NCBI GenBank assembly: GCA_024280265.1
Contig: JAJRQL010000109.1
Coordinates: 1 to 47,162, forward strand
Direction: 5' to 3'
From: Deltaproteobacteria bacterium
Lineage (GTDB): Bacteria; Desulfobacterota; Desulfobulbia; Desulfobulbales; Desulfocapsaceae
DNA length: 47,162 bases
Positions 1 through 47,162 of the stretch are shown in pieces; position 1 is the first letter of the stretch, and each line of letters starts with the position of its first letter. The notes below the pieces were generated by a model. It searched no databases. It saw only the letters and a program-made list of their open reading frames with translations, and was not told the origin of the DNA. The position numbers and the translations under genes were made by a program.

Positions 1-831
1 ATCTATGCCGTATCTGTCGATATCTTTGTGGCCGGACTTTTCGTCACCGTTAAAGGTATCACCCGGCATCTCGATATCCCTTCCCTGATATCCGTCTCCA
101 GAGAGGTCAATACGCCAGGAATCACCAATTTTTGCACCAAATCGCAAAGTACCATTCTGGGTCCTGTAGCTGGTGTGTGCCCGGGTTTCGCCATTGCCCA
201 TCTCAAAATCATCATTCTGGTCGTAGCGGTTAGCGGTGAAGTCAAAATCAACTATATTTCCTATACCTCCCCCCAGGGCCGCTTTCTGAAAATTGGTGGA
301 AAAAGAGCCAAACCCGAGTTCTGCCGATCCTGTTAATTCTTCCGTGTTTCTCCGGGTAATGATATTCACCACACCACCCATGGCCTCACCACCATAAAGA
401 GAGGACGCCGGACCCTTGAGGACCTCGATTCGCTCTATGTTGTCGGTTAAGATGGTGGCCAGGTTAGTGGCACCAGCTGGACGGCCGTTGATGAGAATCA
501 GGGAATGTTTTGTAATGCCGGAGAATTCCGGACGGAAACCACGAATACCGATCCCGGCAAGAGCGCCGGGATATTCAATGACGCCGATGGAGCTGTTTTG
601 CTTGAGCTGTTCAGTGAGAGTATTGCCGACGGTGAGATCAATTTCCTGCCTGCTGATAACCTCAACTTTTGCAGGTATTTCATTGATTTTTTCTTCACTT
701 CTGGTGGCAGTAACGACTACCTCATCAAGAATGGCTGGGCTTGTATCACCATTTTGTTTTACTTCAGCCTGAACGGTGATCGGTAAAGCGGCCAGGCAAA
801 GGGCAAGAATGCTATAACATTTTTTCTGCAT
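1..831 (-). CDS. btuB: TonB-dependent outer membrane receptor, probably for cobalamin; 3' part outside window
   Basis: The start codon is at 829-831, with GGAGGAG seven to thirteen bases upstream, and the frame stays open for 277 codons to the window edge. The protein opens with a signal peptide (MQKKCYSILALCLAALPITVQA), followed by a TonB-box-like DEVVVTATR at about residues 37-45. The plug domain follows, with GIGIRGF, LILINGRP, IERIEVLKGPASSLYG and GVVNIITRR (about residues 50-160), and then the first barrel strands. Such receptors import scarce ligands across the outer membrane using TonB-ExbBD energy. The cobalamin riboswitch directly upstream is the main reason for proposing a corrinoid ligand; the sequence alone would only support a TonB receptor. 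No cobalamin ABC transporter genes are visible here, and the C-terminal barrel is not seen. Confidence 0.88.
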   Translation of the reverse strand, partial: MQKKCYSILALCLAALPITVQAEVKQNGDTSPAILDEVVVTATRSEEKINEIPAKVEVISRQEIDLTVGNTLTEQLKQNSSIGVIEYPGALAGIGIRGFRPEFSGITKHSLILINGRPAGATNLATILTDNIERIEVLKGPASSLYGGEAMGGVVNIITRRNTEELTGSAELGFGSFSTNFQKAALGGGIGNIVDFDFTANRYDQNDDFEMGNGETRAHTSYRTQNGTLRFGAKIGDSWRIDLSGDGYQGRDIEMPGDTFNGDEKSGHKDIDRYGID

Positions 832-879
832 TGTACATCTCCTCCTGAAAAAATTGCGTTTTCCGGGGGAGCGCAATGC

Positions 880-924
880 AAAAAAAAATCCCCGGATCTA
901 TTAACAAAAAATAGATTCGGGGTC
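880..924 (-). terminator. Intrinsic terminator in the leader of the TonB receptor gene
   Basis: Read on the minus strand, CCCCGAATCTATT and AATAGATCCGGGG form a 13-bp stem with one mismatch, followed by ATTTTTTTTT. It lies between the cobalamin riboswitch and the receptor start, so it is the likely expression platform: with cobalamin bound, transcription would stop here. A second hairpin (CCTGAAAA/TTTTCAGG, about 1012-1036) lies between aptamer and terminator. Confidence 0.8.
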
Positions 925-1051
925 CCTGATTTTCCACGAATACCAATATGTAACGGATGCGCCCTGCTCCACGAGGGGGGACATCACCATCCATACCACC
1001 TGTCAGTCTACCTGAAAACAATTTGTTTTTTCAGGAACTCAACTGTGGCAC

Positions 1052-1235
1052 GATCGATATCCAGACAGGTCTTCTGACTTACCCTCCCTTTCAGCGGCCT
1101 TCCCATTCCAGTGGAACAGTGACACACAAGACCAAAAGGGTTTCTTCAACAATACATCTGAAGGGGGATTACAGCGGCGGGCCCGTTCCGGATTTACACC
1201 GGATTCCCTATTAAGCTCTGCTACGAGCATCTGAA
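1052..1235 (-). promoter_or_regulatory. Cobalamin (B12) riboswitch
   Basis: On the minus strand the order of conserved blocks matches the cobalamin aptamer. GGGAATCCGGTGTAAATCC (about 1190-1208) is followed by CGGGCCCGCCGCTGTAA (about 1171-1187), a variable arm, and the B12 box AGTCAGAAGACCTGTCTGG (about 1061-1079). The length of about 180 nt is normal for the class. It precedes the terminator and the TonB receptor gene, so it should repress receptor synthesis when adenosylcobalamin or related corrinoids are plentiful. Confidence 0.92.
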
Positions 1236-1765
1236 CAATTCGTCAGGAAGATGAATGTATTTTTACGTTTTTGTCAAGAGCAAAAATAACAACTCCAAAT
1301 CATGAGTTCTCGACGACTATGCTGACTAAAAAGGCTCTCCCTTAATTTTTTTTCTCCAACTCCTTTCCCTACAGAGACGATGACGGTGATCTTTCGATAA
1401 GACGAGTTTGTGTTTCCCGCATAACCCTGACCTTATCGTTGAGTAGTTACGGCATGAGCTCTTTACAGAGATACTGTTTTTCGGCAATCAGTCTTTCGGT
1501 AAGGTTGATGGCGTGATCCCACTGATTGAAAAAATGTGCTATACATTTTTATTCTTCAAGCTGGGGGGAAGAGCCAAGCTATCCACTCAATTTTGCCTGG
1601 AGAGGAATGCTTAAATTCAGTACCTCTGGCTGTAGCCAGATATGCGTCTTCTGACAGCAGGCATATTAAAAACTTGAAATAGAAAAGAGGCCCTCAACAG
1701 TTTGTCTCTCTTAATATTAATCAGCCTTTCAGGAAGCGTGAGGTTTCATCCTGACAAAGCGAAAG
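1236..1765. other. Intergenic stretch with no recognisable gene
   Basis: About 530 bases between the divergent riboswitch-controlled receptor and the glycerol regulator. No long frame with gene-like composition is visible on either strand. On the minus strand around 1450-1535 a short frame reads FFNQWDHAINLTERL, which could be a fragment of a lost gene but matches nothing I recognise. Confidence 0.4.
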
Positions 1766-1777
1766 TTTCATATGAAA
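1766..1777. promoter_or_regulatory. Candidate GlpR operator TTTCATATGAAA
   Basis: A perfect 12-bp palindrome lying seven bases upstream of the -35 box of the glpR promoter. The same TTTCAnnTGAAA pattern recurs before glpD (2780-2791, and as ATTCAtgTGAAT at 2824-2835), so autoregulation by the DeoR-type repressor is likely. The assignment to GlpR is inferred from position and repetition. Confidence 0.55.
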
Positions 1778-1783
1778 TATAAA

Positions 1784-1812
1784 TTGACTTTGGTGAACTT
1801 TGTTTGGATAAT
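1784..1812 (+). promoter_or_regulatory. Sigma70-type promoter of glpR
   Basis: TTGACT (1784-1789) and GATAAT (1807-1812) are separated by 17 bases, the optimal spacing, and lie 37 bases before the glpR start. The palindrome at 1766-1777 sits immediately upstream. Confidence 0.6.
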
Positions 1813-1848
1813 AAGATTTCTCTCTAAGTAGATTAACCACAATCCTCA

Positions 1849-2640
1849 ATGGTTACCCCTATGGAAATACTCTCTTCACGGCACAACAAGATCCTTGCTC
1901 TTGCCGGGCAGAGTGGCAGAGTTGGTGTCGACAATTTATCTGCCACCTTCGATGTTTCTCCACAAACCATCCGTAAAGATCTTAAATTTCTCTGTGACAG
2001 GCAGCTTCTGCAAAGAGTCCATGGTGGCGCTGTTGTAGGTTCCGGCATTGAAAATGTGAGTTACGAGGCGCGGCGTTTACTCGCACCTGCAGCGAAGCAG
2101 GCCATAGTCCGATGTGCAGCCGGGCTTATTCCTGATAACAGCTCACTGCTGATAAATATCGGAACGACCACTGAACAGGTTGCCCATTCTCTCAAAAATC
2201 ATCGTGGTCTTCTGGTTATTTCCAATAATGTAAATGCTGTAGAGATAATGAAAGATTTTCTGGGTGTCGAACTCATCATAGCCGGAGGTCAGGTGCGCCG
2301 TTCGGATGGCGGGATTGTGGGAGGTGCTGCAGTTGATTTTATTAATCAGTTTAAGGTGGACTATGCTGTGATCGGTGTCTCTGCCATTGATGAAGATGGC
2401 TCCCTGCTTGATTATGACCTGAGAGAGGTGCGTGTGGCCAAGGCAATAATTAAAAATGCCAGACATGTCATCCTGGTTGCAGATACTATGAAATTTGAGC
2501 GGAATGCACCTGTACGTATCGCTCATGTTTCTGAAATTGATACGATAGTTATGGACAAAACTCCTCCTGCCACGTTTAGGGAGGTCTGCATGGAACACGA
2601 CCTTCGGATTGTTCTGGCAGGTGGAGAGGGTGTCCTGTAG
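1849..2640 (+). CDS. glpR: DeoR-family transcriptional repressor of the glycerol cluster
   Basis: A 263-residue protein of normal DeoR-family length. The N-terminal winged helix-turn-helix (about residues 5-60) contains VGVDNLSATFDVSPQTIRKDL and then LLQRVHGGAV, the family's typical junction. The C-terminal sugar-phosphate sensor domain shows the NIGTTTE phosphate-binding loop (about residues 102-108), VISNNVNAVEIM and GGQVRRSDGGIVGG. In family members such as E. coli GlpR the effector is glycerol-3-phosphate, which releases the repressor from DNA. The position before glpD and the transporter genes supports the same role here. Two close in-frame starts exist (1849 and 1861), neither with a strong ribosome site. 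The gene has its own promoter and candidate operator. Confidence 0.85.
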   Translation: MVTPMEILSSRHNKILALAGQSGRVGVDNLSATFDVSPQTIRKDLKFLCDRQLLQRVHGGAVVGSGIENVSYEARRLLAPAAKQAIVRCAAGLIPDNSSLLINIGTTTEQVAHSLKNHRGLLVISNNVNAVEIMKDFLGVELIIAGGQVRRSDGGIVGGAAVDFINQFKVDYAVIGVSAIDEDGSLLDYDLREVRVAKAIIKNARHVILVADTMKFERNAPVRIAHVSEIDTIVMDKTPPATFREVCMEHDLRIVLAGGEGVL

Positions 2641-2650
2641 AATGGTATTA

Positions 2651-2697
2651 CTAACCCGGCTAAACCGGAAACTTTTTAGAATCGCTGGATAAGTACC
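2651..2697 (+). repeat. Partial copy of dispersed repeat family A
   Basis: The stretch CTAACCCGGCTAAACCGGAA followed by ACTTTTTAGAATCGCTGGA resembles the left part of the fuller copies at 24320 and 37764, where CGGAAAACTTTTTA and CGCTGGA occur in the same order. Only about 45 bases can be aligned by eye. Confidence 0.45.
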
Positions 2698-2745
2698 TTA
2701 CAAATTCTTTTCAAAAAAACACGAAACGAATTTGCAAGGTACTAA
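2691..2745. repeat. 16-bp inverted repeat between glpR and glpD
   Basis: AGTACCTTACAAATTC (2692-2707) and GAATTTGCAAGGTACT (2730-2745) are complementary with one mismatch around a loop of about 22 bases. The stem could act as a weak terminator or attenuator between glpR and glpD, although no long T run follows on the plus strand. It directly continues the repeat-like sequence at 2651-2690. Confidence 0.55.
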
Positions 2746-2779
2746 AAGGAGGGAAGAGTAGAGCGACGGGGATAGACGA

Positions 2780-2857
2780 TTTCACTTGAAAGTTGATTGG
2801 ATTTCGAGTAAGCGTTAATAGCCATTCATGTGAATCTAGTTTCACGTAAGAATGAAA
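2780..2857 (+). promoter_or_regulatory. Cluster of candidate GlpR operators before glpD
   Basis: Three related inverted repeats occur: TTTCACTTGAAA (2780-2791), ATTCATGTGAAT (2824-2835) and TTTCA-N8-TGAAA (2840-2857). The first two share TTCAnnTGAA with the palindrome before glpR. A possible weak promoter, TTGATT (2793-2798) with TTAATA (2815-2820), lies between the first two, an arrangement suited to repression. Centres of the first two sites are 44 bases apart, about four helical turns. Confidence 0.5.
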
Positions 2858-2899
2858 CCTCCCCCAAAAGAAAAATCGTTCTTGGAATAAGGAAGAGTC

Positions 2900-4438
2900 A
2901 TGGATACTCCTCTTTTTGATCTGGCTGTAGTTGGTGGTGGAATTAATGGTTGTGGTATTGCCCGAGATGCAGCAGGTCGTGGGCTGTCGGTTTTTCTTTG
3001 TGAGCAAAGCGATCTTGCCAGTGGTACATCATCTGCCAGTACCAATCTTATCCATGGTGGTTTACGTTATCTCGAATATTATGAATTTCGACTGGTCAGA
3101 GAAGCACTGAAGGAACGGGAGGTTCTTCTCAATGCGGCGCCTCACATTATCTGGCCGTTGCGCTTTATACTTCCACACCACAGGGGATTGCGTCCCGCCT
3201 GGTTGATCCGTCTCGGATTGTTTCTTTACGATCACATCGGAGGGAGGAAGTTGTTGCCTGGCACAAGCAGTGTCAATCTCCAGACAGATGTGGCAGGAGT
3301 CCCACTGAAGGGAGACTATAAAAAAGGGTTTGAGTATTCAGACTGCTGGGTAAAAGATAGTCGTCTAGTCGTTCTCAACGCTCAGGACGCTGCTGACAGG
3401 GGGGCTGATATACGAGTCAGGACACCTTTGCTCTCAGCCACAAGAGAGAAAGGGATCTGGACACTGACTCTCCGTGATAAAAAGAGTGGTCTTCAAAGTA
3501 CGGTGCAGGCTAAAACACTGGTGAATGCCAGTGGGCCCTGGCTTGATACACTTCTTCCGCATATCTCTCATACAAAAACGGCGAAGCATATTCGGATGGT
3601 GAAGGGGAGCCATATCGTAGTGAAAAAGCTTTTTGATCATGAGCGTGCCTATCTGTTCCAGAACGATGATGGACGAATCATCTTTGCTATTCCCTTTGAA
3701 AATGAATTTACCCTTATTGGCACCACCGATGTGGATTTTCATGGTGAGCCGGACGAGGTTAGTATAGACGCCACAGAAATCGGCTATCTATGTGATGCTG
3801 CAAATGAATATTTCACAACCAGGATCGTTCCTGAAGATGTGGTGTACAGTTACTCCGGGATTCGGCCTCTTTTTGATGATGGTAAAAGTGATGCCAAGGC
3901 GGCCACTCGGGATTATGTGCTTACACTGGATACAGGGGAGATGGAAGATGAAGCGCCGCTGCTTTCTATTTATGGTGGAAAAATTACGACATATAGAAAG
4001 CTTGCCGAGTCGGTGCTGAGAAAACTTTCTCCCTTTCTTCCCCAAATGAAAGATCCCTGGACAGAGAAGGCCACACTTCCAGGGGGAGATTTTTCACCAG
4101 ATGCTTTTTCGGAAGAAGTGAAAACACTCATGCTGTCATGCCCGTTTCTCTCTAAAAACAATGCGACACGGTTAATCAGAACTTATGGGACGAAGGCTCA
4201 TGAGATGTGTAGACTTGTCAATAATGATGCAGCTTCAGTGGTTCAATTTGGAGAACAGCTCTACGCTTTTGAAGTGGATTACCTTATTGCTGAAGAATGG
4301 GCACAGACAGCAGAAGATATACTCTGCAGGAGAACCAAAACCGGGATTTTCCTGAACTCTGAAGATGTTGGTCGACTGGAAGAATATATAGAACAGAAGC
4401 TGCAGAAGAAAAATCAACCGTCTCCAATAAACGACTGA
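2900..4438 (+). CDS. glpD: FAD-dependent glycerol-3-phosphate dehydrogenase
   Basis: Oxidises sn-glycerol-3-phosphate to dihydroxyacetone phosphate at the membrane, passing electrons to quinone. The 512-residue length is normal for the aerobic-type GlpD. The FAD-binding fold is at residues 6-36 (DLAVVGGGINGCGIARDAAG, then E35). SASTNLIHGGLRYLEYYEF and TLVNASGPWLDTLL follow, with VKGSHIVV, FAIPFENEFTLIGTTDVD and SGIRPLFDD further on, all typical of the family. The C-terminal helical DAO_C region is present (about residues 390-500). The ribosome site AAGGAAGAG lies close before the ATG. It is the first enzyme of the cluster and is separated by only ten bases from the transporter ATPase gene. 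Confidence 0.96.
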   Translation: MDTPLFDLAVVGGGINGCGIARDAAGRGLSVFLCEQSDLASGTSSASTNLIHGGLRYLEYYEFRLVREALKEREVLLNAAPHIIWPLRFILPHHRGLRPAWLIRLGLFLYDHIGGRKLLPGTSSVNLQTDVAGVPLKGDYKKGFEYSDCWVKDSRLVVLNAQDAADRGADIRVRTPLLSATREKGIWTLTLRDKKSGLQSTVQAKTLVNASGPWLDTLLPHISHTKTAKHIRMVKGSHIVVKKLFDHERAYLFQNDDGRIIFAIPFENEFTLIGTTDVDFHGEPDEVSIDATEIGYLCDAANEYFTTRIVPEDVVYSYSGIRPLFDDGKSDAKAATRDYVLTLDTGEMEDEAPLLSIYGGKITTYRKLAESVLRKLSPFLPQMKDPWTEKATLPGGDFSPDAFSEEVKTLMLSCPFLSKNNATRLIRTYGTKAHEMCRLVNNDAASVVQFGEQLYAFEVDYLIAEEWAQTAEDILCRRTKTGIFLNSEDVGRLEEYIEQKLQKKNQPSPIND

Positions 4439-4448
4439 GGAGAAATGC

Positions 4449-5537
4449 ATGGAGCTTGAGTTACGCAATGTTTCCAGGAAGGTCGGTGGAGAGTTTCATA
4501 TTACGGATGTTTCTCTCACCTTTAAGACAGGAACCCTGAACATTCTCCTGGGTGCCACCCTTTCGGGAAAAACATCCCTTATGAGATTAATGGCGGGGCT
4601 TGATCGGCCAACCTCCGGGAAAATATTTGTACGAGGTGAAGATGTAACAGGTGTTGCGGTGCAAAAAAGAAATGTGGCCATGGTGTATCAGCAATTTATA
4701 AATTATCCCAACCTCACCGTTTTTGAAAATATAGCCTCTCCGTTACGTATTGCCAGGGTTCCCAAAAACATCATTAAACAGAAAGTGGCGGAGGTTTCAC
4801 GTCTTCTCAAGCTTGATAACCTGTTGACGCGCAAGCCCAATGAACTTTCCGGCGGCCAGCAGCAGCGCACAGCTCTGGCAAGAGCACTTGTGAAAGGAGC
4901 TGAACTGGTACTGCTGGATGAGCCTCTTGCCAATCTCGATTACAAATTACGAGAAGAGTTGCGGGAAGAGCTTCCGCGTATCTTTGCGGAGACAGGAGCT
5001 GTCTTTGTTTATGCCACCACGGAACCTTCCGAGGCTCTCCTTCTGGGCGGAAATACGGCATCGCTCCATGAAGGGAGAGTCACCCAGTTTGGGCCAACCA
5101 TTGATGTGTTCAGAGAACCGGCCAATCTTATGACTGCACAAACGCTCTCGGATCCTCCGTTGAACACTTTGCCTGTGACAAAACTTAGCAACAGGATGCT
5201 CCATAAAAGTCATATTGAGATTCCACTTGTCGGAAATCTTTCTGAGTTACCCGATGCGGATTACACAATGGCCTTCAGGCCGTATCACCTCTTTCTTCAA
5301 CAGAGTTCCGATGCCATGATCAACGTAAAAGCCAAGGTGGTTGTTGCGGAAATCACAGGATCAGAATCATTTATACATATTGATGTCGCCGGAATGAGGT
5401 GGGTTGTGTTGGCTCAAGGCATTCATAACCTTGATATAAACGAGACGATAGATGTGTTTCTTGATCCTGCAAAATTTTATGTTTTTGACAGAAATGAACA
5501 ACTGGTTGCAGCACCGGGAACGAAATCGGTCGCCTGA
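4449..5537 (+). CDS. glpS: Glycerol ABC importer ATPase, first of two (GlpS type)
   Basis: A 362-residue ABC ATPase with an MalK-like C-terminal extension. Walker A is GATLSGKT (35-42), the signature is LSGGQ (133-137) and Walker B is LVLLDEP with the catalytic glutamate at 158. The H-loop position, normally YVTHDQ, reads YATTEP, so the switch histidine is replaced by threonine (about residue 191). With glpT next door, whose signature is degenerate but whose H-loop is intact, it probably forms a heterodimer with a single fully competent ATP site. The gene order matches the glycerol importer glpSTPQUV described in Rhizobium leguminosarum. A GAGGAG ribosome site precedes the ATG. Confidence 0.88.
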   Translation: MELELRNVSRKVGGEFHITDVSLTFKTGTLNILLGATLSGKTSLMRLMAGLDRPTSGKIFVRGEDVTGVAVQKRNVAMVYQQFINYPNLTVFENIASPLRIARVPKNIIKQKVAEVSRLLKLDNLLTRKPNELSGGQQQRTALARALVKGAELVLLDEPLANLDYKLREELREELPRIFAETGAVFVYATTEPSEALLLGGNTASLHEGRVTQFGPTIDVFREPANLMTAQTLSDPPLNTLPVTKLSNRMLHKSHIEIPLVGNLSELPDADYTMAFRPYHLFLQQSSDAMINVKAKVVVAEITGSESFIHIDVAGMRWVVLAQGIHNLDINETIDVFLDPAKFYVFDRNEQLVAAPGTKSVA

Positions 5538-5552
5538 CAGGAGAGCTTGACA

Positions 5553-6641
5553 ATGGCCCATATTACCCTGGAGAATATTGCCCACTCATATACAGGAAAC
5601 CCTGAAAATCATGAAGATTGTGCTTTGAAAAAGGTGAATCTTTCCTGGCGGAATGGTGGTGCCTATGCCCTTCTCGGGCCTTCTGGATGCGGTAAGACCA
5701 CTTTGCTTAATATAATCTCAGGGCTCCTTCATCCAAGCAGAGGAAAGGTTCTTTTTGACACTGAAGACGTTACAGGTATGTCTACGGAACAGCGTAACAT
5801 AGCGCAGATATTTCAGTTCCCAGTAGTTTACGACACGATGACGGTTTTTCAGAACCTGGCCTTTCCGTTAAAAAACAGGGGAAGAAAACAGAAAGAAATA
5901 GAGCCCCGGGTTATAGAACTTGCCAAAATACTTGGTCTTGAAAAAGATCTCCACACCAGGGCGCAGCACCTTACCGCCGATTCTAAACAGAAGATTTCGC
6001 TGGGCAGGGGGCTTATTCGCAAAAGTGTCAATGCTATCCTCTTTGATGAGCCATTAACGGTGATAGATCCGCAGTTAAAGTGGGAGTTGCGCTCTCAGCT
6101 GAAGTTTCTTCATAAAAAATTTGGTTTTACCATGATCTATGTAACCCACGATCAAACGGAAGCCTTGACCTTTGCAGATGAAGTTGTGGTCATGTATGAG
6201 GGAGAAATTGTGCAGACGGGCACGCCGGAGGCCCTTTTTGAGAAGCCGGAACATACCTTTGTTGGTTATTTTATCGGCTCCCCGGGGATGAATGTGTGTG
6301 CCTGTGAACTGCAGGGTAATCAGGTGGTTATCGATGGTTATATGCTGTCTCTTGGCAGGAAGTATCCGGATCTCGGCTCCAACTCAAAAATTGAAATAGG
6401 CGTGCGGCCCGAGCATTTAAGGCTTGTTCCTTCTGACAGGGAAGGGCTGCCGGTGAAAATTATAAAAGTCGATGATATTGGTCGTCACAGGATAGTCCGT
6501 GTTGTTTTCAACAACACGAAATTCAACGTTATTGTTTCGGATATGACGGAGCTTGCCGACGGGAACTGTTCGCTCGTGTTTGATACAGAGCATACTCATA
6601 TTTATGTAGATGACCATCTTGTTTCAGGAGAAGAGCTATGA
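5553..6641 (+). CDS. glpT: Glycerol ABC importer ATPase, second of two (GlpT type)
   Basis: A 362-residue ATPase starting at the ATG at 5553, which has AGGAGAG eight bases upstream; a TTG two codons earlier is less likely. Walker A is GPSGCGKT (42-49), Walker B is AILFDEP with glutamate 166, and the H-loop is YVTHDQ (H199). The signature is not LSGGQ but LTADS (140-144), followed by KQKISLGRGLIR. The C-terminal regulatory/OB-like region runs from about residue 240. It is not the unrelated MFS antiporter also called GlpT in E. coli. The last codon overlaps the ATG of glpP (ATGA), which suggests translational coupling. Confidence 0.88.
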   Translation: MAHITLENIAHSYTGNPENHEDCALKKVNLSWRNGGAYALLGPSGCGKTTLLNIISGLLHPSRGKVLFDTEDVTGMSTEQRNIAQIFQFPVVYDTMTVFQNLAFPLKNRGRKQKEIEPRVIELAKILGLEKDLHTRAQHLTADSKQKISLGRGLIRKSVNAILFDEPLTVIDPQLKWELRSQLKFLHKKFGFTMIYVTHDQTEALTFADEVVVMYEGEIVQTGTPEALFEKPEHTFVGYFIGSPGMNVCACELQGNQVVIDGYMLSLGRKYPDLGSNSKIEIGVRPEHLRLVPSDREGLPVKIIKVDDIGRHRIVRVVFNNTKFNVIVSDMTELADGNCSLVFDTEHTHIYVDDHLVSGEEL

Positions 6642-7522
6642 TTGAAAAACAAGTCAATCAGAAGGCATGGTTTATGGTGCTGCCGGTCTTTCTCGTGGTG
6701 GCTTTCAGTGCCATTATCCCGTTGATGACAGTGGTAAATTATTCGGTACAGGATACCTTTGGTAATAATCAGTTTTTCTGGGTCGGGATGGACTGGTTTC
6801 GGGATTTGCTACATTCTGAGCGTTTCCATGATGCTTTTTTCAGGCAGGTCAGTTTTTCTGCGATTATTTTATGCATCGAAATTCCGCTTGGAATTGTTAT
6901 TGCTCTTGCCATGCCAAGGAAGGGCTGGGGAGTTCCCGTCTGTCTGATTACCATGGCTCTGCCGCTTCTCATTCCATGGAACGTTGTTGGTACAATATGG
7001 CAGATCTTTGCTCGTGTGGATATTGGTTTACTTGGTCACACACTCGCTGCCCTTGGCGTTGATTATAACTATACTCAGGATCCGGTTGCTGCGTGGATTA
7101 CCATTATCATTATGGACATCTGGCACTGGACCAGCCTTGTTGTCCTATTGTGCTATGCCGGTCTCTGCTCAATCCCTGATGCCTATTATCAGGCGGCCAA
7201 AATTGATGGTGCTTCACGGTTGTCCGTTTTCAGGTATATCCAGCTGCCCAAGATGCAGAGAGTTTTGCTGATAGCAATTCTTCTTCGATTTATGGACAGT
7301 TTTATGATCTATACCGAACCCTTTGTTATTACCGGGGGTGGCCCTGGTAATTCCACCACTTTTATGTCCATTGATCTGGTAAAGATGGCAATCGGTCAGT
7401 TCGATCTTGGTCCTGCTGCCGCCATGTCGCTCATCTACTTTCTTGTTATTCTTCTGCTCTGCTGGGTTTTCTTTACGGTTATGAGCAACATCGGAGAAGA
7501 ACGTTCGAAGGGAGGTGCCTGA
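6638..7522 (+). CDS. glpP: Glycerol ABC importer permease GlpP
   Basis: A 294-residue MalF/UgpA-like inner-membrane permease. Six hydrophobic segments are visible: residues 10-32, 73-92, 100-125, 150-170, 205-225 and 260-283. The cytoplasmic coupling loop with the EAA-type motif reads YYQAAKIDGASRLSVFRYI (about residues 186-204). It would pair with GlpQ to form the glycerol channel driven by GlpS/GlpT. It overlaps glpT by four bases at ATGA, and its stop lies one base before the probable glpQ start, so the genes are tightly coupled. Confidence 0.88.
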   Translation: MIEKQVNQKAWFMVLPVFLVVAFSAIIPLMTVVNYSVQDTFGNNQFFWVGMDWFRDLLHSERFHDAFFRQVSFSAIILCIEIPLGIVIALAMPRKGWGVPVCLITMALPLLIPWNVVGTIWQIFARVDIGLLGHTLAALGVDYNYTQDPVAAWITIIIMDIWHWTSLVVLLCYAGLCSIPDAYYQAAKIDGASRLSVFRYIQLPKMQRVLLIAILLRFMDSFMIYTEPFVITGGGPGNSTTFMSIDLVKMAIGQFDLGPAAAMSLIYFLVILLLCWVFFTVMSNIGEERSKGGA

Positions 7523-7523
7523 C

Positions 7524-8321
7524 ATGCGCTGGAAGTGGATGCTACCAACAGTTTATATCTGTTTTCTGCTGCTGCCGATTTATTGGTTGCTTAATATGAG
7601 CTTGAAGACGAATGCGGAAATTCTCTCAACCTTCAGTTTTTGGCCGCAGCACCTTACTCTTGATAACTACCGGGTTATCTTTACCGACCCATCCTGGTAT
7701 TCGGGGTATATTAATTCGATGATTTATGTTTCTTTGAATGTGATTATCTCAGTAAGCTGTGCTCTTCCAGCGGCCTATGCTTTTTCACGCTACAGCTTTG
7801 TTGGTGATAAGCACCTTTTTTTCTGGCTGCTCACTAATCGCATGGCACCGCCTGCCGTTTTTGCTTTACCATTTTTCCAACTGTATTCATCCATCGGTTT
7901 GTTTGATACCCATATCGCTGTGGCTCTGGCGCATTGTCTCTTTAATATTCCTCTTTCGGTCTGGATACTGGAAGGGTTTATGTCTGGAGTTCCCAGGGAG
8001 GTAGATGAAACGGCCTTTATTGATGGATACTACTGGCCTCATTTTTTTGTAAAGATCTTTATGCCGAACATTGCTTCCGGTATTGGTGTTACAGCGTTCT
8101 TCTGTTTTATGTTTTCCTGGGTGGAGTTGTTACTGGCTCGTACTCTCACTGCAGTTAATGCAAAACCCATTGCGGCCATCATGACCCGTACAGTTTCCGC
8201 TTCCGGCCTTGACTGGGGGGTGTTGGCTGCTGCAGGTATGCTGACCATACTGCCTGGGGCTCTTGTTATCTGGTTTGTGCGTAATCATATCGCCAAGGGT
8301 TTTGCCCTTGGACGTGTATAG
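7524..8321 (+). CDS. glpQ: Glycerol ABC importer permease GlpQ
   Basis: A 265-residue MalG-like permease starting at ATG 7524, with GGGAGGTG seven bases upstream; a GTG three codons earlier overlaps that ribosome site and is unlikely. Hydrophobic segments appear near residues 6-25, 68-90, 103-125, 134-155, 185-205 and 235-255. The coupling loop reads REVDETAFIDGYYWPHFFVKI (split across about residues 155-175). It partners GlpP. The name follows the rhizobial transporter and should not be confused with the glycerophosphodiesterase GlpQ. Confidence 0.87.
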   Translation: MRWKWMLPTVYICFLLLPIYWLLNMSLKTNAEILSTFSFWPQHLTLDNYRVIFTDPSWYSGYINSMIYVSLNVIISVSCALPAAYAFSRYSFVGDKHLFFWLLTNRMAPPAVFALPFFQLYSSIGLFDTHIAVALAHCLFNIPLSVWILEGFMSGVPREVDETAFIDGYYWPHFFVKIFMPNIASGIGVTAFFCFMFSWVELLLARTLTAVNAKPIAAIMTRTVSASGLDWGVLAAAGMLTILPGALVIWFVRNHIAKGFALGRV

Positions 8322-8333
8322 GGAGGAGGGAAA

Positions 8334-8615
8334 ATGGATTTTAGCTGGATGGCCTGGACAAAACCCACAGCCACATTTTTTGCCATTATATTCTGCCTGC
8401 TTGTTACCTTGACGATCTGGGAAATAAAAATTCCCGGCGGTGCACCGAGAAGAGGTATATTGCAATTCGAGACCACCAGAGGAGACCGATTGTTTATCTC
8501 TTTACTTGGTGCTGCGTATATCCATATTTTTTGGTTGGCTTTTTTGAGCTTGAGCATCTGGTGGGCTTTGCTCATTGCCTGTTTGTATGCGATTTGTGTA
8601 TTTGTATGGGTGTAA
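8334..8615 (+). CDS. glpU: Small membrane protein GlpU (DUF2160-like)
   Basis: A 93-residue protein with a GGAGGAGG ribosome site. It has one hydrophobic segment near residues 10-28 and a second broad hydrophobic stretch at about 50-92 that probably crosses the membrane twice; between them are IKIPGGAPRRGIL and the polar stretch FETTRGDRL. The size, membrane pattern and position between glpQ and the binding protein match the small DUF2160 protein of glycerol ABC loci. Its biochemical job is not known to me; it probably associates with the permease pair. Confidence 0.8.
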   Translation: MDFSWMAWTKPTATFFAIIFCLLVTLTIWEIKIPGGAPRRGILQFETTRGDRLFISLLGAAYIHIFWLAFLSLSIWWALLIACLYAICVFVWV

Positions 8616-8682
8616 TACCCATTGTTCTGTCATGAAAAATTAACGTGGCAGAAAAACCGTAACCCTGGAAAGGAGGATATCC

Positions 8683-10398
8683 ATGATCAAAAATTTTGTT
8701 ACAGCAGCCATGGCTGCCTTGCTGGCAGGACCTTTGTCGGCACAAGCGGGGACTTTAGAGGCAAAAAAATGGATTGAAAATGAATTTCAACCATCCACCC
8801 TCTCTCAAGAAGAGCAGATGGAAGAAATGAAGTGGTTTATCAAGGCCGCTGAACCTTTCAAGGGGATGGAGATCAACGTGGTTTCCGAGACGATTACCAC
8901 CCATGAGTATGAATCCAAGACCCTTGCAAAGGCTTTCACAGAAATAACAGGAATAAAGGTAAATCATGACCTTATTGGTGAAGGCGATGTAATCGAAAAG
9001 CTGCAGACCCAAATGCAGTCCAATAAAAATATTTATGATGCCTACATCAACGATTCTGATCTTATCGGAACTCACTTCAGGTATCAGCAGGCGGTATCTC
9101 TTTCAGACTGGATGGCTGGTGAGGGAAAGGATGTGACAAATCCGGGACTTGATGTGGATGATTTTATCGGAATTTCATTTACCACAGGCCCGGACGGGAA
9201 GTTGTACCAGATTCCCGATCAGCAGTTTGCCAATCTCTACTGGTTCCGTTATGACTGGTTTAAGCGGCCGGAGCTTAAGAAAAAATTCAAGGAAATCTAT
9301 GGCTATGAACTGGGCGTACCTGTAAACTGGTCTGCCTATGAGGATATTGCCGAATTTTTCACAGACAAGGTAAAAGAGATTGACGGTAAGCGTGTCTATG
9401 GTCATATGGATTATGGCAAGAAAGATCCTTCTCTTGGCTGGCGTTTCACCGATGCCTGGCTGTCAATGGCAGGTGCAGGAGACAAGGGGATTCCAAACGG
9501 TCTTCCAGTGGACGAGTGGGGCATCAGGGTTGAGGGGTGTAGGCCTGTTGGTTCTTCTGTGGAGCGCGGAGGTGCCACCAATGGCCCTGCTGCTGTGTAT
9601 GCATTGTCAAAATATATAGAGTGGATGAAAAAATATGCTCCACCCGAAGCTGCCGGCATGACATTCTCTGAAGCAGGACCGGTTCCTGCCCAGGGAGGTA
9701 TTGCTCAGCAGATCTTCTGGTACACAGCCTTTACAGCGGATATGGTTAAACCGGGTATTGCAGTTGTGGACGAAAACAATATGCCGAAATGGCGTATGGC
9801 GCCTTCACCTCGTGGCCCTTACTGGCAGGAGGGAATGAAACTCGGATATCAGGATGCCGGTTCCTGGACACTGATGAAATCAACTCCGGTTGATCGCCGT
9901 AAGGCTGCCTGGCTGTACGCCCAGTTCGTTATTTCCAAAACAGTCAGTTTGAAAAAAACTCATGTGGGTCTCACTCCCATCCGGGAAAGCGATCTCTGGC
10001 ATGAATCTTTTACAAAGCGTGCTCCTGAGCTTGGCGGTCTGGTTGAATTTTACCGCAGCCCTGCCCGTGTTCAATGGACTCCCACAGGAACAAATGTTCC
10101 TGATTATCCAAAACTGGCACAACTCTGGTGGCAGAATGTTGCTGATGCCGTCACCGGTGATAAAACTCCACAGGAAGCTATGGACAGTCTTGCGCAGCAG
10201 CAGGACAAGATCCTGCAACGCCTTGAGCGGGCAAATGTTCAGGGCGAGTGCGGGCCAAAGTTGAATAAAAAACGGGATGCCTCATACTGGTTGAATTTGC
10301 CAGGTTCTCCGAAACCAAAGCTTGCCAATGAGAAGCCTCAGGGTGTGACCGTGGACTATGACGAGCTTATTAAAAGCTGGGCTGCTGCAAAAAAATAG
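8683..10398 (+). CDS. glpV: Periplasmic glycerol-binding protein GlpV
   Basis: A 571-residue extracellular solute-binding protein with a signal peptide (MIKNFVTAAMAALLAGPLSA, cleaved near QAG). It is larger than the usual 400-450 residues of the MalE-like family, as expected for this glycerol-importer subgroup. The region KAFTEITGIKVNHDLIGEGD (about residues 86-105) is typical of family-1 binding proteins, and the N-terminal WIENEFQPSTL segment resembles the glycerol-binding branch. An AAAGGAGGATATCC ribosome site supports strong expression, as usual for binding proteins. Two hairpins follow the gene. Confidence 0.88.
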   Translation: MIKNFVTAAMAALLAGPLSAQAGTLEAKKWIENEFQPSTLSQEEQMEEMKWFIKAAEPFKGMEINVVSETITTHEYESKTLAKAFTEITGIKVNHDLIGEGDVIEKLQTQMQSNKNIYDAYINDSDLIGTHFRYQQAVSLSDWMAGEGKDVTNPGLDVDDFIGISFTTGPDGKLYQIPDQQFANLYWFRYDWFKRPELKKKFKEIYGYELGVPVNWSAYEDIAEFFTDKVKEIDGKRVYGHMDYGKKDPSLGWRFTDAWLSMAGAGDKGIPNGLPVDEWGIRVEGCRPVGSSVERGGATNGPAAVYALSKYIEWMKKYAPPEAAGMTFSEAGPVPAQGGIAQQIFWYTAFTADMVKPGIAVVDENNMPKWRMAPSPRGPYWQEGMKLGYQDAGSWTLMKSTPVDRRKAAWLYAQFVISKTVSLKKTHVGLTPIRESDLWHESFTKRAPELGGLVEFYRSPARVQWTPTGTNVPDYPKLAQLWWQNVADAVTGDKTPQEAMDSLAQQQDKILQRLERANVQGECGPKLNKKRDASYWLNLPGSPKPKLANEKPQGVTVDYDELIKSWAAAKK

Positions 10399-10410
10399 GC
10401 AGTTCCCCCT

Positions 10411-10433
10411 GGTTTCCCGTGACTGACGGGAAC
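10411..10433 (+). other. Hairpin after glpV without a T run
   Basis: GGTTTCCCGT and ACGGGAACC pair with one bulged base around GACTG. It lies 13 bases after the glpV stop, just before the intrinsic terminator, and may protect the 3' end of the message. Confidence 0.45.
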
Positions 10434-10445
10434 CTTCTGTTTAAG

Positions 10446-10488
10446 AAAAAAAACAGGTTGAGGGCTTCTGCCACAACCTGTTTTTTTT
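10446..10488 (+). terminator. Intrinsic terminator between glpV and glpK
   Basis: AAACAGGTTG and CAACCTGTTT pair as a stem flanked by A and T runs (TTTTTTTT at 10481-10488). The A/T flanks make it potentially bidirectional. It separates the transporter operon from glpK, which must rely on read-through or its own promoter. Confidence 0.85.
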
Positions 10489-10575
10489 ATTTTGGGCTCG
10501 CCGTGTTTTTAGTGATTTATACATGATACGTCCTGTTAGTCTGGACTGGTGGATTCTTGTCAAGAGAGGAACATA

Positions 10576-12066
10576 ATGTCTGTGAATATACTTGCAATTG
10601 ATCAGGGGACAACCTCCAGCAGAGCAATTATTTTTAATGAGAAACTTGAAATAATTGCGCAGGCTCAGCAGGAATTTGAACAATTTTTTCCACGATCAGG
10701 ATGGGTTGAGCATGACCCGGAAGAAATCTGGTCCACGACTCTCTCATCCTGTAAGCGAGTGTTGGAGAAGTCGTCTCTTTCCGCTTCTGATATTGCAGCC
10801 ATAGGGATCACAAATCAAAGGGAAACAACACTTGTCTGGGACAGAGAGACCGGGGATGTCGTGTATAATGCGATTGTCTGGCAGGATCGCCGGACGGCGG
10901 ATTTTTGCAGGAAGTTGCAGCGCGACGGGTATGGTCAGATGATTGCTGCAAAGACTGGCCTTCTGCTTGATTCCTATTTTTCCGGGACTAAAATCAGGTG
11001 GATACTGGATAATGTGCCAGGTGCAAAGGAAAAAGCCCATGCCGGGAAACTTGCCTTTGGAACCGTTGATACTTTTCTTCTCTGGCGACTGACCGGTGGA
11101 AAACAGCATGCAACGGATGCGACCAATGCATCCCGCACCATGCTCTACAATATTCATGAAAACATCTGGGACCAGGAAATTCTGCAACTTCTGGATATCC
11201 CGGAGGCGTTGCTTCCTGAAGTGAAAGATTCCTCCGCTGATTTTGGACTGTGTGAAAACAGTATGTTCGGTGCCCCACTTCCAATCCGGGGAATGGTCGG
11301 GGATCAGCAGGGGGCTCTTGTCGGCCAGGCATGTTTTGAACCAGGTATGATTAAGTCAACGTATGGCACCGGTTGTTTTATTGTTTTGAACACCGGCAGG
11401 GAGGCATTTGTCTCAAAGAATAAATTATTAACAACCATCGCCTATCGGCTTGATGGATGTACAACCTATGCCCTTGAAGGCTCAATTTTTGTCGCAGGAG
11501 CAGCGGTTCAGTGGATGCGGGATGCTCTTGGCCTTATCGAGAGTGCTTCAGACAGTGGAGAGCTTGCCCGCAAAGCCGATGTGAACCAGGATGTATATCT
11601 GGTTCCGGCCTTTACCGGGCTTGGCGCACCCCATTGGGATTCCGATGCCAGGGGGGCGATATTTGGAATTACCAGAGCGACAGGTCCTGCCGAGCTATCA
11701 CGGGCTGCCCTGGAATCCGTATGCTATCAGACACGGGATCTGCTTGAGGCAATGCAGGGAGACGTGACGCACAGTTCTGATATCGTACTGCGTGTAGACG
11801 GTGGTATGGTGGCCTCTGATTACACCATGCAGTTTCTGGCTGATATTCTTAATGCACCGGTGGATAGACCCGTAATTCTTGAAACCACGGCAGTTGGTGC
11901 CGCATATCTTGCGGGACTCTATCAGGGACTCTTCCCTGCCCCGAGGGAATTTGCTGTCAGCTGGAAACGTGACAAGCGCTTTTCTCCATCCATTAACGAT
12001 GAACTGCGAGCCAGGAAGTATGATGGCTGGAAAGATGCGGTCTCAAGAACTTTAAGCAGGAGTTAA
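10576..12066 (+). CDS. glpK: Glycerol kinase
   Basis: Phosphorylates imported glycerol to sn-glycerol-3-phosphate, the substrate of GlpD and presumed inducer of GlpR. The probable start is ATG 10576 with AGAGAGGAA before it, giving 496 residues, normal for GlpK; a GTG nine codons upstream is less likely. The ATP-binding motif [12 protein letters not shown] is at about residues 6-17. [30 protein letters not shown], the [14 protein letters not shown] motif and [19 protein letters not shown] are all present, so the FGGY-kinase fold looks complete. Unlike the order in some bacteria, it is the last gene of the cluster and is separated from glpV by a terminator. Confidence 0.96.
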
Positions 12067-12646
12067 TCGCAGCTTTAAGTGGAGTTTTTCAGGCCGTACT
12101 TGCCGGATGGATTTCTTTTGTCGTGGCAAGGGGAAATAGAGTTTATCCCACATATCTCACAGGCCTGTTCAGCAAACATTTCTTTTCTGTTTCAGCAGCA
12201 TGTCTTAACCTGTGGTTCTTGTTTTGCTCTGCGGATAGCACTGAATGAATCAAAAAAGGGCTGAACCATGAAAGCAAAATACCCTGTGACAATATAATTA
12301 ATCATTACTTGAAATGTGTCGGATTACTCCATGCAGCCTTCAACTCAATAAAATACACTCAGGAGCGAAGCGGCATTTGTTGCTGGTTTCGATACACCTG
12401 GTTAAAAAAAATCGCACTCAACAAACTGACAACAAACCCTGGGTTATTCCGCCCAAGCAACTGTTCTACTTTACCGACAACCCGTCGAGACCTGCTGCAA
12501 GAAGTTATTCAGTGGCACATGTGAGGAACGATTTCAAGATATTGTAAACACCATAAAGTGGTTTGATTGATCAAGTACTGAGGAAAGCAGAAACACGTTA
12601 ACATAACAGCGCAATAGCAGATAGATGCTCACCGAGTCAGCAGTTA
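12067..12646. other. Intergenic region with no supported gene
   Basis: About 580 bases between glpK and the end of the ccm cluster. Short plus-strand frames occur around 12309-12547, but they overlap in two frames, lack ribosome sites and match no family I know. No clear terminator hairpin is seen for either side. Confidence 0.4.
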
Positions 12647-13222
12647 CTACCGGTTTTTTATTCCTTCAAGCTGTTCGTTAACCTTTTGAACCAACTGTGG
12701 GGATGGATTTGCTGCCAGGATCTTTTCAAAAACCTTTTCAGCCATTTCTGCATCTCCATTATACTGATGAATCACGCCGATATAAAAAAGAGAATCCACG
12801 TGGGATGGATCGACATCAAGGGCATTCTGAAACCGTTCAATGGCTAGATCGTACTCATTGATATTCAAGTACAGTAACCCCAGGTCATTCTCCACATGGA
12901 CAGTTGCAGCACCAACTGCAGAGGCCTTTAAGAAAATAGGAATGGCCTCTTTATATCTGCCGGAATCAAAGTAGATATCACCTAACTCCACCAGGGCTCT
13001 GATGCTGGTCGGGTTATTGGCAAGAATGGATTTATACGTTGCAATCTTTTCCTCAATAACCATCTTCTGGCTCTGTTGCGACACCATTGCAGTATCTTGA
13101 GGGCTACTCTCAGGAATCTTGTTTCCAGAGATATTAACCAGTGCAAAAAGTACCATAACTGCTGTTACCATCCAGAAAAAGGCGATAACCACTACTTCCT
13201 TAGTCGACCTTACATCAACCAT
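12647..13222 (-). CDS. Membrane-anchored TPR protein of the ccm cluster (CcmI C-terminal-like)
   Basis: A 191-residue protein with an N-terminal transmembrane helix (about residues 10-32) and three or more tetratricopeptide repeats (about 60-185). Typical spacing is seen in ALVELGDIYFDSGRYKEAI, ENDLGLLYLNINEYDLAI and DSLFYIGVIHQYNGDAEMA. The ATG lies inside the last codons of ccmD, so it is translated as part of the ccm operon. In proteobacteria the CcmI TPR domain holds apocytochrome c for heme attachment. Here the CcmI-type N-terminal segment appears in a separate gene (15475-15975), so together the two may replace CcmI. That split is an inference. Confidence 0.75.
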   Translation of the reverse strand: MVDVRSTKEVVVIAFFWMVTAVMVLFALVNISGNKIPESSPQDTAMVSQQSQKMVIEEKIATYKSILANNPTSIRALVELGDIYFDSGRYKEAIPIFLKASAVGAATVHVENDLGLLYLNINEYDLAIERFQNALDVDPSHVDSLFYIGVIHQYNGDAEMAEKVFEKILAANPSPQLVQKVNEQLEGIKNR

Positions 13223-13370
13223 TTCTATGCTCCATTTCTTTTATCAGTTCTTCAAGCACCTGTACTCTTGCAGCCAGGAGGTGCTGCTGCCGGGCGGCAT
13301 AAAAGACATAACCAAAAATGCCACCCCAAATAACCATATACCCTGCGATTAAAAACAGTTCACTGCTCAT
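13215..13370 (-). CDS. ccmD: CcmD-like small membrane protein
   Basis: A 51-residue frame with an N-terminal hydrophobic helix (residues 4-24, ending WGGIFGYVFYAA) and a charged amphipathic tail, the classic CcmD layout. The start overlaps the ccmC stop as ATGA, and the end overlaps the start of the TPR gene by eight bases. CcmD helps release holo-CcmE from the CcmABC complex. The gene is small enough to be missed by routine calling. Confidence 0.85.
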   Translation of the reverse strand: MSSELFLIAGYMVIWGGIFGYVFYAARQQHLLAARVQVLEELIKEMEHRNG

Positions 13371-14050
13371 AGCACTTCTCCATCCAGTTGTCTTTCAAAG
13401 TTTTGCACCCTGCAGGCCAGGGTAAGTGTTCTCGTTCTCTGGTACAAAAGAAGAGCCCAGAGAAGTGTAAAAGTACCAAGGGACACCAACAGTGTCGTTA
13501 CCATCTCAGGGGCCATATCAATTGAACCTGCCCGTATCACCACAGGGTGAATAGTTCGCCACAGCCTGGCCGATAAAAAGACAATGGGTACATCGACAAA
13601 GCCGACAATGGCAAGAACAGCACAAAAAACAGCTCGCGTATCCTGTCGCTCCACTGATGAACGTAAGATAAAATAAGAGGCATAAATGAACCAGAGGATA
13701 AGTGACGTAGTAAGCCTTGGATCCCAGGTCCACCAGGTATTCCACACCGGCCTGCCCCAGAGTACGCCGGTGATCAGAACGAGCGTTGTAAACACGAGCC
13801 CGATTTCAACGCTGGCCACCCCAATAACATCCCATTTCAGATCTTTTCGAATCAGGTACAAAATCCCACTGACAAATGCAGTAAAAAAGGACAAAAAGGC
13901 CACCAGCGCACTGGACAGATGAAAGTAAAATATCTTCTGGATCGGCCCCATCACCAGTTCCGTGGGTGCATAGACAAAGACAGTATAAATTGCGACGCCA
14001 AACAATAGAGCAGCCACAATGAGCACCATCTGGTCTTTCTTAATTAACAT
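13367..14050 (-). CDS. ccmC: Heme-handling membrane protein CcmC
   Basis: A 227-residue protein with six hydrophobic segments. The heme-handling WWD motif reads WGRPVWNTWWTWDPRLT (about residues 98-114), and the conserved histidines that flank the motif in CcmC appear in FYFHLSS (about 44) and RTIHPVV (about 166). CcmC delivers heme to CcmE in the periplasm. It lies 38 bases after ccmB and overlaps ccmD. Confidence 0.95.
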   Translation of the reverse strand: MLIKKDQMVLIVAALLFGVAIYTVFVYAPTELVMGPIQKIFYFHLSSALVAFLSFFTAFVSGILYLIRKDLKWDVIGVASVEIGLVFTTLVLITGVLWGRPVWNTWWTWDPRLTTSLILWFIYASYFILRSSVERQDTRAVFCAVLAIVGFVDVPIVFLSARLWRTIHPVVIRAGSIDMAPEMVTTLLVSLGTFTLLWALLLYQRTRTLTLACRVQNFERQLDGEVL

Positions 14051-14088
14051 AAATAATCCTGATAAAAACGTTTTTTAAAAGTAGGGTC

Positions 14089-14757
14089 CTACTCACCGAC
14101 AACATGATCCAGGAGCAGAAACCCAAGTCCAGTAAAGATACACCCATAGGCGATCATTACGTAAAGCCATGAGGAATAATCGGCCACTGCAGCACCCTGA
14201 AATATCATTGATGTCACCTTTACCGTGATACTGATAAGAGGAATAACTAATGGATAAAACAGCAGTGGAAGCAAAGCTTCATTTCGGCTCGTCCCGGCAG
14301 TAATGGCAGAAAACAGTGTCCCTATAGCCGCAAAACCAACATTGGCAAGCACGACAACCAAAACAAGCATTGGCAGAGACGTAAAGAAACCGTCACCGTA
14401 AAGAATAAAAAACAGTGGGATAATGGAACATTCTGCAAGAAGCACCAACACAACGTTCACTGCCATTTTTGCAGCAAAAAGTGCTTCAACGCTCACAGGA
14501 CTCAGCAGCAGGCCATCCATGCACCGGTTCTCCCTTTCCCGACTCATGGTTCTGCTGAGACCGAGAATTGAGGAGACAGTAATTGTCACCCAGAGAATCC
14601 CAGCCCCTGTCTCTGGAGAAATTTCCGAGCCAAGCGGGATGGCCAGGTTCAGAATAACCAGAAGCAGAAACCCAAAAAAGACCATGCCGATCACAGATTC
14701 AGGTCTCCTGAATTCAGCGTACAGGTCTTTCTGCAAAATAAGCCAGAAGCCACTCAT
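14089..14757 (-). CDS. ccmB: Heme exporter ABC permease CcmB
   Basis: A 222-residue integral membrane protein with six predicted helices. The N-terminal QKDLYAEFRRPE and the motif SRERENRCMDGLLLSP (about residues 52-67) are conserved in CcmB. The start overlaps the ccmA stop (ATGA), so the transporter subunits are translationally coupled. With CcmA it drives release of holo-CcmE rather than bulk heme export. Confidence 0.94.
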   Translation of the reverse strand: MSGFWLILQKDLYAEFRRPESVIGMVFFGFLLLVILNLAIPLGSEISPETGAGILWVTITVSSILGLSRTMSRERENRCMDGLLLSPVSVEALFAAKMAVNVVLVLLAECSIIPLFFILYGDGFFTSLPMLVLVVVLANVGFAAIGTLFSAITAGTSRNEALLPLLFYPLVIPLISITVKVTSMIFQGAAVADYSSWLYVMIAYGCIFTGLGFLLLDHVVGE

Positions 14758-15473
14758 GCCTCCCCATCCCCCTGAACATGCCTGAGATACTCTGCTTCAA
14801 GCAAGGCTCGATCAACTCTGTTTCGCGCTTCCATAAAAACCAGACGTCCTGCCGCAAGAATCCCAACTTTTGTTGCCGAATTCAGCCCATGATCCAGATT
14901 GTGAGTTACCACGATCACTGTACGTTCTTTACTCTTTAGTTCAGCAAGCTGTTCCGTTAACATTGCTGCAGCATCCTGATCAAGCCCGCTGTATGGCTCA
15001 TCAAGTAGCAACAGTGAAGGATCGTTTACCAGTGCCCGTGCCACACTGAGGCGTTGCCGCATGCCCCGCGAAAACTGCCCGACCCGGGAATGACGCCGTG
15101 GATACAGTTCCACAACACGCAACAATTCAACAGCTGTCTTTTCCGGGTCTTTGAGCTTATAGAGGGAGGCATAGAAGACCAGGTTTTCAAGAGCCGTCAT
15201 ATGATCATAAAGCAGAGAATGATGTGAAATGACCCCCAGCTGTTTCTTGAACTGTTCCGGCTCCTCCGTGAGATCAAATCCTTTGATTTCGATCTGCCCG
15301 GAAGTTGGTGATACCAACGTTGAGATAATTCCAAGCAGAGTGCTTTTGCCCGCGCCATTTGGCCCAAACAGGCTCAGGAAATCCCCCTTTGCAAGACCGA
15401 AAGTCACCCCTCTCAGGGCCCTGTATCCCTCATACTCTTTAAAGAGATTTTTAACCGTCAGGAAATCGGACAT
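14754..15473 (-). CDS. ccmA: Cytochrome c biogenesis ATPase CcmA
   Basis: The better start is ATG 15473, one base after the upstream gene's stop, giving 239 residues; an earlier in-frame ATG at 15533 would overlap that gene by 59 bases. Walker A is GPNGAGKST, the signature region reads FSRGMRQRL, Walker B is LLLLDEP and the H-loop is VVTHNLD. The signature FSRGM instead of LSGGQ is usual for CcmA. ATP hydrolysis by the CcmAB complex releases holo-CcmE from CcmC. Confidence 0.93.
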   Translation of the reverse strand: MSDFLTVKNLFKEYEGYRALRGVTFGLAKGDFLSLFGPNGAGKSTLLGIISTLVSPTSGQIEIKGFDLTEEPEQFKKQLGVISHHSLLYDHMTALENLVFYASLYKLKDPEKTAVELLRVVELYPRRHSRVGQFSRGMRQRLSVARALVNDPSLLLLDEPYSGLDQDAAAMLTEQLAELKSKERTVIVVTHNLDHGLNSATKVGILAAGRLVFMEARNRVDRALLEAEYLRHVQGDGEA

Positions 15474-15474
15474 C

Positions 15475-15975
15475 TCAGGCACTGGCCTTTTCAATCCTGG
15501 CAACAAGGTTTTCATGCTGTTCCATGAATCCATCGTGCAACTCTACATACCGGGCATCATCAACTGCACCGTTGTCCCAGCTGATTTCGAGTTCATCAAG
15601 CTTTTCCTTGACGTCAGCAACCTCCCTTGCAAGTTTTTTCTGCAACTCAACCTGACCAGCTGACAGGTCTTGTGGTTCTTCAGGTATCGGTTCAGCATCA
15701 TCATTTAACAGCTCAATGGCACGGATCGATTTTGCGGCCAGAGCCCCATAATGCTGTTTGAGGTCAGCGTAATCCGAATCATTAATTTTATTTGAGGCAT
15801 GCTCAAACTCGATATCCTTCATAGCCCGCAGATAAGACTCCTTCTCTGCCTCAAGACTCCTGCGGGTAGCTCCGTGATCCTCGTCGGCCAACCATCTCTC
15901 TTCGGACCGCAGTAGAGGAAACAGAAAATAGGCCGAAACGCATACCATAATCAAAATAAAAAAGGTTACAGTCAT
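15475..15975 (-). CDS. CcmI N-terminal-like membrane/coiled-coil protein
   Basis: A 166-residue protein with one N-terminal helix (residues 3-22, ending FLFPLLR, as in CcmI). A long charged, probably coiled-coil region follows. It includes KESYLRAMKDIEFEHASNKI with DYADLKQHYGALAAKSI, similar to the N-terminal domain of CcmI/CycH. No TPR is present. It overlaps the ccmH stop by one base. It probably interacts with CcmF/CcmH and works with the TPR protein encoded at the end of the operon. The family assignment is moderate. Confidence 0.65.
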   Translation of the reverse strand: MTVTFFILIMVCVSAYFLFPLLRSEERWLADEDHGATRRSLEAEKESYLRAMKDIEFEHASNKINDSDYADLKQHYGALAAKSIRAIELLNDDAEPIPEEPQDLSAGQVELQKKLAREVADVKEKLDELEISWDNGAVDDARYVELHDGFMEQHENLVARIEKASA

Positions 15976-16442
15976 CAGTCATTCTCCAATTTTTCAAGCT
16001 CATCTTCCACCTGCTTTTCCATGTCTCTATACAAGGCAGCACCTTCCGCATCTTCATCTCCCCTGCCCCTGGATATTTTCCCTGCAGTTGCCCACTTCCA
16101 GACAAACATCACCGCAACAACCAAGCCAATAAGCAGCCCGACAAAAGGAGCTGCATAGGCAACCAGATTAAATCCTTTCTGAGGGGGAGCAGTGAGGATA
16201 GTATCACCAAACTTCTGTACGAAATATTCCAATATTGTTTCCTTGTTCTGTCCCAGAGACAGCCTGCGGTCAATTTCAGCACGCATCTGATCTCCACCAC
16301 CACAACGATCAATATTCAATGGCTCTCCGGGGCAGGCATAACAGATCAGGTTCTTTTCGACCTCACTCCTTGTCAAGGCCTGTGCTGTTGCAGCTTGACT
16401 GAACAGGAGCAAAGAGCACAAGAGTATCCACATATTTCTCAT
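15975..16442 (-). CDS. ccmH: Apocytochrome c thiol-handling protein CcmH
   Basis: A 155-residue protein with a signal peptide (cleaved near ATAQA), a redox motif region at residues 32-47 and a C-terminal transmembrane helix (about 102-125). The usual LRCxxC is present as LICYAC (C34, C37), and a third cysteine follows at C47 in IDRCGGGDQM. IDRRLSLGQNKETILEYFVQKFGD is the typical CcmH continuation. The role is to keep the CxxCH cysteines of apocytochromes reduced for heme ligation. It overlaps ccmF by four bases. Confidence 0.88.
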   Translation of the reverse strand: MRNMWILLCSLLLFSQAATAQALTRSEVEKNLICYACPGEPLNIDRCGGGDQMRAEIDRRLSLGQNKETILEYFVQKFGDTILTAPPQKGFNLVAYAAPFVGLLIGLVVAVMFVWKWATAGKISRGRGDEDAEGAALYRDMEKQVEDELEKLEND

Positions 16443-18391
16443 ACAGCCAGCCTCCTTCTACGTGATGGGATAATTGCCATAATACCACCAACAACCATAA
16501 ACGTACCTCCAATCCATCCCCAGACCAGCAAAGGATTTACTGCCGCCTTTATGGTGATTTCATCATTCTTGCCAATCATTGGCATGGTCAGATAAAGATC
16601 CTCCTTGAGACTCATCCGAACGCTCACTTCGGTAGTGGGCTGCTTCGCATTTATATAGTAGCGTCGCTCTGTAAACATGTCACCCATGGCCTTGCCGTCT
16701 TTAACCACTCCAATGGTGGCAGCATAGACAGTTCGGTTCCTATCCTGGAAACTGTTAAAGTCTTTGTACTGCAGGGTGTAATCTCCAATATTCATGACTT
16801 CGCCACGTTGCAGAGTGGTCTCCTTTTCAAGTTTAAAGGCCGTGGAACCGGTAATTCCAACCACCACCAGTACCACTCCAAAATGGACAATATATCCACC
16901 ATAGCGGCGACGAAGTTTCCAGATTACTTTTGGAAATGCCAGCAGGATGGGTTCACCGGTGAGTTTTTTTCTGGCCCTTGCACCACCAATAAATTCCAGC
17001 ACAATGGTGGCGGAAACAAAAAGTGACAGAGTAAAAGCCATCAACGGATAAAACTCCCGAATACCAAAACCGAACATCACCCCTCCTCCAGCAGACGCCA
17101 ATCCAAAGGGATACATAAAATTCTGTTTCAGATTGTTAATTGAGGCTTTGCGCCAGGAAATCAGAGGACAGAGCCCCGTTATTGCCAGGAGCAGAAGAAA
17201 CAGGGGTGTATTCACCATGTTGAAAAATGGTTCACCTACTGTAAGCTTATTCCCGGTTATGACCTCAGAAATAAGAGGGAAAATAGTGCCAAAGAAAGTA
17301 GAGAAGGCAATGGCCAGTAAAATCACATTATTAAAAAGAAAGGTAGACTCCCTTGAGACAAGAGACTCCAAGGAGTGCGCGGTTCGCAGGTCTCCATAAC
17401 TCTCGGCAATGAGAATAATGCTTCCCACGGCAGTCACAATCATAAAGACGAGAAAGTAGCCGCCAAGTCCGGTTGCGCCAAAATCATGGACAGACTGAAG
17501 GATCCCGCTCCGGACCAGATATGTCCCGAAGATACAGGTTAAAAAAGTTAGAACAATGAGCGACATGTTCCATACTTTCATAATATTCCGACGTTCCTGG
17601 ATAATAGAAGTATGGATAAATGCTGTAGAAATCAGCCAAGGAATAAAAGAGGCATTTTCAACCGGATCCCAGGCCCAGAACCCTCCCCATCCCAGCTCAA
17701 CATAGGCCCACTGACCGCCAAGAATGATACCAATGGTGAGAAAGATCCAGGATAAAATATTCCAGCGCCTGGTCTTTTTCAGCCAGTCAGGGTCAACTTT
17801 TCCCGATATCAAAGAAGCAATGGCATAGGCAAAAGGTATTGTGAAACCAATATAACCAAGAAACAGAGTGGGGGGATGAAAAATCATTCCCGGATTCTGC
17901 AGCATGGGATTAAGGCCATTCCCGTCTTTTGGCACATAGGCCAGAGGTTCAAAGGGAGAGGAAACAGTTATGAGAAGAAGAAAAAAGAAGCTGACAATAG
18001 CTGCCAGAACAAGATAAATATATGGAGTGTTCTTACGAGTAGTCTCTTTTCTGGTATTAAAGGCCACCATGGCAACATGAATACTCAACACCCATGCCCA
18101 GAATAGCAGTGACCCCTTCTGGCCAGCCCAGAAGGACGTTGCTTTGTAAAAAATTGGCAGAGCCCGATCGGAATATGATGCTACATATTCCACCTGAAAG
18201 TTATCGGTCATGAACAGGCGTGCCAGCGAAAAAGCTGCCATACTTGCAAAGACAGCGACTCCAGTGAGAGCACGACGGCCAGCCTCTATAAATCGCAGAT
18301 CATTTCGCATTAGCCCGGTCAGTAGCAGGACCATAGCCAGAAGGCTGCACATAAAAGCCGCCGACTGCGACAGATTCCCCAAGGTTACCAT
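16439..18391 (-). CDS. ccmF: Heme lyase subunit CcmF
   Basis: A 650-residue polytopic protein, the normal CcmF length. The WWD motif reads WGGFWAWDPVENASFIPW (about residues 235-252), and the upstream FWAGQKGSLLFWAW and FHPPTLFLGY segments are typical. The C-terminal periplasmic region includes VVVGITGSTAF and a final membrane helix. CcmF receives heme from CcmE and attaches it to apocytochrome c with CcmH. The ATG follows the end of the full ccmE frame by two bases, which supports ccmE being translated, or having been translated, to 18394. Confidence 0.95.
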   Translation of the reverse strand: MVTLGNLSQSAAFMCSLLAMVLLLTGLMRNDLRFIEAGRRALTGVAVFASMAAFSLARLFMTDNFQVEYVASYSDRALPIFYKATSFWAGQKGSLLFWAWVLSIHVAMVAFNTRKETTRKNTPYIYLVLAAIVSFFFLLLITVSSPFEPLAYVPKDGNGLNPMLQNPGMIFHPPTLFLGYIGFTIPFAYAIASLISGKVDPDWLKKTRRWNILSWIFLTIGIILGGQWAYVELGWGGFWAWDPVENASFIPWLISTAFIHTSIIQERRNIMKVWNMSLIVLTFLTCIFGTYLVRSGILQSVHDFGATGLGGYFLVFMIVTAVGSIILIAESYGDLRTAHSLESLVSRESTFLFNNVILLAIAFSTFFGTIFPLISEVITGNKLTVGEPFFNMVNTPLFLLLLAITGLCPLISWRKASINNLKQNFMYPFGLASAGGGVMFGFGIREFYPLMAFTLSLFVSATIVLEFIGGARARKKLTGEPILLAFPKVIWKLRRRYGGYIVHFGVVLVVVGITGSTAFKLEKETTLQRGEVMNIGDYTLQYKDFNSFQDRNRTVYAATIGVVKDGKAMGDMFTERRYYINAKQPTTEVSVRMSLKEDLYLTMPMIGKNDEITIKAAVNPLLVWGWIGGTFMVVGGIMAIIPSRRRRLAV

Positions 18392-18393
18392 AG

Positions 18394-18813
18394 TTACTCC
18401 TTCTCCTGTTCAGTTTTTCCTTCATACTTTGAAGGACATTTTGCCAGCAGTTTTTCAGCGAAAAACGTATTCTGCGAAGCTTCATAACGCCCTTCGAGAA
18501 TCACTTACACGTCTGCATCAAAGGCATCCGGTTTGATACCGATGTAAACGACCTTCATTGTCTTTTCTACTTCTTCAAGGTCCCGCACCACAAAGATGAG
18601 TTTCAGTTCCTGCTGGTCATAGGTGATGGTTCCCCCCTCAACCTCACCACTTATCCTCACGCCACGTTCCTCAAGAAGACTACTGTCAATGAGCACCTCA
18701 CTGACAGTTCGATAGTAAACTCCTGTATCTGAAACCCCTTTTAAAATGAGTACTCCCACTCCTGCCAGGATAAGCAGCAGAGCAATGCCTGTTTTTTTTG
18801 AACTCTTCTTCAT
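18394..18813 (-). CDS. ccmE: Heme chaperone CcmE, CxxxY type, interrupted by an in-frame TAA
   Basis: Translation from 18813 gives a membrane anchor (residues 9-26) and the OB-fold core, ending at IKPDAFDADV with TAA at 18505-18507. The same frame continues without any shift for 36 more codons. It encodes VILEGRY, then FFAEKLLAKCPSKYEGK, and ends with TAA at 18394-18396, two bases before ccmF. That tail is the conserved CcmE C-terminus and carries the heme ligand motif CPSKY (C126, Y130 counting the stop as residue 103). CxxxY in place of HxxxY is known for Desulfovibrio CcmE. As drawn, the protein stops before the heme site. The change could be a recent nonsense mutation, a sequence error, read-through, or restart at the GTG that follows the TAA. 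TAA is not a selenocysteine or pyrrolysine codon. Confidence 0.9.
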
Positions 18814-19168
18814 GAAACCTCATTTTCTTGGATTTTGCCTGTGACGTTCCCGCCACAATAAAATCATCCCCGGTCGTCAGAATACTCTTCCAACCGGAGA
18901 TGCGGAGAAAAGGGAAAAATGATCTGTATTCAGAGCAATGATCACAAGACAAACTGTCAGCAATCGCTATGCCATGAAAGCGCGACCAAAGGCGTGAAGA
19001 AAAAAAGTCACAAAAACCTTGGCAAAACCTGGCAATAGCCTGCAACAAAAAATTTACAGCAGGACTTGGGGAGGGAGATAGATAGACAACTGAGAAAACA
19101 GACGAGAGTACAATGGGACAACAATGGACACAGAAGGACAAAATGTCCCTTGAACTGGAAAATAAAAA
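18814..19168 (-). other. Intergenic leader region of the ccm cluster
   Basis: About 355 bases between the regulator gene and ccmE. The ccm promoter must lie here unless transcription continues from the regulator. I see no clear sigma54 site reading toward ccmE and no strong hairpin terminator; short open frames here lack coding character. Confidence 0.35.
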
Positions 19169-20524
19169 TCAGACTTTCTGACCTTCCAGTTTGCGATGGA
19201 TGGTTTTACGATTAATACCAAGGAGACTTGCCGCCTTTTTTTTATTTCCCTGACATTTTTCGAGCACATAACGGACATACTCCAATTCCAGTTCTGCCAG
19301 TGGTTTGACCGAACCAAACCCAGTCTCCTCATCAATACGACAGCTTTCGAGCATGTCACCTGGGAGATCCTGAAGGGTTATCATCCCTTTATCGGCAAGA
19401 AAGACACAACGCTCTATCACGTTTTCAAGCTCTCTGATATTCCCTGGCCACGGGTAATCAAGGAAAAATCGTAGAACTTCCCTTGAAACTTCCGCCTTTA
19501 TGCCACGCTGCTCATGGGCATCCAGGAACTCACTGATAAGGAGGGGTATATCCTCGCGCCGTTCACGAAGGGGGGGGATCTCAATTTTAAATATATTGAG
19601 CCTGTAATAGAGATCCTCTCGGAAATTCCCGGCAGCGACTTCTTCTTTCAAATTCTTATTGCTTGCCGCTATGACACGGGTATCCATCGGAACAGACACA
19701 TTAGACCCCACAGGGCGGACCTCTTTATCCTGCAGTACCCTGAGTATCTTAGCCTGGACAGCAAGGGGCATCTCCGCAATTTCATCCAGTAAAATACACC
19801 CTCCGGCAGCTTCAACAAAAAGACCGGTTTTAGATGCCGCGGCATCGGTGAAGGCGCCCTTGACATTACCGAACAACTCACTTTCAAGGAGGCCTTCCGG
19901 AATAGCAGCACAGTTTACCGGCACAAAAGGCGCATTTCTTTTACTGGAAGCCTGATGAATAGCATGGGCGATAAGCTCTTTTCCGGTTCCCGTTTCACCC
20001 TGAAGCAGAACATTGCCGGAAGAATCAGCTATCCGATCAATAAAATCAAAGAGTCTGGACATGGCAGGACTTTTCCCAACTAGTCCGTGATGTTTACTGC
20101 CGCAGCGATTAATCCGTTCCAGCTCATCAATTCTCAATCGCATTGCGAGTTCAGCTGCAGCCTTGTTCACTGCAATCAGCAACTGCTCCATTTTGAAGGG
20201 CTTGATAATGTAATCGTAGGCTCCCTTCTTTATCAGCTGTAATGCTTCTTCAATATCACCAAATGCTGTGATAAGTATAATATAAGGTTTCATTTGCAGC
20301 CTTGTGTTGATTTCCGCAAGCAACCGCTCACCTGTCATCACTGGCATTTTCATATCAGAAACGACCACCGGAAAAACCTTTTCCTCAAGGGCACGCAACG
20401 CATCTTTCCCATTCACCGCTGTAGTGACGCGATGCCCATGTTCGGTCAGTACTTCCCTGACAAGCTCCCTCATATCCTGATCGTCCTCAACCACAAGGAT
20501 ATCTATTCCGTTACGATTACTCAT
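19169..20524 (-). CDS. NtrC-family sigma54-dependent response regulator
   Basis: A 451-residue protein in three parts: receiver (1-120, phospho-acceptor D57 in VVSDMKMP), AAA+ ATPase (about 145-375; Walker A GETGTGKE at 176-183, Walker B LLDEIAEM) and a Fis-type helix-turn-helix at the C-terminus (KKKAASLLGINRKTIHRKL). The sigma54-contact loop reads GAFTDA (about 223-228) rather than GAFTGA. It lies 40 bases downstream of the sensor kinase gene and surely forms a pair with it. Targets are unknown; the ccm cluster downstream is adjacent but shows no sigma54 promoter by eye. Confidence 0.93.
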   Translation of the reverse strand: MSNRNGIDILVVEDDQDMRELVREVLTEHGHRVTTAVNGKDALRALEEKVFPVVVSDMKMPVMTGERLLAEINTRLQMKPYIILITAFGDIEEALQLIKKGAYDYIIKPFKMEQLLIAVNKAAAELAMRLRIDELERINRCGSKHHGLVGKSPAMSRLFDFIDRIADSSGNVLLQGETGTGKELIAHAIHQASSKRNAPFVPVNCAAIPEGLLESELFGNVKGAFTDAAASKTGLFVEAAGGCILLDEIAEMPLAVQAKILRVLQDKEVRPVGSNVSVPMDTRVIAASNKNLKEEVAAGNFREDLYYRLNIFKIEIPPLRERREDIPLLISEFLDAHEQRGIKAEVSREVLRFFLDYPWPGNIRELENVIERCVFLADKGMITLQDLPGDMLESCRIDEETGFGSVKPLAELELEYVRYVLEKCQGNKKKAASLLGINRKTIHRKLEGQKV

Positions 20525-20564
20525 CTCATCTCACCTTCAGAGATACCGCACAAATCTATCCCCC

Positions 20565-22052
20565 TCATACCTTTCCACCATCACCGCCGGAACCACAGGG
20601 CAGCCGGATAACAAAACGGGCCCCGCCCTTGAACTCACCATCAAGCACAATACTCCCTTGGTGCTCCTGAATTATGTTTGCCACCATATAAAGGCCAAGA
20701 CCAGTACCTTCTCCTATCTCTTTTGTGGTGAAAAAAGGGTCAAAGAGTCTGGCATGCAGTTCTGACGCAATACCTGGTCCATTATCTTCATAAACGATAA
20801 CAATCTCATCCCGGTCAGCACTAGCACTATCATGTTCTATCCTGATTCGAATCTGCCCTCCATCCGGCATCACATGAAAGGAGTTAAGCATCAGGTTCAC
20901 AAAGAGTTGACGCAGCCCATCTTCATCGGCCATAAAATAATGATTTGAGTTCTCAATTACCAGCTCAATCTGCGGAGAGCCACTCCGCCTCTTCAACTGA
21001 CAGAGGGAGAAAGCTTCATCAATGATTTTTCCAGGAGATACCTGTTTATACTGAGCTATGGACTTCCTGGAAAAAGTAAGCATCCGCTGCATTATTCTTG
21101 CAATACGTTCCGCCTGTCTGATGATAATCTTAAGGTCTCTGGCATCGGGATGATCTCCATCAGCCTGCTGTAGAATATATTCTGCCCTTCCAATGATAAC
21201 ATTCAGCGGAGTACCAATTTCATGGGCAAGACCACTGGCAAGCTGCCCGATAGATGCGAGCTTATCCTGGTGCCTGAGTCCTCTTTCAAGGCTGATTTTT
21301 TCCTGAAAGAGGGCATCTCTTTTACTGTTCTGGCGTTCAATATTGAGCGCCATACGATTAAACTCCTCAATGAGGTCATCAAGCTCTGTCACCCCGCTTT
21401 TCTGGATTCTAAGCCGAAGATCTCCATGCCCCAGTTTTTTGGAGGCCTCTTTCAGTCTGGAAATCGGCAGACTGATACTCCAACGACTGACCAGATAGAT
21501 CAACACCCCGAGAAGCAGCGATGTAAGGAGGATAAAAGCAATGAACTTACGCATCAGAGCAGCCAGAGTGTTATTCACACTATCCAGTGACAGCAAGACC
21601 TCAACAGTGCCCTGAAACTCACCATTATTATTCATGATCGGACTGGCCACTGAAAAATATTCATGAGCTCCATTTTTTATTATCTGCTCGCGTTTACCGG
21701 GAAAAGAGGCCCCAAGTTCGCGCCCGCGAATAAGACTCTTTCTATCTGTACCGTGCTCAAAGTTGAGGTTAATGCGTCGACCGTTGCGGTCGTATATATT
21801 CAGCAAAAGATTTTCAATATGATCCTCGTGGGGTAACACTGCATGAACCAGCTCTCCCAGGCGCTGATGCTGATCCTCCATGTGATAGTACTTAAAGGTA
21901 GCCGCCAGGGTTCTGCCAAGAGTCCGCGCCGTCATCTTTACTCCTTCCACCAGATGCAAACGTTCATCCTGCACGGAAAGGTAGCCAAAACCGATGGAGG
22001 TCAAGATAAGGAGACTTGAGACATAGAGAAACAGTCGGGTGGATATCTTCAT
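20565..22052 (-). CDS. Membrane sensor histidine kinase, NtrB/ZraS-like
   Basis: A 495-residue kinase with transmembrane helices at about 8-24 and 169-190, enclosing a periplasmic sensor domain of about 140 residues. A HAMP linker (about 190-245) follows, then a HisKA domain with H277 in LAHEIGTPLN, and a HATPase domain. N, G1 and G2 boxes are visible as LMLNSFHVMPDGG, YEDNGPGIA and GTGLGLYM. Its partner is the NtrC-type regulator immediately downstream. The signal is not predictable from the sequence. Confidence 0.92.
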   Translation of the reverse strand: MKISTRLFLYVSSLLILTSIGFGYLSVQDERLHLVEGVKMTARTLGRTLAATFKYYHMEDQHQRLGELVHAVLPHEDHIENLLLNIYDRNGRRINLNFEHGTDRKSLIRGRELGASFPGKREQIIKNGAHEYFSVASPIMNNNGEFQGTVEVLLSLDSVNNTLAALMRKFIAFILLTSLLLGVLIYLVSRWSISLPISRLKEASKKLGHGDLRLRIQKSGVTELDDLIEEFNRMALNIERQNSKRDALFQEKISLERGLRHQDKLASIGQLASGLAHEIGTPLNVIIGRAEYILQQADGDHPDARDLKIIIRQAERIARIMQRMLTFSRKSIAQYKQVSPGKIIDEAFSLCQLKRRSGSPQIELVIENSNHYFMADEDGLRQLFVNLMLNSFHVMPDGGQIRIRIEHDSASADRDEIVIVYEDNGPGIASELHARLFDPFFTTKEIGEGTGLGLYMVANIIQEHQGSIVLDGEFKGGARFVIRLPCGSGGDGGKV

Positions 22053-22064
22053 ACGTTTTTACTG

Positions 22065-22196
22065 TCAGATGATTTTATCATTCTTGTTCACCGCAGAAGG
22101 AAGATTCACCAGAAAGGTACATCCCTCTCCCACGCAGCTTTCCTCAAGGATAGGATCTCCGCCATAGGATCGTTTGATTCTTCTATTGACATCTAC
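22065..22196 (-). pseudogene. C-terminal fragment of a histidine kinase
   Basis: Read on the minus strand, 43 codons end in TGA at 22065. They contain SYGGDPILEESCVGEGCTF and LVNLPSAV, the usual end of a HATPase domain (GG...S..G.GT.F...LP). Nothing upstream continues the kinase; a stop occurs four codons before the fragment, where repeat-like sequence begins. It is the stump of a second kinase gene, not part of the intact one at 20565-22052. Confidence 0.65.
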
Positions 22197-22395
22197 AATT
22201 TCAGGTTTTTATGAGCTTGTCTTTAGTGATAAAATGATACTAACGCAGATAAACTGCAGGTAAGTGCCTTGTCGCTATTTGTAACGTCTTAATATTGTTT
22301 CACACTCATATATTCTCAGAGTTTCGTATCTCGCTTACCTGTTTTTAATTACAATTTCTATGGAGTAAGACACTGAAGATCACTGCTGTCCCAAC
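22197..22395. repeat. Dispersed repeat family A, copy near 22.2 kb
   Basis: It contains AGATAAACTGCAGGTAAGTGCC (22243-22264), also found almost unchanged at 33889-33910. Near its other end it contains CGCTTACCTGTTTTTAATTACA and TTTCTATGGAGTAAGACAC, matching the copies at 24.4 and 37.9 kb. CAGGTAAG and CTTACCTG give it short inverted ends. No coding frame is evident. Confidence 0.6.
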
Positions 22396-22402
22396 GTTCA
22401 CT

Positions 22403-22585
22403 AGTGCCTGTCCAGAAACGGCCTTTTTCTCCTAGCTCTTCGTTGCTTTAAAATTTCCTCACCCAGTGTTGATAATATTGAAATAAGCTGGGTACTTTGT
22501 CCTTGGAATATCCGATACATGACTGCGGTTAAATTTCTTATGCGCCTCGATTTAGAAGAAAAAGTCTCGTTTCTGGACGGACACT
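22403..22585. repeat. MITE-like repeat family B, copy 1
   Basis: This 183-bp element begins AGTGCCTGTCCAGAAACG and ends with CGTTTCTGGACGGACACT, giving imperfect terminal inverted repeats of about 18 bp. A second, 142-bp copy lies at 44731-44872. Shared blocks include TTCGTTGCTTTAAAA and GATTTAGAAGAAAAA. This copy has about 41 extra internal bases. No target duplication is obvious. The minus strand holds a 39-codon open frame ending at the repeat edge; it matches no family I know and is not conserved in copy 2. Confidence 0.75.
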
Positions 22586-22664
22586 CATCAGGACAAGCAG
22601 TGTAACGTGTTAATTTGTGGAACTGTTGATGGAAAAATGCCTGTTCTCGATTTGAAGCAAGTGG

Positions 22665-24260
22665 TTACTCTACAGAAGCCAGAACACAACAATTCTTACC
22701 ACGGTTTTTGGCTTCATAGAGAGCACTGTCAGCTTTATCTATAATTTCAGTAAGAGTAGTTGTAACTGTGGGCATCAGAACCGCAACACCTATACTGATG
22801 GTTATTTTCAGAGGCTCCCCCTTGGCATTAAAGGTATGATCTTCAACCTCACCACGAATTCGCTGCCCCACTTTCATGGCATTTTCAGGTGAAATATCTT
22901 CCAGTAACATGACAAACTCTTCCCCACCATAGCGGCTGATAAATTCATGACCACGCTTATCTTCACTCAAAACCCTTCCTATTTCCTGGAGAATCAGATC
23001 ACCCATCGTATGTCCCAGGGTATCATTAATAACCTTAAAATTGTCCACATCAATCATCAGACAGGCAATAGAACATTGCTGACGCAGACAATGAGAGAGA
23101 GTCTGGGTAAAATACACTTCCAGATAACGCCTGTTTGGTAGACCGGTGAGCCCATCGTAATAGGTAAGTTTTTCGTACTGAGCCCGAAGCTCTTCTGACT
23201 GTACGAGTTGACCGGTGGTCTGCTGCAGTTCATCAAGGGTGGCGGTGAGCTGAATATTGGTATTATGCAGTTCCTGATACATCTGGGAGTTCCGGATCAT
23301 ATTCACAGCCTGGCTTGCAAACATTTCCAGCATTTTAAGATCCTGCTGTACCCCACCGCTCCGCTGAGCAAAGAGAACACCCTGGATAATGTTACCAACC
23401 TGCAAAGGAGCCGCTGCCATGTCCCCCTGGATCATGGGAGAACGGGAATGCATTGCCTTTCCAACAAAATCCCACTGGGATTTCATGGTCGAAAGTGTAT
23501 CCACAGTGATTTTTCCAAAGCAGCCTGCTCCAATGATCATCTTACTTTGATGCTGATCACCAAGCTGAACAAACCCATCACGCCCGTCAAGCAGCCTTAA
23601 AAAATGCTCTAGAACACCTCTCAAGAGAGGGTCCAGCAACATGGGTGGTACTTTGTTCAGGTCGTGGACAAAATTCAAGATACCAAAAAGGTCTTCCCGT
23701 ACCGCTTCGAGCTGACTGACCAGGACCTCTTCGCGACGCCTGCGGTTCCATGCAGAGACCAGGTGGAAGGCAGCCTGAGAAAGTTCACCCATAGTAAAAG
23801 GTTTGTTAAAGTATAACCAGTCTTCCTGACTTTCAAATATCTCCCCAATCTGCATGGTACTGTGATCGGTATAGGCGGTTACCACAGCACAGAGTATCTG
23901 GCCGTCAAGTGCACGAATCCGGGAAATTGTCTCCTGACCGTCAATACCGCCAGGCATCAGCATGTCAAAAAAACCAACAGCAATCCTCCTATCACAACTG
24001 ATTTCATGCTGAACAATCTCCAGCGCTTCTTCACCACTGGACGCGGTCAGAACACGAAAAGAGGGCTTAGTCTGTATTTTTTCCTGCTCTGCAAAAGCCC
24101 CTTTTGTGCCCGCAGTTCGACGCCGCTGTCTGGCTGACAGCAGGTCCTGTAAGGATGTACCCTGCCCCTTACCTTCCTCCAGGATTGTTCTGTAGGTATC
24201 AAGAACACCGGGTTCATCATCGACACAGAGTATGGTCTTGTTTTTCAGATAATTATCCAT
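22665..24260 (-). CDS. Response regulator with GGDEF diguanylate cyclase domain
   Basis: The probable start is ATG 24260 (AGGTG nine bases upstream), giving 531 residues; a GTG ten codons earlier is possible. The receiver domain begins KTILCVDDEPGVLDTY, with the phospho-acceptor in GFFDMLMPG. Between its first helix and second strand sits an extra basic segment of roughly 40 residues (around RQRRRTAGTKGAFAEQEK). A middle GAF-like region and coiled coil lead to the GGDEF domain with active-site SRYGGEEFVML. The inhibitory-site position reads RGHE rather than RxxD, so product feedback may be weak. It would make cyclic di-GMP in response to a partner kinase, perhaps the hybrid kinase encoded upstream. 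Confidence 0.9.
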   Translation of the reverse strand: MDNYLKNKTILCVDDEPGVLDTYRTILEEGKGQGTSLQDLLSARQRRRTAGTKGAFAEQEKIQTKPSFRVLTASSGEEALEIVQHEISCDRRIAVGFFDMLMPGGIDGQETISRIRALDGQILCAVVTAYTDHSTMQIGEIFESQEDWLYFNKPFTMGELSQAAFHLVSAWNRRRREEVLVSQLEAVREDLFGILNFVHDLNKVPPMLLDPLLRGVLEHFLRLLDGRDGFVQLGDQHQSKMIIGAGCFGKITVDTLSTMKSQWDFVGKAMHSRSPMIQGDMAAAPLQVGNIIQGVLFAQRSGGVQQDLKMLEMFASQAVNMIRNSQMYQELHNTNIQLTATLDELQQTTGQLVQSEELRAQYEKLTYYDGLTGLPNRRYLEVYFTQTLSHCLRQQCSIACLMIDVDNFKVINDTLGHTMGDLILQEIGRVLSEDKRGHEFISRYGGEEFVMLLEDISPENAMKVGQRIRGEVEDHTFNAKGEPLKITISIGVAVLMPTVTTTLTEIIDKADSALYEAKNRGKNCCVLASVE

Positions 24261-24310
24261 ATATTGAAACACACCTGAGCGTATATTCACAAAAATTCCA
24301 CGCAGCCACC

Positions 24311-24497
24311 ACGTTACCTGTCTAACCAGACAAGTCGGAAAACTTTTTAAAACCGCTGGACTCTTTTCTGTGCCCCATTGAGGGGATGTGAGTGCCTTGG
24401 TAGAAACTCTAACCTTCTGATTTCAATACGCTCTCACGGTTTTCTCGAAGTCTCATACCGCGCTTACATGTTTTTTTATTACAGTTTTTATGGAGTA
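24311..24497. repeat. Dispersed repeat family A, full-length-like copy near 24.4 kb
   Basis: It aligns by eye over about 170 bases with 37764-37925. Shared landmarks in order are CTAACC, CGGAAAACTTTTTA, CGCTGGAC, TTGAGGGG, AGTGCCTTGG, CTTCTGATTT, GTCTC, GCTTAC and ATTACAGT, then TTTATGG. It ends where a palindromic element begins. It does not appear to encode protein. Confidence 0.65.
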
Positions 24498-24639
24498 ATG
24501 GCTAAGTAAAAACTCTTCTCCTCCTTCGCTGCTTCACATTTTCAATCATTGCGACGTACTCTAGTACGCCGAAACAATTGAAAATGTTTTCGCGTCGGAT
24601 ATGAAGGTTTTCGAAGTCTATGCTTATCTACTTAGCCAT
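24498..24639. repeat. 142-bp imperfect palindromic element C
   Basis: Its ends are ATGGCTAAGTA and TACTTAGCCAT, perfectly complementary over 11 bp. The centre is also palindromic: CATTTTCAAT, then GTACTCTAGTAC, then ATTGAAAATG. On transcription the whole unit could fold into one long hairpin. It is inserted at or abuts the end of a family A repeat and lies just downstream of the hybrid kinase gene. Confidence 0.7.
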
Positions 24640-24655
24640 CTGCAACTTCAAGTTT

Positions 24656-27352
<2,697 letters not shown>

Positions 27353-27705
27353 ATTCTGTGTAAAATAATAACTATCTCACTGTTTGTTACAGATTGTTTT
27401 CCTTCTCAGAGGAAGAAACTCTATAACACCTGCTTTCCAGCATACCCAAAAACGGATAATCGACAGAAAACACTTTTAGGTATATCAGTGCCAAACCAGA
27501 ATATCAAGGGCATATTGCACAGCGGCCCAATCCTGCGAACAGTTAAGACCTTGCATTAACAAGGGGCTCCAAACAATAAAGGAAGCATTCTCACAATATG
27601 GTCAATCGGCTTTCCACAAGGTAGGATCAAACTTCGCATGTATCCTGCTGACCACATTCCCGAATGAATTGCCAAACAACAAATTAATGACTACTTCTTA
27701 CAAGC
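27353..27705. other. Divergent intergenic region between hybrid kinase and rhomboid gene
   Basis: About 350 bases that must hold promoters for both directions. I see no strong hairpin, repeat or coding frame, and no clear consensus promoter. Confidence 0.35.
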
Positions 27706-28644
27706 ATGTCAGATTACCAGTCGATCAAAGAAGGCAACCTGCCCGGTGCGAAAGATTCTATCAATCCCGACAAGCAGGTTACTGTTTTTGCAACAGATAA
27801 TAACCAGGAAGCATTCTCCTGCTCCCTGGTCCTTTCTTCTGTTGGAATCCGTCACAGCTGTCACAGGAAGCAGGGCAACGTTCTTCTTTACGTCCTCACA
27901 GACGATGCCGCCCTGGCAAACCATCATCTCAAGGCCTATCTAAGAGAAAATGAAAACTGGCCACCCGAACCTGCAGACCTTGAACACAACTTCATACCTC
28001 TACTGCAGCCACCAACTCTGCTGCTGCTGGGCAGCCTGATTCTGTTCTTTACAGTTACCGGACCCTGGGAAAAACACTCCTTCTGGTTTTCTCATGGCGC
28101 AGGAGATGCAGAAGCTATCCTTCAGAATCAGGAATATTATCGGCTCATCACCGCCCTCACCCTGCACGCCGACACAGTTCATCTCCTTGGAAACTGTCTT
28201 TTTGGCGGATTTCTCTTCCACTTTTTCTGTAAACTCACAGGAAATGGCATGGGGCTGTTCTCCATGCTCTTCACCGCCACCCTTGCCAATTACATCAACG
28301 TAGTACTCCACGGCAACAATCATCTTTTCGTGGGGTTCTCCACCGCTGTTTTTGCAATCATTGGTATGCTGGCCATGATCAGCGGCAAACTGCGAAGTAA
28401 CAAAAGATACCTTCGAGTTTTTCCCCTTATAGCAGGTACCGCCCTGCTTGCAATGATTGGCAGTTCCGGTGAACGAACAGACCTTGGTGCACATTTTTTC
28501 GGTCTTGGGTGTGGTCTGGGATGCGGTTGGCTGCTGAACAGACCTGCTGTATTACAGTTACGTGAATCGTTGGCTGTCCAGGCCACCCTGTTCAGTATTT
28601 CAATTAGTGCCATAATTATTGCCTGGCAACTCGCTTTACCATAA
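27706..28644 (+). CDS. Rhomboid-family intramembrane serine protease
   Basis: A 312-residue protein with a soluble N-terminal domain (about 1-98) that resembles the small ferredoxin-like domain some bacterial rhomboids carry. The rhomboid core follows. YYRLITALTLHADTVHLLGN (about 144-163) is the conserved entry segment. The catalytic serine is S212 in GFST, and the partner histidine is H263 in GAHFFG; a further HGNN motif is at 202-205. The catalytic dyad is therefore intact. Substrates are unknown. It lies before hflKC, other membrane proteolysis factors, but 105 bases and a likely separate promoter stand between them. Confidence 0.88.
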   Translation: MSDYQSIKEGNLPGAKDSINPDKQVTVFATDNNQEAFSCSLVLSSVGIRHSCHRKQGNVLLYVLTDDAALANHHLKAYLRENENWPPEPADLEHNFIPLLQPPTLLLLGSLILFFTVTGPWEKHSFWFSHGAGDAEAILQNQEYYRLITALTLHADTVHLLGNCLFGGFLFHFFCKLTGNGMGLFSMLFTATLANYINVVLHGNNHLFVGFSTAVFAIIGMLAMISGKLRSNKRYLRVFPLIAGTALLAMIGSSGERTDLGAHFFGLGCGLGCGWLLNRPAVLQLRESLAVQATLFSISISAIIIAWQLALP

Positions 28645-28749
28645 AAAAAGTAAAATAAAACATTGCACTCCCCGAAAGAATCATTATTTTATTAAAGATT
28701 ATTTATTTAATATTCATAAACGTTAATTACATCTCAGGAGACATCGTTC

Positions 28750-29865
28750 ATGCCCAACCAGGATCAACAGCCGCCATGGGGAAAGAAGAAAACACCCCAG
28801 ACACCTGAAGAAATGGTGGCCCAATTTATTAAAAAGCTTCAGGATTACTTTTCTGGTTCCCCAAAACAAGATGGCACCAAAGGAAGTCCATCCAACTCTG
28901 GCCCATCCAACCCCTTCGCCGCTGTCGGCAAAATTGTGGCCATCGTTGTGGTTCTCCTTGTGTTACAGGGTATATATTCCTCTTTCTACAAGATCAATCC
29001 TGCTGAAGTAGGAGTTGTCCTGCGCCTCGGCCAGTTTAACCGCATATCAGAGTCAGGACTCCACTTCAAGGTTCCCTACATAGATACCCTCTACAAGGTC
29101 GATGTTGAGGAGATCCGCAAAGAAGAATTCGGATTTCGCAGCCGTTTTCCCGGTCAGAAGAGCAGCTTTGAACGACGCGGTTATGATATGGAATCTTTAA
29201 TGCTCACAGCCGACAAAAATGTTATCAATGTAGCCTGGATTGTTCAGTACAGGGTCAGCGACCCGAGAGAATATCTTTTCCAGGTCAAACATGTACGTCA
29301 GGCCGTTCGCGATCTCTCGGAAAGTGTCACCAGACGAATCGTTGGTAACATGGATTTTGATTACGTCCTTTCCAATCGTGATCTGCTGGCCGCTGAAGTC
29401 AAACAGGAACTCCAAAAAGAGTTGAGAAATCTACAGGCTGGTATCGCCGTTGGTACCGTACAGTTTCAGGACATTAATCCTCCTGACCAGGTTAAACCTG
29501 CATTCAATGAGGTGAACGAAGCAGACCAGGACATGAAACGTCTGGTCAACGAAGCAGAGGAAATTTATAATCAGAAGATCCCCAGAGCTAGTGGTAGGGC
29601 GAAACAGCTCATTGAAGAGGCGCACGGTTATGCTGTAGCCCGAGTAAATGATGCACGAGGTGAATCGCAACGTTTTCTTTCCATTCTGACAGAGTACAAA
29701 AACGCCCCCTACGTCACCAGAAAACGGATGTATCTTGAAACTATGCAGAATGTTATTCCTACAGTGGAATCTGTCTACATTATGGACAAGGATCAACAAA
29801 CACCTCTGCCCCTTTTAAACCTCAGCCGGGGAAGTAACTCTCTTACCCCAGCCGCCAAACAGTAA
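28750..29865 (+). CDS. hflK: Membrane protease regulator HflK
   Basis: A 371-residue SPFH/prohibitin protein. A proline- and glycine-rich N-terminus (PNQDQQPPWGKKKTPQTP) is followed by a transmembrane helix (about 57-76) and the SPFH domain (GVVLRLGQFNRISESGLHFKVP), and then a long coiled coil (about 230-320). HflK and HflC form the cage around FtsH that modulates membrane protein degradation. An AGGAGA ribosome site precedes the ATG. It is ten bases upstream of hflC, so the two form an operon. Confidence 0.94.
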   Translation: MPNQDQQPPWGKKKTPQTPEEMVAQFIKKLQDYFSGSPKQDGTKGSPSNSGPSNPFAAVGKIVAIVVVLLVLQGIYSSFYKINPAEVGVVLRLGQFNRISESGLHFKVPYIDTLYKVDVEEIRKEEFGFRSRFPGQKSSFERRGYDMESLMLTADKNVINVAWIVQYRVSDPREYLFQVKHVRQAVRDLSESVTRRIVGNMDFDYVLSNRDLLAAEVKQELQKELRNLQAGIAVGTVQFQDINPPDQVKPAFNEVNEADQDMKRLVNEAEEIYNQKIPRASGRAKQLIEEAHGYAVARVNDARGESQRFLSILTEYKNAPYVTRKRMYLETMQNVIPTVESVYIMDKDQQTPLPLLNLSRGSNSLTPAAKQ

Positions 29866-29875
29866 GGAACCTGTC

Positions 29876-30805
29876 ATGAAACAGATAGTACAAATTTTTC
29901 TTGTCGGCTTGGTATTGCTTAGTATTACCGTGGTCTATGATGGCTTTTTCATACTCAAGGAAGGACAACAGGCCATGGTCACCCAGTTTGGTGCTCCAGT
30001 TGGCCTGCCGAAAACAGAGGCTGGATTCCACCTCAAACTTCCCTTTGTTCAGGACGTCAACTACTTTGACAAACGTGTTCAGATCTGGGACGGAGAACCC
30101 AATCAGATCCCGACAAATGATAAGACATATGTCTACCTTGATGTCTCCGCTCGTTGGCGTATAACCGATGCTCTCCAGTATATGCAGGCTGTAAAGACCG
30201 AAACACGGGCTCAGTCACTACTCGATGATATCATTGATGGTACTGTACGGGATATGGTGAACAAAAATGATCTAATCGAGATCATACGCAGCTCTGACTG
30301 GTCACTGGCCACAATGACCAATCCCAGAAATAATGATGAGCCACCAAAGTTTGGACGGGACAAAATCAGTAATCATATTCTTGAGGCTGCTGCCAAGGTT
30401 ACCCCCCAGTACGGCATAGAACTTCTCGATGTTATGTTTAAACGTGTGAACTACATCGAATCAGTTCGACTCAAGGTGTATGACCGAATGATCTCTGAGC
30501 GAAAACGAATCGCTGCCGAAAAACGTTCTACAGGTGAAGGCAGGAAGGCGGAGATACTGGGTAAAGTGGAGCGGGAATTGAATGTTATTCTCTCTGAAGC
30601 CAATAGGGAATCTTCAGAAATCAAAGGTAAAGCCGATGCCGAAGCCACTAAGATATATGGAAATATTTACAGTAAGGATCCAGAGTTTTTCTCCTTTTAC
30701 AAGACACTGCAAAGCTACTCAAGTATTATAGGGAAAAACACCTCCCTGATCTTGTCAGCGGATTCAGATTTATTCCACTATCTGCAAAAGGTGGACAGCA
30801 AATAA
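29876..30805 (+). CDS. hflC: Membrane protease regulator HflC
   Basis: A 309-residue SPFH protein with one N-terminal transmembrane helix (about 4-22) followed by FFILKEGQQAMVTQFGAPVG and the SPFH domain. A coiled coil rich in charged residues (about 200-255, RKAEILGKVERELN, SEIKGKADAEATKIYG) matches HflC. Its partner is HflK. A convergent terminator follows the stop. Confidence 0.94.
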   Translation: MKQIVQIFLVGLVLLSITVVYDGFFILKEGQQAMVTQFGAPVGLPKTEAGFHLKLPFVQDVNYFDKRVQIWDGEPNQIPTNDKTYVYLDVSARWRITDALQYMQAVKTETRAQSLLDDIIDGTVRDMVNKNDLIEIIRSSDWSLATMTNPRNNDEPPKFGRDKISNHILEAAAKVTPQYGIELLDVMFKRVNYIESVRLKVYDRMISERKRIAAEKRSTGEGRKAEILGKVERELNVILSEANRESSEIKGKADAEATKIYGNIYSKDPEFFSFYKTLQSYSSIIGKNTSLILSADSDLFHYLQKVDSK

Positions 30806-30810
30806 TATAA

Positions 30811-30861
30811 AAAATCACAGCGTCCTACTCTTCTGTCATAAAGGTGGGACGCTGTGATTTT
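30811..30861. terminator. Bidirectional terminator between hflC and the zinc-ribbon gene
   Basis: AAAATCACAGCGTCC (30811-30825) and GGACGCTGTGATTTT (30847-30861) form a perfect 15-bp stem around 21 bases. The minus-strand gene ends inside it: its last codons, including KSQRP, lie in the stem and loop. For minus-strand transcription TTTTTTATATT follows the stem. Confidence 0.85.
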
Positions 30862-31493
30862 GCATAGGGAATACGTCCCTTCTTCTGCAGCTTTTCTTCC
30901 AGTTCCTCGAGTCCTGTTTCATCACTCAACTCTTCCACACCCAACTGCTCAAAACGACAATTACAGCGACTCAGCTGTCCGCCGCACCAAGGGCAGACCT
31001 CAACCGGGCAACCGAGCGTGTGAAGCATGCTGCTTTTCACACCGCATGATGGACAGACATCCTCATCCATTCGTTCCAGTGCCGAATACTCACGGCAGTT
31101 TTCAACATCCTTGTTCGCTTTTTCAAAGGATTCGGGACTTGAATAATCAAAAAACTTCAATACTTGTTTATCATGTATCCCCTCATGCCACTCACCGAGA
31201 AAAATCCCACCTTCATCATTGGCAAGATAGAAGTAGTGATGCCGGTTTGTGCTGAGCAACAATAAAAAGACCCGTTCCTTTTCCTCCACCACTCTTATGT
31301 CCACAAGGGCCTCTTCACGTGCCTCCGGAAGGGTCATGTAGTAATCCTTTATGACATTCAGTGCAAACTCATCTTTCTTGAAACGTGCAAGAAACTCGCG
31401 GGCCACATCAATCTCCTCCTCCGGTACTGCAAATGGCAGGAGAAGTTCAATCTCTGCACGAAGTTTTTGCAGGATCTTCCCAGTATCAAACAT
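30825..31493 (-). CDS. Uncharacterised protein with cysteine-rich zinc-ribbon-like region
   Basis: A 222-residue soluble protein that I do not recognise as a named family. The N-terminal half (about 1-130) is mixed alpha/beta with LLLLSTNRHHYFYLANDEGG. The centre holds CPSCG (C147, C150), H158, C162, CPWCG (C167, C170) and CNC (C177, C179), a pattern suited to one or two zinc ribbons. The C-terminus is charged. Its start overlaps the thiE stop by eight bases, so both are probably co-translated. Whether it has any part in thiamine metabolism is unknown. Confidence 0.8.
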   Translation of the reverse strand: MFDTGKILQKLRAEIELLLPFAVPEEEIDVAREFLARFKKDEFALNVIKDYYMTLPEAREEALVDIRVVEEKERVFLLLLSTNRHHYFYLANDEGGIFLGEWHEGIHDKQVLKFFDYSSPESFEKANKDVENCREYSALERMDEDVCPSCGVKSSMLHTLGCPVEVCPWCGGQLSRCNCRFEQLGVEELSDETGLEELEEKLQKKGRIPYAKSQRPTFMTEE

Positions 31494-32207
31494 TACCGTC
31501 CTCTTTTCTTACTGAAATAATTTTCTCCTGCCAACGCGCCGTCTCCGCGGCAATATTTACAGCCTTACTGATTGCAGTAACCACAGCTATCCTTTTTGCT
31601 CCTGCCTTAAGCAACTCATCCAGATGATGCATTTTGATACCACCCATGACCGTAAACGGCAACCTGCAGTGACGCGAAAATCTGGTTATACCTCCAGGAC
31701 CGAGAAAAGTATGTAAACCCTCTTTAGTTCCAGTTTCAAAAAGAGGACCTATATTGTAGTAAGAAACAGCACTGATTCCCCTTTTAACCTCATCTCCTAA
31801 CAAAACCGTCTGCTCCTCCGTGTTACAGGAGAAGCCAATCAAAATATCAGGTGCCAGTTTTCTAATTTCTGCAGGCGGAATATCATTTTGGCCAACATGC
31901 ATACCATCGGCATCTGCAAGCAGGGCAATATCAAGGCGGTCGTTGAGCAGAAACAACACCCCGGCCTCACGGGTTTTGCACGAAAATACCGAGCCTTGGC
32001 CAACAGGTCCCGATCGGAACTCTCCTTATCTCGAAGCTGGACGACTTTAGCTCCTCCCAGGATCACCTGATCAAGCCACTCCCTGTCATCACGTCCAGCA
32101 GCAAGCTTCTCACAGCTCACTGGATATACTGCCACTTCATCCTCGAACTGCCTGATCCTCTTTTCATATAACTCTTGATTAACAACGCCTTGTGCTGACA
32201 ACGACAT
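31486..32207 (-). pseudogene. thiE: Thiamine-phosphate synthase with a one-base frameshift
   Basis: ATG 32207 has GAGGGA seven bases upstream. The first frame covers the N-terminal half of ThiE (WLDQVILGGAKVVQLRDKE, SDRDLLAKARYFRAK). At about 31974-31977 the run AAAA should be AAAAA. With one A added, the frame passes into TREAGVLFLLNDRLDIALL and continues to the end with ADGMHVGQNDIP, GFSCNT, YYNIGPLFETGTKEG and VMGGIKMHHLDELLKAGA. The joined product is about 236 residues, a normal ThiE. ThiE couples the thiazole and pyrimidine moieties of thiamine. A homopolymer slip, real or in sequencing, is the simplest explanation. No THI-box riboswitch is visible upstream. Confidence 0.85.
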
Positions 32208-32493
32208 AAATAAATCCCTCTGTGACAAGCCATGGTTCACATGGCAATACTTATGGACATTATCCCGAAACTTGCTTTTAGAGCAAACTTCTGTTACGTT
32301 AAAGGTTCGGGAGTAAATTTTTCTGTTAGAAATAGCAGCCCGCTTGGCAGCCCAAAAAACGTCAGCACGGCAAAACACCTGGGTTTATGGCACTGATGTG
32401 TTCCCTTACTCCTGCATCTCAATTTTCCTGGTGCGATATGAATCCACCAAACAGCAATATGCTCTGCCCAGAGCACAGAAACATAGGTACACG

Positions 32494-33786
32494 ATGTCAG
32501 AAAAACATGCAACATTGACAATAGAAGGTAACAATTACCGGCTCCCCATAATAACGGGAACCGCCGGCGACAAGGCTATAGACATCCGCGAATTGCGTAG
32601 CACAACCGGATACATCACCCTTGACAGCGGATACATGAACACCGGATCATGCAGCTCAGACATCACTTTCCTTGATGGCGAGAAAGGCATTCTCAACTAC
32701 CGTGGCTATGAAATCGATGTGTTGGCCGAGAACTGTTCCTTTGTGGAAGTTTCCTACCTTCTTCTTATGGGTGAGCTTCCGACCCAGACCCAGCTCAATG
32801 ACTTCCGAGCACTATTATCTCGATTTGCTCTTATCCATGAGGACATGATTCACTTTTTTGACCATTTCCCACCAAATGCATCCCCCATGGCCATCCTCTC
32901 CACCATGGTCAATACTCTGCACAATTTCTACCCTGAAATGACTGGAGACTCCGGGGAAGATTTACCGGAAATTGCAGCACGGCTTCTGTCCAAAATCAGA
33001 ACCATTGCCGCCTTTTCCTACAAAAAATCTATTGGCCACCCGCTGGTGTACCCCCGTTACGACCTCTCATATTGTGGTAATTTCCTCAATATGATGTTCG
33101 ATAAACCAGTAAAGCCCTATGTGGTTCATCCTCAAGTGGTTGCCACTCTGAACAAACTGCTCATCCTCCACGCAGACCATGAACAAAACTGTTCAACGTC
33201 AACGGTCCGCCTTGTAGGCAGCGCCGGCGTCAACCTCTACACATCCATATCAGCTGGCATAAGTGCCCTCTGGGGACCACTCCATGGGGGAGCTAATCAG
33301 GCCGTAATTGAGATGCTCGAAGCCATCCACCAGGATAACAACGATTTTGAAAAATATATCAAAAAGGCAAAGGATCCCAACAACCCATTTCGCCTCTCCG
33401 GCTTCGGACACAGAGTATATAAGACCTTTGATCCGCGTGCAACTATCATAAAAAGGGCATGCAAACAGACACTCAAGGCTTTGAATGTCGACGACCCACT
33501 CCTTGAGATTGCCATGCAGCTTGAAGAGATCACCAGAAGTGATGAATACTTCGTCGGTAGAAATCTCTACCCCAATGTCGACTTCTACTCCGGTATCATC
33601 TATCGAGCAATGGGAATCCCCACAGACATGTTCACAGTGATGTTTGCCATGGGCAGGTTACCCGGCTGGATTTCCCACTGGATGGAAATGATGGGAGACA
33701 CCAAAGATCGACGTATTGGAAGGCCTCGACAGATCTATCGCGGTCATAAAAAACGCGACTTTGTACCACTGCACGAAAGGGGATAA
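32494..33786 (+). CDS. gltA: Citrate synthase, type I (GltA)
   Basis: Condenses acetyl-CoA and oxaloacetate to citrate. The start is taken at ATG 32494 (AGGT six bases upstream), giving 430 residues like E. coli GltA; upstream in-frame codons have no citrate-synthase character. The N-terminal beta domain contains DSGYMNTGSC and DGEKGILNYRGYEID. Catalytic motifs are LILHADHEQNCSTSTVR (first His), WGPLHGGANQAV (second His), FGHRVYKTFDPRA and VDFYSGIIYRAMGIP (Asp). A strong terminator follows at once, so it is monocistronic on this side. The gene is divergent from thiE. Confidence 0.96.
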   Translation: MSEKHATLTIEGNNYRLPIITGTAGDKAIDIRELRSTTGYITLDSGYMNTGSCSSDITFLDGEKGILNYRGYEIDVLAENCSFVEVSYLLLMGELPTQTQLNDFRALLSRFALIHEDMIHFFDHFPPNASPMAILSTMVNTLHNFYPEMTGDSGEDLPEIAARLLSKIRTIAAFSYKKSIGHPLVYPRYDLSYCGNFLNMMFDKPVKPYVVHPQVVATLNKLLILHADHEQNCSTSTVRLVGSAGVNLYTSISAGISALWGPLHGGANQAVIEMLEAIHQDNNDFEKYIKKAKDPNNPFRLSGFGHRVYKTFDPRATIIKRACKQTLKALNVDDPLLEIAMQLEEITRSDEYFVGRNLYPNVDFYSGIIYRAMGIPTDMFTVMFAMGRLPGWISHWMEMMGDTKDRRIGRPRQIYRGHKKRDFVPLHERG

Positions 33787-33787
33787 C

Positions 33788-33828
33788 AAAAAAAACCTGC
33801 AACAGTTTTCCCGTTGCAGGTTTTTTTT
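33788..33828 (+). terminator. Intrinsic terminator of citrate synthase gene
   Basis: AAACCTGCAAC and GTTGCAGGTTT pair around AGTTTTCCC, flanked by an A run and an eight-T run (33821-33828). The stem begins two bases after the stop codon. Confidence 0.92.
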
Positions 33829-33854
33829 GTACTTTAAGAAAACTGAAAACCATC

Positions 33855-33912
33855 TAACCCGACAAGTGACTTGGTGGTAACTTTAACACAGATAAACTGC
33901 AAGTAAGTGCCT
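33855..33912. repeat. Partial copy of dispersed repeat family A
   Basis: CTAACCCGACAAGTGACTTG and TAACACAGATAAACTGCAAG, then TAAGTGCCTG, resemble the copies at 22.2 and 24.3 kb. It fills the gap between the gltA terminator and the end of polA. Confidence 0.55.
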
Positions 33913-33921
33913 GTTTCAATG

Positions 33922-36597
33922 TCATGTATTTTTTGCAAGACTGCTCCCCACCTCAAAGTTAACCACAAGTGGGACATCAAGTGCCAGCGCATTCTCCATG
34001 GCATCCTTCACCACTCTCTGTGTTGCCTCAAGTTCACTTTCAGGAAGTTCAAAAACCAATTCATCATGGATCTGCAGCAACAACTGCGCTGACAGATTTT
34101 CGCTCCGTAATGCAGGGACCACACGAATCATGGCAAGTTTTATAATATCTGCCGCAGTTCCCTGAATGGGGGTATTAATGGCCGTTCGTTCCGCAAACTC
34201 CCTCCTGGTCTTATTCTTTATATTTATCTCTGGAAGATTGCGGCGTCGCTTCAGCAGAGTGGTGACATAACCATCAATGCGAGCTTGCTCAACAACACGC
34301 ATCATGAACTCTTTTACACCACCATAGAGGTTGAAATACTTCTCTATAAATCGGCTGGCCTCTTTGCGACTGATATTGAGCTGGTTTGAAAGGCCAAAAC
34401 TGGACATACCATACACAATACCGAAATTTATGGACTTGGCGACACGCCGCATCTCTGAAGTAAGCAACAATGGAGAGACCCCGAACAGTTCAGAAGCAGT
34501 ACGGGAATGAATATCGTCACCATTGCGAAAGGCATGTAACAGTGCCGCATCCTGTGAATAGTGAGCAAGTACCCGAAGATCGATCTGAGAATAGTCTGCA
34601 GAGAGAAAGATCATATCCTGGGCAGGGACAAAGGCACCCCGAATCCGATTTCCTTCCTCGCTGCGGATGGGAATATTCTGCATATTGGGATTACTCGACG
34701 ACAGTCTCCCAGTTGCAGTTACCGTCTGATTGAAAGAAGTATGCACCCTACCCGTTTCAGGATCTATTAATTTCTTGAGTTTTTTAACATAGGTGGACTG
34801 CAACTTGGCAATAATCCGGTACCGCATTATCTTAGCTGGAATTTCATGTTTGGCTGCCAGCTTCTCAAGAACCTTCATATCTGTGGAATAACCGGTTTTG
34901 GTCTTGCGCCCATGGGGAAGCTGCAACTCTTCAAAGAGAAGAACACCGAGCTGTTTTGGAGACTGGATATTGAAACTGTATCCGGCAAGGGAATGGATTT
35001 CCTTCTGCAACAAATCAAGTTCCTTCTGAAACTCTTCCTCAAGCTGGTCAAGGACAGTCACAGACACCCCTATTCCTGCCTGCTCCATATCAGCCAGAAT
35101 CGGAAGAAGCGGCGTCTCAATGTTTACGAACAGGTCAAACTGCCCAGTCTCTTTTAATTTGTCACGATATTTCTGCCACAGCAACAACGACCCAAAAACA
35201 TCTTCACAGCTGTATTCACACGCCCTGACCGGATCAACATGGGCAAAGCAATTCTCCTTTTTAGGATCCTCCACCACCTCCTCAAAAGAGGTGAGACGAT
35301 AGCCATGTTCAAGACAGAGTTCATCAAGCTTTAATGACCTTCTTCCAGATTCTGTCAGATAAGCTGCAATCATGGAATCATACAATGGACCCTTCATGGA
35401 AAACCCACCTGACTGTTCCAGAATTGAATAATCGTACTTTATATTATGACCCAATTTAGGCAATTGTGTCGATTGCAGGAGCGGACTCAGGATTTCAAGA
35501 GCCACATCCACAGGGATCTGCCCTACAGCAGGGGAGCCATCAGAAGAACAGTGCGACATGGGGACATACCAGGCGGATTCCAGAGAACTGCAGAAGGATA
35601 TACCAACAAGGGAGGCCTTCCTGATGTCAAGGGAACTTGTCTCAGTGTCAATGGCCAGGATATCTGTATCCTGCAGTCGAACCACAATATCCTGTAATTC
35701 CTCAGCACTTCGCACCAAGGAAAACCCTCTTGTTGGGACTGCAACAGCTTTTATTTCCTTCTTCACCAGACTGTTAAAACCCAAGCGGGTGTAAAGATCA
35801 TACAACTGTTCCTCATTTGGATCACCGGGAAGGTATCCGCTGAGTTGCGTCGGTACTTCTGCATCATACTTTAACCGCATCAAATCTCTTGAAAGAAAAG
35901 CAGCATCTCTGTTATCACCAAGCCGTTCTTTCAACTTTGATTTTTTCATTGCGTCAAGGGCAACATACACGCCCTCAAGACTGCCATGCTCATTGATAAG
36001 TTTCTCTGCAGTCTTGGGTCCAACCCCAGGAACGCCAGGAATATTGTCTGAACTGTCCCCCATGAGTGAATAACAGTCAAGGAGCTGCTTTGGGGTAACC
36101 CTATATTTTTCTTTCACCGCAGCAGCATCCATGACCTTGTTCTTCATGGGATCCCACACGACTACCTGATCATCAACAAGCTGAAGCAAATCCTTGTCCC
36201 CGGACACTATTATAACCTTCAGACCCTGCTCACTGAGAATCTTTGCTGCCGAGGCAATGATATCATCCGCCTCAATTCCGGTACGTTCAAAGCAGGGAAT
36301 ATTCATGGCCGTTACAAGTTCTTTAATATAGGGAATCTGCACAGCCAGGTCGTCCGGCATGGGAGGACGATTCGCCTTGTATTGCTGGTAGATATCGTGA
36401 CGAAAAACAGGGCCACGCATATCAAAGGCCACTGCAAGATATTGTGGTTCCTTCTCCTTAAGGAGACGTTTCAGTATATTCAAAAACCCAAAAACTGCGT
36501 GGGTTGGCATCCCCTGATCATTGGATAAAGGAGCAATTGCATGGTAGGCCCGATAAATATAGGCACTACCATCAACAAGGTATACTTCGTCACTCAC
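33922..36597 (-). CDS. polA: DNA polymerase I
   Basis: An 891-residue polymerase with all three activities apparent. The 5' nuclease domain (about 1-290) shows FGFLNILKRL, GIEADDIIAS, VSGDKDLLQLV and GDSSDNIPGVPGVGPKTA. The 3'-5' exonuclease domain (about 295-490) keeps its metal ligands in LAIDTETSSLD, NIKYDYS and EYSCEDV. The polymerase domain has motif A (LSADYSQIDLRVLAHY), the O helix (RRVAKSINFGIVYGM) and motif C (LQIHDELVFEL). The start is GTG with GAGGAA six bases before. It stands alone, between repeat sequence and the HPF gene. Confidence 0.97.
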   Translation of the reverse strand: MSDEVYLVDGSAYIYRAYHAIAPLSNDQGMPTHAVFGFLNILKRLLKEKEPQYLAVAFDMRGPVFRHDIYQQYKANRPPMPDDLAVQIPYIKELVTAMNIPCFERTGIEADDIIASAAKILSEQGLKVIIVSGDKDLLQLVDDQVVVWDPMKNKVMDAAAVKEKYRVTPKQLLDCYSLMGDSSDNIPGVPGVGPKTAEKLINEHGSLEGVYVALDAMKKSKLKERLGDNRDAAFLSRDLMRLKYDAEVPTQLSGYLPGDPNEEQLYDLYTRLGFNSLVKKEIKAVAVPTRGFSLVRSAEELQDIVVRLQDTDILAIDTETSSLDIRKASLVGISFCSSLESAWYVPMSHCSSDGSPAVGQIPVDVALEILSPLLQSTQLPKLGHNIKYDYSILEQSGGFSMKGPLYDSMIAAYLTESGRRSLKLDELCLEHGYRLTSFEEVVEDPKKENCFAHVDPVRACEYSCEDVFGSLLLWQKYRDKLKETGQFDLFVNIETPLLPILADMEQAGIGVSVTVLDQLEEEFQKELDLLQKEIHSLAGYSFNIQSPKQLGVLLFEELQLPHGRKTKTGYSTDMKVLEKLAAKHEIPAKIMRYRIIAKLQSTYVKKLKKLIDPETGRVHTSFNQTVTATGRLSSSNPNMQNIPIRSEEGNRIRGAFVPAQDMIFLSADYSQIDLRVLAHYSQDAALLHAFRNGDDIHSRTASELFGVSPLLLTSEMRRVAKSINFGIVYGMSSFGLSNQLNISRKEASRFIEKYFNLYGGVKEFMMRVVEQARIDGYVTTLLKRRRNLPEINIKNKTRREFAERTAINTPIQGTAADIIKLAMIRVVPALRSENLSAQLLLQIHDELVFELPESELEATQRVVKDAMENALALDVPLVVNFEVGSSLAKNT

Positions 36598-36872
36598 AGG
36601 CGTTCCTCACGAGAAATAGTAGCAGATTGCAAGCAAACGGCTTAAGAGCCCAAGCTACAGGTTTTACCGTAGAAGATTCCACGACAATCAGATTTTTGAC
36701 TGGTTCATACGATAAGGTGATCGGGCAGCCTGAAAAGGTTCACTGCCTGATCAAAAAACCTGGCCTTGCACTGTCAGATGCCGGCTCCAGAGTATAATTC
36801 CTTTATATCCTCACAACACGAAAGACTTTTTTACCATTGCACCACTGGAATAGCAAGTGGCCTGCAAAAGAA
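36598..36872. other. Intergenic region upstream of polA
   Basis: About 275 bases with no gene-like frame. It should contain the polA promoter on the minus strand; no convincing consensus is seen. Confidence 0.35.
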
Positions 36873-36904
36873 AAGGCCCGGTGCTGACATTCAGCACCGG
36901 GCCC
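36873..36904 (-). terminator. Intrinsic terminator of the HPF-cold-shock gene
   Basis: GGCCCGGTGCTGA and TCAGCACCGGGCC form a perfect 13-bp GC-rich stem with a 3-base loop, followed on the minus strand by TTTTCTTTT. Confidence 0.92.
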
Positions 36905-36931
36905 GGCTAGTACCACTAACGTTATTTACTT

Positions 36932-37468
36932 TTAACGACTTACTCGTACCCAGGAAGCCTGAGGGCCTTTATCGCCAAGGCTCTCACCATACATCACAGT
37001 ATCTCCCTCAGTGAGCGCATCTATGGAGACATCTTTAAGAGCATTCTCATGAAAATAGATCTCCCGGGCATCCTGGCTCACAATAAAACCATATGACTCA
37101 TAGGGAGACAACTTACGAATCACACCATACTGTGCACCTTCAGTAAATGAGAGATCGGCTCCTTTCTGGGCCTTGCGTTTCTTCCGTAAAATTTCCTTCA
37201 TCTGTAGAGATAACACGTCAAATGCTTCCACAAGCAGGGGACCGACATTCTCCCCTTTTCTTGCTACAACAACCGTATCATTGGGAACAGAGGCCACAAG
37301 TTTCAGCTCATACCCTCCCTCTTTGTGATGGGCCGTTGCCGCAATGGAGACACGGAGGTGGAGAACGAAATTAGCGAAATGTCGTACCAGCTTATCTTTT
37401 TCTTCATCTATCTTTTTCTGCCAGCCTTTTCGCAACTCAACATTCCGGGTTTCAACCTTTAAATCCAT
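36932..37468 (-). CDS. Ribosome hibernation factor (HPF/RaiA-like) fused to a cold-shock domain
   Basis: A 178-residue protein with two parts. Residues 1-100 match the HPF/RaiA fold (LKVETRNVELRKGWQKKI; VRHFANFVLHLRVSIAATA; ELKLVASVPNDTVVVARK; LLVEAFDVLSLQM). Residues about 112-178 form a cold-shock/S1-like domain with the RNA-binding signatures YGFIVSQ and IYFHENAL. HPF proteins occupy the ribosomal decoding centre in resting cells; the extra domain could bind rRNA or mRNA. GGAGGAAC precedes the ATG and a strong terminator follows, so this is a single-gene unit. The domain split is clear, the function is inferred. Confidence 0.88.
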   Translation of the reverse strand: MDLKVETRNVELRKGWQKKIDEEKDKLVRHFANFVLHLRVSIAATAHHKEGGYELKLVASVPNDTVVVARKGENVGPLLVEAFDVLSLQMKEILRKKRKAQKGADLSFTEGAQYGVIRKLSPYESYGFIVSQDAREIYFHENALKDVSIDALTEGDTVMYGESLGDKGPQASWVRVSR

Positions 37469-37763
37469 ACGGTTCCTCCATTAAGCTACAATGATGATCC
37501 AGATACAAACCATCATCACCAAACGCATCCGCAGACACGCTCCCTGACAAAACTCTGTCGTCCGTGCAATCAACAAAAACGAACTTCTGGCCAAGCATTG
37601 ATCACTGGACAGCAAAAGTATGTCTTGTCTTTTATTATATGTTTTATAGTAGGATAATCAAGATCTGTTCTGAATTTTCATTCAGCACTTCAATATCATT
37701 TCCCTTTTCCACTGCCATGCATTCTGTTATACTAATACCGTTGGTTCCTATAAATACGAACAG
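37469..37763. other. Intergenic region between HPF and hemH genes
   Basis: Divergent spacer with no supported gene. Runs of A/T such as TTTTATTATATGTTTTATAG may include promoter elements. It leads directly into a family A repeat. Confidence 0.35.
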
Positions 37764-37925
37764 ACTAACCCTGCAAATCGGAAAACTTTTTAGCGTCGCT
37801 GGACCCTTTCCTATACTCCCTTGAGGGGTAAAAGTGCCTTGGAGGTAGTCCTAAACTTCTGATTTAAAAAATCTTTCACAAAGTCTCGTGCCTCGCTTAC
37901 CTGTTTTTCATTACAGTCTTTATGG
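37764..37925. repeat. Dispersed repeat family A, copy upstream of and into hemH
   Basis: The longest match to 24320-24497. It starts CTAACCCTGCAAATCGGAAA and ends TTACAGTCTTTATGG, the last bases being the first hemH start codon. If the repeat inserted here, it brought in the present 5' end of hemH. Confidence 0.65.
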
Positions 37926-38914
37926 CGAAAGGTACTGATAACAGTAGTAACGTAACTGCAATGACAACAGAAGCAACAGGCGTAATACTCCTGAACATGG
38001 GCGGCCCCGAAAAACCTGCTGATGTACGCCCTTTCCTCTATAATCTCTTTTCTGATCGGGAGATTATTCGACTTGGTCCATTTTTTATGCAGAAGCCCCT
38101 TGCTTGGCTTATAGCCAGGAAAAGGGCACCCAAAAGCATAGAAACCTATAAAAAAATAGGCGGCGGCTCACCACTTACCACTATTACCATTGACCAGGCA
38201 CACGCTCTCGAGAAGGCACTCCGCCCCCATGGTGAATTCACTGTTGTCTGCGCCATGCGGTACTGGAAACCCGATACTGACAGCGCCCTGCAACAACTTG
38301 CTGACAGGGGTCTCAGGAACATTATTGCCCTGTCACTTTACCCTCACTTCTCCTGTGCAACCACCGGCTCCTCTATCCAGGAGCTCAAACGTGCCATCAG
38401 TAGGTCCAAACACGTTTTTTCCCTCTCCGTTATAGAATCCTGGCCAACCCAGCCGAACTACATTAAGACTGTAGCTGACAACATCATCGACTCAGTGAAG
38501 AAATTTTCACCTGACAAACCAGAAGTTGTTTACAGTGCCCACAGCCTTCCGGTCTCCTTCATCGAGGAGGGCGACCCCTATGTTGATAATATAAAGGCGA
38601 GTATTCAGCACATTGAAAAAATAACCTGCCTGCCAGGAAAGCTCTGTTTTCAAAGCAGATCAGGGCCCGTTGAATGGCTTTCTCCATCAACACCTGATAT
38701 GCTGAAATCCCTTGCCGAAAATGGTTGTAAAAATATCCTCATGGTCCCTATCAGCTTTGTCTCCGACCATGTTGAAACCCTTTATGAGATTGACATGCTC
38801 TACCGGAAACAGGCAGAGGATCTTGGTATACGCCTTCGATCCACAAAGTCCTTGAACTGCAACCCCCGATTCATCACCGGACTCAAAGAACTTATTCTGA
38901 GCTGTGCTGAATAA
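37922..38914 (+). CDS. hemH: Ferrochelatase
   Basis: A 330-residue protein of the HemH family, which inserts ferrous iron into porphyrin (protoporphyrin IX or coproporphyrin). TGVILLNMGGPEKPADVRPFL is the standard N-terminus (split here near residues 19-38). The catalytic regions are VVYSAHSLPVSFIEEGDPY (about 201-219, with the catalytic His) and LMVPISFVSDHVETLYEID, the conserved E/H block. Two start codons are possible: ATG 37922, inside repeat sequence, and ATG 37961; neither has a good ribosome site. The 3' end overlaps the J-domain gene by 11 bases. Confidence 0.93.
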   Translation: MAKGTDNSSNVTAMTTEATGVILLNMGGPEKPADVRPFLYNLFSDREIIRLGPFFMQKPLAWLIARKRAPKSIETYKKIGGGSPLTTITIDQAHALEKALRPHGEFTVVCAMRYWKPDTDSALQQLADRGLRNIIALSLYPHFSCATTGSSIQELKRAISRSKHVFSLSVIESWPTQPNYIKTVADNIIDSVKKFSPDKPEVVYSAHSLPVSFIEEGDPYVDNIKASIQHIEKITCLPGKLCFQSRSGPVEWLSPSTPDMLKSLAENGCKNILMVPISFVSDHVETLYEIDMLYRKQAEDLGIRLRSTKSLNCNPRFITGLKELILSCAE

Positions 38915-39968
38915 CAACCTGACACAACATGGTGCTCCCCTTCCCACCATCTATCTGTTCCGCACTGTGCTCAGTCGTCCGATACGATACTGCCTCCGCC
39001 TCACATTCTGGGATAACACCAAAAATGTTTTTCGAAGCAGAAAACTTACTGACCTTGGAACCGATCCGGGACAGCATCTTCACTATCCCAACGACACCTG
39101 CTTCCATTTAAACCCTGATCTTGTCCACAAGATTGCGCAGTTCTGTGGCCGCGACCTGGAAACAGAGCTTGAACACCTCCTGTGGCCCTTTGTTGACCCT
39201 GGAGTACAGCGGAAGATGGAACATTTTTTTCCGCGCTGCACCCACGCATCATTCCTGCCCCCCGGAACAAAACTGATCTCCCTTACTGGTCTGAAAGCCC
39301 ACTCTTTTGACAAAAGGCGGATCCACTTTCTTCGTTTCGGTTCCACCGATCAGGGCCGGGTATTCAAAATACCACCACGCCTTGAAGCAAAGCTACTCAA
39401 CAGATCACGAGATGAACTCGAACAGTACTTCCTTGGTGAAGAGTCGCGACTCAAGGAACATGAGTTGAAGTCTTACCTCTACGCATCCTTGAACCTGCAG
39501 AAGCATTTCACAGAGAGCTTTGCCAGAAGCGTTCCTCAGGCTCTACCACCAGAAAAAATTGACGAATTCTTTCTCAAAGAGATCTGTCTACTCAATGACA
39601 ACCGTAACTTCTGGCAGGACCGCTCTGACTATGACCGCCTCCCTGAATACCTGATTCGCTACATAATCCTCTTTTTTGACTCAAGATTTCCACGCCGTAA
39701 CAGCAGATTTCAGCAGGCGCAGGACTTCATAAATAAGCATCGACACTTTACTTGGTCCAAGGGAAATAGTCATGTGAGCAAAGATGAATTTGCCACAATC
39801 TTTGAAGAATCTGTTGAAACGTTGGGGAAAGCGGATAAGCAGGAAATAACCAGACTCTATCGCCAGAAGGCCAAGTCTATCCATCCGGACACGGGGGGTG
39901 ACCAGGAGGCATTTATACGTCTCACCGAAGCTTACGAAGCACTGCTGCGTCAGAAAGGGGATGTGTAG
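38904..39968 (+). CDS. Uncharacterised protein with C-terminal J domain
   Basis: A 354-residue protein starting at GTG 38904 within the end of hemH. Only the last 50 residues are recognisable: a J domain with RLYRQKAKSIHPDTGGD, including the HPD motif (327-329) and TEAYEALL. The N-terminal 280 residues are basic and aromatic-rich and match no family I know. RTVLSRPIRYCLRLTFWDN is near the start. J domains stimulate DnaK ATPase, so it probably directs DnaK to a specific client. Overlap with hemH suggests co-expression. Confidence 0.82.
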   Translation: MLNNNLTQHGAPLPTIYLFRTVLSRPIRYCLRLTFWDNTKNVFRSRKLTDLGTDPGQHLHYPNDTCFHLNPDLVHKIAQFCGRDLETELEHLLWPFVDPGVQRKMEHFFPRCTHASFLPPGTKLISLTGLKAHSFDKRRIHFLRFGSTDQGRVFKIPPRLEAKLLNRSRDELEQYFLGEESRLKEHELKSYLYASLNLQKHFTESFARSVPQALPPEKIDEFFLKEICLLNDNRNFWQDRSDYDRLPEYLIRYIILFFDSRFPRRNSRFQQAQDFINKHRHFTWSKGNSHVSKDEFATIFEESVETLGKADKQEITRLYRQKAKSIHPDTGGDQEAFIRLTEAYEALLRQKGDV

Positions 39969-40020
39969 TGCTTGCCGGAAAAACATTCCACAGCATACCA
40001 GGGCGGAACCAACTTCCCTG

Positions 40021-41151
40021 TCACTTCATCTTTTCTATATTCTGTCCTGTCTGAAATCGACGCATCCGCACATTCATCAAGATTCCGAGGGCAAAAAGGG
40101 TTGTCAACAGGGATGACCCTCCGTAACTGACCAGGGGAAGAGGTATCCCAACCACAGGAAGAAAACCGAGAATCATCAGAAGATTGATCACCGCCTGCCA
40201 GAAGATCAGCATCACTACTCCGAAAGAGAGAAATACACCAAATCTGTCACGGGCGGTCATTGCGACATAGAGCCCCCATATCAACATAAAAAAATAAACC
40301 CCTAAAAAGAAGATGCTACCGACAAACCCCCGCTCTTCCCCCCACACCGCAAAGGCAAAATCTGTATGGCGCTCTGGCAGAAAGTGAAGATGTCCCTGGG
40401 TTCCCTCAAGATATCCCTTGCCGCTGACCCCGCCACTGCCAACCGCGATTTTAGACTGTAGTATCTGATAGCCCTGCCCCATTGGATCTTTGGCAGGATT
40501 AAGCAGAGTCTCAATTCTACGTTTTTGATAATCCCGCAACAGATAAAACCAGGCAAAAACACCAGCAGCACTGCCAAGGATTATCCCCAGACCATATGTC
40601 TGCCAGCGAACCTTAGCAAAAATGGTCATGGACACAAAAATGATCCCGAGCATGAGTGCCGTACCAAGATCCGGTTGCTTTAAAATCAACAGGAATGGCA
40701 GCAGGGTCAGTAAAACCGGAGTAACCATAGCCTTCACCCCATACCCATCACTCTGCTCTTTACGGGAGTAATAACTGGAAAGTGTGACCACCAGCATCAA
40801 CTTAGCAAGCTCGGAAGGTTGTAGTTTAAAGAGCCCAAGATTGATCCAGCGTTGGGCACCACCAGCACTATTTCCAACAACCAGTACCAGCACCAGAAGG
40901 AAAATAATAAAAATATAAAAAGGATAATTCCAGAAGTACAGCACCTTATAATCAAAAAACAGAATGAACAGGATCCCCATCATCCCAAAAAGAAACAGAT
41001 AGCACTGTTTGAGAAATGGCGGAATTCCCCAGGGCGATGGCGGATAGGAGGCACTGTATAGATTCATCAGCGCCATACCGCTGACACAGAGCACTAAAGC
41101 CAGAAGTATCCAGTCAAAACTGTGAAGAAAACGTCTATCTATGCGCAACAT
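40021..41151 (-). CDS. rodA: Peptidoglycan glycosyltransferase RodA (SEDS family)
   Basis: A 376-residue integral membrane protein with about ten helices. SEDS landmarks include NSAGGAQRWINLGLFKLQPSE, KQPDLGTALM, GVSGKGYLEGTQGHLHFLPE and PLVSYGGSSLL. With PBP2 it polymerises and crosslinks peptidoglycan along the cell side wall. It is the last gene of the mre cluster, 24 bases after mrdA. Confidence 0.95.
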   Translation of the reverse strand: MLRIDRRFLHSFDWILLALVLCVSGMALMNLYSASYPPSPWGIPPFLKQCYLFLFGMMGILFILFFDYKVLYFWNYPFYIFIIFLLVLVLVVGNSAGGAQRWINLGLFKLQPSELAKLMLVVTLSSYYSRKEQSDGYGVKAMVTPVLLTLLPFLLILKQPDLGTALMLGIIFVSMTIFAKVRWQTYGLGIILGSAAGVFAWFYLLRDYQKRRIETLLNPAKDPMGQGYQILQSKIAVGSGGVSGKGYLEGTQGHLHFLPERHTDFAFAVWGEERGFVGSIFFLGVYFFMLIWGLYVAMTARDRFGVFLSFGVVMLIFWQAVINLLMILGFLPVVGIPLPLVSYGGSSLLTTLFALGILMNVRMRRFQTGQNIEKMK

Positions 41152-41175
41152 TGGCGTCCCGTAACTCTTATCATA

Positions 41176-43101
41176 TTATCTCTCCTGCCCAGCAGCTTCA
41201 ATCCTGGAATCTTCCTCAGTTGCTGCCTTCTGCAGACGATCGGCAAAGTAATTTTCAAGCAGGGCCTTGGCAATAGGACCTGCTCCTGAACCACCATGCA
41301 GACCATGTTCAACCAGTACCGTAACTGCAATCTCAGGGTCATCAGCCGGAGCATAACAGGTAAACCAAGCGTGATCCCTGTATTTATATGGAATATCTTC
41401 CTCTTTAAGATGTTTATACTGTTTCAGGCGAACCACTTGTGCTGTGCCTGTCTTTCCAGCTATGGTGATCCCATCTATCCTAATATTCCTGGCAGTACCA
41501 CGCCGCCCCTCAACAACCTCTTCCATTCCTTCTCTAATCTGCTGCAGTAACGCTTTATCACCCTTTAACTCACTCACCACCACCGGCTTTAACTGTTCCA
41601 AAACTTTCCCATCAGGATCAGTTACCTTTTCAATGATCTGGGGAAACAACTGTTTACCACCATTGGCAATAGTAGCTGTCATCAGACAAATCTGCAGGGG
41701 GGTCACCAGGTTGAACCCCTGACCTATTGCGACTGAAAGGGTTTCACCCTCCTGCCACTTTTGGCCACGCCTTTTCTTTTTCCATGCCTTGGTCGGTGTC
41801 AGCCCGCTTTTCTCATGCTCCATCTCAATACCGGACTTGTGGCCCAATCCAAATTTATTTGCCATTTCAGCAAGTCTGTCAACTCCGATTCGCAGGCCAA
41901 CCTGATAGAAATAGACATCACAAGACTCAGATATAGCTCGTTTCAGGTTTACTGCGCCGTGCCCAGAGCGCTTCCAGCAGTGGTAACGACGCTTCCCAAA
42001 TTTAAAATGGCCCGGGCAGTAAAAAACAGTATCAGCATCGATGACACCGGCAGTGAGCCCTGCCATCGCTGTTATCATTTTGTAGGTTGACGCCGGTGGG
42101 TACATTGCCTGAACAACCTTATTAATAAGAGGGTGTTTAGGATTTTCCAGTAGAGCGTTCCAGTTTTTGTGAGAAATCCCTCCCACAAATTGATTCAGTG
42201 GCAGGACAGGACTTGAAGCCAGTACCAGCATTCGACCAGTTTTTACCTCCATAGCCACCACAGCACCTGCCTTGTCTCCAGAAGCCATTAAGTCTTCAGC
42301 TACTTTCTGAAGCTCAGCATCTATGGTCAACTGGATATCGTTACCAGGAAGAGGCTCAACACTCTTCAACAACTGTTGTTCGAATCCTTTGGCATTCACC
42401 TCGGAAGAACTACTCCCCTTTTCACCACGTAGATCTTTCTCACGCAAACGCTCCAGCCCCATTTTCCCTACAAGATCCCCACCCGCATAGATATCACTGT
42501 TGCGCGCAGCAAGCTCCTTTTTGGAAATCTCCCCCAGATAACCTATTGCGTGGGCGGCCAGGTTTCCATAGTGGTAGACTCTGACAGGAACTGTTTCAAT
42601 ACGGATCCCGGGAAACTCCTGATTATGATTCTCCACATAGGCAAGGGTTTCCCAGTCAACATCCTCAAGAAGTCGTATGGGAATATGTCGCGGTTTTGAT
42701 GAAGCATCACGAATTTTATCCCACAAAACAGAAATGTCGAGATCAAGGGACAATGCCAGTTTCTTCAATAGCTTATCGACATCATTTGAATCTTCACGGA
42801 CCAACACAACATTAAAAGACGGACGGTTTGTAACCAGCTCCCTGCCCTTGGCGTCCAGAATGTTGCCACGAGGAGCGGCAATGGCACGCATTCGTACACG
42901 ATTATTATCTGCTCGATGCCTGTATTCCTCACCCATATGGAGCTGAAGAAACCAGAGCCTCCCAAAAATAATGGTCACAAAGAAGATGATCACAAGAGCT
43001 GCAAAAGTAATACGCCGCTTCAGATGATCAAGATCTGCATCATCATGTTCACTCAGTTCTTCAAGATTTTTATATCCGGACCACTTCATCTTTTCACTCA
43101 C
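41176..43101 (-). CDS. mrdA: Penicillin-binding protein 2, elongation transpeptidase
   Basis: A 641-residue class B PBP. One transmembrane helix (about 31-48) is followed by the pedestal region with RGNILDAKGRELVTNRPSFN and the transpeptidase domain. The catalytic motifs are STYK (338-341), SCD (393-395) and KTG (550-552). GTG 43101 overlaps the mreD stop; ATG 43089 is an alternative. It works with RodA, MreC and MreB in lateral wall synthesis. Confidence 0.95.
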   Translation of the reverse strand: MSEKMKWSGYKNLEELSEHDDADLDHLKRRITFAALVIIFFVTIIFGRLWFLQLHMGEEYRHRADNNRVRMRAIAAPRGNILDAKGRELVTNRPSFNVVLVREDSNDVDKLLKKLALSLDLDISVLWDKIRDASSKPRHIPIRLLEDVDWETLAYVENHNQEFPGIRIETVPVRVYHYGNLAAHAIGYLGEISKKELAARNSDIYAGGDLVGKMGLERLREKDLRGEKGSSSSEVNAKGFEQQLLKSVEPLPGNDIQLTIDAELQKVAEDLMASGDKAGAVVAMEVKTGRMLVLASSPVLPLNQFVGGISHKNWNALLENPKHPLINKVVQAMYPPASTYKMITAMAGLTAGVIDADTVFYCPGHFKFGKRRYHCWKRSGHGAVNLKRAISESCDVYFYQVGLRIGVDRLAEMANKFGLGHKSGIEMEHEKSGLTPTKAWKKKRRGQKWQEGETLSVAIGQGFNLVTPLQICLMTATIANGGKQLFPQIIEKVTDPDGKVLEQLKPVVVSELKGDKALLQQIREGMEEVVEGRRGTARNIRIDGITIAGKTGTAQVVRLKQYKHLKEEDIPYKYRDHAWFTCYAPADDPEIAVTVLVEHGLHGGSGAGPIAKALLENYFADRLQKAATEEDSRIEAAGQER

Positions 43102-43631
43102 CGAAACCGGTTGCCACCACTGCGCCTCAACCTCCTGGAAGCCAGTCGCCGGGTAGTCATTTTCTCATACATCCAATTAAAAAAGACAAAGCAGGGAATG
43201 GAAGCCACAAGGAGAATCAATGTCTCCTGCACTATCCTCGACCAAGACCAGGAAGGAAGCGTACCTGGCTGGGTTATCGAAAAAAACAGATAGAAAAGAC
43301 ACTGCACAATAAAATAACTCACACCAACCAATGGAATTTGAAATACATTCTCTCTCACAGCACTATTCTGACTTAGAAATTTCACAATGGAAAAAACCGT
43401 CAGCACTAGAAGAAGGTAGGTTCCAGGAAACACGCCAGAGGTAACATCCATGAGCCACCCTAGAAGAAAAGCCAAAAGCAGGCCTGGAAGCCAGCTGAAC
43501 TTATAACCTGAGAAGACGACCAGAATGAAACAGAGATCAGGCCTGCCGAGCCAGTGAGGAAAATAGTGAAAGAAAGTCGTCTGAATCGCAATCAAAACAA
43601 AACCAAGGAGAAAAAAGCTCAGTACAACCAT
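43098..43631 (-). CDS. mreD: Rod shape-determining membrane protein MreD
   Basis: A 177-residue protein with five or six hydrophobic segments and the family signature around GRPDLCFILVVFSGYKFSW and GWLMDVTSGVFPGTYLLL. It lies two bases after mreC and overlaps mrdA by three. It links MreC to the rest of the elongasome in the inner membrane. Confidence 0.9.
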   Translation of the reverse strand: MVVLSFFLLGFVLIAIQTTFFHYFPHWLGRPDLCFILVVFSGYKFSWLPGLLLAFLLGWLMDVTSGVFPGTYLLLVLTVFSIVKFLSQNSAVRENVFQIPLVGVSYFIVQCLFYLFFSITQPGTLPSWSWSRIVQETLILLVASIPCFVFFNWMYEKMTTRRLASRRLRRSGGNRFR

Positions 43632-43633
43632 TC

Positions 43634-44542
43634 TTACTCTCCGGCGGAAGAAGACGTCCGGCTCAATTCGTCAATCACCAGTTGTTCTTCTGAGAGGTTG
43701 ATAAAAAGAAACTCCAACCGCCCAAAGTCTACGGCTGGGTCAACCTCTATCTCCAGAAACATTCCACGTCGCTTGGAACGTACCTTTGAAACAGTTCCAA
43801 GGGTTATCCCCTGCGGAAAAACACCGCCGATCCCTGCGGTCACGACAACATCCCCTTCCTGAACGTCAGCATTTTTCAACACATACTGCAGGATATAGCC
43901 CTGCCTGTCAGCACCTTTAAGTATACCGCGAACCCTACTCTTCTGAACAATAGCATCGATGGCACTGGACGGTGCGTTGGCAAGGAGAATCTTAGAATAA
44001 TTATCTGACACCTGGACGACCTGCCCGACAACACCTCGAGAGTTTCTGGCAACCATCCCTGTAACAACGCCATCATTCTCGCCACGATCTACAATGAGTA
44101 TCTTAAACCAGAAGGAGGGGTCTTTGCCAACAACCCGTGCCATAAGAGAAGGAAATGTTTCTTTCTTTTTAAACGCCAGTTCCGCTTCAAGAAAACGATT
44201 CCGGGAATAGGCCTCACGGTACTCGTCAAGCTTGGCATGATATGTATCCAGCTCTTGACGCAGCTGACCAATCTCCTCCTGGAGATTCCAGAGAGTGATA
44301 TACTCATCTTTCAAGCGGATGGTATTAGTGGAGATACGAGCAAAGACCGCCTGAATTGGCCCAAGAGCCTCCAGGGTCATCTGATGGAAAACTCCAAAAC
44401 GACTGCCAGAAGTCGAGCTCAGCAGAACCAGAAGAAGCAGCACAAAAAGAAAGATGAGCAGAAAAAGACGAGTAAACCGGATACGTGCAACCTTTTTCCT
44501 GTCATTGTTTTTTGGTCTCAACATTCTACTCTCGACAATCAC
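43634..44542 (-). CDS. mreC: Rod shape-determining protein MreC
   Basis: A 302-residue protein with a cytoplasmic basic N-terminus, one transmembrane helix (about 28-45), a coiled coil (about 75-120) and the beta-barrel MreC domain. VVGKDPSFWFKILIVDRGEN, GMVARNSRGVVGQVVQV and VTAGIGGVFPQGITLGTV are typical. The GTG at 44542 or ATG at 44524 could be the start. MreC activates PBP2-RodA from the periplasm. Confidence 0.93.
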   Translation of the reverse strand: MIVESRMLRPKNNDRKKVARIRFTRLFLLIFLFVLLLLVLLSSTSGSRFGVFHQMTLEALGPIQAVFARISTNTIRLKDEYITLWNLQEEIGQLRQELDTYHAKLDEYREAYSRNRFLEAELAFKKKETFPSLMARVVGKDPSFWFKILIVDRGENDGVVTGMVARNSRGVVGQVVQVSDNYSKILLANAPSSAIDAIVQKSRVRGILKGADRQGYILQYVLKNADVQEGDVVVTAGIGGVFPQGITLGTVSKVRSKRRGMFLEIEVDPAVDFGRLEFLFINLSEEQLVIDELSRTSSSAGE

Positions 44543-44730
44543 CCATCCCCTGCCGCTCTACAAGGTATCTTGAAAAATTAAAGTTTTTGTTTAAAATCAA
44601 GGCATGAAAAAAATAAGCACGGGCATATAAATAATATTCTGAGCATTATTTTTTGAACATAACAGAGGTCAGGCAAAAAGATAATTTTGCAAGGTAGCCT
44701 GTAATAAGCAACTCCAGCACTGTACTATCT
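44543..44730. other. Spacer between mreB and mreC upstream of a repeat
   Basis: No gene-like frame. It may carry a promoter for mreC-rodA, since a mobile-looking repeat separates these genes from mreB. Confidence 0.35.
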
Positions 44731-44872
44731 AGTGCCTGTCCAGGAATGGCCTCCTTCCCTAACTTTTCGTTGCTTTAAAAATTCTGTGCTCGAAATATCA
44801 GACATATGCCTGCGGTAAAATTTCTTCTGCGCCCCGATTTAGAAGAAAAAATCTCATTTCTGGACGGACACT
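44731..44872. repeat. MITE-like repeat family B, copy 2
   Basis: 142 bp from AGTGCCTGTCCAGGAATG to CATTTCTGGACGGACACT, with imperfect terminal inverted repeats. It is flanked on both sides by ATCT (44727-44730 and 44873-44876), a likely 4-bp target duplication. It matches copy 1 at 22403-22585 along most of its length. It sits between mreB and mreC, usually adjacent genes. Confidence 0.8.
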
Positions 44873-44894
44873 ATCTGATAAAGACGCAACTTCT

Positions 44895-46217
<1,323 letters not shown>

Positions 46218-46293
46218 GGGGCTGTAGCTCAGCTGGGAGAGCGCATGACTGGCAGTCATGAGGTCAGGGGTTCGATCCCCCTCAGCTCCACCA
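46218..46293 (+). tRNA. tRNA-Ala, anticodon GGC
   Basis: A 76-nt cloverleaf: acceptor GGGGCTG with CAGCTCC, D stem GCTC/GAGC, anticodon stem CATGA/TCATG around CTGGCAG (anticodon GGC), T stem AGGGG/CCCCT with loop TTCGATC, and an encoded CCA end. It reads GCC (and GCU) alanine codons. Confidence 0.97.
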
Positions 46294-46298
46294 AATAC

Positions 46299-46337
46299 AA
46301 CAAGGAATTAAGGCAACCTTCCTTAATTCCTTGTTTT
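46299..46337 (+). terminator. Intrinsic terminator after tRNA-Ala
   Basis: AACAAGGAATTAAGG (46299-46313) and CCTTAATTCCTTGTT (46321-46335) form a perfect 15-bp stem with a 7-base loop, followed by TTGTTT. Confidence 0.9.
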
Positions 46338-46340
46338 GTT

Positions 46341-47030
46341 TCAACTCACTTCCAGTTCTGAAGCGAATCGACATAAAAAATTGCTGCCTTTTTCTCCCCC
46401 CTGCAAGCTCAAGTTCTCCTCCGAAACCGCCTTTTTTTTACTCGCTGGAAGATGAATAGTCAACTGCAGAGATGAATCACGCTCAAGCCTGCCGCTACAC
46501 TTCAGGCTCATCGGCTCATACATTCATACTGACATCCCGGCTCATCACTACGCTTTTAACACCCCCCCTGAAGCAGCTCCACAGATACCTTTATCCTGCT
46601 TTCAATTCCTGGTGCCATTCGATTCTCATTTTTATTTCGAGCCACTGCACTTTCAGGGTCTGTCACAAAACCACTTAAGGCACCATTCAATTTTTCATGG
46701 AGTTAGATCAACTGCGCTGCCTGCTAACCATTATACTCTGCTATCCGCCCAGTACTCTCTGTTGCATTGAGCACTCCCTCCCTCATGGCCTCAAAGACCC
46801 GCACCGTCACCTCAGATTGTTCCTGGGAGCGACTCACCTTTCAACCACCTGTGACGTCAACTGGGTTATGAGACTGGCAATCTCAGTTATTGAATCAGCT
46901 GTCTGTCTGGCAAGCTCTTTAATCTCATTTGCCACAACAGCGAAACCCTTTCCTGCCTCGATGGTGGCATTCAAAGCCAGAAAGTTGGTCTGATCTGCTA
47001 TGTTTTCAATTGATTCTATTATTTTCCGAT
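46341..47030 (-). pseudogene. Decayed methyl-accepting chemotaxis protein gene
   Basis: Near 46860-47025 the minus strand reads [20 protein letters not shown], then [20 protein letters not shown], the chemoreceptor tip. A six-residue piece (ARAGEA or similar) expected after ATIEA is missing. A stop follows soon after SQVVER, and later similarity jumps frame with further stops (about 46680-46850). The terminal part (46341-46523) has one open frame, LQLTIHLPASKKKAVSEEN followed by LSLQGGEKGSNFLCRFASEL, that faintly resembles a PilZ domain. The N-terminal sensor is absent: the gene is cut by foreign sequence at about 47032. Confidence 0.8.
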
Positions 47031-47031
47031 T

Positions 47032-47162
47032 AGGGCGTATGTCCGGAAGGGGTAACCTGCTCGTGTTATACTGTAGTTATTGAAGCTTCAGTGTAAACGA
47101 GCGACCATAATTGGAGGTACCCATGATCCAGACATACGCACATCAAAAAGCATTACATGAAA
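47032..47162 (+). mobile_element. Probable left end of an insertion sequence
   Basis: The chemoreceptor similarity stops abruptly near 47030 and unrelated sequence begins with GGGCGTATGTCCGGAAGGGG. GCGTATGTC (47037-47045) recurs in inverted orientation as GACATACGC at 47131-47139. A frame with a perfect ribosome site starts shortly after. These are features of IS ends, but the rest is outside the window, so the family cannot be named. Confidence 0.5.
47123..47162 (+). CDS. Start of an unidentified gene, possibly a transposase
   Basis: ATG 47123 is preceded by TTGGAGGTACCC, a strong ribosome site, and the frame (MIQTYAHQKALHE) is open to the window edge. Only 13 residues are visible. The transposase suggestion rests on context alone. 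Confidence 0.4.
   Translation, partial: MIQTYAHQKALHE

Follow-up and report, generated by a model that had tools for sequence, protein, structure and literature searches.

A probable GlpS-GlpT heterodimer with two unlike ATP sites in a CUT1-type glycerol import operon

Introduction

The maltose transporter MalFGK2 is the textbook importer, its two ATP sites being identical; maltose transport suffers severely when one MalK subunit is mutated. The need for both sites is hard to address in MalK-type importers because mutating one subunit mutates both.

ATP sites of ABC proteins are composite, the A-loop and H-loop being supplied in cis, the signature in trans and the D-loop lying at the interface (PMC7756269, available part). 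In some exporters a degenerate site holds ATP throughout the cycle (PMC7756269 and PMC7756565, in the portions available), while RbsA and NupO are importers described with one degenerate site in the accessible text of PMC11466899. The gene names glpSTPQUV are those used in the available part of PMC7912956, which credits the glycerol importer to Ding 2012.

Organization of the glp operon

The window, that is the whole stretch of DNA analysed (47,162 nucleotides, contig JAJRQL010000109.1 of a Desulfocapsaceae genome, assembly GCA_024280265.1), carries a complete GlpSTPQUV gene set composed of two CUT1 ATPases, two permeases, a DUF2160 protein and a solute-binding protein, together with glpD and glpK. 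Glycerol is predicted to be the substrate of this importer on gene context only. The features are the following:

1849–2640, + strand: DeoR/GlpR-type regulator (top match PRK10906, under its cut-off)
2900–4438, + strand: glpD, glycerol-3-phosphate dehydrogenase (NF008899, above cut-off)
4449–5537, + strand: glpS, CUT1-type ABC ATPase with canonical signature and without the H-loop His (ORF of 362 aa; orthologues)
5553–6641, + strand: glpT, CUT1-type ABC ATPase with the H-loop His and a changed signature (ORF; ATG 5553 likelier than TTG 5547)
6638–7522, + strand: glpP, permease (PF00528)
7515–8321, + strand: glpQ, permease (PF00528)
8334–8615, + strand: glpU, small DUF2160 membrane protein (PF09928, 115.3 bits; same position in named operons)
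8683–10398, + strand: glpV, solute-binding protein (PF13416, 28.8 bits)
10549–12066, + strand: glpK, glycerol kinase (TIGR01311, above cut-off)

The glpU-like gene is smaller than the size limit of the initial ORF list. The listed GlpT ORF (5547–6641) opens at TTG 5547; ATG 5553 is the likely start because it is preceded by AGGAG and orthologues start at the same Met. Genes glpS and glpT (4449–6638) lie in one frame, with 9 bases from the glpS stop to the TTG, and this frame relation is common to 84 loci having both genes (duplicates counted). Identical gene order is annotated on named alphaproteobacterial plasmids, including pRL9 of R. johnstonii 3841. Among the matches of the named search, the closest named GlpT outside the genome of the window is that of Desulfopila sp. 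IMCC35008 (71%).

GlpS and GlpT, which are about 27% identical, are CUT1/MalK-type ATPases composed of an ABC domain and a carboxyl-terminal OB-type domain, with UgpC/MalK as nearest relatives. The top NCBIfam match of both is UgpC NF008653 (249.5 bits for GlpS and 273.5 bits for GlpT, both under the curated cut-off of 432). An OB_MalK match is found in GlpT only (27.6 bits, cut-off 27), and the predicted halves of both proteins match MalK-type structures over their whole length (Z 31–37). A quick tree placed GlpS and GlpT apart, each forming one clade with SH-aLRT 100; a tree uniting them is 7.2 log units better and is not rejected (p-AU 0.64).

Sequence motifs and assignment of the ATP sites

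The motifs relevant for ATP binding and hydrolysis are listed below. GlpT residue numbers count from TTG 5547, and fractions refer to readable unique orthologues, described in the next section.

4482–4484, + strand: GlpS Val12 at the A-loop aromatic position (Val in 188/199)
4551–4574, + strand: GlpS Walker A GATLSGKT, Lys present, Thr-Leu replacing the usual Ser-Gly (Lys in 200/200)
4845–4868, + strand: GlpS signature LSGGQQQR, residues 133–140 (LSGG in 201/201)
4908–4940, + strand: GlpS Walker B and D-loop VLLDEPLANLD (alignment)
5010–5027, + strand: GlpS H-loop YATTEP, Thr191 in place of His, codon 5019–5021 (Thr in 192 and Ser in 9 of 201)
5589–5591, + strand: GlpT A-loop Tyr15 (Tyr in 204/204)
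5676–5699, + strand: GlpT Walker A GPSGCGKT, canonical (alignment)
5970–5993, + strand: GlpT signature LTADSKQK, residues 142–149, both glycines substituted (AD in 196, PD in 9 and AA in 1 of 206)
6036–6053, + strand: GlpT Walker B ILFDEP, canonical (alignment)
6054–6068, + strand: GlpT D-loop LTVID (TVID in 206/206)
6147–6149, + strand: GlpT H-loop His201 within YVTHDQ (His in 206/206)

These motifs bear out the sequence-only reading that GlpS pairs an LSGGQ signature with Thr at the H-loop, where relatives read YVTHDQ, and that GlpT keeps the H-loop His beside an LTADS signature. Two further departures emerge when GlpS and GlpT are aligned together with 24 other CUT1-like ATPases. The A-loop position, Phe or Tyr in all 24, is Val12 in GlpS, and the GlpT D-loop has TVID where S/A-N/A-LD is expected. 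Walker A GxxxxGKT, the Q-loop Gln and Walker B DE are present in both subunits. The Q-loop regions are fixed within each subunit and different between them (QF[IV]NYP in GlpS versus QFPV[IV]YD in GlpT), a distinction that would fit docking to different permeases.

By the known geometry of ABC sites, the four departures (GlpS A-loop and H-loop, GlpT signature and D-loop) would all fall on one composite site, the other site being canonical and built from the Walker side of GlpT and the LSGGQ signature of GlpS in trans. Assuming a GlpS-GlpT dimer, the motifs thus agree with the earlier proposal of a fully canonical GlpT site opposed to one having neither the His nor a good signature. Four defects would share one site at random with a chance of 1 in 8, so that the strength of the case rests on their fixation and not on their number. 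The odd site displays a feature of degenerate sites, a changed signature in GlpT facing changed catalytic motifs in GlpS. Loss of the Walker B Glu or of the Walker A Lys, which is common but not universal in such sites, is absent: both residues are retained. An AlphaFold2 model of a fused GlpS-GlpT chain (GlpS stop read as Gly, 730 residues, 36 orthologous rows) gave a pLDDT of 79.9 and a pTM of 0.57, the halves being folded and their interface undefined.

The departures stand out against other members of the family. In 80 distinct other MalK/UgpC-like (CUT1) ATPases drawn from relatives and Pseudomonadota, the H-loop His and the A-loop Phe/Tyr are each found in 80/80, the first signature Gly in 78 and the second in 79. 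Eight other tandem CUT1 pairs (L239, L248, L320–L324 and L332) have the His and the second Gly in both members, one member of L322 reading LSSGD; tandem pairing by itself therefore does not imply degeneration. In the genome of the window, 37 ABC rows were aligned, of which 26 have the H-loop column (11 unread), and 23 of these 26 carry the His. The three that do not are GlpS and two LivF-like subunits.

Conservation and distribution of GlpS and GlpT

The orthologue set comprises 229 loci, many from close relatives, that yielded 211 GlpS and 213 GlpT sequences (204 and 206 unique, respectively). The window itself (L001, L004) and five loci from genomes already represented by earlier loci (L125–L129) were omitted. 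The H-loop residue of GlpS is unread in three of the 204 unique rows and Thr or Ser in the others. Its A-loop position is Ala in four readable rows besides the predominant Val, and Met, His, Arg, Ile, Phe, Thr or Ser in one each. The Q-loop Gln of GlpS is found in 200/200 readable rows and its Walker B Asp-Glu in 201/201. Eighty loci came from the search patterns AQ[VI]FQFPV and LFDEPLTV, which bias them towards parts of the GlpT Q-loop and D-loop (LTV); when these are set aside, the signature and H-loop pattern, with TVID in GlpT, is present in 124/124 readable GlpS and 128/128 GlpT. After clustering at 60% identity the pattern is present in 18/18 GlpS and 12/12 GlpT clusters, and plasmid pRL9 of R. 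johnstonii 3841 (L130) also has it.

The entropy of GlpT TVID is 0, compared with a median of 1.19 over the whole protein, and that of GlpS YATTEP is 0–0.26 bits, where the GlpS median is 1.34. Within the GlpT LTAD, the second position varies more (0.85). Judged from these alignments, the odd-site residues appear about as conserved as the canonical motifs, with no drift. Their fixation over about 200 distinct pairs argues for function and not decay. The co-conservation check proposed with the sequence-only reading found that every readable orthologue pair has both substitutions, neither being missing at random.

The GlpST importer is widespread. GlpS profile matches occur in 85/398 Pseudomonadota genomes, and GlpT is present in 38/257 genomes of the class of the window. 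A GlpT query from the distant pair L137 matched in 56/299 of those Pseudomonadota genomes; the same 56 have GlpS, and every match adjoins a GlpS match. At all 218 loci with both genes (duplicates counted) the order is glpS then glpT, on one strand. GlpT is found without a readable GlpS at three loci (L035, L036 and L089), each match lying near a contig end.

This arrangement bears on whether GlpS and GlpT could form separate homodimers or be parts of different transporters. Homodimers are the norm in CUT1 importers (PMC11466899, Table 2, available part), and nothing seen here favours them for GlpS and GlpT. The strict co-occurrence and adjacency of the genes speaks against separate assemblies, and a GlpS2 or GlpT2 dimer would carry two defective sites, which counts for the heterodimer. 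Separate assemblies are thus very hard to credit.

Tabrizicola (L134, 5004–7080) and Ponticoccus (L137, 3949–6089) encode distant GlpS/GlpT-like pairs that are asymmetric in the same way, in operons that have an NAD(P)-dependent alcohol dehydrogenase gene and no annotated glpD, glpK or DUF2160 gene. The occurrence of the pattern in a different operon indicates that the asymmetry can occur apart from glycerol genes.

Record L055, titled Enemella evansiae TN21-6, appears to lie in Pseudomonadota and not in Actinomycetota: the genomes drawn for its phylum match those drawn for Cocleimonas, which form the Pseudomonadota sample. The distribution given here therefore does not extend to Actinomycetota.

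Proposed operation of the GlpST ATPase

It is likely that an obligate GlpS-GlpT heterodimer powers GlpPQ(U)V, with one hydrolytic site and another that is non-hydrolytic but probably holds nucleotide. The heterodimer, the nucleotide occupancy and the stoichiometry are what we infer from the motifs and their conservation. The two subunits would pair obligately, and the ATP sites of the glycerol importer they drive would differ from each other. In every cycle ATP would be hydrolysed at the site combining the GlpS signature with the A-loop, both Walker motifs and the H-loop of GlpT. The GlpS side, with its Val A-loop and Thr H-loop, and the GlpT LTAD and TVID motifs would not support hydrolysis at a useful rate. 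This odd site would probably still hold nucleotide as a conserved non-hydrolytic hinge. The importer thus probably burns one ATP per cycle, and the predicted cost is about one ATP per glycerol.

The lack of turnover at the odd site is expected because the GlpS side has no His and faces a signature without glycines. Mutants in the H-loop of MalK and HisP have less than 2% ATPase activity, MalK H192R among them (PMC6222333, in the available part), a result that also argues against a working ATPase in which Thr or Ser substitutes for the His, LTADxKQK is a lineage-specific signature and both sites hydrolyse. The fixed Walker A Lys, Q-loop Gln and Walker B Asp-Glu of GlpS and the strict conservation of the odd residues are compatible with such an enzyme. 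The change of both glycines, of the A-loop aromatic residue and of the D-loop at a single site opposes it further, and we regard it as rather unlikely. The odd site may hydrolyse slowly, given that GlpS has an intact Walker B Glu and Walker A Lys as well as the Q-loop Gln.

Because of these retained residues the odd site, on the GlpS side, may well still bind Mg-nucleotide. The earlier description of this site as silent is not supported as stated, since Walker A Lys, Q-loop Gln and Walker B Asp-Glu are kept and the odd residues are conserved. If GlpS were a purely structural partner at a site devoid of nucleotide, nothing would constrain its Walker A Lys and Walker B Asp-Glu, but they are fixed. 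The A-loop aromatic residue is missing in 197 of the 199 readable GlpS, and an Asp sits where the signature Gly contacts the gamma-phosphate, both of which would suit an empty site; we nonetheless consider it improbable. A non-hydrolytic site that holds nucleotide is the preferred reading.

GlpST would provide a natural separation of the two sites in which each can be mutated alone, and would let the ATP cost per substrate be measured with one built-in odd site.

Other asymmetric importers and comparison with known systems

A second asymmetric CUT1 pair is encoded at L325 (1712–4624). Its first ATPase has the signature LSVNILQR and its second has a DDP Walker B with LSGGE. The second ATPase used as query was found in 5/396 genomes (that of L325 among them) and in four plasmid records. 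LSVNILQR and the Walker B Glu-to-Asp change are both present in 9/9 operons (L325, L338–L346; L343 is from Pararhizobium qamdonense), near genes coding a Gfo/Idh/MocA oxidoreductase, a sugar isomerase, an aldose epimerase and an SDR protein. From their motif positions both lesions would again lie on one composite site, and they differ from those of GlpST. The pair is taken as a case independent of GlpST, an older common pairing being also possible. A second, unrelated set of lesions would make asymmetry a recurring solution. We tentatively propose, at somewhat short of an even chance, that CUT1 importers became asymmetric at least two times (GlpST and the LSVNI/DDP pair of Rhizobiales/Rhodobacterales), with an odd site kept non-hydrolytic by strong selection and a cost of about one ATP for each small polyol or sugar imported.

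The asymmetry had been called unusual for an importer. This holds for the MalK/UgpC (CUT1) type but not for importers overall, as seen from LivFG in this same genome and from RbsA and NupO (PMC11466899, available part). Importers with unlike sites are already known; for the CUT1 case, and for GlpS/GlpT site asymmetry in particular, we found no earlier description in the open-licence literature.

GlpSTPQUV of R. leguminosarum VF39 and of Cupriavidus metallidurans is arranged as in the window, glpD and glpK included, and pRL9 of R. johnstonii 3841 and other named plasmids have the same operon and motif pattern; the asymmetry of the sites goes unmentioned in the available part of PMC7912956. The MalK/UgpC CUT1 ATPases resemble GlpS and GlpT in fold, family and top sequence matches. 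MalK-type subunits are normally identical and form two canonical sites, whereas GlpS and GlpT are unlike and carry one set of defects each, and so do not conform to the MalK-type homodimer.

The LivG/LivF-like pairs of the genome of the window (L358 and L360, named from top NCBIfam matches under cut-off) show complementary departures in signature and H-loop. The LivF-like member has LSGGE and, at the H-loop, VEQN in both pairs. Its LivG-like partner keeps the His and reads LSYGA with IEHDM in one pair and LAFGQ with VEHDM in the other. The complementarity is that of GlpST, but LivFG lacks the MalK-type carboxyl-terminal domain, other residues are involved and the transporter class is different. 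In the CUT2-type RbsA and NupO the two domains are fused in one chain and the second Walker A has no Lys, which GlpS retains. TM287/288, TAP and Pdr5 combine one consensus and one degenerate site with the signature changed in the opposite subunit, as in GlpST (PMC7756269, available part). These are exporters and mostly lack the Walker B Glu, whereas GlpS retains it.
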